Shown: positions 1 through 64,000 of the stretch, piece after piece | Layout: each line of letters opens with the position of its first letter | Numbering within the stretch: position 1 is the stretch's first letter | NCBI RefSeq assembly: GCF_021249345.1 | Contig: NZ_CP089588.1 | Coordinates: 2,232,001 to 2,296,000 of the forward strand | Length of the DNA: 64,000 nt | Direction: 5' to 3' | Source of the DNA: Halobacterium wangiae | Lineage (GTDB): Archaea > Halobacteriota > Halobacteria > Halobacteriales > Halobacteriaceae | Translations under genes and position numbers: made by a program | Notes under the pieces: generated by a model | What the model was told of the DNA's origin: nothing | The model's database searches: none | What the model saw: the letters and a program-made list of their open reading frames with translations, nothing else

Positions 1-1
1 C

Positions 2-2479
2 GTCACAGAGAAGAACAACGCCGCGCGACGCATCGCCGACATCCTCTCCGAGGGAGGGGCGTCGACGGACACGTACGCCGGCGTCAACGTCTACGAGTGG
101 GGCGGCCGCCGCTGCATCGGCCTCTCCGGTCACGTCGTCGGCGTGGACTTCCCGCCGGAGTACTCGGACTGGCGGGACGTCGAGCCAGCCGAACTCGTCC
201 ACGCGGACGTCGTGAAGGAACCGACCCAGGAGGACATCGTGAACGCGCTCCAGCGCCTCGCCCGCGAGGCCGACAGCGTCATCATCGCGACCGACTACGA
301 CCGCGAGGGCGAACTCATCGGCAAGGAGGCGTACGAACTCGTCCGGCAGGTCAACGAGGAGGCGCCGGTCAAGCGCGTGCGCTTCTCCTCGATCACGGAC
401 AACGAGGTCCGCTCGGCGTTCGCGGAACCCGACGAGATCGACTTCGACCTCGCGGCCGCCGGCGAGGCCCGCCAGACCATCGACCTGATGTGGGGCGCCG
501 CGCTCACGCGGTTCCTCTCGCTGTCGGCGAAACAGATGGGTAGCGACTTCATCTCCGTCGGCCGCGTGCAGACGCCGACGCTGAAGCTCATCGTCGACAA
601 GGAACGCGAGATCGAGGCGTTCGAACCCGACGACTACTGGGAGCTGTTCGCCGACCTCACTAAGGACGAGACGGAGTTCGAGGCGCAGTACTTCTACGCC
701 GACGACGACGGCAACGAGGCCGAGCGCGTCTGGGACGAGGCCGACGCCGAGGCCGCGTTCGCGACGCTCCGCGAGGCCAGCGAGGCCATCGTCCAGTCCG
801 TCTCCCGGCGCACCCGGACGGACGACCCGCCGGCGCCGTTCAACACCACGCAGTTCATCCGCGCCGCCGGTTCGCTGGGTTACTCCGCGGGCCGCGGGAT
901 GAGCATCGCGGAGGACCTCTACACGGCTGGCTACATCACGTACCCGCGGACGGACAACACGGTGTACCCCGACGACCTCGACGAGCGCGAACTGCTCGCG
1001 GCGTTCGAGAACACGGTGTTCGGCGACAGCGCGACGTCGCTGCTGGAACGCGACGACCTCACGCCGACGGAGGGCGACGAGGAGACGACCGACCACCCGC
1101 CGATCCACCCGACGTCGGACTTCCCGGACCGCAACCAGCTCTCCGAGGACGAGTGGGAGGTGTACGCGCTCGTTGTGCGGCGGTTCTTCGCGACGCTCGC
1201 ACCGTCTGCCGTCTGGGAGCACCTCCGCGTCGTCGCCGACGCCGACGGCGAGCGCCTGAAGTCCAACGGGAAGCGCCTCGTCGAGGAGGGCTACCACGCG
1301 GTGTACCCGTACTTCAACACGAGTGAGAACCACGTCCCGGACGTCGAGGAGGGCGAGACGCTCGCGCTCGCTGACGCCCGCATCGAGGCCAAGGAGACCC
1401 AGCCGCCGCGGCGGTACGGCCAGAGCCGCCTCATCGAGACGATGGAGGACCTCGGGGTGGGCACGAAGAGCACCCGCCACAACACCATCGAGAAGCTGTA
1501 CGACCGGGGGTACATCGAGAACGACCCGCCGCGTCCGACGACGCTCGCGAAGGCCGTCGTGGAGGCCGCCGAGGAGTACGCCGACCTCGTCGTCAGCGAG
1601 GAGATGACGAGCGAACTCGAGGCCGACATGACCGCCATCGCGGACGGCGAGAAGACCCTCGACGACGTGACTGACGAGTCACGGGAGATCCTCGACCGCG
1701 TGTTCGACGAACTCGCGGCCTCTCGCGAGGAGATCGGCGAACACCTCCGGACGTCGCTGAAGGCGGACAAGACCCTCGGCGAGTGCCCAGAGTGCGGGGA
1801 GACGCTGCTCGTCCGGAGTTCCCGGACGGGGTCGTACTTCGTGGGCTGTGACGGCTACCCGGAGTGCCGGTTCACGCTCCCGCTCCCGTCGACGGGCGAA
1901 CCGCTCGTGCTCGACGAGACCTGCGAGGAGCACGGACTCCACGAGGTGAAGATGCTCGCGGGCCGCAACACGTTCGTCCACGGCTGTCCGCTCTGTGCGG
2001 CCGAGGAGGCCAACGAGTCCGAGGACCGCGTCATCGGCGCGTGTCCGGACTGCGGTGAGGAGCACGGTGGCGAACTCGCCATCAAGCAGCTACAGACCGG
2101 CAGCCGGCTGGTCGGCTGTACGCGCTACCCCGACTGCGAGTACTCGCTCCCGCTGCCCCGCCGCGGGGACATCGAGGTGACCGAGACGTACTGCGAGGAG
2201 CACGACCTCCCGGAGCTCGTCGTCTACGACGGCGAGGACGACGACGACCCCTGGGAGCTCGGCTGCCCCATCTGCAACTACGAGGAGTACCAGGAGCGCC
2301 AGCGCAAGAAGGGGCTGGAAGTGCTGGACGGCATCGGCCCGAAGACCGCGGAGAAACTGGAGGACGCGGGCATCGAGGACGTCGGCGACCTCTCGGAGGC
2401 CGAACCGGAGACCGTCGCCGACGAGGTGGCGGGCGTGAGCGCGGACAGCGTCCGCGAGTGGCAGGCGAAGGCGGACTAG
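2..2479 (+). CDS. topA: DNA topoisomerase I (type IA), 5' end cut off by the window
   Basis: Relaxes negatively supercoiled DNA by single-strand passage. The frame is open from base 2, so only a few N-terminal residues are missing; the visible part is 825 residues. The Toprim acidic motif (ATDYDREGE) is coded near 287-313 and the active-site tyrosine of GYITYPRTD has its codon at 941-943. After the core come C4 zinc ribbons of the CPECG...GYPEC kind (about 1780-1870, 2040-2140), as usual for TopA tails. The last 50 residues form a helix-hairpin-helix domain (LDGIGPKTAEKL) that E. coli TopA lacks. The stop codon is shared through CTAG with a small gene on the other strand. The family assignment is certain. 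Confidence 0.97.
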   Translation, partial: VTEKNNAARRIADILSEGGASTDTYAGVNVYEWGGRRCIGLSGHVVGVDFPPEYSDWRDVEPAELVHADVVKEPTQEDIVNALQRLAREADSVIIATDYDREGELIGKEAYELVRQVNEEAPVKRVRFSSITDNEVRSAFAEPDEIDFDLAAAGEARQTIDLMWGAALTRFLSLSAKQMGSDFISVGRVQTPTLKLIVDKEREIEAFEPDDYWELFADLTKDETEFEAQYFYADDDGNEAERVWDEADAEAAFATLREASEAIVQSVSRRTRTDDPPAPFNTTQFIRAAGSLGYSAGRGMSIAEDLYTAGYITYPRTDNTVYPDDLDERELLAAFENTVFGDSATSLLERDDLTPTEGDEETTDHPPIHPTSDFPDRNQLSEDEWEVYALVVRRFFATLAPSAVWEHLRVVADADGERLKSNGKRLVEEGYHAVYPYFNTSENHVPDVEEGETLALADARIEAKETQPPRRYGQSRLIETMEDLGVGTKSTRHNTIEKLYDRGYIENDPPRPTTLAKAVVEAAEEYADLVVSEEMTSELEADMTAIADGEKTLDDVTDESREILDRVFDELAASREEIGEHLRTSLKADKTLGECPECGETLLVRSSRTGSYFVGCDGYPECRFTLPLPSTGEPLVLDETCEEHGLHEVKMLAGRNTFVHGCPLCAAEEANESEDRVIGACPDCGEEHGGELAIKQLQTGSRLVGCTRYPDCEYSLPLPRRGDIEVTETYCEEHDLPELVVYDGEDDDDPWELGCPICNYEEYQERQRKKGLEVLDGIGPKTAEKLEDAGIEDVGDLSEAEPETVADEVAGVSADSVREWQAKAD

Positions 2480-2616
2480 CGCTCTCGTATCTCCGTGCTC
2501 CCGCAGGCCGGGCAGTTCGGCGGCCGGTAGTCGAAGCTCGCGGTGCAGAGACCGCACTCGAACTTCGAGGGGGTGCCGGCTGCAATCCGGCGACGGAGTG
2601 ACTCGACGAGTTCCAT
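2476..2616 (-). CDS. 46-residue zinc-ribbon micro-protein
   Basis: A short minus-strand frame from ATG 2616 to TAG 2478-2476 encodes 46 residues. It begins MELVESLRRRIAAG and carries two cysteine knuckles, CGLC at about residue 21 and CPAC at about 35, which together would bind one zinc ion. The CPxCG form is typical of the many tiny zinc-finger proteins of haloarchaea, several of which affect stress or biofilm behaviour; the role of this one is unknown. Its stop overlaps the topA stop through the palindrome CTAG, so the two genes converge with no gap. The gene is easily missed because of its length. The metal site makes a real protein likely. Confidence 0.7.
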   Translation of the reverse strand: MELVESLRRRIAAGTPSKFECGLCTASFDYRPPNCPACGSTEIRER

Positions 2617-2784
2617 GTCACCAACTACCGCACCGCCCGACAAAGAGGTTTGGTAGACGACACTAGTATCAGTATTATCAGAGCGGTCCGTCTCTAGTCA
2701 CGCGAGTAGACGGCCACCCGTGCCGTGTGTCCTCGAGCCGTCCGCGGCGAAGCGGGTAAGTGGACGCCCGGGTAAGGGGGAGTC

Positions 2785-4050
2785 GTGCGACTCGACGACT
2801 ACATCGAGGGGCTCCAGCCGGACGAGGAAGCCGAGCGACGGCGCCTTGCCGACGAGAAGTCCTACGAGATCCTGGACTACGTCGAGGAGGTGGCCTCCGG
2901 GGTGGAGTCGGCTATCCAGGGGGACACCCTCTACGGCGCCACGGCGCCCTCGGTGTTCGTCGGCCGGTCCTCCTACCCGGACGTCTCCGCGGGCATCCTC
3001 TCGCCGGTCGGCGGGGACGCCGACCCCTCGGAGTTCGCCGCGAGCGGGGAGTGGTACCAGCGCGGCCTGGGCATCGACAACGTCCTCCAGTACCGCACCG
3101 GCCTGCTGAACTCCCGGCGGGCGGCGAACGTCAACGTCCACGACGTCTGGGACGGCTTCGTCGGCACCCAGCGCGAGGTGGCGATGGCAGACCGCCCCGT
3201 GGACGTCGAGATCGGTCTCTCGGACACCCCCGAGTTCGACCCAGAGGAGTACACGAACCCGGCGGCGAACGCGCCCTCCGGGCCGAACGCGACCGCGGAC
3301 TCCGCGGACCTCGCGGAGAACCCCCACGTCCCCCGCTACGTCGAGAAGACCCTCGAGGACGACGACTGGGCGGCCCAGGGCGCGATGACCTACCTCTACC
3401 GGCGCGGCCTCGACGTCTACGACGTCAACCGCGTGCTCTCCGTGGGCGCGCTCGGCCAGGGCGAACACCGACGACTGGTGCCCACGCGGTGGTCCATCAC
3501 GGCGGTCGACGACACTATCGGCCAGTACCTCCGGGGGACCATCCGTGACGCCCCGAGTGTCGACCGCGTCACCGTTCACGTCAACGAGTACATGGGGAAC
3601 CGCTACTGGGTGGTGCTCGCGCCCGGGAACTGGGAGTACGAACTCGTGGAGATGAAGGCCCCCGGCAGCATCTGGAACCCCGACCCACACGGCGACATCT
3701 GGATGGGGAGCGCCAGCGAGGGCTTCGAGGGGCGCTCGGGCTACGTCGACGAGACGGCGGGCGCCTACTACGCCGCGCGTCTCGGCGTCCTCGAACACCT
3801 CTCGGAGACGGGTCGGCAGGCCAAGGCGCTGGTCCTACGGGAGGTCAGCGACGACTACTGGGCGCCGGTGGGCGTCTGGCAGGTCCGGGAGAGCGTGCGC
3901 AACGCGTTCGACACCGAACCCGGCGAAGCTGAGACGTTCCACGGCGCCGTCCGCGACATCGCCGACCACCTCCCGGTCTCGCTGGCCGACCTGCGCCGGA
4001 AGTCGAGTATGGTCGCGGGCGTCCAGAGCGACCTGTCATCGTTCACGTAG
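2785..4050 (+). CDS. nreA: DNA repair protein NreA
   Basis: NreA is an archaeal DNA-repair protein that acts with the sliding clamp PCNA. The frame gives 421 residues, usual for the family, from a GTG start that fits the family N-terminus MRLDDYIEGLQP. The last residues, QSDLSSFT, match a PCNA-interacting (PIP) motif Q-x-x-L-x-x-F, the position where NreA proteins carry theirs. No cysteine zinc finger is visible at the N-terminus. Upstream lies about 170 bp with an AT-rich patch (GTATTATC near 2671) that may be the promoter. It is transcribed away from the small zinc protein. I am confident of the family; the repair pathway is taken from published work on Haloferax. Confidence 0.9.
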   Translation: MRLDDYIEGLQPDEEAERRRLADEKSYEILDYVEEVASGVESAIQGDTLYGATAPSVFVGRSSYPDVSAGILSPVGGDADPSEFAASGEWYQRGLGIDNVLQYRTGLLNSRRAANVNVHDVWDGFVGTQREVAMADRPVDVEIGLSDTPEFDPEEYTNPAANAPSGPNATADSADLAENPHVPRYVEKTLEDDDWAAQGAMTYLYRRGLDVYDVNRVLSVGALGQGEHRRLVPTRWSITAVDDTIGQYLRGTIRDAPSVDRVTVHVNEYMGNRYWVVLAPGNWEYELVEMKAPGSIWNPDPHGDIWMGSASEGFEGRSGYVDETAGAYYAARLGVLEHLSETGRQAKALVLREVSDDYWAPVGVWQVRESVRNAFDTEPGEAETFHGAVRDIADHLPVSLADLRRKSSMVAGVQSDLSSFT

Positions 4051-4084
4051 CTTTTTCAGCGGCCCCGACGTATCGTCGAGGCAC

Positions 4085-4321
4085 ATGGTCCCTGCAGCGT
4101 TCGGCGGTTTCCCTGGTGGTATCGAACTGGTAGTGATCTTCCTCATCCTCGCGCTCCTCACGGCCGTAGTCGTCGTCCTCCTCGTCGGTGGCAAGCGGTT
4201 TCTCGGCGGGGGCGCCACGCCCGAACCACGCCGCGGCGACCTCGAGGCCCGCGTCGCGGAACTCGAGGACGAGGTCGCGGAGCTACGTCGGGCCGTCCGC
4301 GACCGTCGGGACGACCGCTAA
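4085..4321 (+). CDS. Small single-span membrane protein with coiled-coil tail
   Basis: A 78-residue protein. Residues about 12-34 (IELVVIFLILALLTAVVVVLL) form one hydrophobic helix, followed by KRFLGGG and then a charged stretch (residues 52-78) with heptad-like Leu/Val spacing that suggests a short coiled coil. A T-rich tract at 4050-4056 about 30 nt before the ATG may be its TATA element. The topology resembles TatA or small scaffold proteins, but the sequence does not match TatA (no amphipathic FGxxK signature), so no function is claimed. It sits between nreA and a CPBP protease and may be a haloarchaeal conserved protein. Confidence 0.65.
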   Translation: MVPAAFGGFPGGIELVVIFLILALLTAVVVVLLVGGKRFLGGGATPEPRRGDLEARVAELEDEVAELRRAVRDRRDDR

Positions 4322-4359
4322 CCCCGTCTTTTTTCGCCACTCGACACGAACAACGTGCT

Positions 4360-5160
4360 ATGGATTCGGCGACCACCGACTCGAAGCGGACCTCCCCATC
4401 TCCCTCCGACTCCGGTTCGGACTCGAAGCTGAAGGCGGTCGCCGTCGCGTTCGGTATCGCGCTCCTCGGGTTCGTGCTCGCGATTCCGGCCACTCTCGTC
4501 GTCGCGAACGCCTACGTCCTGCTGACGGGCAACGAAATCGACGCCGTGGCGGGACTGGGCATCTCGATGGTCTCCCTGCAGGGCATCGCGTTCCCGGCCA
4601 CGGCGTGGCTCTACATCCGGTACAGCGACCGCTCGTGGTCGTTCATCCCCGCGTCGTTCCCCTCGCTGCGGGACCTGAAGTACGTCGCCGCGTCGTACAT
4701 CGGGGTCTTCGCTTCCGTCTACGCCGTCGCCATCCTGCTCGCGGTCACGTCGACAGAGACGGCCTCGAACACGGCGGCCACCACCGCCCTCGAACATCCC
4801 GAGATCATCCCCTACCTCATCGTGCTCCAGTTGCTGCTCATCGGCCCGGGCGAGGAACTCCTCTTCCGCGGCGTCATCCAGGGGTCGCTCCGGGAGCGCT
4901 TCAGCGCGCCGGCGGCCATCCTGCTCGCGTCGCTGACGTTCGCGCCGCTGCACATCACCGCGCTGGTCGGTGGTCTCCAGGCGGTCGCCGTCTCCATCGC
5001 CATCCTCTTCGTCCCGAGCATCTTCTTCGGCTACCTCTACGAGAAGACGGAGAACATCGTCGCACCGGCGGTCGCCCACGGACTGTACAACGGGACGCTG
5101 TTCGCGCTCATGTTCGCCGCCATCGAAGCCGGCGTCGAACCGGAACTGCTCGTCCTGTAG
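4360..5160 (+). CDS. CPBP-family intramembrane metalloprotease (CAAX protease-like)
   Basis: A 266-residue multi-span membrane protein with the full CPBP/Abi signature: GEELLFRG (EE at 165-166, FR at 169-170), a histidine in FAPLH (198) and the distal H-x-x-x-N pair in AHGLYN (240 and 244). These residues line the membrane-embedded active site in the family, which includes CAAX-prenyl proteases and bacteriocin-immunity proteins. The first 23 residues are Ser/Asp-rich and cytosolic. A T-rich box at 4328-4336 lies 27 nt before the ATG, indicating a leaderless message. The substrate is unknown. Confidence 0.9.
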   Translation: MDSATTDSKRTSPSPSDSGSDSKLKAVAVAFGIALLGFVLAIPATLVVANAYVLLTGNEIDAVAGLGISMVSLQGIAFPATAWLYIRYSDRSWSFIPASFPSLRDLKYVAASYIGVFASVYAVAILLAVTSTETASNTAATTALEHPEIIPYLIVLQLLLIGPGEELLFRGVIQGSLRERFSAPAAILLASLTFAPLHITALVGGLQAVAVSIAILFVPSIFFGYLYEKTENIVAPAVAHGLYNGTLFALMFAAIEAGVEPELLVL

Positions 5161-5163
5161 CGC

Positions 5164-5610
5164 TCAGGCCGCGTCCAGGTTCCCGAACGCCTCCTCGACG
5201 TAGGTCCCGGTCTCCGCGACGACGTCCGCCCACTCCTCGTCGTCCGGCGCCATCCCGAGCAGTCGCGCGATGCGCATGATGGAGACGTGGTAGACGCGCT
5301 GGACGCCGGGTTCTTCCTCCCAGACGACGACGTTGCACGGGAACAGCGCGCCGATACGGTTCTCCGAGGCGTCGAGCGCGCGGTCGGCCATCCCCGGGTT
5401 GCACGCGCCGAGCACGTAGTAGGGGTCGCGGTCCGCGTCCACCTTCTCGTTGAGCAGGTCCGACGGCGAGAACTCCACGGGGAACCCGAACCCCGCAGCG
5501 GCGAACGCCTCGCGGACGTGCTCGACGGCTTCCTCGTGGTCCATGTGGAGGACCGCCTCCTCCTCGCCGTACGCCGCCGGGTCGAGTTCCTCCGGGTCGA
5601 ACGGTAGCAT
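5164..5610 (-). CDS. DUF302 domain protein
   Basis: 148 residues from the ATG at 5610, reading MLPFDPEELDPAAYGE. The core (FPVEFSPSDLLNEKV, YYVLGACNPGMADRAL, ALFPCNVVVWEE) is the DUF302 fold, a small alpha/beta domain found in cytosolic and heme- or metal-related proteins; C-N-P and P-C-N are its conserved spots. A GTG at 5631 would add seven residues, but a GGTTTATTT box at 5634-5642 sits 27 nt before the ATG, so a leaderless start at 5610 fits better. It converges with the CPBP gene with a 3-nt gap. The biochemical role is unknown. Confidence 0.85.
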   Translation of the reverse strand: MLPFDPEELDPAAYGEEEAVLHMDHEEAVEHVREAFAAAGFGFPVEFSPSDLLNEKVDADRDPYYVLGACNPGMADRALDASENRIGALFPCNVVVWEEEPGVQRVYHVSIMRIARLLGMAPDDEEWADVVAETGTYVEEAFGNLDAA

Positions 5611-5633
5611 ACCCGGTTCTCGGGTGGCCACAG

Positions 5634-5642
5634 AAATAAACC
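5634..5642 (-). promoter_or_regulatory. TATA box of the DUF302 gene
   Basis: On the minus strand this reads GGTTTATTT, centred about 27 nt upstream of the ATG at 5610. That is the haloarchaeal distance from TATA box to transcription start, so the message probably begins at the ATG. It decides against the GTG start at 5631, which would lie upstream of the transcript. Confidence 0.6.
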
Positions 5643-5694
5643 TCTGCCCGGCGCCCCACTCCGCCGAGTCGCAACGCCCGGTGTGGAACGCGCG

Positions 5695-5982
5695 TTACTC
5701 CGTCTGGACCGGCCCGGTGCCGACCGCGTCCTCGAGGGCCTGCACGAACTCCCGGCGCGTCTCGAAGTACGTGATGTCGACGTCCGCCAGTACGCTCTCA
5801 ACGGTCTGCGGGCCGTCGGGCGTTCGAATCGTCGTGTCGCCCTCTCTGCGCACGATCTCGCTCTTCTGGAGCGCCCACGTCAGCCGGGACGCGACTCGCG
5901 CGATCGGGGCGCCCTCGACGGACTCGCCGTCGCCCAGTTCGACGGCGGGTGCGTCCTCCTCCTCGTCGTTCTCGTCAGCCAT
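5695..5982 (-). CDS. DUF5789 family haloarchaeal protein
   Basis: 95 residues starting MADENDEEEDAPAVELGDG. The pattern is an acidic N-terminus, then ARVASRLTWALQKSEI and a C-terminal YFETRREF...VGTGPVQTE, which is a small protein family I know only from haloarchaea (DUF5789). The frame stays open upstream to 6105, but that extension lacks the acidic composition of the protein and the family start is MADE. No membrane segments, signal peptide or metal sites are seen. The function is unknown. It lies alone between the DUF302 gene and a ferritin-like remnant. Confidence 0.8.
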   Translation of the reverse strand: MADENDEEEDAPAVELGDGESVEGAPIARVASRLTWALQKSEIVRREGDTTIRTPDGPQTVESVLADVDITYFETRREFVQALEDAVGTGPVQTE

Positions 5983-6124
5983 GCCAGCGGCTTCGAGCGG
6001 CCGTGGATTCAACCTTTCGAAGCACTCCTCGTCGCCGCGAGTCGTTCCGCGGAACGGGTTTCTGGTATCGATCGGTACCCGCTCCGCCGCGTCTGCTGTT
6101 CCCACGATGCCGCGTTCGAAGCCG

Positions 6125-6475
6125 CTATTCGACGATGAACTGCGAGGCGGCCTCGAGGACGGCCGACTTGGGGAGGGGGTCGTCGAACGGCTCCGGGAAC
6201 GGCACCTGCTGGTCGAGCACGCGGAGGAACGAGGCGTGACGCGCCTCGACGCTATGGATGCTCAGCGCCGGGGCCACCAGGTCCGCGTTCTCGATGAAGG
6301 GTGCCGCCCCCGCGTAGGCGGCGACGCCGGTATCCTCGAGTACGACCGCCGTCGCAATGAACTCGGCAGGCTCCGTCACCGTGGAGCCGAAGTCGAACTC
6401 GGGCTCCGAGACGGGCTCCCCGCCGAGGTCTTCGACGACGGCGCCGAGCGTCTCGAAGTGGGTTTCCTCGTCCTG
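6125..6475 (-). pseudogene. Truncated ferritin-like protein (remnant)
   Basis: The last about 117 codons match the second half of haloarchaeal ferritin-like (Tat-exported, rubrerythrin-type) proteins: DEETHFETLGAVVEDLGG, then a tail with APALSIHSVEARHASFL. The E-x-x-H and E-A-R-H ligands of the second helix pair are present. The first half, with the Tat signal and the first two helices carrying the other iron ligands, is absent: upstream of about 6475 the frame gives unrelated Cys/Trp/Arg-rich sequence and runs into the ATG of the divergent gene at 6591. Such a product could not form the di-iron four-helix bundle alone. I read it as a decayed gene; an unusual half-size ferritin is the alternative. 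Confidence 0.65.
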
Positions 6476-6590
6476 CCTGTCGCAGGTTGGCCAACCGTCG
6501 CCAGTGGCACCCAGTTGCCAGCCAGTTCCACATCGGAAACTCCCAGGTGTCTGACGTAGTGTTTTTACCCTGGCCGCACAATGACCGCCC

Positions 6591-7511
6591 ATGACTAGCC
6601 TGGGGGAAACCTACGACCACCGCGCGGGCGAGGCGAGCCAGCGCCACGTCTACCTGGGTACCGGCCTCTTCGCCGCGGGGGCGCTCCTCGTCGTCGGAGG
6701 GATTCTCGCGGGCGCGACCGGTCTGCTCATCGAGAACGGCTTCGGGCAGTACCAGAGCCGCGAGATAGCCGGCATCCTCGCCGGCCTCGGCGTGCCGGCG
6801 GTGTTCGTCGGCATCTTCACGGTGCTGCCGGCGAACCGCGTCCAGCGCGCCGCAGCGGCCGTCGGCGCGGGACTGGCCGTCCTGGGCGTGATGTTGTTCC
6901 GCGCGACCTACCCGTACCTCTACGCCCCCGGGTCCGGGGGCGTCCCGACGACGGGGACGCTGGCGTTCATCCTCGTGTACGCGGCCGGCATCATCACGAC
7001 GTTCTGGTGTCTGTTCACCGCCGTCGCGACGTTCAAGACGCGCAACGACCCCGGCGGGACGGTCACACTCACCGTCACGAAGGACGGCGAGACCCACACC
7101 GTCGAGGTCCCCGCGGACAACGTCGAGAGCGCCCGCAAGGCGCTGTCCTCCGGGAGCTTCGGCGGCGTCGGCGTCTTCGGCGGCGTGGAGGACCCCGAGG
7201 AGCAGACCCGCGCCAACGCCTCCGAACCGGAACCGGAGCCGACCACGACCCAGCAGCCGCCGTCCACGAAGCCCGACCCGACGCCGGGGCCCGCCGCCTC
7301 GGTCTCGGACGGCGGCGCGGCGAGCCAGGAACTCTCCTCGCCGCTCGACGAACCGGGCGCGGACGAGGGGCCCGGGCCGGACAGGTACTGCGGCAACTGC
7401 GCGCACTTCGACTACGAGAACACCGGCAACGGCATGCAGCCGTACTGCGGTCTCTACGAGGAGGAGATGGACGACATGGAGGCCTGCAACTGGTGGGAGC
7501 GCAACGGCTGA
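6591..7511 (+). CDS. Haloarchaeal membrane protein with C-terminal zinc knuckle
   Basis: 306 residues. Four hydrophobic segments (about 20-46, 58-80, 87-106, 122-148) are followed by a cytosolic part: a short beta-rich stretch (GTVTLTVTKDGETHTVEV), a Pro/Glu linker (about 200-260) and a terminal cysteine module CGNCAHFDY...YCGLY...EACNWWE that could bind zinc. The same layout occurs as an uncharacterised conserved family in haloarchaea. A TTTTTA box at about 6561-6567 places transcription start at or near the ATG. The start lies back to back with the ferritin remnant. Possible roles include sensing or scaffolding at the membrane, but the sequence gives no catalytic motif. Confidence 0.75.
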   Translation: MTSLGETYDHRAGEASQRHVYLGTGLFAAGALLVVGGILAGATGLLIENGFGQYQSREIAGILAGLGVPAVFVGIFTVLPANRVQRAAAAVGAGLAVLGVMLFRATYPYLYAPGSGGVPTTGTLAFILVYAAGIITTFWCLFTAVATFKTRNDPGGTVTLTVTKDGETHTVEVPADNVESARKALSSGSFGGVGVFGGVEDPEEQTRANASEPEPEPTTTQQPPSTKPDPTPGPAASVSDGGAASQELSSPLDEPGADEGPGPDRYCGNCAHFDYENTGNGMQPYCGLYEEEMDDMEACNWWERNG

Positions 7512-7530
7512 CCGTCCGGGCGAACACGAC

Positions 7531-7968
7531 TCAAAGCTCTTCTAGCCGCCGTTCGACGTCCGTCCAGTGGCTACCGCGCCAGAAGAACTGACCGCAGTCC
7601 CGACACCGCCAGACGGGGTCGGCGTCGTCGGCCACGTACTCTGGGAGGTCGGCACCGGCCGGGACGTCTTCGAGTTCGCCATTGCAAGCGCCACAGCGTT
7701 CGCCCGCCGCAGGTTCGAGGGTGACGCCGACGGCGGCGAGTTCGCGCAACTGCTCGTCGGTGTCCTTCGCGACGACGAGCACGCTCTCCGGCGTCCGCGC
7801 CGCGAGGTCGCGGTCCCGCGTGACGAGCGTCCGGTCCTCGTCGACTGCGAGGCGCCTGACTTCGTCGTCGTCCTCGATTCCGCGGTCGAGCACGTAGACG
7901 GCGTCGTGACCACACATCCGGAGGAGACGCGCCAGGTCGCCGCACATCGCGTCGACGAGGAAGGCCAT
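7531..7968 (-). CDS. Mut7-C RNase-type protein (PIN-like plus zinc ribbon)
   Basis: 145 residues starting MAFLVDAMCGDLARLLRMCG. This is the Mut7-C domain: a PIN-like nuclease fold with acidic residues at D6, in EDDDEV (about 32-36) and in TRDRDL (about 50), followed by a zinc ribbon (CGACNG ... CRDCGQFFWRGSHW). Homologues are proposed RNases. The ATG overlaps the TGA of polX by one base (TGATG), so it is translated by coupling as the third gene of the DUF5788-polX-Mut7C unit. An upstream in-frame extension to 8034 is basic, unlike the gene, and lies within polX. RNase activity is inferred from the family. Confidence 0.88.
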   Translation of the reverse strand: MAFLVDAMCGDLARLLRMCGHDAVYVLDRGIEDDDEVRRLAVDEDRTLVTRDRDLAARTPESVLVVAKDTDEQLRELAAVGVTLEPAAGERCGACNGELEDVPAGADLPEYVADDADPVWRCRDCGQFFWRGSHWTDVERRLEEL

Positions 7969-9713
7969 CAGCCGAGGAACTCGCGCACGCCGTCGGCGTC
8001 CCGCGCGTTCAGTACGTCGGCGGTCTCGGCCCACCCGCGACGGGCGGTGTGCACGCCGTACTCGATGTACGCGAACTCGCCGACGGAGTGGGCGTCGGTG
8101 TCGATGGCGATGGTCGCGCCCGCCTCGACGGCGCTCTTGACGGCGCTCCCCCAGAGGTCGAGGCGGTGGGGGTTGCTGTTGACTTCGAGTGCGGTGCCCG
8201 CGTCGGCGGCCGCTTCGCCGAGCGCGCCGGCGTCGAACTCCATCGCCGGGCGGTCGTTGATGAGGCGCCCCGAGGGGTGGCCCAGCACGTCCACCTCGGG
8301 GTGTTCGACCGCGCGGATCAGCCGGTCGGTCTGGTCGTCGCCGTCCCCGAGGCCAGAGTGCGGACTGGCGATCACGAGGTCGAGGTCCGCGAGCACGTCG
8401 TCGCTCACACTCCCGACGTTCCCGTCGGTGTCGATGTTCGCCTCAGTGCCGTGGAACACCTCGATCTCGGCCTCCGCGCGCACGGACTCGACCTCCGCGG
8501 CCTGCTCGCGGAGTTCCGCGTCGGAGAGGCCGCTGTCGGCGACGACACCCGGTCCCTCTGCGTGGTCGGAGATGCAGACGTAGTCGTGGCCGAACTCGGC
8601 GGCGCCCGCCACCAGGTCCTCGGCCGGGAGCGCGCCGTCGGACCACCCGGTGTGGGTGTGGAGGTCGCCGCGGACGTCCTCGAGTTCGACGAGGTCCGGG
8701 AGGTCGCCGTTCGCCGCGGCCTCGATTTCACCGCGGTCCTCGCGCAGTTCGGGGGGCATCCACGGCAGGCCGACGGCCTCGTAGACGTCCTCCTCGGTCT
8801 CGCTGGCGAGCAGTTCACCGACGCGCTGGCCCTCCTCGTCCTCGACCCTGGAGACGTCGAAGACGCCGTACTCGTTGACCTTCAGGTCGCGGTCGATGGC
8901 GCGGTTGCGCAGCGTCAGGTTGTGGCCCTTGTTGCCCGTGAAGTACTGGAGCGCGGCGCCGTACTCCTCGTCGGCGACGACGCGGAGGTCGACGCGCACG
9001 CCGTCCATCCAGACGCTCGTCTTCGTCGGCCCGAAGTCGATGGTCTCGCCGACGCGCTCCCACTCGGTGAGCGCGCGGCCCACGGCCTCGCCGTCGTCGC
9101 TCGCCGCGAGCACGTCCACGTCGCCGATGGTGGGCTTCCAGCGGCGCAGCGACCCGCCGACGTCCGCACGCTCGACGGCGTCGTGGCTCCGGACGAACTC
9201 CCTGACCGCCTCACCGACGGGCCGCGCGTCCCCCAGCAGTTCGCGCTTCTGGGCCTCGCGAGCGAAGGCGACCCCCGAGAGGATGTTCTGCTCGGTCGTC
9301 TCGCCGAACCCCGAGACGGTCTGTATCTCGCCGGCCTCCGCGGCCGCTTCGAGGTCGTCGAGGGTCTGGACGCCCAGCGCCTCGTACAGTTTCCCGACGG
9401 TCTTCGGGCCGACACCCTCGACGGCGGTCAGTTCCCCGATGTCGACGGGGAGTCTCTCGCGTTCCTCTTCGAGTTCCTCTATCGCGCTGGTCTCGACGTA
9501 CTCCACGATCTTCGACGCGATGGCCTCGCCCACGCCCTGTATCCGCTCGACGGCGTCGACGCCCTCCGCCGCGAGGTTCTCGACGGGCTCGGGGTGGTCC
9601 CGGACGTTGTCGGCCGCGCGGCGGTAGGTGCTGGGCTTGTACTCGACGTCCCGGGCCTCTAGGCGAGCGGCGTACTCCTCCAGCAGCGCCGCCACCTCGG
9701 CGTTCCGGCTCAC
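7968..9713 (-). CDS. polX: DNA polymerase/3'-5' exonuclease PolX
   Basis: 581 residues. PolX fills short gaps in base excision repair. Order of domains: N-terminal 8-kDa-like region with two helix-hairpin-helix motifs (IQGVGEAIASKI, VEGVGPKTVGKL); family X polymerase core with GGSLRR, the metal-binding D-x-D in GDVDVLA and the third Asp in RVDLRVV; and a C-terminal PHP domain starting GDLHTHTGWSDG, with further His/Asp ligands in ISDHAEG, SPHSG and DTDAHS, giving 3'-5' exonuclease or AP-endonuclease activity. The GTG start at 9713 overlaps the TGA of the upstream gene (GTGA), and the stop overlaps the next ATG, so this is a tightly coupled operon. Length and domain order match bacterial and archaeal PolX. 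Confidence 0.96.
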   Translation of the reverse strand: MSRNAEVAALLEEYAARLEARDVEYKPSTYRRAADNVRDHPEPVENLAAEGVDAVERIQGVGEAIASKIVEYVETSAIEELEEERERLPVDIGELTAVEGVGPKTVGKLYEALGVQTLDDLEAAAEAGEIQTVSGFGETTEQNILSGVAFAREAQKRELLGDARPVGEAVREFVRSHDAVERADVGGSLRRWKPTIGDVDVLAASDDGEAVGRALTEWERVGETIDFGPTKTSVWMDGVRVDLRVVADEEYGAALQYFTGNKGHNLTLRNRAIDRDLKVNEYGVFDVSRVEDEEGQRVGELLASETEEDVYEAVGLPWMPPELREDRGEIEAAANGDLPDLVELEDVRGDLHTHTGWSDGALPAEDLVAGAAEFGHDYVCISDHAEGPGVVADSGLSDAELREQAAEVESVRAEAEIEVFHGTEANIDTDGNVGSVSDDVLADLDLVIASPHSGLGDGDDQTDRLIRAVEHPEVDVLGHPSGRLINDRPAMEFDAGALGEAAADAGTALEVNSNPHRLDLWGSAVKSAVEAGATIAIDTDAHSVGEFAYIEYGVHTARRGWAETADVLNARDADGVREFLG

Positions 9714-10144
9714 CGCCGGATCCCCTCGTTGTCGTCGCGGCCGAGCGCCTCCTTCAGGAACGAGTACCAGCGCTTCTGGTCGGCACGTTCGCTGGCCTTC
9801 GCCTCGGCCTCGATGCTCGTCCGCCCCAGCGACTCCAGGGCGTTCAGCGCGCGGTCGATACCAACCAGCACGGCCACGATCTCCTCGCCATCCTCCCGCG
9901 TGATGTCGGCCTCCTCGAGGCGCTCGCGGCGCTGGACGCGCTCTCGGCGCAGGAGCTTCTTGGTCTCCTCGACCTCCTCGCGGAGCGCTGCCGGCACGCT
10001 GTCGTGTTTCTTCACCTCGAAGACGAACGGCTGGAGCGCGAACGACTCCCCCTGCAGGTCTATCTCCTCGGGAATCGACGCGCCGATGGTCGCCCCCTCG
10101 CGGTCGACCCGTTCGAGGAGTTGCTTGCGCTCGTACTCGCGCAT
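9710..10144 (-). CDS. DUF5788 family haloarchaeal protein, first gene of the polX operon
   Basis: 144 residues starting MREYERKQLLERVDREGA. It is highly charged, with a helix-rich middle (REEVEETKKLLRRERVQRRERLEEAD) and a conserved C-terminal RWYSFLKEALGRDDNEGIRR. I recall it as DUF5788, which often sits directly before polX in haloarchaea; it may assist the polymerase, but this is only context. Its stop overlaps the polX GTG by four bases. No enzyme motif is visible. The start fits the strong change in composition: upstream translation is Ser/Arg-rich noise. Confidence 0.8.
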   Translation of the reverse strand: MREYERKQLLERVDREGATIGASIPEEIDLQGESFALQPFVFEVKKHDSVPAALREEVEETKKLLRRERVQRRERLEEADITREDGEEIVAVLVGIDRALNALESLGRTSIEAEAKASERADQKRWYSFLKEALGRDDNEGIRR

Positions 10145-10221
10145 ACGTGCCTCTACCAGTGGACACAGCAAAAGCCCCGTGGCTGCTAGTTGCTTCCGGA
10201 ATGTGTTGATGGGGTTCCGTC

Positions 10222-10398
10222 GATTCGAACAGCTGAAAGCCCTCGATTCGCTCGACTCCCGGGGCTTGCTGCGCTCCTCGCCTTCGGCTGCGGTGCTTGC
10301 TTCGCCCGGGTTCGCCGGAAGACTCGCGTTGCTCGTCTTCCGAGCCATCCGCTCGCTTCGCTCGCGGAGACGCCGAGCGAACCTCGCCCTTTCAATCC
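10222..10398 (-). repeat. Hairpin element, copy C (minus strand)
   Basis: Read on the minus strand: GATT, GAAAG (10393-10389), a GGCGA internal loop, a 10-bp arm (10383-10374), about 120 nt of loop, the matching arm (10254-10245, one G-U pair), GAGGG, CTTTC (10239-10235) and, after a 9-nt bulge, AATC. This is the same order as copies A and B but with a different stem sequence, a 5x5 instead of 4x4 internal loop and a longer bulge, so membership is less sure. The long loop contains further hairpins, such as GGAAGAC...GTCTTCC. Confidence 0.5.
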
Positions 10399-10432
10399 GC
10401 CAGGAACCGGTTGACCAACTGGCCAACGGGAG

Positions 10433-10543
10433 GACTGAAAGGGGCGGGCGTGTCGACGACGGCGGACGATGCAAGCACGCGAGCGAAGCGAGCGCGCACA
10501 GCGAGTCCCCCGAGTCGACACGTCCGGGGCTTTCTGGGTAGTC
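10433..10543 (+). ncRNA. Hairpin element, copy A
   Basis: Structure read from the sequence: GACT (10433-10436), GAAAG (10437-10441), loop GGGC, 12-bp arm (10446-10457), 56-nt loop, matching arm (10514-10525, one G-U pair), GGGG, CTTTC (10530-10534), bulge TGGGT, AGTC (10540-10543). The flanking 20 nt upstream (ACCAACTG...ACGGGAGG) are also shared with copy B. The stem differs from copy B in several base pairs yet still pairs, which argues for selection on RNA or cruciform structure. Whether it is transcribed as a separate RNA is unknown. Confidence 0.55.
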
Positions 10544-10635
10544 TGCTAACCGATACCGAGTCGAGCAGCATAGTCAGATGCCACTAGGGTACGACGACCC
10601 AAAACAATATCCACAGGCCTCCCTAATCCCCGTCA

Positions 10636-11595
10636 ATGGCGACGTGTGACCGGTGTGGCGCCCAGGAATCGATGCCATACCAGTGTCGGCTCTGCGGCGG
10701 CACCTACTGCTCGGCGCATCGACTCCCCGAGAACCACGACTGTCCCGGACTGGACAGCTGGGGCGACCCGGACGGCGTCTTCGACAGCGGCTTCGACGAC
10801 AGCGTCGACAACCCCGGCGGGAGCCAGGGGAGTTTCGCCGACCGAATCTCCATCGACACGGGACGCGGCGGCGTGCTCGCGTACTTCCGCGGGAACTTCA
10901 CCTACCTCTTCCTCGGCCTGATGTGGGTGACGTTCCTCCTCCAGTTCGTCGTCGCGCCGGCTCTCGGCGTCGGGGCGTTCACCCGCGACTGGTACGCGCT
11001 GTTCACGGTCACCACCTCGAACCCGCTGTACGTGTGGACGTGGCTCACGTCCGTGTTCTCCCACGGCGGGTTCACTCACATCCTGTTGAACAGCATCGTG
11101 CTGTACTTCTTCGGCCCCGTGGTCGAGCAGCGCATCGGGTCGAAGAAGTTCGCCGCGCTGTTCGTCGCGGCGGGCGTGCTCGCCGGTCTCGCGCAGGTCG
11201 GCGCCTCGCTGTTGATGAACCCCTCGTGGTGGGGCCAGCCGCTGAACCCCGCGCTCAACGTCGGCTCCGCGGTGCTCGGCGCGAGCGGCGCCATCGCGTC
11301 GCTGCTCGGCGTGCTCACCGTGTTGAACCCGAACCTCCGGATCTACCTCTACTTCATCATCCCGATGCCGCTGTGGATCGCGACCGCGCTGTTCGCGGGC
11401 TACTCCATCCTGGTCTCCAGCGCCGGCGGCATCGGCGCCGGCGGCGTCGCACAGATCGCACACCTCGCCGGTCTGGGTCTCGGCCTGGCCTACGGCGCGA
11501 AGCTCAAGCGGGAGGGCGAGCGTGCACCCCGGCAGCTCCAGTTCGGCGGCGGGCGCGGGCCCGGTGGACCGGGCGGTCCGGGCCGCCGCCGCTGA
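10636..11595 (+). CDS. Rhomboid-family intramembrane serine protease with N-terminal AN1 zinc finger
   Basis: 319 residues. Residues about 4-36 form an AN1-type zinc finger (CDRCG, CRLCGGTYC, H-R-L, NHDC). A linker and six or so membrane spans follow, with the rhomboid signature: GGFTHILLNSIVLYFFGP, the serine in GASGA and the histidine in AHLAGLGLG (catalytic Ser-His pair). The tail is basic and Gly-rich. Rhomboids cut membrane proteins within the bilayer; substrates here are unknown. AN1-rhomboid fusions recur in haloarchaea. Endonuclease V starts one base after its stop, so both are probably on one transcript. Confidence 0.93.
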   Translation: MATCDRCGAQESMPYQCRLCGGTYCSAHRLPENHDCPGLDSWGDPDGVFDSGFDDSVDNPGGSQGSFADRISIDTGRGGVLAYFRGNFTYLFLGLMWVTFLLQFVVAPALGVGAFTRDWYALFTVTTSNPLYVWTWLTSVFSHGGFTHILLNSIVLYFFGPVVEQRIGSKKFAALFVAAGVLAGLAQVGASLLMNPSWWGQPLNPALNVGSAVLGASGAIASLLGVLTVLNPNLRIYLYFIIPMPLWIATALFAGYSILVSSAGGIGAGGVAQIAHLAGLGLGLAYGAKLKREGERAPRQLQFGGGRGPGGPGGPGRRR

Positions 11596-11596
11596 G

Positions 11597-12379
11597 ATGC
11601 GCGTCGTCCACCCCGAGTACCTCCCCGACGCCGCGCTCTCCCGCGCGGAGATGGAGCGCCTGCAGCGCGAACTCGCGGCCGACGCTATCTTCGAGGACGG
11701 TATCGATTTCGACCCGGTGGACGCGGCGCTCTCGGCGACGCCCGACGAGCAGACGGCTCTGACTGTCAGCGACGCCCCAGTCGTCGTCGGCGTCGACCAG
11801 GCGTTCCTCGACGCGGAGTCCGTGAGTGCCGCGGTCGCGATCCGGGCCGGCGCCGTCGTCGAGCGTGCCGCGGGCCGTGCACCACTCGAGATTCCCTACA
11901 TCCCGGGCCTGCTCTCGTTCCGGGAGGGCGCCGCCATCGTAGACGCCCTGGAGTCGCTGACCGTCGACCCGGACGTGCTCGTCCTCGACGGCAGCGGCCG
12001 CATCCACTTCCGGCAGGCCGGAATCGCCACGCACGTCGGCGTCCTCTTCGACGTCCCCGCAGTCGGCGTGGCGAAGAACCTGCTCTGTGGATCGCCCCGC
12101 ACCGCACTCGACGACCCGCTCCCCGAGGGCGCCCGCGTCGCCATCGAGGCCGACGACTCGATGGACGCACCAGCGGGGACGGTGGTCGGCTACGCCTACC
12201 AGTCCCGGCAGTACCCGAACCCCGGGACGCGGTACGTCAACCCCCTCATCGTCAGCCCCGGCCACCGCGTGAACGCGGAGACTGCGGTGGACGTCGTCGA
12301 GGCGACCTGCACGGGCTACAAACTCCCCGAACCCACACGGTTGGCGGACGCGTACGCGGACGAACTGAAGTCCGAGTGA
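11597..12379 (+). CDS. nfi: Endonuclease V (deoxyinosine 3'-endonuclease)
   Basis: 260 residues starting MRVVHPEYLPDAAL; the ATG comes one base after the rhomboid stop. Endonuclease V nicks DNA (or RNA) next to inosine arising from adenine deamination. The metal-binding acidic residues are visible with family spacing: D67 in VGVDQAF, E110 in IPGLLSFREG and D131 in LVLDGSGRIH; the lysine motif GVAKNLL follows. The usual HPR after the third Asp is HFR here. An in-frame upstream ATG lies inside the rhomboid gene and would give a Ser/Ala-rich extension, so it is rejected. Confidence 0.93.
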   Translation: MRVVHPEYLPDAALSRAEMERLQRELAADAIFEDGIDFDPVDAALSATPDEQTALTVSDAPVVVGVDQAFLDAESVSAAVAIRAGAVVERAAGRAPLEIPYIPGLLSFREGAAIVDALESLTVDPDVLVLDGSGRIHFRQAGIATHVGVLFDVPAVGVAKNLLCGSPRTALDDPLPEGARVAIEADDSMDAPAGTVVGYAYQSRQYPNPGTRYVNPLIVSPGHRVNAETAVDVVEATCTGYKLPEPTRLADAYADELKSE

Positions 12380-12397
12380 CCAACTGCCCGACGGGAG

Positions 12398-12513
12398 GAC
12401 TGAAAGGGGCGGCGTGCTCGCGTTCACCTGTTCGCTCGCGACGCAAGCACCGAACGAAGTGAGGCGCACAGCGAGCGAGCGGACGCGAGCACGCCGGGAC
12501 TTTCTGAGTAGTC
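12398..12513 (+). ncRNA. Hairpin element, copy B
   Basis: Immediately downstream of endonuclease V. Order: GACT (12398-12401), GAAAG (12402-12406), GGGC, 12-bp arm (12411-12422), 61-nt loop, perfectly matching arm (12484-12495), GGGA, CTTTC (12500-12504), bulge TGAGT, AGTC (12510-12513). The architecture, including the four-base internal loop and five-base bulge, equals copy A, while the stem bases differ in compensating pairs. The loop shares GCAAGCAC and CGCACAGCGAG with copy A. It could be a small RNA or a 3'-end structure of the upstream operon. Confidence 0.55.
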
Positions 12514-12621
12514 CGGTCGGTAGCGGGTCGGGACACGGTCGCGGACCTCCAGCCACCAGAACCAAACACAGCGCGTCCAGAGAGGTGAAGCGTTAACTTC
12601 GGGGCGCCCGACAGGTCCGAC

Positions 12622-13440
12622 ATGGAGAAGGTCGCGCTCATCACTGGTTGTTCGTCGGGTATCGGCGACGCGACGGCGCGCTCGCTGCTCGACGAGGAGT
12701 GGACGGTCGTCGCCACCGCACGCGACACCGACGACGTCGCGGCGCTCGCGGAAGCCGGCTGTGACACGGCCGAACTCGACGTGACGAAGCCGGCGCAGTG
12801 TGAGAACGTCGTCGAGGACATCGTCGACCGCCACGGCCGACTTGACTGCCTCGTCAACAACGCGGGGTACGCACAGCTGGGGCCGCTGGAGGACGTACCG
12901 ACGCGGGCGCTCCACCGCCAGTTCGACGTGAACGTCTACGGGCCACACCGCCTCGTCCGGGCGGCGCTGCCACACATGCGGAACCGCGGTGACGGGACCA
13001 TCGTGAACGTCTCCAGCGTCGCCGGCCGCGTCGCCACGCCCGGGATGGGTGCGTACAACGGCTCGAAGTTCGCGCTCGAGGGGATGAGCGACGCGCTCCG
13101 CGGTGAGGTCTCGCAGTTCGGCGTCGACGTCGCACTCGTCGAACCCGGGCCCGTGGAGACGTCGTTCACCGAGCGCGCGGAGCGCCAGGTCGACGACCTC
13201 GATCCGAGTGGCGTCTACGAGACCATCTATCGGTTCTTCGAGGACGCGAGCGCCGTCAACGGCGTCGGCGCCGTTCCACCCGAGCGCGTCGCCGAGGTCA
13301 TCACCGAGGCGGCGGTCAGCACGGACCCGAAGGCCCGCTACCCGGTCGCGCGCGCCGGCAAGTACGGCGTCGCCGCACGCTTCCTCCCGAGTAGCTGGCT
13401 CGACTCCGTCTACGGCCTCGCGCTGAAGTACCTCCACTGA
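12622..13440 (+). CDS. SDR-family NAD(P)-dependent oxidoreductase
   Basis: 272 residues, classical short-chain dehydrogenase. The cofactor motif TGCSSGIG (residues 8-15), the NNAG motif (about 75-78), the catalytic Ser of NVSSVAG and the YNGSK pair (Y-x-x-x-K) are all present, followed by EPGPVETSF. An Arg after the second strand (TARDTDD) hints at NADP(H). The substrate cannot be read from sequence. A GTTAACT box at about 12592-12598 lies 27 nt before the ATG, pointing to a leaderless transcript. It is a single-gene unit between the hairpin element and a small lipoprotein. Confidence 0.9.
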   Translation: MEKVALITGCSSGIGDATARSLLDEEWTVVATARDTDDVAALAEAGCDTAELDVTKPAQCENVVEDIVDRHGRLDCLVNNAGYAQLGPLEDVPTRALHRQFDVNVYGPHRLVRAALPHMRNRGDGTIVNVSSVAGRVATPGMGAYNGSKFALEGMSDALRGEVSQFGVDVALVEPGPVETSFTERAERQVDDLDPSGVYETIYRFFEDASAVNGVGAVPPERVAEVITEAAVSTDPKARYPVARAGKYGVAARFLPSSWLDSVYGLALKYLH

Positions 13441-13544
13441 CCGCGCGGACCGCGCTCCGCTCGTGGGCAGCGTGTTGGTAACTGGCTACCGAACCGTACA
13501 TCCCTGCAATAACCGTTAATGAACCGGATTCCGTCCGACTGAGC

Positions 13545-13769
13545 ATGCAACGAAGACGACTGCTCGCCGCGACTGGAACCGTCGTGACCGCGCTGATCGC
13601 GGGCTGTGGGTCGCCCGACGCCGAGGGCGAAGACGGTGGTGGCGGCGGTGCCGGCACCGGCGGTACGGGTGGCGGGACTGGTGGCACCGGTGGAACCGGT
13701 GGCGGCACCGGAGGCACGGGCGGTGGCGACCGCGCCGAACCGGACCAGTTCGGGCCACGGGACGCCTGA
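13545..13769 (+). CDS. Small Gly-rich secreted lipoprotein
   Basis: 74 residues. MQRRRLLAATG followed by TALIAGC gives a twin-arginine-like signal and a lipobox with Cys21 as the lipidation site. The mature part is almost only a Gly/Thr linker (repeats of GGTGG) ending in DRAEPDQFGPRDA. Such linkers normally join a lipid anchor to a domain, but here the frame stops with no domain. It may be a real anchored spacer peptide or the front of a gene that lost its 3' part. A CGTTAATG box at about 13513-13520 sits 27 nt before the ATG. It converges with the Dps gene. Confidence 0.6.
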   Translation: MQRRRLLAATGTVVTALIAGCGSPDAEGEDGGGGGAGTGGTGGGTGGTGGTGGGTGGTGGGDRAEPDQFGPRDA

Positions 13770-13868
13770 GAAGCGAGCACGTCCGCACTCGCGTTCGTCT
13801 GTTCTCGACGACGTTCGAAAAAATTCGGCAACGGCGGACAGCGCCGCGTTCTCCTCGACGGAGCGGTC

Positions 13869-13892
13869 TCCACTGAGTCGCCCCTCAGTGGA
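13869..13892 (-). terminator. Hairpin downstream of the dps gene
   Basis: A perfect 9-bp stem (TCCACTGAG / CTCAGTGGA) with a six-base loop lies 18 nt past the dps stop. About 45 nt further on in the same direction is a run of six T (13822-13817). Archaeal termination depends mainly on T runs, so the hairpin may instead stabilise the mRNA 3' end. Confidence 0.4.
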
Positions 13893-13909
13893 GTCTCGGG
13901 TCTGGAGGT

Positions 13910-15139
13910 CTACAGTCGCTGCTGCGTCGGCGGCTCCTGGAACGCACTACTCGCGGATTCGAAGCTGGATGCGCCGCCGTAGACGCCCGACGACTGACTC
14001 ATCGGCTGCTGGGACGTCTGCTGTGGTGGGAACTGCTGCTGTGGCGGGAGCTGGCTCTGTTGCTGGGGCGTCTGCTGTGGTGGGAGCTGGCTCTGCTGCT
14101 GCGACCCGAAGGGCGGCTGCTGCTGGGACGGAACCGGGCGCTGCTGCTGTGGCGGGGCCTGGCTCTGCTGCTGGGGTCCCTGCTGCTGGGGCGTCTGCTG
14201 CTGGGGCGTCTGCTGTGGTGGGAGCTGGCTCTGCTGCTGTGACTGGAGCGGCCGCTGCTGGGGCGGTTGCTGGGGCGGGCGCTGTCGCTGCTGGGACTGG
14301 AACGAGCCCTGCTGCTGACCGACTCCCCTCGAGCCACCCTGGAGCGAGCCCTGGGAGGCCTCGATCGGCTGGGCGACGTCCTGCGGCATGCTCTGGGGTG
14401 CGCTGATCGGTGCCGAAATGTCCTGTGGCACACCCTGCGCTGGCGCCATCGCCTGGGGAGGACCCGTCTGGATCTCTATCTGCGAGGTAGGGCTCCCGGA
14501 GCCGGAGACCGACCGGCTGGCGGCCTCCTCGCCGCCGAGACTCTGCCCAGTGCTGCCCTTCGCCGAGGTTCCCTGGGCCTGGCCCATCGTCGCCGGCACC
14601 TGGCTCCGGACCTCCATCTGGAGGTGGGATTCGAGCACGTAGAGCTGCTTGTCCACCTCGCGGGAGATCTCGGTGAGCAGGTCGGCGGTGTCCTCGTCAC
14701 CGAGCCCGGCCGCCTGATCGATCGCCTCCCGGAGGAAGCTCGCGTGGCGGCCGACGTGGTCGGCCAGCCACTCGATGTACTCGACTTCGTCGACCGCTTC
14801 GACCGGCGGCTCCGGGATGCGGCTGGTGCTGGCCGCGATGCGGGTCGTCCCAACTGCCTGGCCCCCGAGGGCGGTGGCGCGTTCGGCGAGCAGGTCGACG
14901 TGCTCGGAGAGCTCTTCCGCGATCTCGTCGAACAGCAGGTGGAGCTGGAAGAAGTCCGGGCCCTTGACGTTCCAGTGGGCGAACTTGGCCTGGGACCGCA
15001 GGTCGGTGGTGTCGGCGAGTACCTGATTCAGCGTCTGGATCACCGGAACACGGCTCTCCTCCGGGAGATTGACGGCTGTACTGTAGAGGTTCGTCTGCGG
15101 GTTGCTCGTACTCGACGCTCGTTGTTGTTTCTGTGACAT
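13910..15139 (-). CDS. dps: Dps ferritin-like protein with long Gln/Pro-rich C-terminal tail
   Basis: 409 residues. Residues about 15-185 are a Dps domain (iron-oxidising, DNA-protecting 12-mer in the family). The inter-subunit ferroxidase ligands fit the E. coli spacing exactly: H55 in AHWNVKG, H67, D71, D82 and E86. Dps usually ends here; this protein adds about 220 residues. Residues 275-379 are about half glutamine with Pro and Ser, built from near-repeats such as QSQLPPQQTPQQQ, and no Asp or Glu occurs from 261 to 393, remarkable for a haloarchaeal protein. A Ser/Gly/Tyr/Phe end follows. ATG 15139 is chosen because a GGAGGT ribosome site lies nine bases upstream. The tail resembles prion-like low-complexity regions; its role is unknown. 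Confidence 0.9.
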   Translation of the reverse strand: MSQKQQRASSTSNPQTNLYSTAVNLPEESRVPVIQTLNQVLADTTDLRSQAKFAHWNVKGPDFFQLHLLFDEIAEELSEHVDLLAERATALGGQAVGTTRIAASTSRIPEPPVEAVDEVEYIEWLADHVGRHASFLREAIDQAAGLGDEDTADLLTEISREVDKQLYVLESHLQMEVRSQVPATMGQAQGTSAKGSTGQSLGGEEAASRSVSGSGSPTSQIEIQTGPPQAMAPAQGVPQDISAPISAPQSMPQDVAQPIEASQGSLQGGSRGVGQQQGSFQSQQRQRPPQQPPQQRPLQSQQQSQLPPQQTPQQQTPQQQGPQQQSQAPPQQQRPVPSQQQPPFGSQQQSQLPPQQTPQQQSQLPPQQQFPPQQTSQQPMSQSSGVYGGASSFESASSAFQEPPTQQRL

Positions 15140-15156
15140 GTGGAGTAGACCTCCAC
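15140..15156 (-). promoter_or_regulatory. Hairpin covering the dps ribosome-binding site
   Basis: On the dps strand the bases directly before the ATG read GTGGAG-GTCTA-CTCCAC, a perfect 6-bp stem with a five-base loop. The Shine-Dalgarno element GGAGGT (15154-15149) falls largely in the 5' arm and would be masked when the stem forms. This suggests control of translation, for example by ion strength, temperature or a bound factor. Inference from sequence only. Confidence 0.45.
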
Positions 15157-15352
15157 CGTTCACTGACGGCGATTGCATGGAAAACTGTACTCCGCATGTT
15201 GTTCCCAACTACTCTCCACTCCGGGACTTCGCCTCGGTATCAGATACGAATTCTTACACGACTGGGGAATGCACGTCGATGGCGTGCCGTGAGCGAAGCG
15301 TACCTCGGGGGCTCTTCGGCGTTTTCCGACGCTCGTCCCAGGAGACACCGCA

Positions 15353-15361
15353 TACTTTATC
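15353..15361 (+). promoter_or_regulatory. TATA box of the GH99-like lipoprotein gene
   Basis: TACTTTATC lies 27 nt upstream of the ATG at 15386, consistent with a leaderless transcript. It sits in the 246-bp divergent region shared with dps; no other clear operator is seen there. Confidence 0.5.
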
Positions 15362-15385
15362 TGTCGTTGCTATCACTCGGGTAGC

Positions 15386-17242
15386 ATGTCTGACGACCGC
15401 TCTGCCTCGCGTCGGCGGTTCCTGGCTGGCGTTCTCGGAACCAGCGCACTCGCTGGGTGTAACAGCTCGCCGTCCGAGACGACGCCCTCGGAAACGACGA
15501 CCGACCCCGAACCCACGACCGACCCCGAACCCACGACCGACGGGACCACGACGAACTCGGAACCGTCGGTCGAGCGCCAGCTGGCCGTCTCCCTCGAGAC
15601 AGTCGACTCGGAGGGGACTACGCACGTCGAAGTCACGGGCCAGGGGTCCCATCCCGACGGCATCGACAGAGTCGACGTCTCGTTCGGAACCGGTGAGACG
15701 GTCGTACGGGACCGCGAGGGACCGACGGAGACCGAGATCGAGGTGAGACGCCCCGTCCCCGGTGGGCAGCGCTACGGCGTCGAGGTGTCGCTCGTTCCGA
15801 CGGACGGGGAGGCCATCTCCCGACGCGGGTTGAGCGAGTACGTGACCCGACCCCGGATGCGGGAGGAGTCGGGTTCGACGGTCGTCGCGAACTACTACCC
15901 GTGGTACGGCCCGGACCGCCACCGGGCCTTCGTCGACGAACCCGTCGTCTCAGACTACGACTCGCGCGACGAAGCGGTCGTCGAACAGCACGTCGACTGG
16001 GCGACGGAGTACGGCGTCGACGCGTTCTGCGCGAGCTGGTGGGGCCAGGGTAGCTGGGAGGACGAGACGCTGCAGAACCACTACCTCCCGAACGAGGCGA
16101 CCGACGACCTGGAGTTCTGCATCCTCTACGAGTCCCTCGAGATGCTCGGGGAGGACCTCCCGCGGTCCTTCGACGACGACCAGACCAGGCAACAGTTCGT
16201 CGACGACGTGGCGTACCTCTCGGAGCACTACTTCGGCGAGGACAACTACCTCCGCGTGGACGGGAGGCCAGTGCTCTACTTCTACGCCGCGGACCAGCTC
16301 CAGGGCGACGTCGAAGCCGCGCTCGCGGCCGCCGAGGAGGCTGCCGGCGAGGAGCTGTTCGTCGTCCTCGAGATCGTCGACTGGCGGTTCCCCACGACGC
16401 ACGACCGGAAGCTGATGCGTGCCGCCGACGGCGTCACCGCCTACGAGATGTTCCGCTCGATACCGGACATCGACGAGAACTTCGCCGAGCGGATGGCGTC
16501 GTTCTACCCCGAGTGGCTGCTCGCTGCCAAGGACACCGACTGCGTGTTCATGCCGGTGATGATGCCGGGGTTCAGCAACCGGATGATCAACGACGACTAC
16601 GACCGACCGGAACTCACGCGCAGCGAGGAGCGGACGCGCCGCGTCTGCGAGTACACCCAGGCGTACCTCGACCCGACGGTCGACCTGTCGTTCGTCACGT
16701 CGTGGAACGAGTGGCACGAACACACGCAGGTCGAACCGTCCGAGGAGCACGGGACGAGCGACCTCGAGATCATCCGCGACACGATATCGGAAGACGAGTT
16801 CGACCACTGGATCGACGACACGGTCGCCCTCACTCTCTCCTTCGAGGAGACGGTCAAAGAGTCCGTGATAACGGGCGACGACATCCCGCCCGCAGACGAC
16901 CGCGACCTCGCGTTCGCCCTCGAGACGATCACCTTCGAAAAAGACCACGAAGCGGTCGTCGAACCCTACAACATCGGTCCCGAGGGACCGGAACCACACT
17001 ACAGCGGCGGCGTCTACGCGCAGGCTTCCAGTGAGGCCAAGTCGTGGCGGTGGCTCGGCGGCGAGGACGGGTCGGTGACGTTCGTGTTCGACGAGCAGAT
17101 ACTCGAGGCGGAGACAGTCGAACTACGGGGCTTCCCGGTCACTGGCGGCCTCTCCGGGACGCTCTCGCTAGGTGGACTGGAACTGGGCTCCGTCGACTTC
17201 GGCGAACGGCGGAGTCAGTCCTACTGGTTCGAGTTGTTGTAG
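15386..17242 (+). CDS. Tat-exported lipoprotein with GH99/WbsX-like glycoside hydrolase domain
   Basis: 618 residues. The N-terminus has a twin-arginine signal (SRRRFLAGVLG) and lipobox LAGC with Cys25, then a Thr/Glu/Pro linker to about residue 60 and a beta-rich segment to about 165. From NYYPWYG to about 470 it looks like the GH99-like/WbsX family (alpha-mannan-type endohydrolases and O-antigen enzymes), with HVDWATEYGVDAFCASWWG, RPVLYFYA and SWNEWHEHTQVEPS carrying the likely acidic catalytic pair. A beta-sandwich tail may bind sugar. It would act on glycans at the outer cell surface. Transcribed divergently from dps. The enzyme specificity is unknown. Confidence 0.8.
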   Translation: MSDDRSASRRRFLAGVLGTSALAGCNSSPSETTPSETTTDPEPTTDPEPTTDGTTTNSEPSVERQLAVSLETVDSEGTTHVEVTGQGSHPDGIDRVDVSFGTGETVVRDREGPTETEIEVRRPVPGGQRYGVEVSLVPTDGEAISRRGLSEYVTRPRMREESGSTVVANYYPWYGPDRHRAFVDEPVVSDYDSRDEAVVEQHVDWATEYGVDAFCASWWGQGSWEDETLQNHYLPNEATDDLEFCILYESLEMLGEDLPRSFDDDQTRQQFVDDVAYLSEHYFGEDNYLRVDGRPVLYFYAADQLQGDVEAALAAAEEAAGEELFVVLEIVDWRFPTTHDRKLMRAADGVTAYEMFRSIPDIDENFAERMASFYPEWLLAAKDTDCVFMPVMMPGFSNRMINDDYDRPELTRSEERTRRVCEYTQAYLDPTVDLSFVTSWNEWHEHTQVEPSEEHGTSDLEIIRDTISEDEFDHWIDDTVALTLSFEETVKESVITGDDIPPADDRDLAFALETITFEKDHEAVVEPYNIGPEGPEPHYSGGVYAQASSEAKSWRWLGGEDGSVTFVFDEQILEAETVELRGFPVTGGLSGTLSLGGLELGSVDFGERRSQSYWFELL

Positions 17243-17279
17243 GGCGGAAGTCCACTGCTCGCTGCCCTCCCTGTCCTAC

Positions 17280-18311
17280 TCAGTCCAGGCAAGCAGCGAC
17301 CACGCGTAGCGGCCGCTCACCGCGCACCTCCTCGGCGAGCAGCGGGACGCGTTTCACGTCGGGGCCGCGGAACAGCTCCTGGGCCCGGGCGAGCGCCCCC
17401 TGCTGGACCTCCCAGCGGCGTGCACAGAACGCGCAGTCCTCGTGGTTCGGGGCGACGAACGCGTCCGCCGGGACGTCCGCGACGTCCGCCAGCGGCTCCA
17501 TCACGCGGTTCACGACGACGGTGCCGACCGGGACGCCGTACTCGTCGAGGCGGGCGACGAGGCGCTCGGACTCCATGACGCTCATCTCCTCGGGCACCAG
17601 CACCACGCGGAAGTCCGTGCGCGCGGGGTCGGTCAACACCGCACGGAGGCGCTCGACGCGCTCCTTGACTGCGTCCAGGTCGCCGAAGCCCTGCTCGGCG
17701 TCCTCGTCGCCCTGGCCGAACATCCCCTTCAGGCCGTCCATCATGCCGCCGAGTCGCTCCCGGAGCTGCATCATCCGGCCGACCATCGAGTCCAGGACCT
17801 CGGGGAGTTCCAGCAGGCGGAGCGTGTGGCCAGTGGGTGCGGTGTCGACGACGACGCGGTCGAAGCGCTCGTCGTCCATGTACTCTAGCAGCAGTTGCAT
17901 CGCGGCGGCCTCGTCGGCACCCGGCATCATCGCCGCGTCGTCGGCGCTATCGCCCGCCGTCCCGCCGAGCAACGCGTCCATCCCGCCCGCGAAGCCGCCG
18001 TCCTGCCCGAACATCCCGGCCTGCGAGAGCGCGTCGTCCGGGTCGATCTCGACCGCCCACAGCGGCCGGTCGTCGAACACCTGTGCGGGTCGAGCCGGCA
18101 CGTCGACGCCGAGCGTGTCCGACAGCGAGTGTGCGGGGTCCGTGGAGACGACGAGCGTCGCGGTGCCCTCGTTCGCGCTGGCGAGCGCCGTCGCCGCCGC
18201 CATCGTCGTCTTGCCGACGCCGCCCTTCCCGCCGTACAGCACGTACTCCGCGGTTCCCGTCGTCACGCCGGGGTCGAGCGAGTCGACTGCCTCGACCTCG
18301 AGTTCGTCCAT
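17280..18311 (-). CDS. ArsA/GET3-family ATPase
   Basis: 343 residues starting MDELEVEAVDSLD. It has the deviant Walker A motif GGKGGVGKTT (residues 27-36), the switch STDPAHSLSD and the DTAPTGHTLRLLELP motif. A Met-rich helical insert (about residues 105-225) corresponds to the client-binding region of Get3, and CAFC provides the cysteine pair that joins Get3 dimers through zinc. Get3-like proteins guide tail-anchored membrane proteins; ArsA drives arsenite export. No arsenic genes are nearby, so a Get3-like role is favoured. The start is an ATG at the domain boundary; upstream translation is non-acidic noise. Confidence 0.9.
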   Translation of the reverse strand: MDELEVEAVDSLDPGVTTGTAEYVLYGGKGGVGKTTMAAATALASANEGTATLVVSTDPAHSLSDTLGVDVPARPAQVFDDRPLWAVEIDPDDALSQAGMFGQDGGFAGGMDALLGGTAGDSADDAAMMPGADEAAAMQLLLEYMDDERFDRVVVDTAPTGHTLRLLELPEVLDSMVGRMMQLRERLGGMMDGLKGMFGQGDEDAEQGFGDLDAVKERVERLRAVLTDPARTDFRVVLVPEEMSVMESERLVARLDEYGVPVGTVVVNRVMEPLADVADVPADAFVAPNHEDCAFCARRWEVQQGALARAQELFRGPDVKRVPLLAEEVRGERPLRVVAACLD

Positions 18312-18390
18312 GCTCCGGGATGAGCGACCCAGCGGGGTGAATCCGTCGGTCGCGGGACTCCGCCCGGTCCACGTCGACGGCGCGCCGCGT

Positions 18391-19491
18391 TCAGCCGAAG
18401 TAGGCCGCCAGTCGGTCGGCGGCCTCATCGACGCGCGGGGAGACGAGCGCGAACCGGAGCCAGTCGTCGTGTGTGGTTCCGAAACCGGAGCCGGGCATCC
18501 CCGCGACGCCAGCTTCGTCGATGAGTTCGAACGTGTTCTCCAGGCTCCCCGGGAAGTCCGGGAACCGCGCGAGCACGTAGAACGCGCCGTCGGGTTCCGT
18601 GTACTCCGCGCCCGCGTCGTCGAGAGCGTCGGTGAACGTCGCCACGCGCTCGCGCAGCAACTCGCGGCTCTCCCGGTAGTAGTCGGGGTCGGTCTCCCGG
18701 AGGGCGTGCAGCACTGCGGCCTGTGGGGGGCGACTCGACGTCACGTTCGTCAGCATGTGCCGGGACTTCATCGGCTCCGTGTGTGCCTCCTCGGCGATCG
18801 TGTAGCCGACGCGGAACCCCGTGATGGCGAGGGACTTCGAGAAGGAGTTCGTGACGATGCGGTGTTCGGAGTCGAACTCGAGGGCGCTCGTGAACGTCCC
18901 GGAGAAGTCGAAGTGGTCGTACACCTCGTCGCTGACCAGGATGGCGTCGTTCTCCTCGGCGATGGCGACGAGTTCCGCCATCGTGGCCTCGTCGTAGACG
19001 GCGCCCGTCGGGTTGTTGGGCGTGTTGACGATGATGCAGGCGGTGTCCTCGCTCGCGACGTCGCGGACCGCCGCGGGGTCGAGGCTGCCGTCGGCCTCGG
19101 TCTCGACGAACCGCTGGGTGCCGCCGAGCATCGTCGTCTTCCCCGGATAGTAGGGGTAGACCGGGTCGGTCATCACCACTTCGTCGCCGGCGCCGCGCTC
19201 CAGTGCGCGCCCCATCGCGAGGTAGTTCGCCTCGCCGCCGCCGTTCGTGACGACCACCTGCTCGACCGGCACCTGCCTGCGCGCCGCGATCTCCTCGCGG
19301 AGTTCCCGCAGGCCGACGCTGGGCGGGTACTGGAACGCCATCCCTCCCTGGTCGGCGTACTGGTGGAGGCCCTCGGCGACCGCTGGCGGCGACCCCCAGT
19401 CCGGGTTGCCCGAGACCATGTCGATGACGTCACCGTCGGCGTGGGTCGCGTACTCCATCACGCGGAAGAACAGCGGCTCCTCGTACTCCAT
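18391..19491 (-). CDS. Class I/II pyridoxal-phosphate aminotransferase
   Basis: 366 residues starting MEYEEPLFFRVMEYA. Fold type I aminotransferase signatures: GGGEANYLAMG for phosphate binding, NTPNNPTG, DEVYDHF with the PLP Asp, and NSFSKSLAITGFRVGY with the PLP lysine. A C-terminal Arg in DDWLRFALV would bind the substrate carboxylate. Aspartate- or aromatic-type activity is likely, but the amino acid cannot be assigned. It lies 79 bp upstream of the ArsA/Get3 gene in the same direction and is divergent from the CinA-type gene. Confidence 0.9.
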   Translation of the reverse strand: MEYEEPLFFRVMEYATHADGDVIDMVSGNPDWGSPPAVAEGLHQYADQGGMAFQYPPSVGLRELREEIAARRQVPVEQVVVTNGGGEANYLAMGRALERGAGDEVVMTDPVYPYYPGKTTMLGGTQRFVETEADGSLDPAAVRDVASEDTACIIVNTPNNPTGAVYDEATMAELVAIAEENDAILVSDEVYDHFDFSGTFTSALEFDSEHRIVTNSFSKSLAITGFRVGYTIAEEAHTEPMKSRHMLTNVTSSRPPQAAVLHALRETDPDYYRESRELLRERVATFTDALDDAGAEYTEPDGAFYVLARFPDFPGSLENTFELIDEAGVAGMPGSGFGTTHDDWLRFALVSPRVDEAADRLAAYFG

Positions 19492-19588
19492 ACGGGAGAG
19501 TCCGTACCGGAGTACGTGTGTCTTTCGCCCGGTAGCGGGTGCTCCGGGCGTCCGTACCTTCTTGTCGCATCCCGCAGTAGCGGAAGGT

Positions 19589-20104
19589 ATGCGAGAGTTC
19601 GCTGTCGACCCGCCGGTCGAGGAGACGCTCGGCGACGCCCTCCGCGAGGCAGGCCACACCCTCGCCACCGCGGAGTCCTGCACGGGCGGCCTGGTCGGGT
19701 CGCTGCTCACCGATGTCGCCGGGTCGAGCGACTACTTCGACCGCGGCCTCGTCACGTACTCGTACGACGCCAAACTCGACCTCGGCGTCGCCCGAGAGGC
19801 GCTCGACGAGCACGGCGCCGTCAGCGAACGGGTCGCCCGGCAGATGGCGCGGGCAGTCCGCGACAGCGCGGGCACGACGTGGGGTGTCTCGACTACCGGT
19901 ATCGCGGGGCCCGCTGGCGGAACCGACGACAAACCCGTCGGCACGGTGTACGTCGGCGTCGCGTACGCGGGCGACTGGGGGACCCAGTCCTCCTACGCGA
20001 CCGTCGAACACCACGTATTCGACGGCGACCGGCGTGAAATCAAGGAGCAAATCGCCCGCCGGGCGCTTGGTGCGGTCGCGGACGAACTCGAAACGGTGAC
20101 GTAG
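19589..20104 (+). CDS. CinA C-terminal-domain protein (NMN amidohydrolase-like)
   Basis: 171 residues, only the C-terminal domain of CinA (PncC type). The motifs TAESCTGGLVGSLLTDVAGSS, GLVTYS, VSTTGIAGPAGGTDDKPVGTVYV match nicotinamide-nucleotide amidohydrolases, which convert NMN to nicotinate mononucleotide in pyridine nucleotide salvage. The ATG at 19589 follows a region divergent from the aminotransferase. The next gene begins 20 bp downstream. Activity is inferred from the family. Confidence 0.9.
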   Translation: MREFAVDPPVEETLGDALREAGHTLATAESCTGGLVGSLLTDVAGSSDYFDRGLVTYSYDAKLDLGVAREALDEHGAVSERVARQMARAVRDSAGTTWGVSTTGIAGPAGGTDDKPVGTVYVGVAYAGDWGTQSSYATVEHHVFDGDRREIKEQIARRALGAVADELETVT

Positions 20105-20124
20105 CCCCGGCATCAGATTCCGCT

Positions 20125-20625
20125 GTGAACAAGGGAGACCACGTCCTCAACGGTGCGTTGCTGGCCGTCGGCCTCGGTTACGTTCTCTACCCGTCGGGGG
20201 GCGTCGAGACGCTCCGGACCATCGCGGCCGTACTCATCCCGGTGGTGCTCGGCGCGCTGTTCCCGGACGTGGACACGGACTTCGGGAAACACCGCAAGAC
20301 GCTGCACAACCTCCCGGTGCTGGCGCTGCTGTACCTCTTCCCCGCCTACTTCGGCAACCTCCAGTACGTCTGGCTGGGCGTCCTCACCCACTACGTGCTC
20401 GACGTGGTCGGGAGCAAGCGCGGCATCGCGCTGTTCTACCCGTTCTCCCCGCAGGAGTACGGGCTCCCGGTCGGCGTTACCACCGTCTCGAACTACGCCA
20501 CGGTCGTCACCGTTCTCATCACTGCGATCGAACTCGCGGTCGTCGCCATCGTCGTCCACGTCGCTCCGGAGTACCTCCCGAGTGAGGCTGCGAACGTGCT
20601 GACGCGGCTCACCAGGCTCTCTTGA
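20125..20625 (+). CDS. YdjM/DUF457-type membrane-bound hydrolase-like protein
   Basis: 166 residues from a GTG start (MNKGDHVLNGALLAVGLGY). Three to four membrane spans flank conserved metal-type motifs: DHVLNG, FPDVDTDFGKHRKTLHN and THYVLDVVGS. This is the LexA-regulated inner-membrane hydrolase-like family (YdjM). The conserved His/Asp residues suggest a metal centre, but no activity is firmly known. It follows the CinA-type gene by 20 bp and probably shares its transcript. Confidence 0.8.
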   Translation: MNKGDHVLNGALLAVGLGYVLYPSGGVETLRTIAAVLIPVVLGALFPDVDTDFGKHRKTLHNLPVLALLYLFPAYFGNLQYVWLGVLTHYVLDVVGSKRGIALFYPFSPQEYGLPVGVTTVSNYATVVTVLITAIELAVVAIVVHVAPEYLPSEAANVLTRLTRLS

Positions 20626-20648
20626 GAGGACAGTCCGCCCGTCTCTCC

Positions 20649-20960
20649 TCAGGAATCACCGTCCTCGTCGTCGGCGCGACGCATCCGCAGCTGCGCCACG
20701 AGGTTGAGGTGCATGACGTGGAGGTGCATCCCGATGCCGTAGAGGAGCAACCCCATCCCGACGAAGATGGTCGGCATGAGCACGGCGTCGACGGCGCTCG
20801 CGACGCTGTCGAGGTTGTACGGGAGTCGCCCGACGACGGCGAGCAGGAAGGCGAACAGGATAACCCCGAGGCCCGCCCTGACGAACCGGGAGAACCGGCC
20901 CAGTTGCTTGATTCGATCCTCGATCTCCTCGGTGCTGAGTCGTGTCTGGTTCTCTGGCAC
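20649..20960 (-). CDS. Two-span membrane protein
   Basis: 103 residues from GTG 20960 (VPENQTRLSTEEIEDRIKQLG). An amphipathic N-terminal helix is followed by two hydrophobic segments (about residues 22-42 and 55-85) and an acidic end. The frame is open further upstream, but that part is Arg/Trp-rich and overlaps the neighbouring small gene. It follows that gene by 20 bp, so both may be co-transcribed. No function is recognisable. Confidence 0.65.
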   Translation of the reverse strand: MPENQTRLSTEEIEDRIKQLGRFSRFVRAGLGVILFAFLLAVVGRLPYNLDSVASAVDAVLMPTIFVGMGLLLYGIGMHLHVMHLNLVAQLRMRRADDEDGDS

Positions 20961-20980
20961 TGTCGGTCTCCAGGCGGTCG

Positions 20981-21130
20981 TTACTCGTCGGCGGCCGAGG
21001 CGCACTCGGCGACGCCAGCTCCGGAGACGACCCGCTTCGGTGCGGTGAACTCGACCTCCGCAGGCCCCCGCGGAGTGAGGAAGATACCCACCGTCGCTCC
21101 GTCGAGGTCATGCTGGTGTGTCTCGCTCAT
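20981..21130 (-). CDS. 49-residue conserved-looking small protein
   Basis: Starts MSETHQHDLDGATVGIFLTP and continues PRGPAEVEFTAPKRVVSG, ending ASAADE. It has a compact beta-like pattern, haloarchaeal composition and normal codon usage. ATG 21130 is preferred over an upstream Met at 21190, whose extension is basic. It sits between the PHP protein gene and the two-span membrane protein on the same strand. Function unknown. Confidence 0.55.
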   Translation of the reverse strand: MSETHQHDLDGATVGIFLTPRGPAEVEFTAPKRVVSGAGVAECASAADE

Positions 21131-21208
21131 CGGTTCCAATTCAGTCCGGGGAACGGACAAGGCGCGGGCTTGCGACGGCAAGCGTACCACGACGGCGCCA
21201 GCGTCCGG

Positions 21209-21964
21209 TCAGTACACCGCGACGTCGTCGAACTCGCCGCCGTAGGCGATGTGGCGCGGGTGGGTGGGCTCCATCCCGGAGAGCAGCAGTCTGTCGACTT
21301 TCTCCCACGTGTTCTCGTAGACGAGGTGGAGTTTCTCCGCGAGACAACGGCCGCGGTGGCCCAGGCCCGTGCGGTGTCCCGTCCGGCATTCCACGCCGGA
21401 CTTGAGCGCGTCGACGAGGCTCTCCTCGTCGTTGATGTCGGTGTCGAACTCCGTCCACACCTCGCCGACCGTCTCCGAGCGGTGGGCGTACGACGAGGCG
21501 AAGGCGGGGATGGCGTGCGCGTCGGCGAGCGTCGCCGCGCGGCGGTTGTGGTGCGGGAGGTGTTTCGGGTTGTACGTCTCCGCGGCGTCGATGCGGTCGC
21601 GCAGCTCGCAGACGTCGGTGGCACTGAGGCTCACGTTGAGGAACTCCGGGTGCGGGGCGAGCACGGCGGCGCCCTGCCACTGGCACTCCGCGAGCGCGCC
21701 GTCGAGGGTCACGAAGTCCGGAATCCCCTCGGAGAGACCGACCGCGAGCACGTGCTTGCGGTCGCGGTACGACCCCGTGAACAGCTCCCGGCCCGGCACC
21801 ACCAGCAGGTCGTCGTCGGAGAACTCTCGCGCGCGGTCACGGATGTCGGGTAGTCGCGTGAAGTGCGGGGCGTACACGAGGACCTCGATGCCCGCCGCTT
21901 TCGCTCGACGCACCACCTCGTCGTCGAGCACCTTCACGTGGAGGTCGACCCGTGTCGTCGGCAC
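21209..21964 (-). CDS. PHP-domain-associated protein
   Basis: 251 residues from a GTG (MPTTRVDLHVKVLDDEVV). The D-L-H opening, YAPHFTRLPD, VLAPHPEFLN with its His pair, and the SSYAHRSETVGE motif are the metal-ligand positions of a PHP-type phosphoesterase barrel, though the first motif is D-L-H-V instead of the usual H-x-H. Members include histidinol phosphatase and PHP nucleases; the substrate here is unknown. The C-terminal part (GHRTGLGHRGRCLAEKLHLVYE) is typical of the haloarchaeal subgroup. Confidence 0.8.
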   Translation of the reverse strand: MPTTRVDLHVKVLDDEVVRRAKAAGIEVLVYAPHFTRLPDIRDRAREFSDDDLLVVPGRELFTGSYRDRKHVLAVGLSEGIPDFVTLDGALAECQWQGAAVLAPHPEFLNVSLSATDVCELRDRIDAAETYNPKHLPHHNRRAATLADAHAIPAFASSYAHRSETVGEVWTEFDTDINDEESLVDALKSGVECRTGHRTGLGHRGRCLAEKLHLVYENTWEKVDRLLLSGMEPTHPRHIAYGGEFDDVAVY

Positions 21965-22045
21965 ACGAGCCAGTTCGAGCGCCCGTGATTAGCGATTTAC
22001 GGTTCCCGCGTGAACCCTGGCCCCGTTGTCGCCGGTTCCGAGTCG

Positions 22046-22052
22046 ATTTATC
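22046..22052 (+). promoter_or_regulatory. TATA box of the acyl-CoA dehydrogenase gene
   Basis: ATTTATC is centred 27 nt before the ATG at 22076. It supports a leaderless start there and argues against the in-frame ATG at 22010, which lies upstream of the box. Confidence 0.6.
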
Positions 22053-22075
22053 CGGCTGGCGACCCACCGATTCGT

Positions 22076-23233
22076 ATGGGCCTGAATCTGCTCTCCGAGG
22101 ACATCGTTCCCGAGCACGCGCGGGACGTGAAACGCGACGCCCGCGAGTTCGCGGCCGAGCACATCGCGCCGAACGCCGAGGAGTACTACCGCACCGGCGA
22201 CTACCCCTGGGAGGTCCTGGAGGCCGGGATGGACGCTGGCCTCGTCGCCCAGGACATCGCCGAGGAGTACGGCGGTCGCGGCCTCGACCTGACCCAGGTA
22301 CTCGCCATCGCCGAGGAGTTCTACCGCGCGGACGCCGGCATCGCGCTGACGCTCCAGCTAGCCAGTTTCGGCGCGGAGATGCTCGGCGAGTACGGCACCG
22401 ATGAGCAGAAGGAGAAGTTCCTCCGGCCGGTCGCGGAGAACGACCAGATAACCGGCCTCGCGGTCTCCGAACCCGACGTCGGGTCGGACCTCGCGGGGAT
22501 GCAGACGACCGCCGACAGCGACGACGACGAGTACGTCCTGAACGGCGAGAAGTACTGGATCGGCAACGGCGTCGAGGCGGACTGGCTGACGGTGTACGCG
22601 AAGACCGCCGACACCGACGACCGCTACATGAACTACTCGCTGTTCGCCGTGCCGACGGACACCGACGGCTACGAGGCCGAGCACATCCCCGAGAAGATGG
22701 GGATGCGCGCGTCCAAGCAGGCCCACGTCGTATTCGACGACTGCCGGGTCCCCGCGGAGAACCTAATCGGCAGCGAGGGAGCCGGGTTCATGATGCTCGC
22801 GGACTTCTTCAACCACGGCCGCGTCGTCGTCGGCGGACACGGCCTCGGCCTCGCCGCCGCGGCCCTGGAGGAAGCCTGGGACTTCGTCCACGACCGCGAG
22901 CAGTTCGGCCGCCACATCGCCGACTTCCAGTCCGTCCAGCACGGCCTCGCGGACATGCGAACGGAGTTCGAGGCTGCGCGTGCGCTGAACTACCGCGCCG
23001 CAGAGAAGGTCGAGGCCTACGAGAACCCGGGACTGTGGGCTGCGATGGCGAAGACGAAGTCCACGGAGGTCGCCACGCAGAACGCCGAACAGGGGATGCA
23101 GTTCCACGGCGGTCGCTCGAACCTCACCGACCGCCGCATCGCCCGGGTCTACCGCGACGTCCGCATCCCCGTCATCTACGAGGGCGCCAACGAGATCCAG
23201 CGCAACCTGATCTACAGGCAGAGCGGGGAGTAG
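22076..23233 (+). CDS. Acyl-CoA dehydrogenase
   Basis: 385 residues starting MGLNLLSEDIVPEHARDV. FAD-dependent oxidation of an acyl-CoA thioester to the enoyl form, in fatty-acid or branched amino-acid breakdown. Seen: the N-terminal helical domain, the FAD/substrate motif (AVSEPDVGSD), the middle beta-domain (YVLNGEKYWIGNG), the C-terminal helix bundle (REQFGRHIADFQSVQH) and the catalytic Glu position in IYEGANEIQRNLI. The length is typical. No enoyl-CoA hydratase or ETF genes are adjacent. The stop codon lies in the first copy of a 17-bp direct repeat. Confidence 0.93.
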   Translation: MGLNLLSEDIVPEHARDVKRDAREFAAEHIAPNAEEYYRTGDYPWEVLEAGMDAGLVAQDIAEEYGGRGLDLTQVLAIAEEFYRADAGIALTLQLASFGAEMLGEYGTDEQKEKFLRPVAENDQITGLAVSEPDVGSDLAGMQTTADSDDDEYVLNGEKYWIGNGVEADWLTVYAKTADTDDRYMNYSLFAVPTDTDGYEAEHIPEKMGMRASKQAHVVFDDCRVPAENLIGSEGAGFMMLADFFNHGRVVVGGHGLGLAAAALEEAWDFVHDREQFGRHIADFQSVQHGLADMRTEFEAARALNYRAAEKVEAYENPGLWAAMAKTKSTEVATQNAEQGMQFHGGRSNLTDRRIARVYRDVRIPVIYEGANEIQRNLIYRQSGE

Positions 23234-23338
23234 AACGACCCACTCGCCGAGAGACTGCGTCTCTCGGAAGTCTGGCGAGCAGTAGCGAGCCAGACGCCGG
23301 GAATCGAAGATTCCGGGAAGTGCGGGGAGTAGAACGAC
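23223..23338. repeat. Three-hairpin insert bounded by 17-bp direct repeats
   Basis: GCGGGGAGTAGAACGAC occurs at 23223-23239 and again at 23322-23338, 99 bp apart. The sequence between them holds three hairpins: a perfect 9-bp stem at 23247-23267; GTCTGGC/GCCAGAC at 23270-23295, with GAGC facing GCGA inside; and GAATC-GAA-GATTC with flanking CCG/CGG at about 23298-23318. The first repeat includes the acyl-CoA dehydrogenase stop codon. It looks like a small non-coding insertion with target duplication, or a tandem duplication that later diverged. Confidence 0.6.
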
Positions 23339-23425
23339 GTGCTACTCGGGCGACGCACTCCGGTCCGGATTCGTGCCGCGAGAACGAGCGAAATAGCTAT
23401 CCAACTACTGGACCCGCCTCCTGGT

Positions 23426-23758
23426 ATGAACCCGTACGCACTGCTCGGCGCGGCAATCGTCTCGGAACTCCTGGGGACGACGGCGCTGAAACTCTCCGAG
23501 GGGTTCTCGCGACCGTTACCGAGCGTCGGGGTGGTGGTCGGCTACGGGGTGGCGTTCTACCTCGTCTCGCTCACCCTGGAGGACCTACCTATCGGCGTGG
23601 TGTACGGGACGTGGGCCGCACTCGGTGTGGTCGGCGTCGCGGCTATTGGTGTCCTCGCGTTCGACGAACCCCTCGACCTGGCGGGCGTCGTCGGGCTGAC
23701 ACTTATCGTCGCGGGGGTCTACTGCGTCAACGTCGTCTCCGAGATGGCCGCTCACTGA
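23426..23758 (+). CDS. Small multidrug resistance (SMR) family transporter
   Basis: 110 residues, four transmembrane segments. SELLGTTALKLSEGF contains the membrane-embedded glutamate that binds proton or cation drug in EmrE-type pumps; YGVAFYLVSLTLEDLPIGVVYGTWAALG and the final LIVAGVYCVNVVS match the family. SMR proteins act as antiparallel dimers exporting quaternary cations or guanidinium. As a single gene it may work as a homodimer. The ATG at 23426 gives the usual N-terminus MNPYALLGAA. Confidence 0.92.
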   Translation: MNPYALLGAAIVSELLGTTALKLSEGFSRPLPSVGVVVGYGVAFYLVSLTLEDLPIGVVYGTWAALGVVGVAAIGVLAFDEPLDLAGVVGLTLIVAGVYCVNVVSEMAAH

Positions 23759-23894
23759 GCCGCGAGCGCCGCCAGCAGAACGTCGAGCCCGATTTAGGAG
23801 CCCGTTACCTCGTTCTCTCCAGTGATAGTTCGTCAGACACTCGGCAGACGAATGGCGGACGGCTCGGGTTTCGTGGCCCCCACGTCGACACAAA

Positions 23895-23901
23895 GTTTAT
23901 C
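23895..23901 (+). promoter_or_regulatory. TATA box of the zinc-finger gene at 23926
   Basis: GTTTATC lies about 27 nt upstream of the ATG at 23926, indicating a leaderless transcript and fixing the start. Confidence 0.55.
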
Positions 23902-23925
23902 TGCGCGCTAGGGGTAGACGGAGGC

Positions 23926-24267
23926 ATGTCCGGGTGGGAGTGTGCGATAACCGGTTGTGGGTCGGCGTTCGACACCATCGAGGCGCTCCTCGCGCACCAG
24001 GTGACCGACCACGCGTCCCACGACTGCGAGATCTGCGGCGAGACGGTGCCCGAGGGCTACTTCGCCGTCAAGCACGGGCTGGAAGAACACACGCGCGCGG
24101 AGTACGTCCGCTACTACGACGGCGACGCCTCCGCCATCCGCGAACGCGAAGCCGTCCTCGAGGACGTCGCCGCCGCCCTCGACGTCGACCTGCTGGAGGA
24201 CCTGTTGAGCGACGAGACGGCCGACAGCCTCGACACCTCCGACCCCGCGACCGCGACGACTAGCTGA
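23926..24267 (+). CDS. C2H2-like zinc-finger protein
   Basis: 113 residues. MSGWECAITGCGSAFDTIEALLAHQVTDH forms a classical-looking Cys2His2 finger (C6, C11, H24, H29), followed by a second Cys pair CEICGE and histidines of KHGLEEHTRAEY. The C-terminal third is acidic. C2H2 fingers are uncommon in archaea but recur in haloarchaea; they may bind DNA, RNA or protein. Transcribed as a single gene, convergent with spt5. Confidence 0.75.
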   Translation: MSGWECAITGCGSAFDTIEALLAHQVTDHASHDCEICGETVPEGYFAVKHGLEEHTRAEYVRYYDGDASAIREREAVLEDVAAALDVDLLEDLLSDETADSLDTSDPATATTS

Positions 24268-24382
24268 CTGCGTCCCGCACTCCACCCACTCCGTTTCTAT
24301 CCGTCCCAGCGGCAGTACTGGCAGAACACGTCGCACTCGAACGGAGAGACGGCAGAAACGTCGGTCGGTGACTTCCCGGAGT

Positions 24383-24820
24383 TCAGCGCTCGTCGGAGTC
24401 CAGCACGCGGATCTGGTCGCCGCGGACCGTCACCGGAATCGGCACGGTCGCCTCGTACAGTTCGACCGTGACCTGGTCTTTGCCCTCGTCGATACGCTGG
24501 ACCTGGGCCTTCTCGCCCTTGAACGGGCCGGCGATGAGTTCGACGATGTCGTTCTCCGCGATGCCCTCGACGTCCGGTTTCGGGGAGAGGAAGTGCTCGA
24601 CCTCCGTGATGGAGGACTTCCCGGGGACGAGGCTGCGCGCGTGGGGAATCTCGTCCATCACGCGCTGGATGATACTGGAGTCGTCGGCCTCCACCATCAC
24701 GTAGCTCGTGAGCGCGTCGGGCGCGAGCACCGCGTGGATCGCCTCCTCCTCGCGGTTGGCGATCATGCTCGCGACGGTCTGCTCCTGGCTCGCGGTCGTC
24801 TTGACGGCGAACACCGGCAT
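24383..24820 (-). CDS. spt5: Transcription elongation factor Spt5
   Basis: 145 residues, archaeal Spt5/NusG. The NGN domain (residues 1-88, MPVFAVKTTASQEQTVASMI, with VMVEADD and IPHARSLVPGK) pairs with Spt4 and clamps RNA polymerase; the KOW domain follows (ELIAGPFKGEKAQVQRIDE). Length and domain order match archaeal homologues. The start codon is one base from the secE stop, giving the conserved secE-spt5 pair, so both are co-transcribed. Confidence 0.95.
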   Translation of the reverse strand: MPVFAVKTTASQEQTVASMIANREEEAIHAVLAPDALTSYVMVEADDSSIIQRVMDEIPHARSLVPGKSSITEVEHFLSPKPDVEGIAENDIVELIAGPFKGEKAQVQRIDEGKDQVTVELYEATVPIPVTVRGDQIRVLDSDER

Positions 24821-24821
24821 C

Positions 24822-24995
24822 TCAGATCACCGACGTGACGCCGCTCATCAGCAGGAAGATGAGGAAGCCGAGCAGGCCGATGAGGAAGATGCCCGCTCCG
24901 GCGATTTTGGCGATCTGGGAGAACTCCTCCCACGACGGCGTGCTGGCGAGGCGGAGCACGCGGGTGTACGCGGAAAGCTCTAGGGGAACGTCCAT
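24822..24995 (-). CDS. secE: Preprotein translocase subunit SecE
   Basis: 57 residues, starting MDVPLELSAYTRVLRLASTP. An amphipathic helix (residues 8-30, with the P-S-W-E-E-F motif) leads into one membrane span (about 33-50, ending LLMSGVTSVI). This is the usual archaeal SecE/Sec61-gamma layout: it clamps the SecY channel. Position just before spt5 and after ftsZ1 confirms the call. It is too short for most gene finders. An AT-rich patch about 25 nt upstream (CCAATAGATAGAAAAG on the minus strand) could be its promoter. Confidence 0.92.
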   Translation of the reverse strand: MDVPLELSAYTRVLRLASTPSWEEFSQIAKIAGAGIFLIGLLGFLIFLLMSGVTSVI

Positions 24996-25061
24996 GGTAG
25001 GAGGATTGTGGCGCTCGCTTTTCTATCTATTGGAATGCTGGCCGGGGAGTAATGCGAGCAT

Positions 25062-25166
25062 CAGCGCGCGCAGCGCGCTGTTCGCCGCGAGCCTCCGGCT
25101 CGCGGGAGGTTTTAGCGTAGCTTTTTGCGAGGAGTGGTCGCCGAAGGCGACCCGACGAGTAAAAAG
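25062..25166. repeat. Cluster of three GC-rich hairpins between ftsZ1 and secE
   Basis: Hairpin 1, CAGCGCG/CGCGCTG, 25062-25080. Hairpin 2, CGCGAGCC/GGCTCGCG with a three-base loop, 25086-25104. Hairpin 3, 25121-25166: CTTTTT, GCGAGGAGT, GGTCGCC-GAA-GGCGACC, CGACGAGT, AAAAAG. The last is a long imperfect palindrome with T runs facing both ways and begins four bases past the ftsZ1 stop. It may end ftsZ1 transcription or act as a processing site. I have seen similar GAGGAGT...GACGAGT AAAAAG elements in haloarchaeal genomes, from memory. Confidence 0.55.
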
Positions 25167-25169
25167 GTA

Positions 25170-26333
25170 CTATTCGACGTAGTCGATGTCCTCGATGTCG
25201 CTGGCGCCGCCGTCGGGTTCCGGTTCGGGTTCCGGGGTGTCGTTGCGGCCGTAGATCTGCGGGGAGTCGACGCCGGTGACGACGACCATCGTGCGCATCT
25301 CGCCGTCGAGGTCCTCGTCGATGCTGGTCCCCCAGATGATGCGGGCGTCCGGGTCGATGCGGTCGTAGAGCTGTTCGACGACGCCCTCGGCCTCCTCGAT
25401 GCTCATGTCGGGGCCGCCCGTGACGTTGACGAGCGCGGAGTTCGCCGAGGAGATGTCGACGTCGAGCAGCGGGGAGCGCAGGGCGGACTTCACGGAGTCG
25501 GCGGCCTTCGCGTCGGAGTCGGCCTCGCCGAGACCGATCATGGCCACGCCGCCCTTCTCCATGACGGTGCGCACGTCGGCGAAGTCGAGGTTGACCAGGC
25601 CGGGCTTCGTGATGAGTTCGGTGATGCCCTTCACCGAGCGCATGAGGACCTCGTCGGAGACCTTGAACGCCTCGCGGACGGGGAGTTTGCCGACGGAGTC
25701 GAGCAGGCGGTCGTTCGGCACGACGATGACGGTGTCGGCGACGTCGCGGAGGCGTTCGAGGCCGGCTTCGGCGTTCGTGCGCCGGACCTCGCCCTCCGCG
25801 GTGAACGGCGTGGTGACGATGGCGATGGTGAGCGCACCCTGTTCGCGTGCGGCCTTGGCCACGACGGGCGCGGAGCCGGTGCCGGTGCCGCCGCCGAGGC
25901 CGGCGGTGACGAACACCATGTCCGAGCCCTCGATGGAGTCCCGGATCTCGTCCTGGGACTCCAGGGCGGCCTCCTCGCCGACCTGGGGGAGCGAACCGGC
26001 GCCCCGACCCTGGGTCTTCTGCTGGCCCATGAGGATCTTCGTGTCCGCCTCGATCTCGACGAGGTGCTGGACGTCGGTGTTCGCGGCGACGAGGTCGGCG
26101 CCGTGGATGCCTTCCGTGGCCATCCGGTCGACCGTGTTCGAGCCGGCGCCGCCACAGCCGACCACCGTGATACTCGTCTGGAGTTCCTGGAGGACGTCCT
26201 CGAGTTCGTCGTCGGTCATCTCCCCGGTAGGGACGGTGGAGGACGCCCCCTCCGACTGGACGTCACCGGAGTCCGAGGCCGGTTCCTCGCCGTCCTCGGC
26301 CTCGTCGATGGCGTCCTGCACAATCGAGTCCAT
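25170..26333 (-). CDS. ftsZ1: Cell division protein FtsZ1
   Basis: 387 residues. Tubulin-like GTPase that forms the division ring. The GTP-binding motifs are intact: [12 protein letters not shown] near residue 58, the tubulin signature [10 protein letters not shown] near 145, then [11 protein letters not shown] and NDRLLDSV. An acidic N-terminal extension (about 40 residues) and an acidic, Pro-rich C-terminal tail ([22 protein letters not shown]) carry the likely SepF or partner-binding end. The order ftsZ1-secE-spt5 on one strand is conserved in haloarchaea, which together with the tail favours FtsZ1 over FtsZ2 or CetZ. Confidence 0.95.
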
Positions 26334-26360
26334 TGTTGGCTAACGGGTAGCGTGTGAGGC

Positions 26361-27719
26361 TTAATTACCTTTCCCCTCCGCGTCGGACGGGCGTCGCACG
26401 CGCTCACGCGCACGGTAGCCGAAGCCTACCGAAACCGACAGCGACTCGGTTCGGGAGACGTCCGCCGGGCGGATCTCCCGGCCGTCGACCGTCACCGTCT
26501 CGCCGCTCGCTAGCCGACCGAACGCCGGTCCCTCGGGGACGCCCTGTTCGCTGGCGGCCGCCGGGTCGAACGTCTCGCGACTCGCCGTCAGGGTCCCGTC
26601 GCCAACGGTCACGTCGTCGTAGTCCGATTCGAGGACCGCGACGACCCGTTCGAGGAACGTCGCGTAGGCGTCCTCGTCGGCGAACGCCGCGGCGCCGGTC
26701 AGGCGGTTCCCGTTCTCCTCGGTCGCGACGGCCAGCGCGGTCGAGCGTCCCGCGTCGACGGTCGCCTCGGCGTCAGTGGCGTGGGCAGCGTCGAGCAGTT
26801 CCGGCGGGAGGTCGACGAGCACGTAGTCCCCCCGGTGGGCCGCGGCGGGGTCGCCGAAACGCAGCCCGTCGTCGACGGACTGGAGGTCGGTCTCCAGGGA
26901 CTCGGCCAGGTCCAGCAGAACGCCGTCCACTTCCCGGACCCACGTCTCGCTGACGACGCGGTAGCCGAGGTCCGCGACGACCGACTCGACGGCCCGCTTC
27001 TCGCCGTCGACGACCGCCCGCGTCGCACCGCTCGCCTCGAACATCTGGTCGATCACGTCGGCGTGTTCGCGTGGGTCGCCGAGGTCGGCGAGACCCCAGT
27101 CCGCGGCGACGTGGCCGACCGACCACGACGTCTCGCGGACGATGCGCTCGGGGCGTGGGACGTAGTGACCGCCGCCGAACGCGACCAGCGAGCGGTCCGT
27201 CCGGGGAGGGACGCCGCGCAGGTCGAGGACGGCCTTCGCCACCGCTCGCGCGCCGTCGGGGTCGTTCCACTCGTCCTCCCCGCTGCCGAGTTCCACGAAC
27301 ATCGACGGTGCGCCGACGTCCGTGGGTCCGTGGTGCGTACACTCCATGCCCACGTCGTAGCCGTCGGGAGCGTGGGCGTCGAGTGCCGCGACGACTCGCC
27401 GGTGGGCGTTCGGGCACGCCGGGGGGAGCGACCGGTCTGAACCGCCGTACTCCGCGGCGCCGAAGTTGCCGGTGAAGTGGGCGGTGAGCAGCGGTCCCGT
27501 GTCGCCGGCGTGCCGCGAGACGAACACGACGAACTCGGGGTCGTCGAAGGCGGCGGCGACGCCGTCGAGGTCGAGGTGGAGGTCGTCGAACTCCCGGAGT
27601 TCGAAGCCGTCGGCGTGGTAGACGTCCTCGTCGGTGCGCTCGAAGTCGCCCAGGTCGAGCAGGTGGTCCCCGATGTGCGCTGACGCGCTGTCGGCCCTGC
27701 TCACGACGATGCCAATCAC
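26361..27719 (-). CDS. dtdA: D-aminoacyl-tRNA deacylase (DtdA/GEK1 type)
   Basis: 452 residues. Removes D-amino acids wrongly attached to tRNA. Recognised by the N-terminus MIGIVVSRADSASAHIGDHLL, VFVSRHAGDTG, TAHFTGNFG, MECTHHGPT and GGGHYVPR, which match the archaeal DtdA family; His and Cys residues in THHGPT and GGGHY are probable zinc ligands or catalytic residues. The last about 180 residues, a haloarchaeal extension, look like a separate alpha/beta domain. It ends 27 bp before ftsZ1 in the same direction and may lead that transcript. Confidence 0.9.
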   Translation of the reverse strand: MIGIVVSRADSASAHIGDHLLDLGDFERTDEDVYHADGFELREFDDLHLDLDGVAAAFDDPEFVVFVSRHAGDTGPLLTAHFTGNFGAAEYGGSDRSLPPACPNAHRRVVAALDAHAPDGYDVGMECTHHGPTDVGAPSMFVELGSGEDEWNDPDGARAVAKAVLDLRGVPPRTDRSLVAFGGGHYVPRPERIVRETSWSVGHVAADWGLADLGDPREHADVIDQMFEASGATRAVVDGEKRAVESVVADLGYRVVSETWVREVDGVLLDLAESLETDLQSVDDGLRFGDPAAAHRGDYVLVDLPPELLDAAHATDAEATVDAGRSTALAVATEENGNRLTGAAAFADEDAYATFLERVVAVLESDYDDVTVGDGTLTASRETFDPAAASEQGVPEGPAFGRLASGETVTVDGREIRPADVSRTESLSVSVGFGYRARERVRRPSDAEGKGN

Positions 27720-27756
27720 GCCCGGCGGTAGGACGCGAGCGGTAAAACGGCTGGCG

Positions 27757-29109
27757 TTAGTCGTCCGTCTCCGCGGCAGACGTCCGCCCCATGGCGTCGC
27801 TGGCGTCTCTCGCGGTCTTCCGGAAGAGGTAGAGGACCTCCTCGCGCCGGGCGGCGAAGAGGTACAGCGCCAGCGCGAGGTAGACGACGGTGTATGCGTC
27901 GAGCAGGAGGATGCTGAGTTCCGTCGCTCGCGCCTCGCTGGCGACCGTCCGGATGATGGCGAACTCGGTGACGACCTGCGAGGCGAACAGGACCAGCAGC
28001 GTGAGCGCCTCCCGGAGGCTGATCGTGAAGTTCGTGAGGATGGCGATGGCGAACAGGCTCTGGGCGGCCGTGATCCAGATCTCGGCCTGCTGCTTCTCGT
28101 CGAAGGGGAGCGTGCCGATCTGTCCGGCGGCGATGCTGTAGACGACGGCGAGCGTCCCGATGAGCAGCGTCCACTGGTTGAGCTTCGAGGAGATGAGCGC
28201 GTTGAACCCCGCGGTCGAACGCGCCTTGTTGACGAGGTAGGCGACGACGATGAGCTCAGGGCTCTCGGAGGCCAGCGGCGCGATCCACTGGATCATGAAG
28301 AACGGTGGGATGCCGGCGGCCTCGCCGATGGACTCGAGGCCGTGGGCGAACGGGTGGACCGCCGTCGCGATCATCAGCCCCGAGTACGCGAACAACACGA
28401 TGACGATGGGGATCCGGTACCGTCGGACGAACCCCTGGAGGTAGGCGGGGACGCCGACCTGGTCGTCGTGGGCAACCACGTCGCCGCGGATGATGATCCC
28501 GATGTACGCGACGTAGAGCCCGACGAGGACGACGGTGTCGAGGATGCCGATACCGCCACTGAACGGCACGAAGAAGGCGTACGCGGTCGCCGCCAGCAGG
28601 AACGCGATCTCCGTGCTGATGTTGCGGTCGAGCTGGACGCGGCTCGCGAGGAAGCCCTCGCGGCGTTCGACGGCGACGTCGCGGGAGGTGGTCGCCCGGT
28701 AGACCGTGAACATGGCGATGCCGGACCAGCCGAGGCCGATGAGGATGCGGTTGGCACCGGTCATGTTCGCGACGGCGAGGTTGGCGGCCTCCATGCCGCG
28801 CGGCGTGCCGACGTTCGCGCCGGCGGTCCACGCGTACAGCGCGTCGACGGCGTACTCGGGGGCGACGGCGAGGACGGCGAGGACGGCGATGGCGAACGCC
28901 CGTGGGACGTCTTTCTCGGCGGTCTCGGCGCCCCACGCGAGCAGGAACGACGCGCCGAGCACCGCCACCCCGCTGACGGTGACCGTGAGGACGTCCGAGA
29001 AGTTGTTGGCTCCGGGGCCGCCGGTCAGCTCGACGGTGACCCACGGGAGGGTGAGCAGCGCCGCGAGTACGAGCGCTGCTCCGGGGTGTTTGAGCCGGTC
29101 GACGAGCAT
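27757..29109 (-). CDS. Sodium/calcium exchanger-family membrane protein
   Basis: 450 residues, about 11-12 membrane segments. Two inverted alpha-repeats are visible: LLAWGAETAEKDVPRAF...LAVAPEYAVD...NMTGANRILIG and WIAPLASESPELIVVAYLVNKARSTAGFNALISSKLNQW. The acidic residues of APEY and SPEL correspond to the ion-binding Glu pair of NCX-type exchangers. A cytosolic charged segment links the halves. It is longer and more divergent than the YrbG-type gene upstream, from which it is separated by 42 bp. The transported ion (Ca2+ or other) is inferred. Confidence 0.88.
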   Translation of the reverse strand: MLVDRLKHPGAALVLAALLTLPWVTVELTGGPGANNFSDVLTVTVSGVAVLGASFLLAWGAETAEKDVPRAFAIAVLAVLAVAPEYAVDALYAWTAGANVGTPRGMEAANLAVANMTGANRILIGLGWSGIAMFTVYRATTSRDVAVERREGFLASRVQLDRNISTEIAFLLAATAYAFFVPFSGGIGILDTVVLVGLYVAYIGIIIRGDVVAHDDQVGVPAYLQGFVRRYRIPIVIVLFAYSGLMIATAVHPFAHGLESIGEAAGIPPFFMIQWIAPLASESPELIVVAYLVNKARSTAGFNALISSKLNQWTLLIGTLAVVYSIAAGQIGTLPFDEKQQAEIWITAAQSLFAIAILTNFTISLREALTLLVLFASQVVTEFAIIRTVASEARATELSILLLDAYTVVYLALALYLFAARREEVLYLFRKTARDASDAMGRTSAAETDD

Positions 29110-29151
29110 GTACGTACACAGTCCGCCTCGGCGAAAGTAACGCTTTGCGGT

Positions 29152-30105
29152 TCAGGGGAGGAGGAAGTAGATGAAGCCGGCGTAGCCGGCGATGAGGCCG
29201 ACGCCCTCGACGCGGGTGACGCGTTCGCCGACGCCCATGATGCCGAGCGCGACGAACGTGAACCCGAGCATCACGGGGAGTTCGTAGGCCATCGTGCTCG
29301 CGTCGACGGTGATGGGGACGAGGAGCGCGACGATTCCGATGACTGCGAGGACGTTGTAGATGTTCGACCCGACGACGTTGCCGATGGAGAAGTCGGCCTC
29401 GTCGCGGAGCGCGCTCACCACCGAGGTGGCGAGTTCGGGGACGGAGGTGCCGAACGCGATGATAGTGAGTCCGATGACGAGGTCGCTGAACCCCCAGGCG
29501 GTGAGCACCCCGCGACCGCCCAGGATGAGGCTCCGGGAGCCGACGAGCAACAGGAGGATGCCGCCGAGGAGGGTGAGGTACTCCCGGGCGCCGGCGGTCG
29601 TGTTCTCCGCTTCTAACTCGACGTCCTCGGGGAGTTTCACCGACCCGTTTCTCGACTGGTAGTAGAGGTAGCCGGTGAACGCCGCCAGCAGCGAGAGGAG
29701 GAGCGCGCCGTCGAGCGTGGTGAGCGCGCCGTCAAGGGAGAGTACGACGAGGGCGACTGCGGCGGCGAGCATGAACGGCCCGTGCTGGTAGAGGATGTCG
29801 TCGTCGACGGCCATCGGGCGGAGGAACGCCGCCGTCCCGAGGACGAGGCCGATGTTCGCGATGTTCGACCCGACGATGTTGCCGAGGGCGATGCTGTCCG
29901 AGGCGGTGAGGCCGCCGATTGAACTGACGAACAGTTCGGGGGCGGTGGTGGCGAACGCGACGACGGTGACGCCGACCGTCGCGGCCCGGAGGCCGTGGGA
30001 GAGCGCGAGGGCGGAGGCCGCAGCCACGAGGAGTTCGGCACCGAGATAGAGGAGCACGATACCCACGAGGAGTATCGCGCCGTCGACGAGTAGCGGTTCG
30101 ACCAT
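29152..30105 (-). CDS. Calcium/sodium antiporter, YrbG family
   Basis: 317 residues, ten membrane segments in two halves. Alpha-repeat 1: [17 protein letters not shown] with [14 protein letters not shown]; alpha-repeat 2: [17 protein letters not shown] with [14 protein letters not shown]. The two PEL glutamates and the GNxxGSN motifs form the ion site of K+-independent cation/Ca2+ exchangers. In repeat 1 the usual GTS before the Pro is ATT. Lying just upstream of a second exchanger of another subfamily, it may have the same direction of transport for different ions. The ATG at 30105 is divergent from aroE. Confidence 0.93.
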
Positions 30106-30184
30106 ACCCGCCGGGATTCGGTTCGCAGCAAAAAGCGGTTCGGTGTGGGTACCAGTTATGAGAACGCCGGTACTCGGTGGGGGT

Positions 30185-30982
30185 ATGCAGGTATTCGGTC
30201 TCGTCGGGTCGCCGGTCGAACACTCGCTGTCGCCGCCGATGCACGAGGCGGCCTACGAGGAACTCGGGCTGGACGCCCGGTACGTCACCTTCGAGCCGGC
30301 TCGCGCGGACCTCGAGGCGGCGCTGCTCGGCGCCGACGCGCTCGGCATCGACGGCCTGAACGTCACGATTCCGTTCAAGCAGGCGGTCCGCGACCTCGTC
30401 GACGTCGACGACCTCGCGGCGCGCGTCGGGGCAGTGAACACCGTGGACTTCTCCGGGTCGGAACCGACCGGCCACAACACCGACGTGGCCGGCGTGCAGC
30501 GTGCGTTCGCCCACCACGACGTCGCGCTCGCGGAGCGGCGGGCGGTCGTCGTCGGCGCTGGCGGTGCGGGTCGCGCCGCGGCGTTCGCGCTCGCCGACGC
30601 CGGCGCGGACGTCCAGGTCGCCAACCGGACGGTCGAAACCGCGGCGGAACTCGCCGAGGACGTCGGCGGCACCGGTCACGCCCTCGACGACGTGCCGTCG
30701 CTGCTAGCGGACGCTGACGTCCTGGTGAACGCGACCAGCGTCGGCATGGAGACGGACGAATCGCCGGTCCCGGCCGACGCGCTCCACGCCGACCTCGCCG
30801 TGCTCGACGCCGTCTACACGCCGCTCCGGACGCGCCTACTCCGGGACGCCGAGGCCGCAGGCGCGACGACGGTCGACGGCGCGTGGATGTTGCTGTTCCA
30901 GGGCGTCGCGGCGTTCGAACTGTGGACGGGCCGGGACGCACCGGTCGACGCGATGAACCGGGTGCTCCGGGCACGGCTTTAA
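30185..30982 (+). CDS. aroE: Shikimate dehydrogenase
   Basis: 265 residues. Reduces 3-dehydroshikimate with NADPH in the aromatic pathway that ends in chorismate, the substrate of the pab enzymes coded just downstream. Seen: [11 protein letters not shown] and [10 protein letters not shown] (shikimate binding and catalytic Lys), GHNTDVAG (catalytic Asp), the nucleotide loop [11 protein letters not shown] and NRT (NADP phosphate), and the end motif [19 protein letters not shown] 30185 gives the usual [14 protein letters not shown]; an in-frame ATG at 30143 adds an unlikely extension. Confidence 0.95.
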
Positions 30983-31008
30983 GTGCGGGCAGTTGAAATG
31001 GGGTCCTA

Positions 31009-31560
31009 ATGGGACTACTCTCGAAACTGAAGTCGCTGCTCGGTGCGGGCGACGGCGACCGCTCCGCTGGCAGCGGCGTCGACGTGACCGTAGAGCGCGA
31101 CCCGTCCACGGACGCCGAGCAGGCGGACGAACCGACGACCACGGACGACGAGCCGACAGACACCGACGCGGGCGCGGCCACCGAGGCTGAGCACCCGGCC
31201 GACCCGAGCGAGGCCGACGAGGAGCCCGCGGTCGAGGAGGCCGAACCGGAGACGGAGGACGAATCGGAGACGGAGGACGAACCGGAGGCCGACGTCGAAG
31301 AGGCCGAACCCGACGTCGAGGAGGCCGAAGCGGAGACGGAAGCCGACGCAGCGGAGGAAGACGCCGAACCGGCCGACGACGGCGAACCAGTCACCGACCT
31401 CGACGGCATCGGGCCGGCGTACGCCGAACGCCTCGAGAACGCGGGCGTCTCGACGGTCGCGGAGCTCGCGGCCGCCGACCCCGAGGAACTCGCTGAGCAG
31501 ATCGACCTCTCCGCGAAGCGCGTCGGGCGCTGGGTCGACAGCGCGAACGACCGCAGCTGA
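31009..31560 (+). CDS. Acidic helix-hairpin-helix protein with amphipathic N-terminus
   Basis: 183 residues in three parts. Residues 1-12 (MGLLSKLKSLLG) can form a short amphipathic helix like those that bind membranes in SepF or MinD. Residues about 25-125 are an extremely acidic, disordered linker of Glu/Asp/Thr/Ala repeats. Residues about 128-183 form a helix-hairpin-helix domain (LDGIGPAYAERLENAG) close in sequence to the tail of TopA in this window. HhH domains bind DNA without sequence specificity. The gene sits between aroE (26 bp) and pabB (15 bp), probably in one transcript. Function unknown. Confidence 0.8.
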   Translation: MGLLSKLKSLLGAGDGDRSAGSGVDVTVERDPSTDAEQADEPTTTDDEPTDTDAGAATEAEHPADPSEADEEPAVEEAEPETEDESETEDEPEADVEEAEPDVEEAEAETEADAAEEDAEPADDGEPVTDLDGIGPAYAERLENAGVSTVAELAAADPEELAEQIDLSAKRVGRWVDSANDRS

Positions 31561-31575
31561 TGCGGTCGCCGAGGA

Positions 31576-33054
31576 ATGCGTGACGGGCGGGTAGCGGTTG
31601 TCTCCGACCGCTACGCCCTCCGTGCGGCCGTCGCCGACGCGCCAGCCGACAGTCGCGTCGTCGTCGAAGCCACCACCTCGGTCGACGACCCGTTCGCGGC
31701 CTACCGCCGCGCCCACGGCGATGAACCGGGGTTCTACTACGAGACGACCGGCGGCAGCGACGGCTGGGGCTACTTCGGCGTCTCGCCCGAGGCGTTCCTG
31801 ACCGTAGGCCCCGACGAGGACGGCGCGTTGGACGCACTCCGCGACCAGATCGGCGACACAGTTGTACGGGGTGACTGCGAGATACCGCACCCCGGCGGGC
31901 TGTTCGGCTGGCTCTCCTACGACGTCGCTCGCGAACTGGAGGCCATCCCCGCGAACGCGACCGACGACCGTCGACTCCCCCGGCTCCAGTTCGGCGTCTA
32001 CCCGGTCGTCGCGGCGTGGCGCGAACCGTTCGAGGCCGGGGACCCGCTCCGCCTCGTCGCGAACGTGCCCGTCGAGGAGTTCGACGACGCCTTCGATAGG
32101 GGGCGCGAGCAGGTCCTCGCACTCGCCGACCGCGTCCACGAGGGCGACCCGGGCGTGGGGCCGCCGCCGACCGAGGAGCGCGCGCCGTTCGAGAGCGCCT
32201 GCGGCCAGGCGGCCTTCGAGGACCGCGTACGGACCATCAAGGAGTACGTCCGGGACGGCGACACGTTCCAGACGAACGTGAGCCAGCGCCTCGAAGCGCC
32301 CGCGAGCGTCCACCCCGTGGCGGTGTTCGCCGCGCTCCGCGAGGCCAACCCCGCACCGTACTCCGCGCTCGTGGAGTTCCCGGGGGTCGACCTCGTCTCG
32401 GCCAGTCCGGAACTATTGCTCGAACGCCGCGGTCGCGACCTCGTCACCGAACCCATCGCGGGCACTCGGCCCCGCGGGGACACAGAGGCCGAGGACGAGG
32501 CGCTCGAAGCCGACCTGACGAGCGACGATAAGGAGCGCGCCGAGCACGCGATGCTCGTCGACCTCGAACGCAACGACCTCGGGAAGGTCGCCGAGTACGG
32601 TAGCGTCGAAGTGAGCGAGTACCGCCGCGTCGACCGCTACAGCGAGGTGATGCACCTCGTCAGCGAGGTCCGGGGACGTCTGCGGGCGGACTGCGACTTG
32701 GCGGACGCCGTCGCCGCGGTCTTTCCCGGTGGAACTATCACGGGGGCGCCCAAGCCCCGGACGATGGCGCTCGTCGACGAGGTGGAGGCGACTCGCCGCG
32801 GGCCCTACACCGGCAGCGTGGGCGCCGTCGGCTTCGACGGCGACGCCACGCTGAACATCGTCATCCGGACGCTCGTCCGGTACGCCGAGTCGTACCACCT
32901 CCGCGTCGGCGCGGGAATCGTCCACGACTCCGAGCCCGGCGCGGAGTACGAGGAGACCCTCGACAAGGCCCGGGCGCTCGTGGACGCCATCGACGCGGCC
33001 CTCGACGAGCGGGAGGCCGAGGCGTTCGCGCTCCGCGAGGGTGGTGCGCCGTGA
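31576..33054 (+). CDS. pabB: Chorismate-amidating synthase large subunit (PabB/TrpE family), probably aminodeoxychorismate synthase component I
   Basis: 492 residues. Adds ammonia from the PabA subunit to chorismate. The chorismate-binding domain shows [41 protein letters not shown] and [26 protein letters not shown] is PabB-like, and the gene overlaps pabA, which overlaps a class IV aminotransferase, the standard pabB-pabA-pabC set. However, the PIAGT motif (A295) has alanine where E. coli PabB has the lysine of PIKGT; alanine is the TrpE state. Anthranilate synthase is therefore an alternative. The start is the ATG at 31576, 15 bp after the preceding gene. Confidence 0.85.
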
Positions 33055-33638
33055 CCCGCGTCCTCGTCGTGGACAACTACGACTCCTTCGCGTACAACCT
33101 CGTGCAGTACCTCGGCGAGCACGCCGACGAGGTCGTCGTCCGGCGCAACGACGAGGTCGACGTCGCGGGGATCAGAACCCTCGACCCGGACGGCGTCGTC
33201 GTCTCTCCCGGCCCCGGGGCGCCCGAGGACGCGGGCGTTTCGGTGCCGGTCTTCCGGGACCTCGACTACCCTACGCTCGGGGTCTGTCTCGGCCACCAGG
33301 CGCTGTGCGCGGCCAACGGTGCGACGGTCGGGCACGCGCCGTCGGTCGTCCACGGCAAGCCGTCGACGGTGCACCACGACGGCCGCGGCGTCTTCTCGGG
33401 CCTCCCCGAGCGCGTCCAGACCGGGCGCTACCACTCGCTGTCGGTCCCCGAGACCGACCTCCCGGACGCGCTCGAACCGACGGCGTGGACGGACGCCCCG
33501 GACGGAGCGGGCGTCGTGATGGCGGTCCGCCATCGCGAACGACCGCACGCCGGCGTCCAGTTCCACCCGGAGAGTATCCTCACGCCACACGGCAAGCAGA
33601 TGACTCGTAGCTTCCTCGACGCATGCAATACCACGTAA
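33051..33638 (+). CDS. pabA: Glutamine amidotransferase subunit (PabA/TrpG)
   Basis: 195 residues, class I glutamine amidotransferase that releases ammonia for PabB. The catalytic triad is visible: Cys in GVCLGHQAL, His and Glu in QFHPESIL; the oxyanion strand is [11 protein letters not shown]. The GTG start overlaps the pabB stop (GTGA), and the end overlaps pabC by 16 nt, so the three are translationally coupled. PabA and TrpG cannot be told apart by sequence; pabC context favours aminodeoxychorismate synthesis. Confidence 0.9.
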
Positions 33639-34477
33639 ACGGTGAACTCGTCGACGCCGCGGACGCCACGGTGAGCGTCCGCGACCGCGGGTTCCAGTAC
33701 GGCGACGCCGCCTTCGAGACGATTCGCGCGTACGGCGGGCAGACGTTCGCGTGGGCCGCCCACGAGAAGCGTCTGAACGCCACCTGCGACGCGCTCGGCA
33801 TCGACCACGGACTCTCCGGTCGCGACCTCCGGAGCCGCGTCCACGAGACGCTCGCCGCCAACGACCTCGCGGACGCCTACGTCCGCCTCTCCATCTCCAG
33901 GGGGGTCCAGTCCGGCCGTCTCGCGCCCGACGACGACGTGGACCCGACCGTGGTCGTAGTCGTCGAACCGCTCCCGCGTGGCGGGGCGAACGGCGAGCGC
34001 GTCTGGAACGCGCCGGCGACGGCGAGGACGGTCGACGTCCAGCGCGTCCCCGACGAGTGCATCCCCGCGGTCGCGAAGACGCACAACTACCTGAACGGCG
34101 TGCTCGCCCGCATCGACGCGGGTGACGCCGACGAGGCGCTGCTGGTCGACGCGGAGGGCCGGGTCACCGAGGGCGCCTCGAGCAACGTCTTCTTCGTCTC
34201 AGACGGCGTGCTCCGGACGCCGAGTCTCGACCTCCCGGTGCTCCCCGGCATCACCCGCTGGGCCGTCGTCCAGCTCGCCGAGGACGTCGGTATCCCCGTC
34301 GAGGAGGGCCACTACACCCCGGAGGACCTCCACGACGCCGACGAGGTGTTCTTCACGAACACTACCTGGGAGGTCCGTCCGGTCGCTCGTCTCGACGACG
34401 CCTCCTACTCGACGTGCAAGGTCGGCGCCGGCCTGGCGCGCGCGTTCGCAGAGGAGGTCGAACGCCGCCACTACTGA
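33623..34477 (+). CDS. pabC: Class IV aminotransferase-fold enzyme, probably 4-amino-4-deoxychorismate lyase
   Basis: 284 residues, fold type IV PLP enzyme. Signatures: [37 protein letters not shown] at the N-terminus, the PLP lysine in AKTHNYLNGVLAR, the glutamate-rich TEGASSNVFFV loop and LPVLPGITR. PabC splits aminodeoxychorismate to p-aminobenzoate and pyruvate, feeding folate or methanopterin-type cofactors. Branched-chain or D-amino-acid aminotransferases share the fold, but the overlap with pabA makes PabC the best reading. Confidence 0.88.
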   Translation: MQYHVNGELVDAADATVSVRDRGFQYGDAAFETIRAYGGQTFAWAAHEKRLNATCDALGIDHGLSGRDLRSRVHETLAANDLADAYVRLSISRGVQSGRLAPDDDVDPTVVVVVEPLPRGGANGERVWNAPATARTVDVQRVPDECIPAVAKTHNYLNGVLARIDAGDADEALLVDAEGRVTEGASSNVFFVSDGVLRTPSLDLPVLPGITRWAVVQLAEDVGIPVEEGHYTPEDLHDADEVFFTNTTWEVRPVARLDDASYSTCKVGAGLARAFAEEVERRHY

Positions 34478-34503
34478 CCGACAGCCACGTCAGCGAGCGC
34501 TCT

Positions 34504-35064
34504 TCAGAGCTGCGGGACGTCCTCGGGCGTGTCGAAGTCGTGGAAGTGTTCGCCCTCCTCCTTCGAGAGCACGTTCAGGGCCGCCGCGCCGCCGTCGCCC
34601 GCGGAGATGATGGCCTCGTACTCGCCGTCGCGGACCATCGCACCGGTCGCGTAGGCGTCCTCGACGCTCGTCTCCATCGTCACGTCCACGTCGACGACGT
34701 CGCCGTCGAACGCGCAGCCCAGTTGCTCCGCGAACGTCGTGTCGTCGCCCGTCGCCAGCACGACGTAGTCGGCGTCGTACTCGTCGTCCTCGGTCACCAC
34801 GTGGAACCCGTCGTCAGTCGATTCGACGGACTCGACGGCCTCGCCCTGGTTGAGGGTGACGCCACGGTCACGCACCTGCCCGCGGGCGATCTCCACGAAC
34901 TCCTCGCCCGAGATGCTCCGGATGCCGAGGTAGTTGAACAGGTGGGCGTGGTGCATCCACGTCTCGTCCGTGTCGAAGACGACGGTGTCGAGGCCGTTCT
35001 TCTCCGTGAACAGTGCCGCACTCAGGCCGGCGGGACCGCCACCGACGACTGCTACGTCTGTCAT
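34504..35064 (-). CDS. Half-size FAD-dependent oxidoreductase (thioredoxin reductase-like)
   Basis: 186 residues starting MTDVAVVGGGPAGLSAALFTEK, the FAD dinucleotide fold. YVVLATGDD and the C-terminal AYATGAMVRDGEYEAIISAGDGGAAALNVL match the FAD half of thioredoxin reductase-like proteins. There is no NAD(P)-binding second domain and no redox CxxC, so it is about half the length of a thioredoxin reductase (around 310 residues) with no sign of a frameshift at either end. A partner reductase or another electron donor is expected. It is divergent from the Rieske protein gene 138 bp away; the two may act together, which is only positional inference. Confidence 0.8.
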   Translation of the reverse strand: MTDVAVVGGGPAGLSAALFTEKNGLDTVVFDTDETWMHHAHLFNYLGIRSISGEEFVEIARGQVRDRGVTLNQGEAVESVESTDDGFHVVTEDDEYDADYVVLATGDDTTFAEQLGCAFDGDVVDVDVTMETSVEDAYATGAMVRDGEYEAIISAGDGGAAALNVLSKEEGEHFHDFDTPEDVPQL

Positions 35065-35202
35065 GTGGGCGCTCCTTGTGGACAGTCCGTGAAAAGCGGT
35101 CCCGAAAACCAGTTCACGTTGGTGAACCGACACTCCTGCCGCGGATCGCAACTGTCGATAGTTCCGGTGCGTTCAAGCCCCGAGAGTGGAAACGCCGACC
35201 CG

Positions 35203-35619
35203 ATGGACGCGGAGCGCATCGCCGGCGTCGACGAGGTGCCCACCGACGGCAGCCTGCTGTTCACTGTCGCCGAAGACGGCGAGGAGAAGGAGGCGTTCCT
35301 CGTGAGACTCTCGGACGGCACGGTCGTCGGCTGGCGGAACTACTGCATGCACTGGACGGACGTGAAACTGGACACCGGCGACGGCGCCGTCCGCGACGGC
35401 GAGGTGATCTGCCGGAAGCACGCGGCCACCTTCGAGAAGGACTCGGGCGTCTGCACGCACGGTCCCTGCGAGGGTGCGGAACTCGACCCCGTCGAGGTAG
35501 CCGTCGAGGACGGGGACGTCTACCTCGCCGACCCCGACTACGAGTTCGTACAGACCGGCGTCGAGGACGACGACCCCGCCGACCTCTCGACGTCGCCCGG
35601 CGCTCGCCTGGGCTTCTAG
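35203..35619 (+). CDS. Rieske [2Fe-2S] ferredoxin-like protein
   Basis: 138 residues, soluble. The Rieske ligands are present: C-x-H in NYCMHW and C-x-x-H in CRKHAATF, followed by a third motif CTHGPCEG that closes the cluster loop. No membrane anchor, so it is a cytosolic electron carrier or oxygenase ferredoxin, not the bc1 subunit. Divergent from a half-size flavoprotein. Its TAG stop shares CTAG with the convergent regulator gene. Confidence 0.9.
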   Translation: MDAERIAGVDEVPTDGSLLFTVAEDGEEKEAFLVRLSDGTVVGWRNYCMHWTDVKLDTGDGAVRDGEVICRKHAATFEKDSGVCTHGPCEGAELDPVEVAVEDGDVYLADPDYEFVQTGVEDDDPADLSTSPGARLGF

Positions 35620-35906
35620 GGCGACTCGACGACGAACGCCGGCTCCTCGATGGCCTCGCTCTTGCATTCGGGGCACCGCGAGGGGACGTTCACCGGGTCG
35701 TCGAAGCCGTCGAACCCGCAGTCCCGGCACGCGGGCGGCCGCACGAGCAGTTCCTCGTCGGTCCCGTCGAGGCTCTCGGAGATGTGCCGGACGTGGGTCA
35801 GTGCGGTGCCGCGGGCGATGGTGAACTCCTCGGCGAGTCCGCTCGGCGTGCGTGGCTTCTCGCGGAGCGCGTCCAGTATCCGTTCGCGGGTCGTTCTGTC
35901 GTCCAT
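35616..35906 (-). CDS. Winged-helix regulator with zinc ribbon
   Basis: 96 residues. Residues 1-50 (TTRERILDALREKPRTPSGLAEEFTIARGTALTHVRHI) form a winged helix-turn-helix; residues 55-85 hold CRDCGF and CPECKS, a zinc ribbon. The pair is a haloarchaeal family of ArsR-like regulators with unknown ligand; the zinc ribbon may sense metal or redox state. It overlaps the Rieske gene by four bases at the shared CTAG stop, so it could regulate that neighbourhood. Confidence 0.82.
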   Translation of the reverse strand: MDDRTTRERILDALREKPRTPSGLAEEFTIARGTALTHVRHISESLDGTDEELLVRPPACRDCGFDGFDDPVNVPSRCPECKSEAIEEPAFVVESP

Positions 35907-35936
35907 ACGTACACGTCGGAACCCGGATGAAAAAGG

Positions 35937-35942
35937 ACTTAT
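35937..35942 (+). promoter_or_regulatory. TATA box of the sugar nucleotidyltransferase gene
   Basis: CTTATC lies 26-27 nt upstream of the ATG at 35966 and supports that start over in-frame upstream Met codons (such as 35852) that overlap the regulator gene. Confidence 0.5.
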
Positions 35943-35965
35943 CGGACGCCGTGGACGGGTACACC

Positions 35966-36934
35966 ATGAAGGCAGTCGTTCTAGCCGGCGGTTACGCGAC
36001 CCGGTTGTGGCCGATCACGAAGCATCGGCCGAAGATGTTCCTGCCGGTCGGCGACTCGACGGTCATCGACCGCATCTTCGCGGAACTGGAGTCCGACGAC
36101 CGCATCGACGAGGTGTTCGTCTCCACCAACGAGCGCTTCGCCGACGACTTCGACGCCTACCTCGCGGACAGCGAGTTCGAGAAGCCGACGCTGACGGTCG
36201 AGGACACGACCGAGGAGGACGAGAAGTTCGGCGTCGTCGGCGCGCTCGCACAGCTCGTCGACCGCGAGAACGTGGACGACGACCTCCTCGTCATCGCGGG
36301 GGACAACCTCATCAGCTTCGACATCTCCGACTTCGTCGACTTCTTCGAGGAGAAGGAGACGCCGACGCTGGCCGCCTACGACGTCGGGAGTCTCGACCGC
36401 GCGCAGTCCTACGGCGTCGTGGACCTCGACGGCGACGAGGTCGTCGATCTCCAGGAGAAACCCGCGGAACCGAAGAGCACGCTCGTCTCCATCGCCTGCT
36501 ACGCGTTCACTCGCGAGACCGTCCCGATGCTCCAGACGTACCTCGACGAGGGCGAGAACCCCGACGAACCCGGCTGGTTCGTCCAGTGGCTCCAGGACCG
36601 TCGCACCGTCCACGCGTTCAGCTTCGAGGACGCGTGGTTCGACATCGGCACGCCGGAGTCCTACCTAGACGCCGTCGCCTGGACTCTCGACGGCGACACC
36701 CTCGTCAGCGACGACGCCACCGTCGAGAACTCCACGCTCGGCGAGAACGTCCACGTGATGGCGGACGCCGAGGTCGTCAACTCCAGTCTGGACAACTCCA
36801 TCGTCTTCCCGAACGCCTCCATCTACGACTGCGACGTGCGTAACTCCATCATCGACGAGGAGACCCACCTCGAACAGATCGACTTCTCCGGCGCGCTCAT
36901 CGGCGCCCACACCACCATCTCCAGTCAGGACTGA
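35966..36934 (+). CDS. Sugar-1-phosphate nucleotidyltransferase
   Basis: 322 residues. MKAVVLAGGYATRLWPITKHRPKMFLPVG is the nucleotide-binding signature of enzymes that activate sugars as dNDP- or UDP-sugars. Further motifs: VIAGDNLISFD (metal Asp), EKPAEPKS and WFDIGTPESYLDA. The last about 80 residues (NSTLGENVHVMADAEVVNSSL) are left-handed beta-helix hexapeptide repeats, as in archaeal bifunctional enzymes without the acetyltransferase His. Substrate probably glucose- or N-acetylglucosamine-1-phosphate. May supply surface glycans or S-layer glycosylation. Confidence 0.9.
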   Translation: MKAVVLAGGYATRLWPITKHRPKMFLPVGDSTVIDRIFAELESDDRIDEVFVSTNERFADDFDAYLADSEFEKPTLTVEDTTEEDEKFGVVGALAQLVDRENVDDDLLVIAGDNLISFDISDFVDFFEEKETPTLAAYDVGSLDRAQSYGVVDLDGDEVVDLQEKPAEPKSTLVSIACYAFTRETVPMLQTYLDEGENPDEPGWFVQWLQDRRTVHAFSFEDAWFDIGTPESYLDAVAWTLDGDTLVSDDATVENSTLGENVHVMADAEVVNSSLDNSIVFPNASIYDCDVRNSIIDEETHLEQIDFSGALIGAHTTISSQD

Positions 36935-37135
36935 CGAAGGTTCAAGTACGAAGCCGAGACCAAGCCGGTCCGTGACCTGAAACGCTGCCGCGGGGTGTGG
37001 GGTGCCGTGCACCCATCGGGACGAGCGGTGGAAACCGCGAGCCGAGTAGTCGCGTGTCGCCCGCCTCGCGGAGTAAGTTGTTGCGACACCTGTTAGCCCC
37101 CAACGCGCGGCCGCCACCCGGTCGCCGTCTACCGT
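36935..37135 (+). other. Gap with three hairpins, possible small RNA
   Basis: No protein is apparent. Three stable hairpins follow each other: GGGTGC-CGT-GCACCC (37000-37014), GCGGT-GGAA-ACCGC with a GNRA-type tetraloop (37025-37038) and GTGTCGC...GCGACAC (37054-37060 / 37083-37089). A weak promoter-like GGTTCAAG precedes them at about 36940. I could not match it to SRP RNA, RNase P RNA, a tRNA or a C/D box RNA. Strand and transcription are unknown. Confidence 0.35.
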
Positions 37136-37861
37136 CTACGCCTCGCCCAGCCAGGCGTCCGTGATCTCGACGTGTCCACGGTCCCCCTCCCACACCGTCT
37201 CGTAGTCGAGTTCGATGCGCCGGTCCATGTGCGGGCCGTCGGTGACGAGCGTCTCGAACTCGCCGCCCTCGCCGAGCACGTGGACACCGTACTCCTCGTT
37301 GAGTTCCGCCAGTTCGTCGAAGGCGGTGGCGTCGAGGGTGCGGCCGAGCCACGACTCGTCGAGACCGTAGGCCGCCACCTGGACGACGCGGATCTCGAAG
37401 CCCGCGTCGAGCATCTCCTCGGCGAGTTCGCGCGCGTCGCGCCGCCACAGCGGCGCGAACAGGTCGCAGTCGAGGCGCTCGCACATCGCCTCGATGCGAC
37501 TCGTCTGGAACTCGCTCTCGACGGCGCCCGCAGTGACGCCCGCGAGCCCACCGTCCAGATCTGCGGCGAGTTCGCCGAGCGCCGCTTCCAGTGGTTCGAG
37601 TTCGGTGTCCCCTTGCGCGCCGGCGTCGGTAGCGTCGCCCGCCGCGAAGTCCGCGGGCTCCACGTCCACGAGCGGGATGCCGACGCTCTCGGCAGCGAGG
37701 TCCGCCAGTCGCGTCGCCGGCACGTGGTACATGTAGGAGTCGCCGTCCGGGTGGACCGTCACGAGTCGGGCCACGTCTAGCTCCTCCTCCAGCGCGCGGT
37801 ACAGCGCCCACGAGGAGTCCTTCCCGCCGGAGAACAGGCTCACCCACTGACCGTTGCTCAT
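37136..37861 (-). CDS. dph6: Diphthine--ammonia ligase (ATP-PPase family)
   Basis: 241 residues. Final step of diphthamide synthesis on elongation factor 2. The pyrophosphatase loop SLFSGGKDSSWAL (residues 8-20) activates the substrate with ATP; VHPDGDSYMYHVPAT and GEGGEFETLVTDGP are family motifs, and the length equals archaeal Dph6 (DUF71). Some members act on other substrates (B12 or tRNA), but the archaeal single-copy type is Dph6. Confidence 0.9.
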   Translation of the reverse strand: MSNGQWVSLFSGGKDSSWALYRALEEELDVARLVTVHPDGDSYMYHVPATRLADLAAESVGIPLVDVEPADFAAGDATDAGAQGDTELEPLEAALGELAADLDGGLAGVTAGAVESEFQTSRIEAMCERLDCDLFAPLWRRDARELAEEMLDAGFEIRVVQVAAYGLDESWLGRTLDATAFDELAELNEEYGVHVLGEGGEFETLVTDGPHMDRRIELDYETVWEGDRGHVEITDAWLGEA

Positions 37862-37900
37862 ACCCCGGATTGCGCGTCGGCGTTGAAATGTCTCGCCTTT

Positions 37901-39052
37901 CTACTGCCGCTCGGCCGCCTCCTCGACGTCCTCGAAGTCCACGCCGCTGAAGTGCGTCGCGATGCGGATGCCGGCGACGCTGACGAGGACGCCGAACACG
38001 ACGAACACGGCGAGCCGTTGCTCAGGGGTGAGCGCGAACTCGCGGACCGCCAGCGGGCCGAAGCGCATCGACGGCACCTCGATGGGGCCGAGACGACCCG
38101 CACGCTCCATGAAGTACGCCGAGAACCCACGCACGACGAGGCCCACCGCGAGCACGCCGAACGGGAGGTTGAGAAACGACGTCCGGACGCCGCCCTGCCG
38201 GATGAGTTCGTCGAACAGGCGACCCGCGCTCGCCGTGAGTGCACCCAGAGCCACCCACGGGATGCTGTAGTAGGTGAACGCCATCGCGGACAGCAACAGC
38301 GCCGTCTCGGCGGGGAGGTCGGAGACGCCGAGTGCGCCCGCGAAGACGCCGACCAGGGCGAGTCCCGCCGCCACGACGTACGTGACGATGGAGACGCGAC
38401 CGGAGTACAGCGCGTCTCGCGCCTGTCCGGGAATCGCCGCGATGTAGTCGTCGACGCTCAGGCCCTTGTACAGCAGGAACAGTCCGATGACGGCGGTGAT
38501 GCTGGCCGCGGCGACCGCGAGACTCCCGGTCGCGAGCATCAGCGCCGGGAAGACGAGCATCACGATGCCCAGCGGCACGAGGACGGTCTGTCGCAGCTCC
38601 TCGTCGGCGAGGAACTGCTTCAGCAGGTAGTACGTGGATTCGAGGTCGCGGGCCTGGCGGACGACGACGCGGTCGACGGCGTCGACCTGGAGTCGACTCT
38701 CGATGATGGGGACGAGCCGTTCGTCCTCGGCGCTGTCGATGACGACCACGGCCGAGTCCGGGTGGTAGCGCTCGATGAGGTCGTCCAGTTGCTCGGCGAC
38801 CGAGCGGTCGGCGCTGACGCCGTCACCGTCGCCCGAGACGGCCGCGACGACGGCGTCGTCGTCGTCGTCGCGGAGGTCGCGGGTGACCCGGAGGGCCTCG
38901 AGGAGGCAGTTGACGCCGGAGTCCTCGGGGTCGGCGACGCCCATATCGGTGACGAGGGACTGTACCGCCTCCCAGCCGGCGACTGGCGTGCGTAGCCCGG
39001 TCTTGCGGGGGATGTCACCCGTCCGGTCGACGGAGACGACCAGCGTTCGCAT
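37901..39052 (-). CDS. DUF373 family membrane protein
   Basis: 383 residues. A cytosolic N-terminal domain (1-150; MRTLVVSVDRTGDI, GDGDGVSADRSVAEQLDDLI, DSAEDE) precedes about six membrane spans (about 158-350). This arrangement is DUF373, conserved in archaea, function unknown. The N-terminal domain resembles a nucleotide- or metal-binding Rossmann-like fold with several Asp residues. A TTTTTATCC box at 39079-39087 is about 31 nt upstream of the ATG. It is a single gene between dph6 and the coiled-coil protein. Confidence 0.85.
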   Translation of the reverse strand: MRTLVVSVDRTGDIPRKTGLRTPVAGWEAVQSLVTDMGVADPEDSGVNCLLEALRVTRDLRDDDDDAVVAAVSGDGDGVSADRSVAEQLDDLIERYHPDSAVVVIDSAEDERLVPIIESRLQVDAVDRVVVRQARDLESTYYLLKQFLADEELRQTVLVPLGIVMLVFPALMLATGSLAVAAASITAVIGLFLLYKGLSVDDYIAAIPGQARDALYSGRVSIVTYVVAAGLALVGVFAGALGVSDLPAETALLLSAMAFTYYSIPWVALGALTASAGRLFDELIRQGGVRTSFLNLPFGVLAVGLVVRGFSAYFMERAGRLGPIEVPSMRFGPLAVREFALTPEQRLAVFVVFGVLVSVAGIRIATHFSGVDFEDVEEAAERQ

Positions 39053-39216
39053 CAGTCAGTCGAACGGTCACGCCGCCGGGATAAAAACCCCGCGCTGACG
39101 GCGCTACTGGCGGAGAGATTCGCCGTGGACGCCCCGGTCGAGACGCTGGACAGAAGAGACAGCGCAGCCGCTACGCGGTGTGAAATACGGAGAATCGGGT
39201 CGCGTCGATAGGGCGT

Positions 39217-40119
39217 CTACAGGTGGCCGGACTTCTGGAGCTTCCGGAGGTCCTCGGTGTCGAGGGTCTCGCCCTCCTTGAACCGCTCGTAGATCTCCTC
39301 GGCTTCCTCGCGTGCCTCCTCCTGTTCGGCGGCGCGCTCGTCCTTGCGGGACTCCTCCTCCTGCTTGTCGAGTTCGCGGAGGCGCTTCTGGACGCGCACG
39401 AACGCCTCGTGGTGGGCGTCGGCGGCTTCCTGGGCCTCGACGAACTTCTCGTGCATCTCGTCGGCCTCGTCCCGGATGTCGTCGGCCTCGCGGTAGGCCT
39501 CGATCATCTGGTTGTGGTGTTCCTGGGCCTTGTCCGCGAGCTCCGTCACCTTCTCGTGGTGCTCGGAGGCTTCCGCGCGGACTTCCTCGGCTTCGTCGAC
39601 GAGCTCCTCGAGGTTGCCGGACTCGTCGAGTTTCTCCTTGCGGTCCTGGTACTCCTCGCGTTTGTCCTCGATCTTCTCGATGAGTTCGCGCTCGTCGTCC
39701 GTGGAGAGGACCTCAGTCTGCTGCTTGAACTCGAGTTGCTCGATCTCCTCTTTGAGCTCCTCGAGGTCCTTGCCCTCGTCGAGTTCGAGGTCCTGCTTGC
39801 GCTGCTCGACTTCGTCGAACAGTTCGTTCGCTTCCGCGTTCAGTTCGTTGCGGACCTCCTTGTGCTCCTGGACGCGCTCGTTGAGCTCGTCGCGCTGCTC
39901 GCGGTGTTCCTGGGCCTCGTCGACCTTCTCGCGGGTCGCGGCGTTGAGTTCGTCGCGCTCGGAGGCACGGGAGCTCGCGAGCTGGTTCAGTTCGTTCCGT
40001 CGGTCGCGGAACTGACCAGCGTTCTTGATGAGCTGTCCCTTGGATTTCTCCTGGAGTTCTTCGTCAGTAATGAGTTCTTCTGCGGTCGATACGTCGATAG
40101 TTTGTTCTTCCTCAGCCAT
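39217..40119 (-). CDS. Long coiled-coil protein (COG1340-like)
   Basis: 300 residues, almost entirely charged helix with heptad pattern from about residue 25 to 280 (RDRRNELNQLASSRASERDELNAA and similar). No membrane span or enzyme motif is visible. It ends with TLDTEDLRKLQKSGHL. Resembles a family of archaeal coiled-coil proteins of unknown role, often thought to be structural or chromosome-associated. A TATA-like TTTTAAG at 40278-40286 would give an unusually long 5' leader of about 130 nt with stable structure. Confidence 0.82.
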   Translation of the reverse strand: MAEEEQTIDVSTAEELITDEELQEKSKGQLIKNAGQFRDRRNELNQLASSRASERDELNAATREKVDEAQEHREQRDELNERVQEHKEVRNELNAEANELFDEVEQRKQDLELDEGKDLEELKEEIEQLEFKQQTEVLSTDDERELIEKIEDKREEYQDRKEKLDESGNLEELVDEAEEVRAEASEHHEKVTELADKAQEHHNQMIEAYREADDIRDEADEMHEKFVEAQEAADAHHEAFVRVQKRLRELDKQEEESRKDERAAEQEEAREEAEEIYERFKEGETLDTEDLRKLQKSGHL

Positions 40120-40422
40120 TGTTCAAACCTCTATGCCATACTGCTGGAGCCCATCGCACAGCAGCCGCTCGGAGTGCGGTACTGTCCGGTCGGAAGGAGA
40201 ACGTCCTGTCATTCTCTCTGAGCTGTGCGGTGAACGCTCGCAGCGTTCTGGTGACAGATAGTAGACTACCGCACTACTTAAAATTTGCGTGTGGTACGTG
40301 CCCGCAAACAGCTAGCAGACCGCCTCAGACGCGTGGCAACGGCTGACAGGGGTGGGTAGGGGTGTGATAAACCCCGCCTGCGGAACGCCGAGCACAAGTG
40401 GGCCGACGGCGTCGGTGCGCGT
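40120..40422. other. Divergent gap with long structured leader
   Basis: A 303-bp gene-free region between the coiled-coil protein and the DUF371 gene. It holds the coiled-coil promoter (minus, 40278-40286) and its leader, which contains a hairpin GAACGCT-GCG-AGCGTTC (40232-40248) enclosed by CTGTCA/TGACAG (40206-40211 / 40252-40257). For the plus-strand gene, GTGATAAACC at about 40367-40376 is a possible but distant TATA box. No protein is seen. Confidence 0.55.
40278..40286 (-). promoter_or_regulatory. TATA box of the coiled-coil protein gene
   Basis: Reads AAATTTTAA on the minus strand. With transcription starting about 26 nt further on (near 40252), the message would carry about 130 nt before the ATG at 40119, unlike the leaderless genes around it. 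Confidence 0.45.
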
Positions 40423-40836
40423 ATGGAAGAAGTGGTGCGTGCCCACGGGCACGAGCACGTCGCCGGCGAGCACGCGAGCACCCTCGAACTGACGGCCGAC
40501 GACTACCTGACTCCGGCGGGGGACTGCATCCTCGGCATCGAGGCCGACCGGACGCCGGCGGACTTCGATAGCGAGTTCGTCGCGGCCTGCTGCGACGAGG
40601 ACGCCGAGATCACGCTCGTCCTCGAGGCCGGAGGCCACCGCGACACCGTCACGGGGCGCGGACACCCGGACCTCGAGTACACGAATGAGCGCAGTTTCGT
40701 CGCCCGCACGAGCACGTACGTGGACGACCGCACGGTCCTCGTGGACGCCGACAAAGCCGCGGAGGACGTCGACCGCGACCTCGTCGCCGCACTCGAAGAG
40801 GGCGCAGACCTCACGGCGACGTTCCGCGTCGCGTAG
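40423..40836 (+). CDS. DUF371 domain protein
   Basis: 137 residues. MEEVVRAHGHEHVAGEHASTLE, CILGIEADRTP and RGHPDLEYTNERSFVARTSTYVDDRTVLVDADKAAEDVDRDLV are the DUF371 pattern, a small archaeal protein of unknown biochemical role. No signal or membrane span. It precedes nth by 55 bp in the same direction; the co-occurrence with a repair enzyme may be accidental. Confidence 0.88.
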   Translation: MEEVVRAHGHEHVAGEHASTLELTADDYLTPAGDCILGIEADRTPADFDSEFVAACCDEDAEITLVLEAGGHRDTVTGRGHPDLEYTNERSFVARTSTYVDDRTVLVDADKAAEDVDRDLVAALEEGADLTATFRVA

Positions 40837-40891
40837 TCCCCGCCACACGTTCGGAGCCACCTTTTTCGCGCCCGCGCCCCGACCGACAGAC

Positions 40892-41707
40892 ATGGACGAC
40901 GAACCCGCGGAGAACATCTCGGGCGGCGACGCCGGTGGTGGCCGCTTCACGGCGTTCGATCCGGGCGAGCACGCGACCCGCGCGGCGGCCGTCGTCGCGG
41001 AACTCGGCGACATCTACTGGGAGAAGACGTACGGGGGCAGGGACGCCTTCGAGTGTCTCGTCCGCACAGTCCTCAGCCAGAACACCAGCGACGTGGCGAG
41101 CCAGCCGGCTCACGACGCGCTGATGGAACGGTACGCAGCAAAGGAGGACGAGGATGCCGACCTCGCGCGCTCGCTCGCCGACGCCCATCAGGACGAACTC
41201 GCGGAGACGATCTCGTCGGCGGGGCTGTACAACCAGAAGTCCGGGACGCTGATTCGACTCGCGGCGCGGATCTGCGAGGAGTACGGGGGCGAAGCGGGTT
41301 TCGACGAGTTCGTCCGGTCGGAGGGCCCGGCCGTCGTGCGCGACGCGCTCCTCGACATGAAGGGCGTCGGCCCGAAGACGGCGGACTGCGTCCTCCTCTT
41401 CGCCGGGGGTCGCCAGGGCGTCTTCCCCGTCGACACGCACGTCCACCGCATCACGCGCCGGATGGGACTGGCGCCCGCCGCCGCCGACCACGAGGGCGTC
41501 CGCGAGGCGCTGGAGGCGTCGGTGCCGGCGGAGGCGTGCGGGTTCGGACACACGGCGATGGTCCAGTTCGGCCGGGAGTACTGCACGGCCCGCGAGCCCG
41601 CGTGTCTCGACGGTCCCGAGGCGTGTCCGCTGTACGACTACTGCGACCGTGTCGGCGTCGACGAACTCACGGGGGCGGTCGTCGACCCGGCGGTCGCCGA
41701 GGACTGA
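40892..41707 (+). CDS. nth: Endonuclease III (base-excision DNA glycosylase)
   Basis: 271 residues. Removes oxidised pyrimidines and cuts the abasic site. The helix-hairpin-helix LDMKGVGPKTADCVLLF contains the catalytic Lys, and VDTHVHR the catalytic Asp. Four cysteines near the end (YCTAREPAC, EACPLYDYC) form the [4Fe-4S] site with spacings 6, 6 and 5, the second being longer than the E. coli spacing of two. A Gly/acidic N-terminal extension of about 25 residues is typical of haloarchaea. ATG 40892 is chosen as the start with haloarchaeal composition; upstream Met codons read into DUF371. Confidence 0.94.
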   Translation: MDDEPAENISGGDAGGGRFTAFDPGEHATRAAAVVAELGDIYWEKTYGGRDAFECLVRTVLSQNTSDVASQPAHDALMERYAAKEDEDADLARSLADAHQDELAETISSAGLYNQKSGTLIRLAARICEEYGGEAGFDEFVRSEGPAVVRDALLDMKGVGPKTADCVLLFAGGRQGVFPVDTHVHRITRRMGLAPAAADHEGVREALEASVPAEACGFGHTAMVQFGREYCTAREPACLDGPEACPLYDYCDRVGVDELTGAVVDPAVAED

Positions 41708-41728
41708 CCCGCGCCAGCGGACTCGCGG

Positions 41729-42088
41729 TCAGCGGTGCTGCCAGCAGGTGTCCGTGAACGTCTTCAGCGAGAGGTCCGCCTCGGAGTCGATGCTGACGAA
41801 CAGGCCGCGGTACTCCGCCTCCGAGAAGTGGAACGCCGTCACGGTCTCGAAGCGGTGCATCGAACAGCGGAGGTCGCCCGCACCGAACATGTCCTCGAGG
41901 TGGTCGCGGCTGATTCCCTCGAGGACGAGGTTCCTGTGGATGGCGTCTGCGCGCTCGCGGACGCGGGAGTCCACGTCGTCGCGGACGTACTGGACGTCGT
42001 AGCCGTCGCGGTCGTACTCGGCGACGACGCGGAGCGCGCCACCGGCTTCCGACTCGAGCGCCTCGACGAGCGCGTTCTCCCCGGACAT
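41729..42088 (-). CDS. Haloarchaeal conserved protein, about 119 residues
   Basis: 119 residues starting MSGENALVEALESEAGGALRVV. Alternating strand and helix patterns (VVAEYDRDGYDVQYVRDDV, HRFETVTAFHFSEAEYRGLFVSID) suggest a compact globular domain, ending in TDTCWQHR. Similar proteins of this length occur widely in haloarchaea, often annotated by a DUF number only. Convergent with nth (21-bp gap). No metal or enzyme motif recognised. Confidence 0.75.
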   Translation of the reverse strand: MSGENALVEALESEAGGALRVVAEYDRDGYDVQYVRDDVDSRVRERADAIHRNLVLEGISRDHLEDMFGAGDLRCSMHRFETVTAFHFSEAEYRGLFVSIDSEADLSLKTFTDTCWQHR

Positions 42089-42184
42089 GGTGACTGTTTG
42101 CGAACGGTACGTGTTGAAAGCTTGGGCAGACTCGGCAGATTCGTCGACGAACGCTCGGCGGTCGAGAGGCGGTCTCCGCCGGCG

Positions 42185-42634
42185 CTACCGGGAACTCCCG
42201 TCGATCGTCCGGTTGTCCTCGTAGTTGAAGTCCTCGCCGGCGGCCGGCCCGGTCGCGAGGAACGGGAGGTTGAGCTCCCACTCCGCGGTGATGGAGAACT
42301 GCGACAGCGGGTCCGAGAGGAACCCGCCCAGCGGGCCTACGCCGTCGAACTGCAACTGGACGTCGACGACGACGACGCGGATGTCCATCGCCGTGCCGAC
42401 CGCGCTGAACCCGAAGTCGCCGGCGGCGCCGAGGTTCGTCAGCAGGTCGAAGTGCAGCCAGAACGTGATGTGTGGGCTCTCGCCACCGAGGTCGAAGCGG
42501 TGGCCACCGTCCCCCTCGACCGGGGGACCGGCCGCCGCGCCACCGACGAACGTCGACAGCACCACCATCGCCGCGAGGACCACGCCGACGCTACGCGTGC
42601 GACTCACGCACCGTGCTACTCCGAGAACGAACAT
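42185..42634 (-). CDS. Secreted protein of unknown function
   Basis: 149 residues with a Sec-type signal peptide: basic start (VSRTRS), hydrophobic core VGVVLAAMVVLSTFVGGAAA and a cut near A-A-G. The mature protein (about 114 residues) is beta-rich (HITFWLHFDLLTNLG, IRVVVVDVQLQFDG, FSITAEWELNLPFL) and has no cysteine, so it probably folds as a beta-sandwich outside the cell. A recurring haloarchaeal exported family; function unknown. It lies just downstream of aCPSF1 in the same direction. Confidence 0.72.
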   Translation of the reverse strand: MFVLGVARCVSRTRSVGVVLAAMVVLSTFVGGAAAGPPVEGDGGHRFDLGGESPHITFWLHFDLLTNLGAAGDFGFSAVGTAMDIRVVVVDVQLQFDGVGPLGGFLSDPLSQFSITAEWELNLPFLATGPAAGEDFNYEDNRTIDGSSR

Positions 42635-42667
42635 AGTACTACCGCCTGAGGCGACCGGGTGAGCCGG

Positions 42668-44593
42668 TCAGATGAAGCGGAACGTCTCGAGGTTCTTCGG
42701 CGCGAACGTCCGCATGTTGAACTCGTGGTAGAGCGCACTGGAGAGGTCCTGGGTCGAACTCTCGTCGCCGTGGACGCAGAGCACCTTCTCCGGGCGGGGG
42801 TTCATCGTGCGGACGAAGTCCTCGAGGCCCTGCCGGTCGGCGTGGCCGGAGAAGCCGTCGACGGTCTCGACCTCCATGTTCAGGGAGAGCCGTTCCGTGC
42901 GCCCGCCGTCGCGGCTGTCCGGCATCGGAATCTCGTCCCAGCCGGACTGGATGCGGCGGCCGAGCGTCCCCTGGGCCTGGTAGCCGACGAACGTCATCGT
43001 GGAGTTCGGGTCCGGACCGATGTGCTGGATCCAGGACATGATGGGGCCGCCGGTCACCATCCCGGAGGTCGAGATGATGATGCACTCGTCGCCGTCGGCC
43101 ACGTCCTGGCGTTCCTCCTCGCCGCCGTCGATGTGGTTGAACTGGGGCGCGAGGAACGGGTTCTCGTCCTCGTGGAAGATGCGGTCGCGGAGGTCGTCGC
43201 GGAGGTACTCGGGGTACGTCGTGTGGATGGCCGTCGCCTCCCAGATCATCCCGTCGAGGTGGATGGGCATCTCGGGGATGTCGCCCTTCCGCATCGCCTC
43301 CTCGAGGACGAGCATCATCTCCTGGGAGCGCCCGACGGCGAACGCCGGGATCAGGACCTTGCCGCCGCGCTCGTACGTCTCGTTGATGACGCGCTTGAGC
43401 TTCCGTTCGGAGTCCTCCTGGTCGGTCTGGTAGTCGTTGCGGCCGCCGTACGTGGACTCGAGGACGAGCGTCTCGACGCGCGGGAAGTCGTTGACGGCGC
43501 CGTTGAACAGGCGCGTGTCGTCGTAGTGGATGTCACCGGAGAACGCGACGTTGTAGAGGCCGTCGCCGATGTGGAAGTGCGTCACCGCGCTCCCGAGGAT
43601 GTGGCCGGCGTTGTGGAAAGTGAGCTTCACGTCCGGCGCGATGTCAGTCACGTCGCCGTACTCCAGCGGGATGGTGTGCTTGATCGCCTCGCGGACCATC
43701 TCGGACTCGTACGGCGGCGATCGGCCCTCCTTGGCGGCGACGTCGAGGTAGTCGAGCGTGAGCAGTCCCATCAGGTCGCGGGTCGGCTCAGTGGTGTAGA
43801 TGGGGCCGTCGTAGCCGTACTTGAAGAGGAGGGGGATGAGCGCGGAGTGGTCGAGGTGGGCGTGGGTCAGCACGACCGCGTCGATGGTGGCCGCGCCCGC
43901 GCCCAGTGCCTCCTGTACCTGGAGGTAGGGGACCTCGTCCTGGCTACCGGGTTTGTCGCCGCAGTCGATGAGGATGCGCGTCTCGGGCGTCGAGAGGATG
44001 AAGGCCGCGCGCCCGACCTCACGACAGCAGCCCAGCGTGGTGATGCGGACGTACTCGTCGTCGGACATCTGCTCGCGGTGGATCTGGCGGCCCACCCGTT
44101 CGAGGATGTCCCGGCGGTCGTCCCGCTCCTGTTTGAGGAAGTTCCGGACGTTCGACACCGTCGAGGACTCGATGGGCGGCGTCCGGACGACCTCGGGCGT
44201 CCAGCCCGCTGCTTCCGTGATCTCCCGGAGCGTCGAGCCGTGACGGCCGATGACCATCCCCGGCTTCTGGGCCTCGACGACGACTTCGCCGGTGTCCTCG
44301 TGGAAGTCGAGGTTGGTGACGCCCGCGTCCTCGGGGATGACGTCGAGAATCTTCTCCCGGGCGCGCTCCGGGTTCGAGAGGACCTCCGGGTCCGGGCGCA
44401 CGGTGATACGCTTGCGCAGCTGGCTCGCCAGCTGGCGGATGAGGTTGCCGTCCTGGGCGAACTGCTTGGGGTCCCGGGTGTAGACGACGAGCTCGGGGCC
44501 CTCGTACTTCACGTCGGTGACAGAGATGTCCGGCGGAATCTCGTTGGCAATCTGCTCCTGTAACTCCTCTAACTGCTGGTCTACAGTGCTCAT
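42668..44593 (-). CDS. cpsf1: Ribonuclease/transcription termination factor aCPSF1 (FttA)
   Basis: 641 residues. Archaeal beta-CASP nuclease that cuts nascent RNA and ends transcription. N-terminal KH-type domains (residues 1-145, with PGMVIGRHG at 111-119) bind RNA; the metallo-beta-lactamase domain carries HAHLDH (244-249), then FHNAGHILGSA and FSGDIHYD; the beta-CASP insert follows (LIPAFAVGRSQE), and the C-terminus has ISTSGMVTGGP, FSGHADR and LCVHGD. All zinc ligands are present. The conserved short end EFNMRTFAPKNLETFRF matches the family dimer tail. Confidence 0.96.
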   Translation of the reverse strand: MSTVDQQLEELQEQIANEIPPDISVTDVKYEGPELVVYTRDPKQFAQDGNLIRQLASQLRKRITVRPDPEVLSNPERAREKILDVIPEDAGVTNLDFHEDTGEVVVEAQKPGMVIGRHGSTLREITEAAGWTPEVVRTPPIESSTVSNVRNFLKQERDDRRDILERVGRQIHREQMSDDEYVRITTLGCCREVGRAAFILSTPETRILIDCGDKPGSQDEVPYLQVQEALGAGAATIDAVVLTHAHLDHSALIPLLFKYGYDGPIYTTEPTRDLMGLLTLDYLDVAAKEGRSPPYESEMVREAIKHTIPLEYGDVTDIAPDVKLTFHNAGHILGSAVTHFHIGDGLYNVAFSGDIHYDDTRLFNGAVNDFPRVETLVLESTYGGRNDYQTDQEDSERKLKRVINETYERGGKVLIPAFAVGRSQEMMLVLEEAMRKGDIPEMPIHLDGMIWEATAIHTTYPEYLRDDLRDRIFHEDENPFLAPQFNHIDGGEEERQDVADGDECIIISTSGMVTGGPIMSWIQHIGPDPNSTMTFVGYQAQGTLGRRIQSGWDEIPMPDSRDGGRTERLSLNMEVETVDGFSGHADRQGLEDFVRTMNPRPEKVLCVHGDESSTQDLSSALYHEFNMRTFAPKNLETFRFI

Positions 44594-44859
44594 AGTCGAT
44601 AGGTGTGCGTTCGGGAGTCCGCGAACCCCGGGCTACTGCCGTCTCTCCCTGGCCGGCACGCGCCGGCGGGCGAGTGGTCCGAAAAACGTGGTGTTCGAGC
44701 CCACAGTGTCGGCATATCAGTAGTGAGTGCGGCAGTCCCGGCCGAACGTCGGCCGGACCGCGGGGATCAGGTCACGAAAACCCGCTTACTCGGGGGTATA
44801 CGTCCGGGATTATAAAAGCCTTCGCAAAGTTGGTAGGTGTCCAGACACCATCGAGGAGT
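44594..44859. other. Divergent gap upstream of aCPSF1
   Basis: 266 bp without a plausible gene. Contains the promoter TTATAAAAG at 44810-44818 of the plus-strand gene and a hairpin GGCCGA-ACG-TCGGCC at about 44741-44755. On the minus strand GTTTTTCGG near 44681 could promote cpsf1 with a leader of about 60 nt; this is weak. Confidence 0.4.
44810..44818 (+). promoter_or_regulatory. Strong TATA box of the gene at 44860
   Basis: TTATAAAAG lies about 45 nt before the ATG, giving a short leader of about 20 nt. The leader contains GAGGAG at 44853-44858, only one base from the ATG, closer than a normal ribosome site. Confidence 0.55.
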
Positions 44860-45342
44860 ATGGAACTCACGCCAGCGCGCGTCGTCAGGGAGTGCGAGTG
44901 GGTACACGACCGCGCCGACGTCGTCGTCCCGCTCGTTAACGACGTGCGGGCGTCACTCGGCGAGGCGTTCGAGACGGACGTGGCCAGCGTCACGGACGAA
45001 CAGTACCACGAGGCCGTCGACGACGTGTTCGCCGACGGCGAGCGCGGTGTGAACGCCGCCGCGCTGGTCGCCATCCTCCGCGACCTCGACGTGGAGGGTG
45101 ACTACCCCGGCTTCGTCGTGGACGAACTCCTCGGGCGGGAACTCGCCGCGATACTGGCTGGCGGACAGCCGCGCAGACTGCTCGCCGAGGCGACGTTCCA
45201 CTTCGCGGACGTGACGACCGACGCCCCGGGCGAGGCGGGCCGCGACGACCTCGACGCGGCGCTCGCGGCGGGGTTCCAGACCCGGCTCCCGGGGTGGGCG
45301 TGGACCGAGTCCGAGAGCCCGTTCTCCGTCCCACGGGAGTAG
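44860..45342 (+). CDS. Haloarchaeal protein of unknown function
   Basis: 160 residues starting MELTPARVVRECEWVHDRADVVVPLVND. Acidic, mostly helical, with the segment FADGERGVNAAALVAILRDLDVEGDYPGFVVDELLGREL in the middle and a C-terminal FADVTTDAPGE...LPGWAWTESESPF. No recognised domain or metal site. A strong TATA box precedes it. It is followed by the cupin gene 30 bp downstream and may share its transcript. Confidence 0.65.
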   Translation: MELTPARVVRECEWVHDRADVVVPLVNDVRASLGEAFETDVASVTDEQYHEAVDDVFADGERGVNAAALVAILRDLDVEGDYPGFVVDELLGRELAAILAGGQPRRLLAEATFHFADVTTDAPGEAGRDDLDAALAAGFQTRLPGWAWTESESPFSVPRE

Positions 45343-45372
45343 ACCTTTGGTCACGGCGCCTCCGTTCCCGAC

Positions 45373-45855
45373 ATGGAGCGAATCTCCGTCGACGAAGTCG
45401 AGAACCGACCGAACCCGCTCGGCGTGCACGGCGTCCGCCGCCCGGTGTCCCAGGCGCTCGACACCGATGACGTCGCGCTCGTGGTGTACGAACTGAAACC
45501 CGGCGAGCAGTTCTCCGGTGGCCTCCACACCCACCACGACCAGGAGGAGATATTCTACGTGCTCTCGGGGACCGCCACCTTTGAGGTCGGCACGGACCGC
45601 GAGGAAGTCACCGTCGAGGCTGGCGAGGTGGTCCGGTTCCCGCCGGGCGAGTTCCAGAGCGGACACAACCACTCCGACGAGCCGGTTCGCGCGCTCGTCG
45701 TCGGCGCGCCCGGCGCTCGCCACGACTGGGACGCGCTCGAGTCGATGGCGCCCTGTGCGGACTGCGGCGAGGAGACGAGCCACGCCGTCCGCCCGCCGGA
45801 CGAGGACGGCGTGATGCAACTGGTCTGCAACGACTGCGGGACGGAGATGTTCTGA
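45373..45855 (+). CDS. Cupin protein with C-terminal zinc ribbon
   Basis: 160 residues. A cupin beta-barrel (residues 30-118) with the metal motif LHTHHDQEEIFYVLSG (H-x-H...E) and the second motif PGEFQSGHNHS carrying further His residues. After residue 120 comes CADCGEE...CNDCGTEMF, a four-cysteine zinc ribbon, fused as a second metal site. Cupins of this size act as dioxygenases, isomerases or sensors; the ligand is unknown. The fusion to a ribbon is seen in haloarchaea. Confidence 0.85.
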   Translation: MERISVDEVENRPNPLGVHGVRRPVSQALDTDDVALVVYELKPGEQFSGGLHTHHDQEEIFYVLSGTATFEVGTDREEVTVEAGEVVRFPPGEFQSGHNHSDEPVRALVVGAPGARHDWDALESMAPCADCGEETSHAVRPPDEDGVMQLVCNDCGTEMF

Positions 45856-45909
45856 GGCTGGCGCTGGGGGTCGCGTCCTTCGAAGAAATGTGGACCGTGG
45901 TCGGAGGGG

Positions 45910-46059
45910 TTATTCGCCGAACTCGAGCTCCTCGTCGGGGAGTTCAGGGGCGTCTGCAGGTTCGTCTGTGGCCTCGAGGGTGCGCTCTACTTCCCGCTCG
46001 CGCAGTTGTTCGCGTTTCTTCTGGCCTTTCCGCTCGCGGCCACGCTTCGTGTCACCCAT
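45910..46059 (-). CDS. Small basic/acidic protein starting MGDTKRGR
   Basis: 49 residues: a basic helix (GRERKGQKKREQLREREVERTL) then an acidic end (DEPADAPELPDEELEFGE). The start at ATG 46059 is favoured because an AACTAAG box (about 46084-46090) is 27 nt upstream and because another protein in this window (46606-47187, minus) also begins MGDTKxGR. An ATG at 46071 is possible. It converges with the cupin gene. Function unknown; such charge-split proteins often bind nucleic acid or ribosomes. Confidence 0.6.
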   Translation of the reverse strand: MGDTKRGRERKGQKKREQLREREVERTLEATDEPADAPELPDEELEFGE

Positions 46060-46135
46060 ACCGTGGGCCATGTTCCCACGCCACTTAGTTCTCCCGCCGG
46101 CATCGTTATGTGAACGCCCGCAGAATGGGTCGGGA

Positions 46136-46642
46136 GTGCGCGAGGCCACGCTCTGTTATCCCGTGGACGGCGACCGGGTCCTCCTCATCGAGAAGAAACG
46201 CGGCGTCGGCGACGGACTGGTCAACGGCCCCGGCGGCAAACTGGAACCCGGTGAGACGCCACGCGAGTGCGTCGTCCGCGAGGTCCGGGAGGAGGTCGGT
46301 GTCGCGGTGGCCCCCGAGAAGGTCGGCGAACTCTCCTTCACGTTCGGCGACGACCCGTTCATGTTCGTCCACGTGTACCGCGCCGACGACCCCACCGGTG
46401 ACCCGGTGGAGACCGAGGAGGCCCGCCCGATGTGGGTGCCCCTCGACGAGATTCCCTACAACCGGATGTGGGCGGACGACCGCTACTGGGTCCCCCACCT
46501 CCTCGACCGGACCACGTTCCGGGGACACGCCTACTTCGACGCGGACGGCGAGGAACTCCTCGACTGGGAGCTACGGACCGACGTCGCTCTCGACGAGTCG
46601 CGGCGCTACGCGCCCAGCCAGGAGTCGTCCCGGATCTCGTAG
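46136..46642 (+). CDS. Nudix hydrolase (8-oxo-dGTP diphosphatase-like)
   Basis: 168 residues from GTG 46136 (VREATLCYPVDGDRVLLIEKKRGVG). The Nudix box GGKLEPGETPRECVVREVREEVG is complete (G-x5-E-x7-R-E-x2-E-E-x-G). The preceding KKRGVGDGLVNGPGGK and following PMWVPLDEIPYNRMWADDRYWVPHLL resemble MTH1/MutT-type enzymes that clean oxidised nucleotides. A GTTATG box at 46105-46110 fits a leaderless GTG start. Its last 37 bases overlap the convergent gene's 3' end. Confidence 0.9.
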   Translation: MREATLCYPVDGDRVLLIEKKRGVGDGLVNGPGGKLEPGETPRECVVREVREEVGVAVAPEKVGELSFTFGDDPFMFVHVYRADDPTGDPVETEEARPMWVPLDEIPYNRMWADDRYWVPHLLDRTTFRGHAYFDADGEELLDWELRTDVALDESRRYAPSQESSRIS

Positions 46643-47187
46643 CCGTTGTTCCGGCAGAACTTCGTCGCGCGCTGGCGGGTGTTCCGCGAACTCGGCAGTC
46701 GCTCCCGATCGCGCATCTCCTCGACGATCCACGCCGTGATGAACGCGATCCCCTCGTCCTCGTCGTCGGCGTCGACGTTCTCCAGCGACCGGAACGTCTT
46801 CTTGTAGACGTCCCGGCGCTGCCGGAACTCCTCGCGGAGTCCCGTCTCCTCGCTGACCGCGTCGAGTCGGCGCAGCGACGCGGCGACGGACGGCCGCCGG
46901 AGCTTCTGGCGTGCGTCCTCGGGGGACTCGTACTCGTCGCGAACGGACTCCTCGACGACTTCCGCGACGGGGATAGCGTCGTCCTCGGTCTGTACATCGT
47001 ACTCCCCGGCGGCCTCGACCACGCGGTCGGCCGGAGCGGGGTACTCTAGTTCCTCGAGTGCGTCGTCGAGTTCACGTGGCGGTTCTGTCTCGTGGAATCG
47101 AGCGAGTTCCTCGCGGGTGGCTCGTTCGATGTCGCGTCTGACCTCGTCGCGGGCCTGCTTGTCTCGTCCGTCTTTCGTGTCTCCCAT
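46606..47187 (-). CDS. Haloarchaeal charged protein starting MGDTKDGR
   Basis: 193 residues. Almost all helical and highly charged (DIERATREELARFHETEPPRELDDALEEL, RQKLRRPSVAASLRRLDAVSEE), ending FCRNNGYEIRDDSWLGA. No enzyme motif or membrane span. It starts MGDTKDGRDKQARDEV, which parallels the 49-residue protein at 45910-46059. It overlaps the Nudix gene by 37 bp at the 3' ends and is divergent from proS. Function unknown. Confidence 0.7.
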   Translation of the reverse strand: MGDTKDGRDKQARDEVRRDIERATREELARFHETEPPRELDDALEELEYPAPADRVVEAAGEYDVQTEDDAIPVAEVVEESVRDEYESPEDARQKLRRPSVAASLRRLDAVSEETGLREEFRQRRDVYKKTFRSLENVDADDEDEGIAFITAWIVEEMRDRERLPSSRNTRQRATKFCRNNGYEIRDDSWLGA

Positions 47188-47262
47188 GAGGTCACATTGG
47201 GCCGGGACGCGGATAACCCTGCGGCCGGTTCGCACGTTCGGCCCGGGAGACGCTTCACGGGA

Positions 47263-47268
47263 TTTAAG
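47263..47268 (+). promoter_or_regulatory. TATA box of proS
   Basis: TTTAAG lies 26-28 nt before the ATG at 47294 and fixes the start of prolyl-tRNA synthetase as a leaderless message. Confidence 0.55.
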
Positions 47269-47293
47269 AGCGCATCGGGCCGTTGTACACCTA

Positions 47294-48796
47294 ATGAGCG
47301 ACGAACAGGAACTCGGCATCACCGAGTCCAAGGAGCACAACCCCGGCGACTGGTACGCCGAGGTTGTGCAGAAGGCGGAGCTCGCGGACTACGCGCCGAT
47401 GGGCGGTTTCATCGTCACGCGCCCGCGCGGGTACGCCATCTGGGAGGCGATCCAGGACAACCTCGACAGCTGGTTCAAGCAGACGGGCGTCGACAACGCG
47501 TACTTCCCGCTGTTCATCCCAGAGTCGTACCTCGAACGCGAGAAGGACATCGTCGAGGGGTTCGACCCCGAGGTGGCGTGGGTCACCCAGGGCGGCCACG
47601 AGGAACTGGAGGAGCGCCTCGCCGTGCGCCCCACTTCCGAGTCCATCATCGCGCCGTACATGGCCCAGTGGGTGCGCTCGCACCGCGACCTCCCGCTCCG
47701 ACTCAACCAGTGGAACTCAGTGGTGCGCTGGGAGGCGACCGACACGAAGCCGTTCTTCCGCACGAAGGAGTTCCTCTGGCAGGAGGGCCACACCGCCCAC
47801 GCCACCGACGAGGGCGCGTGGGCAGAGACGACGATGCGCCTCGACCAGTACCAGCGCCTCTACGAGGACGTCCTCGGCATCCCGGTGTTGCGCGGCCAGA
47901 AGCCCGACCACGACAAGTTCCCCGGCGCGGACACGACCACGACGGTCGAGGCGCTGATGCCCGACGGGAAGTCCGTCCAGGGCGGCACCAGCCACCACCT
48001 CGGACAGTCCTTCGCCGAGGCGTTCGACATCACGTACTCCGACGAGGACGAGGAGGACCGCACCGCCTACACCACGTCGTGGGGGCTCTCGTGGCGCGCC
48101 ATCGGCGCGCTCGTCATGTCCCACAGCGACGACCAGGGCCTCGTGCTGCCGCCGACTGTCGCCCCCAAACAGGTCGTCATCGTCCCCATCTGGCAGGAGG
48201 ACACCCAGGACGAGGTGCTGCAGTACGCCACCGAACTCGCGGCGGAACTGGAGGCCGCAGGCGTGCGCGTCCACCTCGACGACCGCGACGAACGCAACCC
48301 CGGCTTCAAGTACAACGAGTGGGAGCTGAAGGGCGTCCCGGTGCGCTTCGAGGTCGGTCCTCACGAGGTCGAGGACGGCGAAGTCACGGTGGTCCACCGT
48401 CCCGACGGCGAGGACAGCGTCGAGGACCGCGCGGACATCACGGCCTCGGTGTTCGAACACCTCGATGCGGTCTACGGGAAGCTCTACGACGCGGCCGCCG
48501 AGCGTCTCGACGAGAACGTTCGGGAGGCCAGCGACCGCAACGAGATCCTCGGCACCATCGGCCAGCACGGCGGCTACGTGAAGGCGCCGTGGTGTGGCGA
48601 CGTCGACTGCGAGGCGGAGATCAAAGACCAGATCCACGCGGAGATCGTGATGGTCCCGCTCGGCGAGGAGTCCGCGGCCCGCGCGGCCTCCGAGTTCGAC
48701 GGCGAGCGCGTCCCCGAACCCGACCACGAGGGCGAGGACTGTGCGGTCTGCGGTGAGGACGCCGAGCAGACGGCGTACTTCGCGAAGTCCTACTGA
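47294..48796 (+). CDS. proS: Prolyl-tRNA synthetase
   Basis: 500 residues, archaeal/eukaryote-type class II synthetase. Motif 1 region MGGFIVTRPRGYAIWEAIQDN, RPTSESIIAPYMAQWVRSHRDLPLRLNQWNSVVRWE (motif 2) and the class-defining Arg in the C-terminal part; the anticodon domain follows (QVVIVPIWQE), and the archaeal zinc-like C-terminal domain has CGDVDCEAEI and CAVCGE, ending in the invariant AYFAKSY. Length and C-terminal Tyr match archaeal ProS. A TATA box lies 27 nt before the ATG. Confidence 0.97.
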   Translation: MSDEQELGITESKEHNPGDWYAEVVQKAELADYAPMGGFIVTRPRGYAIWEAIQDNLDSWFKQTGVDNAYFPLFIPESYLEREKDIVEGFDPEVAWVTQGGHEELEERLAVRPTSESIIAPYMAQWVRSHRDLPLRLNQWNSVVRWEATDTKPFFRTKEFLWQEGHTAHATDEGAWAETTMRLDQYQRLYEDVLGIPVLRGQKPDHDKFPGADTTTTVEALMPDGKSVQGGTSHHLGQSFAEAFDITYSDEDEEDRTAYTTSWGLSWRAIGALVMSHSDDQGLVLPPTVAPKQVVIVPIWQEDTQDEVLQYATELAAELEAAGVRVHLDDRDERNPGFKYNEWELKGVPVRFEVGPHEVEDGEVTVVHRPDGEDSVEDRADITASVFEHLDAVYGKLYDAAAERLDENVREASDRNEILGTIGQHGGYVKAPWCGDVDCEAEIKDQIHAEIVMVPLGEESAARAASEFDGERVPEPDHEGEDCAVCGEDAEQTAYFAKSY

Positions 48797-48833
48797 GGTC
48801 CCTCGGGGTTCTCCCTCGCTTCCGGTCTGTGTT

Positions 48834-48857
48834 ACAGTCACAGAGTGACGTCACTGT
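48834..48857. promoter_or_regulatory. Palindromic operator candidate upstream of gltB
   Basis: Two overlapping palindromes share bases: GTCAC-AGA-GTGAC (48837-48849) and AGTGAC-GTCACT (48844-48855), bounded by ACAGT and ACTGT. They lie about 35 nt upstream of the gltB TATA box, where activators or repressors bind. No such symmetry is seen at neighbouring genes. A nitrogen-responsive regulator is a reasonable but unproven candidate. Confidence 0.5.
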
Positions 48858-48891
48858 CCGCCGGGGCTACCTTATGCGACCTTAGTTGTGT

Positions 48892-48899
48892 ACATATTA
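48892..48899 (+). promoter_or_regulatory. TATA box of gltB
   Basis: ACATATTA is centred about 28 nt before the ATG at 48925, consistent with a leaderless start there instead of at the internal Met codon at 48952. Confidence 0.55.
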
Positions 48900-48924
48900 C
48901 CCTTAGCCATTCAGGGTCAGTGTT

Positions 48925-51900
48925 ATGCGCCACGGAGCGTCCCGTGGGAACATGCACCAAGGCACGAACGGCAGTTCTCTTCTCGCGGACCCCGACGACG
49001 CCAGGTCGAACTGCGGCGTCGGCGTCGTCGTCGACCTCGACGGCGACCGCTCCCACCGCGTACTGGCAGACGCACTCACCGTACTCGAGAACCTCGACCA
49101 CCGCGGCACGACGGGGGCCGAAGAGAACACCGGTGACGGCGCCGGCGCGCTCGTCCAGACGCCCCACGAGTTCCTCGCCGACGAGTTCGACGGTCTCCCG
49201 GAGACGTACGCCGTCGGCTCCCTGTTCCTCCCGCGGGACGCCGACGAGCGCGCCGCCGTCCAAGAGGCCATCGAGTCCGTACTCGCTGGCCGCGGCCTCA
49301 CCGTCGAGGACTGGCGTGCCGTCCCGACCGACAACAGCGACCTCGGGCAGACCGCACTGGACGCCGAACCGCACGTCGCGCAGTGTCTCGTCCGGCCCGA
49401 CGGCTGTACGGACTTCGAGAAGGCGCTGTACGTCGGCCGGAACGACGTCGAGGCCACCGTCGACCACGACCAGTGTTACGTCTGCTCGCTGGACGCCGAC
49501 ACACTCGTCTACAAGGGCCTGCTGAAGGGCGACCAGGTCGGCGACTACTACCCGGACCTCCGCGACGAGCGCGTCGAGACCGGGTTCGCGCTCGTCCACG
49601 CGCGGTTCTCGACGAACACGCTCGGCGCTTGGCACCTCGCCCACCCGTACCGGACCATCGTCCACAACGGCGAGTTCAACACCATCCAGGGGAACGTGAA
49701 CTGGATGCGCGCACGCGAGGCGGACCTCGACAGCGCGGGCTTCTCCGAGGACGAACTCGCAGCCGTCCTCCCGGTCGTCGACGACCCCGAGCAGTCCGAC
49801 ACCGCGAGCGTCGACAACGCCCTCGAACTCCTCATGCAGACCGGCCGCTCGCTCCCGCACGCGCTCCGGATGCTCGTCCCCGAGGCGTGGCAGCGCGACG
49901 ACCGGATGAGCGAGGCGCGCCGCGAGTTCTACGACTACCACGCGAGCCTCGTCGAACCGTGGGACGGCCCCGCGCTCGTCATCGGCACGGACGGCGACCG
50001 CGTCGGCGGCGTCCTCGACCGCAACGGCCTCCGCCCCTGCCGCTACGAGGTTCGGGCGGACGGCACGCTCGTGATGGCCTCCGAGCAGGGCGCACTCGAC
50101 GGCGACGCCAGCGAGGTGACCGAGCGCGGCCGCCTCGCACCCGGGCAGCTGTTCCTCGCGGAACCCGGTCGCGGCGTCGTCGACGACGCCGACGTCTTCG
50201 ACGAACTCACCGACGAGCGCTACGGCGAGTGGGTCGACGACCACCAGATCCTCCCGGAGACGGGCGGGGACGTCCTGCCGAGCGACCCGACCGACGACCT
50301 GCGCGCCACCCAGGCGCTGTTCGGCTACACCGAGGACGAACTGAACGAACTCGTCGCGCCGATGGTCGCCGACGGCAAGGACCCCGTGGGCTCGATGGGC
50401 GACGACGCGCCGCTACCGGGGCTCTCGACGTTCAACCACCCGCTGGCTTCGTACTTCCGCCAGCTGTTCGCGCAGGTGACGAATCCGCCGATCGACTACA
50501 TCCGCGAGGACCTCGTGACGAGCGTGGAGACGCGACTCGGCCGCCAGCGCAACCTCCTCGCGGAGTCCCCGGAACACGCTCGGCAAGCCGTCCTCGACAG
50601 CCCCGTGCTCGCGGACGCCGACCTCGCGGCACTCCGGGACACGGACCTCCGGAGCGCAACCATCGACCTCGCGTTTGACGCCGAGGCGGACCTCGAGACT
50701 GGCGTCGAGGCCGTCCAGCGGGCCGCCGCGGACGCCGTCGAGGACGGTGCGGAACTGCTGGTGCTCTCGGACCGCGCCGCGGGCGAAGGATCACTCCCGA
50801 TTCCGTCGCTGCTCGCGACGGGCGCGGTCCACCACCACCTGGTCCGCGAGGGACTGCGTGCCCGGGTCGGACTCGTCGTCGAAGCGGGCGACGTGCGCAC
50901 CGTCCACCAGCTATGTGCCACGGTCGGCTACGGCGCGGGCGCGGTCAACCCCTACCTCGCCGTCGAGTCTGCCTGCGACCTCGTCGCGGGGCCGGACGGG
51001 GCGGCCCCCGAGGACGCCGTCTCGTCGTACCTCGGCGCGCTCGAAGACGGCCTGCTGAAGGTAATGTCGAAGATGGGCATCTCCACGGTCGCCTCCTACC
51101 AGGGCGCACAGATCTTCGAGGTCGTCGGCCTCGACAGCTCCGTCGTCGACCGGTTCTTCGAGGGGACCGCGAACCGGACGGAGGGCATCGACCTCGACGG
51201 GCTGGAGGCCCACCTCCGGGAGCGCCACGCGGCGGCGTCCGAGGACGAGGACGCATCCCTCGACCGCATCGGCGAGTTCGAGAACCGCACGTCCGGCCGG
51301 TTCCACCAGTGGAACCCGAAGACCGTCCACAGCCTCCAGCAGGCCGTCGAGCACGGCGACTACGGCGCGTTCGAGGAGTACGCGGCGCAGGTGAACGACC
51401 AGACCGAACAGCTCCAGACGCTGCGGGGTCTCCTCGACGTCGAGACGGGTGACCGCGAATCTATCCCCGTCGACGAGGTAGAGCCACTCTCCGCCATCGT
51501 CGAGCGGTTCTCGACGGCGGCGATGAGCCTCGGCAGCCTCAGTCCGGAGGCCCACGAGACGAACGCGGAGGCCGCGAACTCGCTCGGCGCGAAGGCGAAC
51601 ACGGGCGAGGGCGGCGAGCCACCGGAGCGCTTCGGCACCGACCGCGAGTGCAAGATCAAACAGGTGGCCTCGGGGCGCTTCGGCGTCACCTCGGAGTACC
51701 TCGCGGCCGCCGAGGACCTCCAGATCAAGATGGCCCAGGGGTCGAAGCCCGGCGAGGGCGGCCACCTCCCCGGGAAGAAGGTCAACGAGATGATCGCGGA
51801 CGTGCGCTGCTCGACGCCGGGTGTCGGCCTCATCAGCCCGCCACCCCAGCACGACATCTACAGCATCGAGGACCTCAAACAGCTGATTCACGACCTGCGC

Positions 51901-53409
51901 GCGGCCAACCCCGACGCGCGCGTCCACGTCAAACTCGTCTCCGAGGCGGGCATCGGCACCGTCGCCGCTGGCTGTGCGAAGGCCGGCGCCGACTGCATCC
52001 ACATCTCCGGGCACTCCGGCGGGACCGGCGCGTCCCCGAAGACGAGCATCAAGCACGCGGGGCTGCCGTGGGAGCTCGGCCTCGCGGAGGCGAACCAGCT
52101 GCTCCGCGAGACGGGGCTGCGCTCCCGGGTGACCCTCCGCGTCGACGGCGGCCTCAAGACCGGCCGCGACGTCGCCGTCGGCGCGCTGCTGGGTGCCGAG
52201 GAGTTCGCGTTCGGCACCGCGTCGCTCGTGAGCGCGGGCTGTGTGATGGCGCGCATCTGCGAGACCAACAACTGCCCCACCGGCGTCGCCACGCAGGACC
52301 CCGAACTCCGCGACCGGTTCCGCGGCACCCCCGAGAAGGTGGCCAACTACCTCACGTTCGTCGCGCGCGAACTCCGCGAACTCGCTGCCGAACTCGGCTA
52401 CGAGACCATCGACGAGCTGGTCGGGCGGGTCGAGCACCTCTCCCAGCCGGAGTCCGACCACCCGGCCGGCCGCCACATCGACCTCTCCCGCGTCCTCGCG
52501 GCGCCGTCGGGCGACTCCCGGACGCGCACGCGGACGCAGGACAAGCCGGACGTGAGCCTCGACGAGGGCCTCCTCGACGCCGCAGCGCCGGCGCTCGAGG
52601 ACGGCAGCGAGGTCGAACTCTCCAGGGAGATCGCCACCAGCGACCGCTCGGTGGGCGCGCGCCTCTCCCACGCGGTCAGCAGCGAACACGGCGGACGGGG
52701 TCTCCCCGAGGACAGCGTCCACGTCTCCCTCGACGGGAGCGCCGGGCAGTCCTTCGGTGCGTTCCTCGCGCCCGGCGTCACGCTCTCGCTGACCGGCGCC
52801 GCCAACGACTACGTCGGGAAGGGGCTCTCCGGAGGCACCGTCGCGGTCCGGACGCCACCGGAGGCGGGCTTCGACCCTGCGGCGAACACGCTCGTCGGGA
52901 ACGTCGCGCTGTACGGCGCGACCGACGGCGAGTGCTACGTCAACGGCGTCGCCGGCGAGCGGTTCGCGGTCCGGAACTCGGGGGCGAACGCGGTCGTCGA
53001 GGGCGTCGGCGACCACGGCTGCGAGTACATGACCGGCGGCATCGTCGTCGTGCTCGGGGCCGTCGGCCGGAACTTCGCGGCTGGGATGTCCGGCGGCGTG
53101 GCCTACGTCTACGACCCCGGTGGCACGTTCGAGGAGCGCTGCAACACGGAGATGGTCGCCGTCTCACGCGACCTCTCGGAGGCCGACGAGGCTGCCGTCC
53201 GCCGCCTCGTGGAGAACCACGCCGCGCGCACGGGCAGCGACCGTGCGACCGCGCTCCTCGAGGACTGGGACGCCGCCGTCGAGCAGTTCGCGGCGGTGAT
53301 GCCGGACGCCTACCGTGACGCCATCGCCGAGCGGCCGGAGGCAGACGCCCGCCGCTCGCTGCCCGAGCGTGCGGGATGTGGTCACTCGCTCGCCGGGAGC
53401 GCGGACTGA
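48925..53409 (+). CDS. gltB: Glutamate synthase, large subunit
   Basis: 1494 residues. Makes glutamate from 2-oxoglutarate and glutamine. The N-terminal amidohydrolase has its nucleophile in NCGVGVVVD, preceded by about 29 residues likely removed on maturation. The central and FMN domains show GANTGEGGE-type (KANTGEGGEPPERF), GSKPGEGGHLPG, ISGHSGGTGASP and VDGGLKTGRDV; CVMARICETNNCPTGVA holds the 3Fe-4S cysteines (spacing 5 and 4). The C-terminal GXGXG domain follows with several GxxxG repeats (MTGGIVVVLG). No small-subunit gltD lies next to it, so the electron donor may be ferredoxin. Operator candidate upstream. Confidence 0.97.
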   Translation: MRHGASRGNMHQGTNGSSLLADPDDARSNCGVGVVVDLDGDRSHRVLADALTVLENLDHRGTTGAEENTGDGAGALVQTPHEFLADEFDGLPETYAVGSLFLPRDADERAAVQEAIESVLAGRGLTVEDWRAVPTDNSDLGQTALDAEPHVAQCLVRPDGCTDFEKALYVGRNDVEATVDHDQCYVCSLDADTLVYKGLLKGDQVGDYYPDLRDERVETGFALVHARFSTNTLGAWHLAHPYRTIVHNGEFNTIQGNVNWMRAREADLDSAGFSEDELAAVLPVVDDPEQSDTASVDNALELLMQTGRSLPHALRMLVPEAWQRDDRMSEARREFYDYHASLVEPWDGPALVIGTDGDRVGGVLDRNGLRPCRYEVRADGTLVMASEQGALDGDASEVTERGRLAPGQLFLAEPGRGVVDDADVFDELTDERYGEWVDDHQILPETGGDVLPSDPTDDLRATQALFGYTEDELNELVAPMVADGKDPVGSMGDDAPLPGLSTFNHPLASYFRQLFAQVTNPPIDYIREDLVTSVETRLGRQRNLLAESPEHARQAVLDSPVLADADLAALRDTDLRSATIDLAFDAEADLETGVEAVQRAAADAVEDGAELLVLSDRAAGEGSLPIPSLLATGAVHHHLVREGLRARVGLVVEAGDVRTVHQLCATVGYGAGAVNPYLAVESACDLVAGPDGAAPEDAVSSYLGALEDGLLKVMSKMGISTVASYQGAQIFEVVGLDSSVVDRFFEGTANRTEGIDLDGLEAHLRERHAAASEDEDASLDRIGEFENRTSGRFHQWNPKTVHSLQQAVEHGDYGAFEEYAAQVNDQTEQLQTLRGLLDVETGDRESIPVDEVEPLSAIVERFSTAAMSLGSLSPEAHETNAEAANSLGAKANTGEGGEPPERFGTDRECKIKQVASGRFGVTSEYLAAAEDLQIKMAQGSKPGEGGHLPGKKVNEMIADVRCSTPGVGLISPPPQHDIYSIEDLKQLIHDLRAANPDARVHVKLVSEAGIGTVAAGCAKAGADCIHISGHSGGTGASPKTSIKHAGLPWELGLAEANQLLRETGLRSRVTLRVDGGLKTGRDVAVGALLGAEEFAFGTASLVSAGCVMARICETNNCPTGVATQDPELRDRFRGTPEKVANYLTFVARELRELAAELGYETIDELVGRVEHLSQPESDHPAGRHIDLSRVLAAPSGDSRTRTRTQDKPDVSLDEGLLDAAAPALEDGSEVELSREIATSDRSVGARLSHAVSSEHGGRGLPEDSVHVSLDGSAGQSFGAFLAPGVTLSLTGAANDYVGKGLSGGTVAVRTPPEAGFDPAANTLVGNVALYGATDGECYVNGVAGERFAVRNSGANAVVEGVGDHGCEYMTGGIVVVLGAVGRNFAAGMSGGVAYVYDPGGTFEERCNTEMVAVSRDLSEADEAAVRRLVENHAARTGSDRATALLEDWDAAVEQFAAVMPDAYRDAIAERPEADARRSLPERAGCGHSLAGSAD

Positions 53410-53475
53410 GGTCCGCACTCAAACCGGAGTTTTAGTCTCCCCAACACCTTTCGCCCGCCCGAACGACGGTCCACC

Positions 53476-53973
53476 GTGTCTCGAACGTACAGCCGCCGCG
53501 CAGTGCTCGGCGTCTTCGGCGTGGGCCTCGCGGCGCTCACCGGCGCGACCTCCAAACCCTCGTGTGCACCGATCACGGGGTCCGCGCAGGTGGCGTGTCG
53601 CGGTCCGCTGTCGCTGTCCGGGCCGTCGTCGGTCGAGCCGGCCGGCTCGAACCCGCGGTTCGTCTGCCGCAACGAGGGGGCAGCCGCGGTCCAGGTCGCG
53701 GCCGGCGAGTGGGAACTGTACCGGTACGGCGACGGCTGGCGACGGCACGCGGTGGGGCAGACGGGTGAGACCGAGACGCTCGGGGCGGGCGAGGAGACGG
53801 CGTGGGTCCTCCTCCTCCTCGACGACGGACGCGGACAGTCTCTGAGCACGGCGTCGACAACGACGCGGTACGTCGGTCCCGTCTCGGTCCGACCGGGCCG
53901 GTACGCGTTCGCCGTGCGCGGCGCGCACAGCGGCGCGCAGTTCGAAGCGACCGCCAGGTTCACCGTCGAATAG
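53476..53973 (+). CDS. Tat-exported small protein
   Basis: 165 residues from a GTG. SRRAVLGVFGVGLAALTGA is a twin-arginine signal with a cut before TSKPSC. The mature part has two Cys (C30, C41) and, near residue 64, a third in RFVCRNEG; the rest is beta-rich (GEWELYRYGDGWRRHAVG, VRPGRYAFAVRG) as in immunoglobulin-like domains. Probably a cell-surface or wall protein of unknown role. It follows gltB by 66 bp. Confidence 0.75.
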   Translation: MSRTYSRRAVLGVFGVGLAALTGATSKPSCAPITGSAQVACRGPLSLSGPSSVEPAGSNPRFVCRNEGAAAVQVAAGEWELYRYGDGWRRHAVGQTGETETLGAGEETAWVLLLLDDGRGQSLSTASTTTRYVGPVSVRPGRYAFAVRGAHSGAQFEATARFTVE

Positions 53974-54008
53974 CCACCGCTTTTGTGGCGCCGACCCGAC
54001 TCTGTGGT

Positions 54009-54998
54009 ATGGATTCCGCACTCGTCGTCGGCGGTACGCGGTTCGTCGGCCGCCACCTCGTCGAGGAACTGCTCGCACACGACTACCACGTCACGACGTT
54101 CAACCGCGGCAACCACGACGACCCGTTCGCCGAGAACGACCGCGTGGACCGCGTCGAGGGCGACCGCAACGAGCGCAGGGACCTGCTGACGGCGAAACGC
54201 GAAGCCGACCCGGACGCCGTCTTCGACTGTATCGCGTACAAGCCCCGGGACGTGGAGTCCGCGACCGACATCTTCGCCGACGTCGACGCCTACGTCTACG
54301 TCTCCAGCGGGGCGGCGTACGCCGACGAGGAGGTCCCCAAATGCGAGGACGAGACGGCCCTGGAGAGTTGCACGGCCGAGCAGGCGACCGACGACTCGTG
54401 GGCGACCTACGGCCCGCGGAAGGCCGCGGGCGACCGAATCGTCTCCGAGGCGGCCGAACGTGGCGTGAACGCGATGGCAGTCCGTCCGCCGGTCATCTAC
54501 GGGCCCCACGACTACACCGAACGCCTCGCCTACTGGGTCCACCGCGTCGCCGAGTACGACGAGGTGGTGGTGCCGGGGGACGGCACGAACCTCTGGCAGC
54601 GCGCCTACGTCGAGGACGTGGCACAGGGGCTCCGGCTCGTCGCCGAGGAAGGCGACCCGGGCGAGGCGTACAACGTCGGCGACCGGAACGCGGTCACGCT
54701 CGACCGGATGCTCGACCTGATCGCGGACGCGCTCGAGACGGATGTGGAGCGAGCGTACACCAGTCCCCGCGAACTGTCCATCGTGGACCTCTCGCCGGAC
54801 GAGTTCCCGCTGTACCGCGACTACCCACACCTGCTGAGCACCTCGAAGATCGCCGAACTCGGCTACGAGTCGACCCCGCTCGACGAGGCGATGGCGCGCA
54901 CCGTCGAGGCCCACCGCGAGAACGGGCTGACCGGCGAGGACGAGGGTCCAGAGCGCGAGACGGAGGAGCGACTGCTCGACGTGCTCGGCACGGTCTGA
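54009..54998 (+). CDS. NAD-dependent epimerase/dehydratase family protein (extended SDR)
   Basis: 329 residues. The dinucleotide motif VVGGTRFVGRHLVEELL starts the Rossmann fold; VYVSSGAAYADEEVP contains the active-site Ser, and YGPRKAAGDR the Tyr-x-x-x-Lys pair; RPPVIYGPHDYTERLAYWVHRV is a family motif. These enzymes act on sugar nucleotides or, for this atypical SDR subgroup, on RNA or reductase substrates. The substrate cannot be assigned. A CTTTTG box about 29 nt upstream suggests leaderless transcription. Confidence 0.88.
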   Translation: MDSALVVGGTRFVGRHLVEELLAHDYHVTTFNRGNHDDPFAENDRVDRVEGDRNERRDLLTAKREADPDAVFDCIAYKPRDVESATDIFADVDAYVYVSSGAAYADEEVPKCEDETALESCTAEQATDDSWATYGPRKAAGDRIVSEAAERGVNAMAVRPPVIYGPHDYTERLAYWVHRVAEYDEVVVPGDGTNLWQRAYVEDVAQGLRLVAEEGDPGEAYNVGDRNAVTLDRMLDLIADALETDVERAYTSPRELSIVDLSPDEFPLYRDYPHLLSTSKIAELGYESTPLDEAMARTVEAHRENGLTGEDEGPERETEERLLDVLGTV

Positions 54999-55150
54999 GC
55001 CGCCGTCCCACGCCCCCCAAACTGTTTTGACAGCCGTCCGCGAACGAACGGTAGAGCTGACCGATGACCTGGCTTCTCTCTCACTGACGGCGCCGTCCAC
55101 CCGCCGTCGCTCGTCCGTACCGCGTTCGACTACCAGCAGCTACACCGACA

Positions 55151-55621
55151 ATGGAGATACGAGAAGCCACACCGGATGACGCACAGACCGTGAACGCAGA
55201 ACTGCTCGAACCCGGGTTCCGCGAGACGACCGCGGTCGACCCCGAGTTCTCGGAACTCGACGAGGCGGGCGTCGCGGACGCCGGCCTCGACCGCTGGCTG
55301 GACACCGAAGACCGTGTCGCATTCCTCGCCGAGCACGACGGCACGTTCGCCGGCTACATCGCCGGCATTCGTAACGACAGCCCACCGATTTACACGCGGG
55401 GTGATCGGACCCACGTCGACGGGCTCTACGTGAAACCCGCGTTCCGCCGCGAGGGCGTCGCCTCGGCGCTGTTCGACCGCATCGAGGCGTGGGCCCGCGA
55501 ACGGGACTGCGAGTACCTCGGCGTATCCGCGCACGTCGACAACGAGGCGGCGGTCGAGATGTACGACGACGCCTTCGAGCGGAAGTACGTGAGCTACCGC
55601 CGCCGTATCCGGGACGAGTAG
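55151..55621 (+). CDS. GNAT-family N-acetyltransferase
   Basis: 156 residues. MEIREATPDDAQTVNAELLEPGF opening, then the acetyl-CoA loop VKPAFRREGVASALFDRIEAWARERD (R-R-E-G-V-A) and the C-terminal VDNEAAVEMYDDAFERKYVSY. These are GNAT features; the acceptor (protein, antibiotic or metabolite) is unknown. Acts as a single gene 31 bp upstream of egsA; the latter has its own TATA box. Confidence 0.9.
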   Translation: MEIREATPDDAQTVNAELLEPGFRETTAVDPEFSELDEAGVADAGLDRWLDTEDRVAFLAEHDGTFAGYIAGIRNDSPPIYTRGDRTHVDGLYVKPAFRREGVASALFDRIEAWARERDCEYLGVSAHVDNEAAVEMYDDAFERKYVSYRRRIRDE

Positions 55622-55622
55622 A

Positions 55623-55630
55623 CTTTTACT
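55623..55630 (+). promoter_or_regulatory. TATA box of egsA
   Basis: CTTTTACT, directly after the GNAT stop, is about 27 nt upstream of the ATG at 55653. Confidence 0.5.
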
Positions 55631-55652
55631 CGCGCCCCGGCGACGTACTCCC

Positions 55653-56711
55653 ATGTTCGAGAAGTCGAAGTGGATCAGCCTCCCGCGGAACGTCGTGGTC
55701 GGGCACGACGTGCTCGACCAGACCCGGGAGGTCGTCGCCGACACCCACCTGACGGGGCGACCGCTCGTGGTGACGAGCCCCTCCCCGAAGGAGGTGGGCG
55801 CCGACCGCATCGTCTCGCAGTTCGCGGACGCCGGCGACGACCCCGAACTCGTCGTCGTCGACGAGGCGACCTTCGACGCCGTCGAGGACGTCCTCGCGGT
55901 CGCCCGGGAGGTCGACGCCGGCTACCTCGTCGGCGTCGGTGGCGGCAAACCCATCGACATCGCGAAGATGGCCAGTGACCACCTCGGCACCGCGTTCGTG
56001 AGCGTGCCGACGGCCGCGAGCCACGACGGCATCGTCTCCGGGCGCGGCTCCGTCCCGGAGGGCGACACCCGCCACTCCGTCGCCGCCGCGCCGCCGGTCG
56101 CCGTCGTCGCCGACACGGGTATCATCGCAGACGCGCCGTGGGCGCTCACCACCGCGGGCTGCGCTGACATCATCTCAAACTACACCGCGGTGAAGGACTG
56201 GCGACTCGCGAACCGCCTCCAGAACGTCCCGTACAGCGAGTACGCGGGATCGCTCAGCCAGATGACCGCGGAGATGCTCGTCGACAACGCCGACGTCATC
56301 AAGCCCGAACTGGAGGAGTCCGCGTGGGTGGTCGTGAAGGCGCTGGTCTCCTCGGGCGTCGCGATGTCCATCGCTGGCTCCTCGCGGCCCGCCTCGGGGA
56401 GCGAACACCTGTTCAGCCACCAGCTCGACCGCATCGCGCCGGGGAAGGCCCTCCACGGCCACCAGGTCGGCGTCGGCTCCATCCTCGCGGAGTACCTCCA
56501 CTCCGGCGAGCAGGGCGAGTGGCGGGCGGTCCGGGACGCGCTCGCCAGTCTCGACGCGCCGACGACCGCCGACGAACTCGGGGTCAGCGAGGGTGAGGTC
56601 CTGGAGGCGCTCACCTCGGCCCACGAGATCCGGGACCGCTACACGATCCTCGGCGGCGGCATCAGCGAGCCGGCCGCCCGCGAGGTCGCCCGGAAGACCG
56701 GCGTCATCTGA
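55653..56711 (+). CDS. egsA: sn-glycerol-1-phosphate dehydrogenase
   Basis: 352 residues. Reduces dihydroxyacetone phosphate to sn-glycerol-1-phosphate, the stereo-specific backbone of archaeal membrane lipids. MFEKSKWISLPRNVVVGHDVL, VGVGGGKPIDIAKM (NAD-binding), VPTAASHDGIVSGRGS and SRPASGSEHLFSHQLD...LHGHQVGVG with the zinc His/Asp ligands match archaeal EgsA. Its stop overlaps the convergent flippase-like gene by eight bases (TCATCTGA). Confidence 0.95.
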   Translation: MFEKSKWISLPRNVVVGHDVLDQTREVVADTHLTGRPLVVTSPSPKEVGADRIVSQFADAGDDPELVVVDEATFDAVEDVLAVAREVDAGYLVGVGGGKPIDIAKMASDHLGTAFVSVPTAASHDGIVSGRGSVPEGDTRHSVAAAPPVAVVADTGIIADAPWALTTAGCADIISNYTAVKDWRLANRLQNVPYSEYAGSLSQMTAEMLVDNADVIKPELEESAWVVVKALVSSGVAMSIAGSSRPASGSEHLFSHQLDRIAPGKALHGHQVGVGSILAEYLHSGEQGEWRAVRDALASLDAPTTADELGVSEGEVLEALTSAHEIRDRYTILGGGISEPAAREVARKTGVI

Positions 56712-57723
56712 CCGTCTCGTCGAGGGTGGTCAGTGCGAGCCCACCGATGGCGACGTGCGGACCGAACGTGGCCACGCGGAAGAGGACGAGCGCCGAGGCC
56801 AGTGCACCCAGCGGGTAGCCCGCGAACAGCGCCAGCAGCCCCCCGAGCGCCGCGTCGAGCGGTCCGACGCCGCCGGGAATCGGGAGCGCGAGCGCGAACC
56901 CCGCCACCGGCATCACCACCATCACCACGTACAGCGACACCGGGAGGCCGACGGCGTGCAGCGAGAAGAACAGCGGGAACACGTTGAGCAGCCAGCCGAG
57001 GGTGGCGGCGCCGACCGCGAGCGCGAGGCGCCGCCGGTCGTTGAGCAGCGCCTCGACACTCTCGAAGAAGCTGTCGAGGACGCCGTGAACCTGGGGCCGC
57101 GAGAGCCGGTCGTTCAACCGGGGGACGACGCGCCCGAACGTCCTGCGAACGACAGAGGACAGCCACAGCAGGACGTCGACGACGCGTCCCCGGCGGTGGG
57201 CGACGGCGACCAGCAGACCGACGGCGACGCCGAGCATCGCGACGAACGCCACGACCACGACGACCAGATTGCTCGTGTCTCCACCGCCCGCGGCGACGCC
57301 GGCGACGCCCGCGGTGGCGACGACGGCCGACGCCACTATCGTGAGGAACTCCCAGCTCGCGGCCGCGGCGACGCCCGAACTGACGGTGGTGGTGGCGTCC
57401 TTGCTGACGCTGTACGCGACGAACGCACTCCCGCCGACGGTGCCGGCGGGAATCAGACTCCGGACGAACGTCGCCGCTAGCCACGTACGACGGACGAGCG
57501 ACGCGTCCGCCCCCCGGGCCGGGACGTCGAGGACGATGCGCAGTCCCTCGGCGTTGACGACCATGCCGAGCACCGACACGGCGACCGCGACCGCGAAGAT
57601 ACCGAGGTCCGCGGTCTGGAGGTTCTGCACGACGCGCTCCCAGCCCACGCCGACGAGCAGGGCGACGACGATGGCGACGCCGACGAGAAGCCGGAACGCG
57701 ACGTCGCGACGGTCGTAGTCCAC
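56704..57723 (-). CDS. Flippase-like membrane protein (UPF0104/LPG synthase TM domain)
   Basis: 339 residues from a GTG start (VDYDRRDVAFRLLVG). Eight or so membrane segments with LIPAGTVGGSAFVAYSV, and near the C-terminus FALALPIPGGVGPLDAALGGLLALF, the most conserved motif of the lysylphosphatidylglycerol synthase TM family, which act as lipid flippases or glycolipid transporters. No synthase domain is attached. A TTTTTGA box at 57746-57753 lies 27 nt before the GTG and shows leaderless transcription, although the frame stays open to 57891. Confidence 0.85.
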   Translation of the reverse strand: MDYDRRDVAFRLLVGVAIVVALLVGVGWERVVQNLQTADLGIFAVAVAVSVLGMVVNAEGLRIVLDVPARGADASLVRRTWLAATFVRSLIPAGTVGGSAFVAYSVSKDATTTVSSGVAAAASWEFLTIVASAVVATAGVAGVAAGGGDTSNLVVVVVAFVAMLGVAVGLLVAVAHRRGRVVDVLLWLSSVVRRTFGRVVPRLNDRLSRPQVHGVLDSFFESVEALLNDRRRLALAVGAATLGWLLNVFPLFFSLHAVGLPVSLYVVMVVMPVAGFALALPIPGGVGPLDAALGGLLALFAGYPLGALASALVLFRVATFGPHVAIGGLALTTLDETVR

Positions 57724-57745
57724 ACCCCCTCCCACTCCCGACCGG

Positions 57746-57753
57746 TCAAAAAC
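57746..57753 (-). promoter_or_regulatory. TATA box of the flippase-like gene, inside the M48 gene end
   Basis: Reads GTTTTTGA on the minus strand, about 27 nt before the GTG at 57723. Its last three bases are the stop codon of the M48 protease gene, so the promoter of one gene includes the end of the other. It decides the GTG start. Confidence 0.55.
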
Positions 57754-58813
57754 GGTTGGGGTCACGGAGCCGGTCGAGGCGGCGGGAGACCGAGGGGTGC
57801 AGCGACAGCAGGCCGACCAGCGGCGGGCGTTCGGTCGGCACGAGGCCGCGGTCCGCGAGCGTGGCGAGTGCGGCGTCCATCGCCCTGGCACCGACGCGTC
57901 TCGCGGCGTACGCGTCGGCGTCGAACTCCGTCCAGCGCACGACCGGTCCGGCGGCCAGCAGTAGCCCGACCGAGGCCACCACGGCGGGCGCGAACTGGAC
58001 GACGACGCCGCTGGCCGCGAGGAACAGCGGGACGAGGGCGAGGCTGGTGGCGAGGAACCGGGCGAGCACGTGTCCGCGGCGGTGGTGGCCGGCCTCGTGA
58101 GCGACCACGGCGGCGGCCGATTGCGCGTCGAGCGTCCGGAGCAGCGCGTCCGTCACGAAGACGTACCGGAACCCGGGGAGGAGGCCGGCGGCGACGGCGT
58201 TCGCCACGGGGCTGCGGTCCGTGACGACGACGCGGACGCGGAGGCCACGCGCGCAGTTCGGCAGGACGGCGCGCTCCCCGTCCGTGAGGTCGCGTACGGG
58301 GCCGAAGTGGGCGGCCGCGATGGGAAGTCCGGCGACGACGGCGAGCGCGGCGCCCCCGACGTACAGGACGCCGACGAGCCCGGGTGGTGCCACCAGCCAC
58401 GCCGCGACGACGACGAACGCGGGGACCGTGAGCAGCCCCGCGATGGCGAGATACCGCCGGACGGTCGCGGGGTAGTCTGGCGACTGGCCGGCGACCGACG
58501 CCCACGCGGGCCGCGACCCGAGGTGGACTGCGAGCGCGGGCAGAACGCCCCCGACGACGACCGTACTCGCCAGCCCGGCGAGCAGGCCGAGCGTGAGGGG
58601 GCCGGGGACGGCGCTCGCGACGACGTCGTCGAGCGGCGATGCGGTCGCCAGGACGACGCCGCCGATGCCCACGCCGACCTGCAGGAGGCGGTTCGCGCGC
58701 CGGAGTCGGGCGGCTGCCGCCACGGGGTCTGTGGGTCGAACCGCGGCCGTCGCGACGAGCCAGCTCGCAGCGTACGCGCCGACGGGGAGTGCGAGGAGGG
58801 CGGCCGCGTGCAT
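57746..58813 (-). CDS. M48-family membrane zinc metalloprotease
   Basis: 355 residues starting MHAAALLALPVGAYAASW (ATG 58813). Several N-terminal spans, then the catalytic zinc motif VAHEAGHHRRGH (HExxH-like HEAGH) and, about 60 residues on, EFDADAYAA with the third ligand Glu. LLPGFRYVFVTDALLRTL before the zinc helix is typical of HtpX/Ste24-like proteases. A GTG at 58819 upstream would add two residues (Met-Cys). Likely a membrane protein quality-control protease. Confidence 0.88.
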   Translation of the reverse strand: MHAAALLALPVGAYAASWLVATAAVRPTDPVAAAARLRRANRLLQVGVGIGGVVLATASPLDDVVASAVPGPLTLGLLAGLASTVVVGGVLPALAVHLGSRPAWASVAGQSPDYPATVRRYLAIAGLLTVPAFVVVAAWLVAPPGLVGVLYVGGAALAVVAGLPIAAAHFGPVRDLTDGERAVLPNCARGLRVRVVVTDRSPVANAVAAGLLPGFRYVFVTDALLRTLDAQSAAAVVAHEAGHHRRGHVLARFLATSLALVPLFLAASGVVVQFAPAVVASVGLLLAAGPVVRWTEFDADAYAARRVGARAMDAALATLADRGLVPTERPPLVGLLSLHPSVSRRLDRLRDPNRF

Positions 58814-58903
58814 ACACACCTCGTACGGATCCGTGCCACTAAGCCGCGACGGTCACAGCCGCGACGGTCACGGACCTCGTTCCGAATCGACCACAGACTC
58901 CGT

Positions 58904-60697
58904 TCAGACGTGTTCGTCGAGGAACTCGACGACCGTCCGGTAGGCCGTGATCTTGTTCTCCAGTTTCGCGAAGCCGTGGCCCTCGTCCTCGAAGACGAGT
59001 TTCTCGACCGGGACGCGTTCGCTCGCCACCTCGACGATCCGTTCGGCCTCGCCGACCGGCACCCGCGGGTCGTTGGCACCGTGGAGGACGAGCAGCGGCG
59101 ACCGGATCTTCTCGGCGTTGTTCGTCGGGCTGATGGACTCGAGGAACTCGTGGTCATCGGCGAGGCTGCCGTACTCTGCCTCGCGGTGTTCGCGGCGCCA
59201 GTCGCCCGTGTTCTCGAGGAACGTGACGAAGTTCGCGATGCCAACGATGTCGACGCCCGCGGCGAACGCCTCGGGGTACTCCGTGAGCGACGCGAGCACC
59301 ATGAACCCGCCGTAGGAGCCGCCGTAGGCGACAATGCGGTCGTCGTCGACGTCGTCCCGGGCGGTGAGCCAGTCGACGCCGGCCTTCCCGTCCTTCACGG
59401 AGTCCATCCGGTTGCGGACGTTGTCGAGGTTCATGTACGTCTTTCCGTACCCCGACGAGCCGCGGACGTTCGGTTCGAAGACGGCGTACCCGTTGTCGAC
59501 GAAGTACTGCCGGAGGGACGTGAAGAACGGGCGGCGCTGGGCCTCCGGGCCGCCGTGGTAGTCGACGACGACGGGGTGGGGTCCCTCGCCGTCCGGGAGC
59601 GTGAGGAACGCCGGAATCTCCAGGCCGTCGAAGCTCTCGTAGTGGACGAGTTCGACGTCGCGGAACGTCTCGCGGGGGATGCCGGCCGTCGACGCGTTCG
59701 TCCACCGCCGACACGCACCGGTCTCGACGTCGACGACGTGGACGTTCGTGTTGTCCGTCGGCGAGGACAGCGAGACGGCCACGCGGTCGGCGTTCGGGCC
59801 GAAACTCAGGCCGAACACGACGCCGTCGGGGAGTTCCGGCACGGGGTACTCGTCGAGTGTCGTCCCGTCGGCCTCGGCGAGCGTGAGTTCGCTGTAGCCG
59901 TCGACGTTCCGGACGTACGCCAGTCGCCCCGAGTCGTGGTCTGTCGAGACGGCCTCTATCGGCCAGTCGCCGCCGTCCACTACGCGCTCGACGTCGCCCG
60001 TCTCCGGGTCGAGCAGACCGAGGTAGCGCACGTCCGAGTCGTGGTCGGTCGCGACGTAGAGCCCCTCGCCGTCGGGCGTCCACGCGACCGACGAGAAGCG
60101 CGTGTCCGCCTCGAACGGCGTGACGTGGGTGACCTCGCCGCTGTCGAGGTCGAGGACGTGGAGGTCGTGGCTGAAGTTCGAGTGGCCGTCGTGGAGCACC
60201 AGGCGGTCGTCCTCGGGGCTCCACCCCGCAGCCGAGATTCGGCTGAACTGGTCGCCCGCCGCGACCAGTTCGGCGTCCTCGCCCGTCTCGTCGCGGCCCT
60301 GCACGTAGACGTCGAAGACGGCCTGGTCCCGGCGGTTCGCCGCGTACGCGAACCGGTCGCCGTCGTGGCTCCAGCCGCCCCAGTTGTGTTTCGCGTCGGG
60401 GGCGTCGGTGAGTGCGACGTCCTCGCTGCCGTCCGCCGAGAGTCGGTGGAACTGGACGAACTCGTCGCCGCCCTCGTCCATCCCGTAGACGAGTTCCTGT
60501 CGCGTCGGCGAGAACGACGCGTACACCACGCGTTCGTCGTGGAAGGTCAACTGCTCGGGCCACGACTCGGGTTCGTCCAGCCGCCACACCTGGTTCGAAC
60601 CGGTCGTGTCGAGCATGAACGCCAGTTCGCCGGACGGCCCCATCGACGGGCCGCCAGCCCCGCGGACGTTGAGGTACCGCTCGATGTCGTACGCCAT
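58904..60697 (-). CDS. S9-family prolyl oligopeptidase-type peptidase
   Basis: 597 residues, no signal peptide. An N-terminal beta-propeller (about 1-340, with repeats such as TPDGEGLYVATDHDSD and WSPEDDRLVLHDGHS) covers the active site; the C-terminal alpha/beta-hydrolase domain has YHGGPEAQ, the catalytic Ser in GGSYGGFM, Asp in HGANDPRVP and His in EGHGFAKLEN. Cuts short peptides, often acylaminoacyl type, in the cytosol. Close in order to acylaminoacyl-peptidases of archaea. Confidence 0.92.
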   Translation of the reverse strand: MAYDIERYLNVRGAGGPSMGPSGELAFMLDTTGSNQVWRLDEPESWPEQLTFHDERVVYASFSPTRQELVYGMDEGGDEFVQFHRLSADGSEDVALTDAPDAKHNWGGWSHDGDRFAYAANRRDQAVFDVYVQGRDETGEDAELVAAGDQFSRISAAGWSPEDDRLVLHDGHSNFSHDLHVLDLDSGEVTHVTPFEADTRFSSVAWTPDGEGLYVATDHDSDVRYLGLLDPETGDVERVVDGGDWPIEAVSTDHDSGRLAYVRNVDGYSELTLAEADGTTLDEYPVPELPDGVVFGLSFGPNADRVAVSLSSPTDNTNVHVVDVETGACRRWTNASTAGIPRETFRDVELVHYESFDGLEIPAFLTLPDGEGPHPVVVDYHGGPEAQRRPFFTSLRQYFVDNGYAVFEPNVRGSSGYGKTYMNLDNVRNRMDSVKDGKAGVDWLTARDDVDDDRIVAYGGSYGGFMVLASLTEYPEAFAAGVDIVGIANFVTFLENTGDWRREHREAEYGSLADDHEFLESISPTNNAEKIRSPLLVLHGANDPRVPVGEAERIVEVASERVPVEKLVFEDEGHGFAKLENKITAYRTVVEFLDEHV

Positions 60698-60780
60698 TGC
60701 CCTACGTCTGGGTCGGGACCGCCGTTAGCCCTTCGGGTGCCGGAACCGGGGCCGGTCGCATGGGGTAGGCGACACCGTCG

Positions 60781-61584
60781 TCACTCGAGCAGTACCCCGC
60801 GGGCCGTCTTCCCCAGGTAGGTGACGACAGGGTGCCCACGGGGGAGCGTGTACAGGTCGCCGAGTTCCGCCTCGGAGAGCGTCTCCGGTTCGAAGGACTC
60901 ACACTCCAGTCGCCGCACGCCCTCGGCGAGCATGTCCTGGGACGCGTCGAACAGGCGACACCGGACCACGCTCCACGTCGGCGCGTCGGCGATGTGGACC
61001 CGCTTGGAGTACACTACTTCGCCGCCGTCGAGCGTCTCGTTGATGCGCTGGAGGGTGACGCCGGCCGTCTCCCGGCCGTGGACGTACTCCCAGAACCCCA
61101 TCGGCTGCCCCCTGTACTCCCGGAAGTCGCCGTGGTGGAAGCTCAACACGCCCATCTCGGGTGCGCTCAGTGCGTCGCCGACGAGGAAGCCGAAGCCGAA
61201 GCGGACGGCGACGTCCGTCTCTGCCATGCGCTCGACGGCGTGCTCCGGGAGCGCGTTCTTCCAGCCGTCGACCGACTCCGGAACGCAGTCGACCCACTCG
61301 GCGTCCGCGACGCCGTCTATCGCTCGAATCGGCACCGACTCCAGGGGTTCGAGGTCGTCGCCGAACAACTCCATCGCGGCCGCGACGACGCCCCACTCGC
61401 GGAGTTCGACGAGGCGACGGACGGCGTCGGCGGTCGAGCGCTCGTTGTCCGAGGCGTCCGCCACGACGAGGCCGATCTCGGCGTCCGTCTCCTCGACCAT
61501 CCGCTGGACGGCTGCCGCCTCCCACGCGGGAAGGCTGTCGCTGTGCGCGAGCAGACAGACCCGGGTGGTGTCGCTCTCAGCCAC
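60781..61584 (-). CDS. Formyltransferase-domain protein
   Basis: 267 residues. The C-terminal half matches the formyltransferase fold of Fmt and sugar N-formyltransferases: VRFGFGFLVGDALSAPEMGVLSFHHGDFREYRGQPMGFWEYVHG (with the His and Asp of the catalytic triad region) and GVTLQRINETLDGGEVVYSK. The usual N-x-H is F-H-H-G-D here. Context with a polysaccharide deacetylase just upstream (overlap of eight bases) and a nearby glycosyltransferase favours a sugar-nucleotide formyltransferase over methionyl-tRNA formyltransferase, which archaea do not need. Donor probably 10-formyl-tetrahydrofolate. Confidence 0.8.
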   Translation of the reverse strand: MAESDTTRVCLLAHSDSLPAWEAAAVQRMVEETDAEIGLVVADASDNERSTADAVRRLVELREWGVVAAAMELFGDDLEPLESVPIRAIDGVADAEWVDCVPESVDGWKNALPEHAVERMAETDVAVRFGFGFLVGDALSAPEMGVLSFHHGDFREYRGQPMGFWEYVHGRETAGVTLQRINETLDGGEVVYSKRVHIADAPTWSVVRCRLFDASQDMLAEGVRRLECESFEPETLSEAELGDLYTLPRGHPVVTYLGKTARGVLLE

Positions 61585-62527
61585 GTGTTCTCACCGCCTG
61601 CTGGTCGCCGCGGACCTGCTCGTTCAACTCCGCCATCGTCCGGACCTCGAGTTCGCCCCGGTCGCGTCTGGCCGCGAGTTCGTCGAGGAACGTCCGGACC
61701 ACCGGCCACTGGTACTCGTTCGAGAGGTCGTAGAGGTGACACCAGAGGTGGCAGTCGCCCTCGCGTTCGGCGGCCTCGTCGAGCGCGCGACGGAGGTACT
61801 GTCGCTGGAGGCGCTGTCTGAGTCGGACCGGGAGCGCGCGGAACGGCGCGGGCACCGACCGCCGTCCCGACGGCAGCGCCGAGGACGTCAGCGAGGGGTA
61901 GGAGGTGCAGTACGTCTCGACGACGCCGTCGACCAGCTCCGGTTCGTACACCGGGTGGGGGCCGTACAGCAGTTCCTTCAGACGAGCGGCGGTGCTGCGG
62001 TCGCTCGTGTCCCGGCTCATCCGCATGCACTCGATGCCCGCCTCGCGGAGCTGTTCCGCGGGCGGTCTGCTGTGTCTCGGGGGCACGATGGAGTCCGTCC
62101 CCGATCCGGTCGCTGCGCGGATCAGCGACTGGGCCTCCTCCAGCTCCCACGCGACCGTCTCCGGCGTGGCTTCCCCGCAGATGACGTGGGAGTACGTGTG
62201 CGTACACAGTTCGTGGTCGGTCGTGTGGTCCCTGATCTGTCGCACCATCTCTGGCGCGTAGAACAGCGGGTCGCGGGCCTCATCCGTCCCCGGGTCGTTG
62301 TCGAACCACCCCTCCCTGTGTGGGCCGTCGTGGTCCCCCGCACAGTCCGACTCGAAGAGGTGGCCGACGACGTCGAAGGAGATAGGGACGTCGACCGAGT
62401 CGCAGTGTTCCAGCAGGCGCCCGAGACACGCCCGCTCCGCCGAGCCGTCGTCGCTCAGGTGCGGGTACTCGCCGACGTCGTGGACCCCCCAGCCGAGCTC
62501 TATCTCGATGCTGATCGTGACCGCCAT
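61577..62527 (-). CDS. Polysaccharide deacetylase-type (NodB-like) protein
   Basis: 316 residues. MAVTISIEIELGWGVHDVGEY opens with acidic residues in the place of the NodB D-x-D; ELCTHTYSHVICG supplies the His-x-x-x-His pair for metal, and VPPRHSRP the conserved Arg. CE4-family deacetylases remove N-acetyl groups from glycans such as chitooligomers. No signal peptide, so it may act on a precursor inside the cell. Translationally coupled to the formyltransferase: deacetylation followed by N-formylation of an amino sugar would be a sensible pair. Confidence 0.82.
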   Translation of the reverse strand: MAVTISIEIELGWGVHDVGEYPHLSDDGSAERACLGRLLEHCDSVDVPISFDVVGHLFESDCAGDHDGPHREGWFDNDPGTDEARDPLFYAPEMVRQIRDHTTDHELCTHTYSHVICGEATPETVAWELEEAQSLIRAATGSGTDSIVPPRHSRPPAEQLREAGIECMRMSRDTSDRSTAARLKELLYGPHPVYEPELVDGVVETYCTSYPSLTSSALPSGRRSVPAPFRALPVRLRQRLQRQYLRRALDEAAEREGDCHLWCHLYDLSNEYQWPVVRTFLDELAARRDRGELEVRTMAELNEQVRGDQQAVRTRG

Positions 62528-62639
62528 CTCGTTGGGCTTCGCCGACGACCGGGATTAGTAGCCACTCGTTTACGGTGCCCGTTCCGCAGTAGGGTCGGCG
62601 TTCGTCGCGGGGCCCTGCCCGGAACGTGGAACGGAACGG

Positions 62640-62646
62640 TTTTTAC
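62640..62646 (+). promoter_or_regulatory. TATA box of the GT4 gene
   Basis: TTTTTAC lies about 27 nt before the ATG at 62670 and favours that start over the Met codon at 62658. Confidence 0.55.
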
Positions 62647-62669
62647 CCGCGTGTTGCGTGCCGACGTGT

Positions 62670-63737
62670 ATGCGAGTGGCGTTCGTCTCCGAGACGACCG
62701 CCCACCACGCCGACGGCGACGATCTCGACCGGCTCGACCTGCTCGCGGGGTTGCTCACTGAGCACGGCCACGAGGTCCACGTCTGCTGTGCACAGTGGTG
62801 GGAGGGCCGGCCGGACACCTTCGACTACGAGGACGTGACGTACCACGCCGTCACCGCCGAACCCGGCCGCCGTTGGTTCTCCCCGGGCGTCGCCGCCACC
62901 CTCCGCGGGATCGACCCGGACGTCGTCCACGCGACGTCCCGGACGCCCGGCCACGTCTACGGCGCGCGGTGGGGCGGCCTGCTCGCCGGCGCCCCGCTCG
63001 TCTGCGAGTGGTACGACCCCCACGACACCCGGGCCGGCCTCCGCGGCCGCGCCTACCGCTACGCCGCACGCCGTCCGAGTGCAGTGGTGACGCCCTCGCG
63101 GACCGTGAAGACGAGCGTCCGTGAGTGTGGCGGCGACGGCGAGGACGTGCGCGTCGTCCCGACGGGCATCGACATGGACCAGATCCGCCGCGCGGTCCCC
63201 GGCGACGGCGGCGACATCGTCTTCAGTCGGCGGCTGGACGAGAACGCCAACCTCGAGTCGCTGTTCCTCGCGCTCGCGGAGTTCCGCGAGTACGACTGGA
63301 ACTGCACCGTCGTCGGCGACGGGCCGGCGCGCCGCGGCTACGAGCGGCAGGCCCGGGACCTCCGCATCGCCGACCGCGTCGACTTCGTCGGCGACTGCAC
63401 CGTCGAGGAGCGCGTCGAACTGTTCAAGAACGCCCACGTCTACGTCCACACCGCCGAGTCCACGTCGTTCGCGCGCGACCTGCTGTGGGCGCTCGCCTGT
63501 GGCTGCGTCGGCATCGTCGAGTACCACGCCCAGTCCAGCGCCCACGAACTCGTCGAAACGTACGACCGCGGGTTCCGCGCGACCAGCGACGAGGAGATCG
63601 TCGAGTGCCTGGTCGCGGCCGGCGACCTCGAACGCAAGGCCGTCGACGAGGAGTTCGCCGACTACGACTACGACGCGTTCGCCGACACCTACCTCGACGT
63701 CTACCGGGACGCCCAGGAGGACGCGGGCCTGCTCTGA
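62670..63737 (+). CDS. Glycosyltransferase family 4 protein
   Basis: 355 residues starting MRVAFVSETTAHHADGDDLDRL. GT-B fold: N-terminal acceptor domain, then donor-binding motifs VVPTGIDMDQI, DFVGDCTVEERVELFKNAHVYVHTAESTSFARDLLWALACGCVGIVEY, the E-x7-E/G region of GT4 retaining enzymes (the second Glu position reads less typically, CGCVGIVE). It transfers a sugar from a nucleotide donor to a surface glycan or glycolipid. Divergent from the deacetylase-formyltransferase pair, with which it may make one glycan. Confidence 0.88.
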   Translation: MRVAFVSETTAHHADGDDLDRLDLLAGLLTEHGHEVHVCCAQWWEGRPDTFDYEDVTYHAVTAEPGRRWFSPGVAATLRGIDPDVVHATSRTPGHVYGARWGGLLAGAPLVCEWYDPHDTRAGLRGRAYRYAARRPSAVVTPSRTVKTSVRECGGDGEDVRVVPTGIDMDQIRRAVPGDGGDIVFSRRLDENANLESLFLALAEFREYDWNCTVVGDGPARRGYERQARDLRIADRVDFVGDCTVEERVELFKNAHVYVHTAESTSFARDLLWALACGCVGIVEYHAQSSAHELVETYDRGFRATSDEEIVECLVAAGDLERKAVDEEFADYDYDAFADTYLDVYRDAQEDAGLL

Positions 63738-63845
63738 GCCGCGCTCCGGTAACAAGCAACCTGCCCAGTCGTCTCCCACTGGAAACTGCGTGGTATGTTA
63801 ACGGGATATAGCGTTTTCTCCCAGTTCGTCGTATTACTGCCCACG

Positions 63846-64000
63846 ATGATGTTCCACGTTCGATTGACCCACAGCCCCGAGAACTGCTGGGCGCGCGACG
63901 AACACGAGCAGAAGGCGACCGAGTTCGTCGAGCGCATCGAGAACAACGAGGAAGGGCCAGGTGTGGGCGTCCGGAGCGCGTTCGCCGCGCCGAACGAACA
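63846..64000 (+). CDS. Small haloarchaeal protein, 3' end cut off by the window
   Basis: The frame opens at ATG 63846 (MMFHVRLTHSPENCWARDEHEQ) and stays open to the window end, giving about 51 visible residues. The LTHSPENCW opening with later GVRSAFAAPNE is a pattern I recall in a small haloarchaeal family of unknown function related to DUF3303. A second Met directly follows the first. Upstream, GATATAGCG at about 63806-63814 is a possible TATA box. The stop is outside the window. Confidence 0.65.
   Translation, partial: MMFHVRLTHSPENCWARDEHEQKATEFVERIENNEEGPGVGVRSAFAAPNE

Follow-up and report, generated by a model that had tools for sequence, protein, structure and literature searches.

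The REPIN/BIME elements of bacteria are head-to-head hairpins that lie between genes in many copies, and integron attC sites join conserved end boxes to freely varying stems that still pair, with one strand folded. In haloarchaea, the IS6 insertion sequences ISH14 and ISH29 measure 696-697 bp and produce 8-bp duplications, and ISfinder lists an IS6 MITE under the name MITEHarch3 (excerpts of PMC6807381 and PMC7986276). The MITEs, PATEs and SMRs of Haloquadratum are, like the elements studied here, small transposase-free mobile haloarchaeal repeats, and they insert into one another (excerpts of PMC3119063). Among titles and abstract openings in the open PMC literature, no description of the present hairpin family was found.

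The window, the whole 64,000-nucleotide stretch analysed here (G000:C1:2232001-2296000), belongs to the 3.11-Mb genome of Halobacterium wangiae (G000). It contains three hairpin copies, two on the plus strand and one on the minus strand (Table 1). Copies 1 and 3 had been described in a sequence-only reading, and their coordinates and folding confirmed both position and fold. In each, P1 (GAAAG/CTTTC) is followed by a 3-vs-3-base internal loop and a long variable stem, and a GACT/AGTC pair spans a five-base bulge. Their folding energies were better than those of 200/200 dinucleotide shuffles. Copy 2 has an extra arm that enlarges its inner part, and the covariance model R1 placed it only partially, at 10221-10372 (56.8 bits). 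Spacers like that between copies 1 and 2 were also found within other head-to-head pairs. The boundary of a possible unit around this pair is modelled on the CTAG pair units of Haloarcula. The dispersed family proved real and larger than the sequence-only reading had proposed, with the third window copy and about 35 copies in G000 (40 R1 matches at E <= 1; 35 at E <= 0.01). GGGAGGACTGAAAGGG with at most two mismatches occurred at 20 places in this genome versus 2 for the reversed control. The same reading took GACT/AGTC as a hallmark, but AGTC stood at that place in only three printed G000 copies, the two in the window and G000:C1:404730-404870, and the other printed 3' flanks differed. The terminal AGTC box is therefore not conserved, and that portion of the argument fails. 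The boxes actually conserved across the family are GGNGGACTGAAAGGGGC, GACGCAAGCAC, GCGCACAGCGAG and NGGGGCTTTC.

Table 1. Hairpin copies and associated features, in window coordinates.
Feature	Position	Strand	Details
Hairpin copy 1	10428..10543	+	R1 125.9 bits; fold z -3.9
Copy 1 boxes	P1 GAAAG 10437-10441 with CTTTC 10530-10534		5' box GGGAGGACT, 3' tail TGGGTAGTC
Hairpin copy 2	~10235..10402	-	Boxes and fold; head to head with copy 1
Spacer separating the 5' boxes of copies 1 and 2	10403..10427	.	Imperfect palindrome GGTTGACCAACTGG at 10409-10422
Hairpin copy 3 (second copy of the sequence-only reading)	12393..12513	+	R1 116.2 bits; fold z -5.4
Copy 3 P1	GAAAG 12402-12406 with CTTTC 12500-12504	+	
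Sequence common to copies 1 and 3	From 10433 and 12398		GACTGAAAGGGGCGG
3' side, copy 1	From 10530		CTTTCTGGGTAGTC
3' side, copy 3	From 12500		CTTTCTGAGTAGTC
Leader	From 10414 and 12379		ACCAACTG
Leader	From 10426 and 12391		ACGGGAGG
Possible unit enclosing the pair	10186..10587	.	CTAG at 10186-10189 and 10584-10587

The element is a roughly 110-nt rod with a nearly invariant P1. Inside P1 lie a symmetric GGG/GGG loop and then a 12-bp P2 of freely varying sequence, while conserved loops rich in purines, around GACGCAAGCAC and GCGCACAGCGAG, set P3-P5 apart. R1 was built on 14 G000 copies, in which 96.1% of 465 stem cells paired and 18/34 pairs showed two-sided changes; the covariation score was 0.495, versus 0.122 for shuffled and at most 0.079 for slid controls. 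Among 117 copies from 81 loci in many genera, 95.5% of stem cells paired, two-sided changes occurred at 27/34 pairs, and the score was 0.477 versus 0.128 shuffled in an alignment fitted to the model. With the model built, haloarchaeal genomes scanned and covarying pairs counted, the proposed compensatory change in the stems is strongly supported, as is the common origin of the copies. Conserved structure with covariation, as expected of a structured RNA, was found, and the hairpin might be one. Rfam gave no match in the window at gathering score, and in six loci its matches were all sub-threshold. A CRISPR link was dropped, as the single CRISPR-DR15 match, in one locus, fell below the gathering score and was judged chance.

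R1 matched 30 of 40 genomes (G000 and relatives). Copy number ranged from 0 (G007) to 55 (G011) inside the genus Halobacterium, and from 3 to 116 in 20 named-locus genomes selected for an existing hit, with the highest counts in Haloglomus halophilum (116), Salinarchaeum laminariae (108), Haloarcula rara (99) and Halonotius roseus (95); the laboratory strain Haloarcula japonica DSM 6131 had 16. A phylum sample, under stricter filters and with non-matching genomes without a listing assumed to lie outside the order, contained the family in 29/33 genomes of the same order or closer and in 0/163 others. A structural pattern scan of genome contigs yielded at least 80 loci; all 80 listed were from Halobacteria, some of them plasmid-borne, and the matches in plasmid records were haloarchaeal in 8/8 cases. 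The family is confined to Halobacteria. One hairpin is found in both a Natribaculum breve plasmid (L083) and a Natrinema hispanicum contig (L120); the printed flanks are identical, suggesting that the DNA around it was recently exchanged across genera. Carriage by viruses was considered and rejected: the structural pattern hit one viral contig whose sequence was unlike the element, the exact 5' box had no match among viral contigs, the terminal-repeat pattern gave 35 matches there, judged near chance, and phage BLAST returned only four partial mycobacteriophage matches, judged chance.

Units of ~130-400 bp in Halonotius and in some uncultured genomes (type I) have the hairpin as their body, either one copy or two head to head. 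They end in the inverted repeats GGTAGTGTTCAGATA...CTGAACACTACC and show 8-bp target duplications. Pair units of Halonotius roseus have the outer ends ...TCTGAACAGTACC and ...TCTGAACACGACC, and MAG QS_9_67_17 contains many ~215-bp units with one hairpin between these terminal repeats. The duplication matched at 8/8 bases in L354, a 267-bp Halonotius hairpin unit. In a separate comparison it matched at 8/8 in L313 (QS_9), at 7/8 in L316 (Halonotius) and at 7/8 twice in L304 (QS_9), with all remaining rows at 6/8 or less. At 5/16 Halonotius loci with both ends found, at least eight bases were common to both sides. Exact or 7/8 matches were a minority, and the duplication was eroded or not recognisable in most examined units. 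A 696-bp Halonotius element (L368) has ends of the same kind, a duplication CTAGTACC and a 213-aa ORF that scored 189 bits against the IS6 transposase model of NCBIfam, whose cut-off is 125, and 35 bits against PF13610; ISH14 has the same length (excerpts of PMC6807381 and PMC7986276). In Halonotius roseus, the transposase frame is open in L368 (134-830), and L361 (106-802) is a broken copy of the same length.

IS6-type ends (at least 9/12 bases) were present at 31/31 flanks in Halonotius, 14/18 in QS_9, 4/5 in QH_7 and 25/81 in the 'other' group, and at 3/41 in Haloarcula rara and 1/58 in Halobacterium, in a comparison that also held five further small groups. A DL31 plasmid copy sits in a unit of ~353 bp with such ends. 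IS6-like terminal inverted repeats with a matching insertion sequence (L368) were found for Halonotius and QS_9 only, and 8-bp target duplications, as in IS6-family MITEs, were found in both. Ends, duplications and the matching 696-bp element together identify the type I units as MITEs, which is a vehicle of a known kind, most simply moved in trans by an IS6-type transposase. An IS1595-type transposase was rejected as the mover, PF12762 being absent from both genomes searched (0/2; G042, G060). The sampled copies reached best-partner identities of 0.99 in Halonotius and 0.97 in QS_9. The idea that stems diverge quicker than their flanks was not supported in Halonotius, where the stems form two subfamilies (30 of 34 rows compared).

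The units of Haloarcula and Halobacterium (type II) were often bordered by CTAG, which occurred in 25/41 flanks of Haloarcula rara and 19/58 of Halobacterium, against an expected ~0.04 per flank window. Six distinct Haloarcula pair units of 335-473 bp ran from CTAG to CTAG (seven rows, one site appearing twice). At one Haloarcula locus followed across 32 genomes, G040 had a CTAG-bounded unit, G267 a short remnant between the same CTAGs, and most other readable genomes no unit. Seven nested 3' tails of the form CTAG|CGGGGCTTTC, with at most one mismatch, were seen at Haloarcula rara loci. At four of its loci (L267, L273, L279 and L141), CTAG was followed directly by CGGGGCTTTCTGGC, and truncated tails lay behind complete units. 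The stacking gives the impression that an older hairpin was overwritten by a new unit.

In the genus of the window, relatives of the L368 transposase were absent from G000, G001, G005 and G008; G007 had such relatives and no hairpins. G000 thus offered no transposase source for an IS6 MITE. IS6-type ends were found at 0/15 G000 flanks (mean best match 7.3 versus 7.0 shuffled), and the window copies are therefore not classed as IS6 MITEs. Their mobility accordingly rests on their relatives and on presence or absence between species. The earlier proposal of a hairpin mobile element thus held for relatives in other genera, which have the ends, the 8-bp duplications and the IS6 element, and would extend to the window copies by inference. 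Best-partner identity was at most 0.87 in G000 and G001 among sampled copies, a set limited to those that fit a strict pattern of boxes (15 of them in G000, for example). The window copies appear old rather than recently made by an L368-type transposase, yet their fold is intact.

Occupancy was compared at two sites. Site 1, before a gene that we take to be rhomboid-like, holds the pair in G000, G001, G004, G009 and G011. A short, empty site is found in G003, G005, G007 and G008, and a longer one with no hairpin seen in G012; gene order differs in G002 and G010, and coverage did not extend to G006. Site 2, before 12622, carries the hairpin in G000 and G008. G001 has a 3' remnant there, and a short, empty site is seen in G002, G003, G004, G006, G007, G011 and G012. 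G005, G009 and G010 have a gene-sized insert in place of the hairpin. This insert (L240, L239 and L237, respectively), ~0.95 kb between genes matching window 11600-12379 and 12622-13440, looks like a lipoprotein-type gene. Further along the window, a 432-aa frame on the minus strand (13910-15208) presumably begins with a Dps/ferritin-like part, and it ends in a long C-terminal tail rich in glutamine and proline.

Many syntenic sites are common to G000 and G001. Ten ortholog pairs between these genomes had identities of 0.67-0.91. Two of them, at 0.89 and 0.91, appear to be genuine descendants, and the other eight hardly exceeded, or did not exceed, the identity of non-orthologous copies (0.73 +- 0.05). 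Most of their 3' flanks were near the shuffled level, and the genes bordering units were 85-100% identical right to the unit in most windows. Summed over 14 of 21 ortholog comparisons, several of which share a locus and are not independent, 307 pairs were unchanged and 116 had changed on both sides and still paired; one-sided changes left 16 paired and 20 broken, both-sided changes broke 7, and 10 were gaps. The ortholog divergence, the well-kept bordering genes and the seven nested 3' tails together make it more likely that whole cassettes were replaced at existing slots than that they changed gradually, although rapid neutral divergence of the intergenic DNA may also account for the pattern.

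Genes were predicted with a codon-based caller, and context was tabulated for 87 of the 117 matches. All but one (86/87) lay outside called genes. The downstream gene was co-directed in 53 cases, opposed in 32 and unknown in 2, and the upstream gene co-directed in 33, opposed in 52 and unknown in 2. When the downstream gene was co-directed, the element often ended 70-110 nt before its start, which would place this end just above the expected promoter position. Each Pfam family was found in at most 3 of the 84 neighbouring proteins; no shared function emerged, and a cis-linked gene was rejected.

Mismatches in the stems were asymmetric. The fitted alignment contained 97 G.T/T.G versus 28 A.C/C.A among 3760 cells, and a model-free positional reading of the P2 arms of 259 elements gave 62 G.T versus 23 A.C among 3108 (p = 2.8e-5). 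A process acting on the duplex should give equal counts, so one strand seems to be folded; strand-biased mutation is an alternative source of the G.T excess. This asymmetry does not discriminate RNA from single-stranded DNA. The low overall G.U rate (2-3%) was dropped as proof of DNA, because 20 tRNA acceptor stems showed a similar rate (5/140).

Taken together, we consider it probable that the copies form one haloarchaeal family of structured hairpin modules, which small non-autonomous transposable elements carry as their body. For type I, the identification as a MITE-like family whose body is structured has good support, and it is extended to the window by inference. The ~110-nt module, single or as a head-to-head pair, would ride MITE-like vehicles, of which an IS6-type transposase would move type I units in trans and another enzyme may have moved the Haloarcula and Halobacterium units, often CTAG-bounded. 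Incoming units would tend to land on slots already in use and overwrite the resident unit, whose truncated 3' tail stays behind. Least certainly, the strand GGNGGACTGAAAGGGG...GGGGCTTTC may fold, as RNA or single-stranded DNA, and be bound by a putative trans-acting protein whose recognition could preserve the complementarity of the arms and the constancy of the inner loops; such recognition is our best guess, with RNA and single-stranded DNA about equally likely. In Halobacterium and Haloarcula, the hairpin is present or absent at the same gene boundaries between species, and the fold was kept while adjacent non-coding sequence diverged to near the shuffled level. Against this explanation, DDE transposition via terminal repeats needs no folded body by itself, target duplications were shown for IS6-type units and for none of the CTAG units, most examined units have an eroded or unrecognisable duplication, and G000 has neither IS6-type ends at its flanks nor a relative of the L368 transposase. 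A possible though rather doubtful variant is an independent module exchanged as whole cassettes on different vehicles, with IS6-type ends in some haloarchaea and CTAG units elsewhere, each new cassette overwriting the old. Here one strand would form a rod or G-quadruplex read by a putative trans-acting protein, and the conserved G-runs (GG-N-GG, and GGGG with GGGG around P1) could provide the alternative G-quadruplex in the potassium-rich cytoplasm of haloarchaea.

Domestication, in which the hairpins are host-beneficial structured RNAs or DNA sites acting in cis near a promoter or gene boundary and maintained through host selection, seems unlikely to us. It would suit the persistence of the fold in Halobacterium, where the IS6 transposase is absent and the sampled copies include no near-identical recent ones, the many sites syntenic between G000 and G001, and the frequent position 70-110 nt before a co-directed gene. 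However, at the same sites several congeners have intact genes and no hairpin, copy number runs from 0 to 55 inside one genus, orientation to the neighbouring gene is only mildly biased (53 to 32), and the neighbours have no common function. The pairing could instead come from DNA repair, with template switching in imperfect palindromes copying arm onto arm and no selection on the fold. DNA-level rearrangement within palindromes does happen: in L239 (G009, site 1) and in L023 1658-1786 (G000), the inner part is inverted relative to the outer stem, and the outer stem of L239 is a perfect palindrome, GAAAGCCCC...GGGGCTTTC, from which the GGG/GGG loop is gone. One-sided changes are also few. Yet template switching should erase internal loops, and the GGG/GGG and inner purine loops are conserved, which argues that such rearrangement is not the main cause of pairing; the excess of G.T over A.C is likewise not predicted by a duplex-level process. 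We regard this account as improbable. More improbable still is a REPIN/BIME- or PATE-like element moved as single-stranded DNA by a hairpin-recognising Y1 transposase (RAYT or IS200/IS605). The head-to-head pairs, the single-strand asymmetry and the intergenic position resemble REPINs. Palindrome-bearing PATEs do occur in Haloquadratum, but they are without the inverted-repeat ends and the duplications (excerpts of PMC3119063) that Halonotius and QS_9 display, where the duplications are 8 bp long. The absence of both features that marks PATE and IS200/IS605 elements was thus not seen in IS6-type units; the CTAG units might still be moved by a Y1 enzyme.

A transposon body that covaries in this way across a whole class is hard to explain by end-mediated transposition alone. 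It provides, per genome, dozens of natural variants for relating structure to function, and it may lead to a new haloarchaeal system that binds RNA or single-stranded DNA. The family also marks an annotation gap, being present in 29/33 sampled genomes of the order and without an Rfam match in the window.

Several known systems resemble these elements in part. Bacterial REPIN/BIME elements differ from the present ~110-nt hairpin with its conserved inner loops, some units of which have inverted-repeat ends and 8-bp duplications. The attC sites are arrayed, whereas the hairpin copies are dispersed over the genome. PATEs are described as having end palindromes and lacking inverted repeats and duplications, and SMRs as causing no duplications (excerpts of PMC3119063). 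The IS6-family MITEs (MITEHarch3, MITEBth2; excerpts of PMC6807381 and PMC7986276) are matched by the Halonotius and QS_9 units in their ends, 8-bp duplication and lack of a gene. MITEHarch3 may itself carry this hairpin, as the DL31 unit comes from the same strain. In contrast to IS6 MITEs, however, the family described here is a covarying structured rod found across the class, also where IS6-type ends or that transposase are absent.

Follow-up and report, generated by a model that had tools for sequence, protein, structure and literature searches.

The gene analysed here encodes, as judged from its sequence and predicted fold, a Dps of the bacterial (E. coli) type whose ferroxidase site is intact and which runs on into a Gln/Pro-rich C-terminal tail of 231 residues. 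Comparison of the tail sequences of two sister species shows that its composition persists while its sequence turns over completely. The gene was inserted between a short-chain dehydrogenase (SDR) gene and an ArsA-type ATPase gene in the common ancestor of the window species and its sister (genome G008), and its product is the sole remaining Dps of the E. coli or DpsA type in the genome, since DpsA is missing from its conserved locus. The window is the whole stretch of DNA that was analysed, 64,000 nucleotides from Halobacterium wangiae, and the features of the locus are compiled in Table 1.

Table 1. Features of the dps locus and its borders, in window coordinates.
Feature	Position	Strand	Basis or remarks
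SDR, left border of insertion site	12622..13440	+	
dps CDS, 409 aa	13910..15139	-	ATG at 15139, stop 13910-13912; Pfam Ferritin 2.3e-25; NCBIfam NF006975
C-terminal end, residues 377-409	13913..14011	-	GGA-x(5)-ASS-x2-Q motif common to G008
Gln/Pro-rich repeat segment, residues 277-376	14012..14311	-	47% Q, 23% P, no D/E
Proximal tail, residues 179-276	14312..14605	-	semi-conserved with sister species, alignment
N-terminus and Dps core, residues 1-178	14606..15139	-	AlphaFold2, Foldseek; four-helix bundle residues 27-180
Ferroxidase-centre ligands H55, H67, D71, D82, E86	14882..14977	-	invariant alignment columns
Ribosome-binding site GGAGG	15150..15154	-	10 nt before ATG; sequence
ArsA/GET3-type ATPase, right border of insertion site	17280..18428	-	

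Coding sequence, core and tail

The GC content by codon position in the Gln-rich part of dps is 0.78/0.47/0.85, which is the pattern of coding DNA, and the GGAGG site is also found upstream of the gene in the two nearest relatives, G008 and Halosimplex. The initial annotation had allowed that the tail might be an assembly or frameshift artefact; this is ruled out by the same gene in the sister genome, at the same place and with a Q/P-rich tail of 275 residues, together with conserved synteny and the coding signature. Further upstream, at about 15175-15210, lies an AGTAC.GTTTTCC-like block that is kept in the window and in G008 and partly in Halosimplex, and may be a promoter or regulator site. 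Adjoining the Dps stop codon is a tiny gene (13545-13769, plus strand) whose product, a lipoprotein of some 74 aa, consists of Gly/Thr repeats (GGTGGTGG...).

The E. coli-type Dps profile NF006975 matches residues 9-174 with 175.8 bits against a cut-off of 114, whereas the haloarchaeal DpsA profile NF041388, which has a cut-off of 170, gives only 74.9 bits (77.4 bits when the genome was scanned), so that an ordinary haloarchaeal DpsA with an extension is ruled out. The solved relatives closest by sequence are the Dps proteins of Brucella, Agrobacterium and E. coli. The AlphaFold2 model of the core contains helices at residues 27-57, 63-90, 99-105, 118-145 and 149-180, with pLDDT 85-98 in most blocks, and thus has the Dps four-helix fold with a short helix between B and C; Foldseek places it closest to the crystal structures of Dps from Agrobacterium, Brucella and E. 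coli, at 34-39% identity and with a TM score of 0.92 on the target. The assignment of H55, H67, D71, D82 and E86 as ferroxidase ligands at E. coli spacing, made in the initial annotation, holds up well: all five are invariant in an alignment of the window Dps with 17 relatives (18 proteins), and their spacing in a phmmer alignment is that of E. coli Dps. By analogy with other Dps proteins, the core would assemble into a 12-mer and oxidise and store iron with peroxide. Its segment is moderately acidic (20% D+E).

The tail is composed of three parts, of which the proximal one shares the stretches RSQVPATM..., SQIEIQ, QAMAP, PQDVAQPI and QGSLQGGS with the sister species, and the middle one is built of PPQQ and QSQLPPQQ repeats. 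AlphaFold2 predicts it to be disordered, with pLDDT of about 41-59 and no secondary structure over residues 191-400 (about 45-59 in the Gln/Pro-rich segment). The whole tail contains 6 aromatic residues, 8 K+R and 8 D+E, and at the N-terminus of the protein K4 and R7 are the sole basic residues. Recounting of residues 275-379, described earlier as about 49% Gln, gives 48.6% Gln and 22.9% Pro, and from 261 to 393 Asp and Glu are indeed absent. This acid-free run of 133 residues is real, but its rarity as the key oddity of the tail is weakened by a run of 128 residues in a rhomboid-type membrane protein of the same window, so that it is Gln and not the lack of acid that is striking. Judged from the window ORFs and a scan for the CAG-repeat pattern, the tail is rare in this respect, with up to 40 Q+N per 80 residues, a count that does not exceed 15 in any of the 45 other credible window ORFs. 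The proposed resemblance to prion-like domains stands only in part. A prion-like domain is expected to have at least 30 Q+N in 80 residues, and the tail exceeds this; amyloid-forming prion domains have few prolines and few charges, and here the charges are few but proline reaches 22.9% in residues 275-379. The high proline content and the scarcity of aromatics argue against amyloid formation, and likewise against strong phase separation driven by aromatic residues.

Distribution of the tailed Dps and replacement of DpsA

Among 13 Halobacterium genomes, only the window genome (G000) and its sister G008 carry the gene. The G008 protein, encoded at the same locus, is 87% identical over the residue 1-178 segment. 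The next relative is the Halosimplex Dps, which is 70-71% identical and has an acid-poor tail of 55 residues; by eye, its end (HGGAPA..AAS..LQ) is related to the ends of the long tails, although MAFFT left the two unaligned. In genome scans, bacterial-type Dps turned up in 15 of 391 genomes taken from the class, and in 18 of 28, 2 of 170 and 12 of 146 genomes of families f6, f4 and f2, respectively.

The C-tails of 34 haloarchaeal proteins range from 9 to 275 residues with a median of 43.5. Gln makes up 23.5% of them, Gly 15.4%, Ser 11.8%, Pro 11.6% and Asp+Glu 5.4%, while in the cores of the same proteins Gln stands at 5.1% and Asp+Glu at 17.5%. When the two long tails are left out the values are 21.3% Gln and 6.1% Asp+Glu, and for the C-termini of the other window ORFs they are 1.9% Gln and 18.9% Asp+Glu. 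Gln is likewise frequent in the family just ahead of the core (20%), where basic residues outnumber acidic ones (14% K+R and 5% D+E in the last 15 residues). Among the sampled bacterial relatives, tails measure 0-5 residues. The maximum-likelihood tree groups 33 of the 34 haloarchaeal sequences in a single clade (support 93/85), and the bacterial relatives in it are a mixture of Planctomycetota, Cyanobacteria and Acidobacteriota. The outlier (L042, genome G203) has a tail that is short, acidic and devoid of Gln; the Gln-rich tail is thus a mark of the clade and more than a mere reflection of the haloarchaeal cell. The clade rules out a one-off oddity: the window Dps is not singular but stands at the long end of a clade that has at least 33 members, with mostly Gln/Gly/Ser-rich, acid-poor tails. 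The statement that such a tail is undescribed for a haloarchaeal Dps agrees with the literature search, in which none was found among the papers searched (subscription papers and preprints being mostly outside its scope). The clade of Gln-rich, near-neutral tails and the replacement of DpsA in a Halobacterium lineage thus seem to be undescribed, and the core is of a known kind.

Several features of clade members and related genomes are recorded here. In public records one member, encoded on a Halobaculum halophilum plasmid, is plainly named "Dps". The haloarchaeon of the outlier sequence carries three consecutive DpsA-like genes in addition to its separate bacterial-type Dps. Several f6 tails (L036, L038, L048, L049, L050, L053) end in an RRY motif, as RRYGG... 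or RRYQQG/RRYEQG, behind spacers of varying length, and many N-termini in this family are strongly basic (L040, L056-L059); these ends could be Arg/Tyr contact sites.

The SDR-ArsA gap measures 12-15 bp in five congeners without the tailed Dps, and in G000 and G008 the Dps gene lies between the two border genes. The two genomes are sisters and are therefore counted as one event. The junction (window 13440-17280), empty in these five congeners and occupied by the tailed Dps in two, is an insertion-prone spot: in G011 it holds a different insert of 3.1 kb (L098:3538-6634), which looks like a permease and another enzyme, and in the window the interval also holds two lipoprotein-like genes. A protein with a signal peptide (twin-arginine, lipobox-like) and a GH99/WbsX-like domain is encoded between Dps and ArsA in the window (15386-17242, plus strand) and is absent from the sister's locus.

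DpsA scores above the NF041388 cut-off in 11 of the 13 Halobacterium genomes; G000 and G008 have no match above it. Elsewhere in the genus the order argG-helicase-DpsA-threonine aldolase-aminopeptidase is conserved, and in G000 and G008 all of these neighbours are kept except DpsA, of which tblastn detected no remnant at this locus. Most carriers of the bacterial-type Dps elsewhere have kept DpsA as well (31 of 34), and in G376 no DpsA match passed 1e-20; the replacement is therefore special to the window lineage and perhaps G376. The window genome does have other ferritins, since it also encodes a Sulfolobus-type Arch_DPS protein (280.6 bits against a cut-off of 250) and a third ferritin-like protein.

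Evolution of the tail and its possible role

The Dps cores of the two sister species are 89% identical, and their Gln-rich segments share not a single 7-mer although the Gln/Pro contents are 47/23% in the window and 42/20% in G008. Between these species dN/dS is 0.25 in the core vs 0.42 in the proximal tail; values for the Gln-rich part depend on an unreliable alignment. Identical peptide repeats within the window tail differ at third codon positions by 0.114, as compared to 0.357 expected from the protein's own codon usage, and such near-identical DNA behind identical peptides points to recent DNA duplications. Tandem arrays in the tail have periods of 12-57 bp, 67 of its 69 Gln codons are CAG and 2 are CAA, and the repeats of the sister tail differ from those of the window. 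Growth of the tail by repeat duplication is well supported by these sequence features.

A second Gln-rich protein is encoded in the same genome (L136:1681-2772, minus strand; G000:C1 about 764,680-765,771). It comprises 364 aa with about 39% Q, QQHQGG repeats and basic ends, and has no Pfam or NCBIfam match. In congeners (L137, L138, L139, L140) the slot beside a DUF6149 gene and an FAD/NAD oxidoreductase is likewise filled by a Gln-rich protein of quite different sequence, and some of these proteins have a conserved C-terminal LAD.LARR.GLTSQQLAQ motif. As in the Dps tail, composition seems to outlast sequence here.

E. coli Dps relies on lysine-rich tails both for DNA binding and for self-association. 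Multimolar KCl would largely screen electrostatic tails of this kind, and the reading that we favour, tentatively and at somewhat less than an even chance, is that the tail of the window Dps acts as a composition-encoded, salt-tolerant layer for interaction and spacing on an iron-oxidising cage, through which cages under stress would associate loosely among themselves and with the nucleoid. On the 12-mer, twelve disordered and uncharged tails would form a corona, in which Gln, Pro, Ser and Gly with sparse Arg and aromatic residues could make weak hydrogen-bond and hydrophobic contacts; the layer would be salt-tolerant because salt screens charge-based tails and not contacts of this type. The tails may thus touch other tails, cages or nucleoid components and take the place of the charge-based tails of bacterial Dps, their length being only loosely set by repeat duplication and loss. 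Condensates formed from tailed cages are possible by analogy: disordered Dps tails are described as binding and condensing DNA (PMC13319912), and E. coli Dps forms condensates (PMC10906006). Against this salt-tolerant layer stand the clade members with tails of 9-20 residues, which show that the family can do without a long C-tail, the relaxation of the tail relative to the core (dN/dS about 0.4), and the composition itself, as 23% Pro, with no more than 6 aromatics and 8 Arg/Lys among 231 residues, makes for weak stickers by known grammars.

The strongest rival is neutral: an ancestral Gln-rich tail, short and Halosimplex-like (about 55 aa), may have grown by CAG/CCN duplication within a single Halobacterium lineage and been tolerated, without function, outside the cage. 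The near-uniform CAG codons, the tandem arrays, the near-identity of the window repeats as DNA together with the different repeats in the sister, and the relaxed dN/dS are all what such growth would leave behind. It does not readily account for 33 tails that stay acid-poor and Gln/Gly/Ser-rich over a large divergence, for the purifying selection that is still acting to some degree on the proximal tail, for the persistence of the end motif, or for two long tails that are in frame and nearly free of acid although all of their Gln-rich 7-mers differ, and as the whole explanation we consider it somewhat unlikely. Since the window repeats are recent DNA duplications, part of the tail length may be neutral, and neutral repeat expansion probably accounts for part of its extreme length.

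A role opposite to association, in which the uncharged hydrophilic tail forms a solubility or hydration brush that spaces crowded, iron-filled cages in the cytoplasm with its high KCl and prevents their aggregation and condensation, would suit a predicted disordered, Pro-rich chain of low hydrophobicity with few aromatics or charges on a core that is itself moderately acidic, the tail then not being needed for charge. We regard it as decidedly unlikely, because the genus has a canonical DpsA for which an acidic core with next to no C-tail is enough, haloarchaeal proteins are usually soluble through their acidic surfaces, and Gln-rich chains tend toward self-association rather than repulsion. 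Least probable, and in our view quite improbable, is a classical DNA-binding tail, with Arg/Lys at the N-terminus and along the tail contacting DNA and the Gln/Pro segment serving as a linker. The strongly basic N-termini (MTQRQSRRRRQFRRSERR...) of Halorussus-like relatives (f6/g17; genus name inferred), the RRYGG ends of several C-tails and the excess of K+R over D+E before the core across the family would fit it; the window protein, with its two basic residues at the N-terminus and equal numbers of K+R and D+E in the tail, fits it poorly, and electrostatic binding is weak in multimolar salt.

The salt-tolerant layer can be extended to the whole clade: haloarchaea that acquired a bacterial Dps would have re-invented its tails as neutral and Gln-rich, as charge-based condensation fails in molar KCl, and the resulting salt-tolerant cage condensates would have been good enough to replace DpsA in one Halobacterium lineage. 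This extension is speculative and fairly unlikely as it stands.

Significance and comparison with known systems

The tailed Dps bears on a largely open question, the multivalent association of disordered chains when multimolar salt screens electrostatics. The clade offers a natural test series of one cage with tails of 9 to 275 residues and a kept composition, and the genus, which is that of H. salinarum, offers sister species with and without the classical DpsA. The case is also one in which a haloarchaeal protein of well-known structure has given way to a bacterial relative, and the tail is an example of selection (or tolerance) for composition and not for sequence.

Dps proteins of E. coli and other bacteria (NF006975; PDB 1dps, 1o9r, 3ge4) share with the window Dps the core sequence, the fold, the spacing of the ferroxidase site and disordered termini outside the cage. 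The DNA-binding tails of the bacterial proteins are, however, short to medium in length and cationic (Lys/Arg), whereas the window tail is long, Gln/Pro-rich and near charge-neutral, in an archaeon living at high salt. H. salinarum DpsA (NF041388; PDB 1moj) comes from the same genus and superfamily and presumably does the same job, but belongs to another Dps subfamily, has no C-tail and is missing in the Halobacterium genomes with the tailed Dps; the DpsA of genome G007 agrees with PDB 1moj at all of the 176 residues compared. A long flexible tail is also known from Deinococcus Dps, where it is reported to bind and bridge DNA and to change its conformation with ionic strength (PMC13319912; PMC9103930). 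That tail is N-terminal, described as positively charged and not Gln-rich, with about 46 residues removed in the mutant, and in these respects is unlike the window tail. A study of Streptomyces Dps (PMC3613396) describes tail lengths that vary within the genus, gene duplication and lateral acquisition, all of which recall the tailed haloarchaeal Dps; the Streptomyces tails are much shorter, and the study makes no mention of a Gln-rich composition. For the effect of salt, a functional analogy only is provided by the prion-like domain of NFAT5, a disordered segment whose self-association grows with ionic strength and which phase-separates as salt rises (PMC10602047), although NFAT5 is an animal transcription factor, unrelated to Dps and not a cage.
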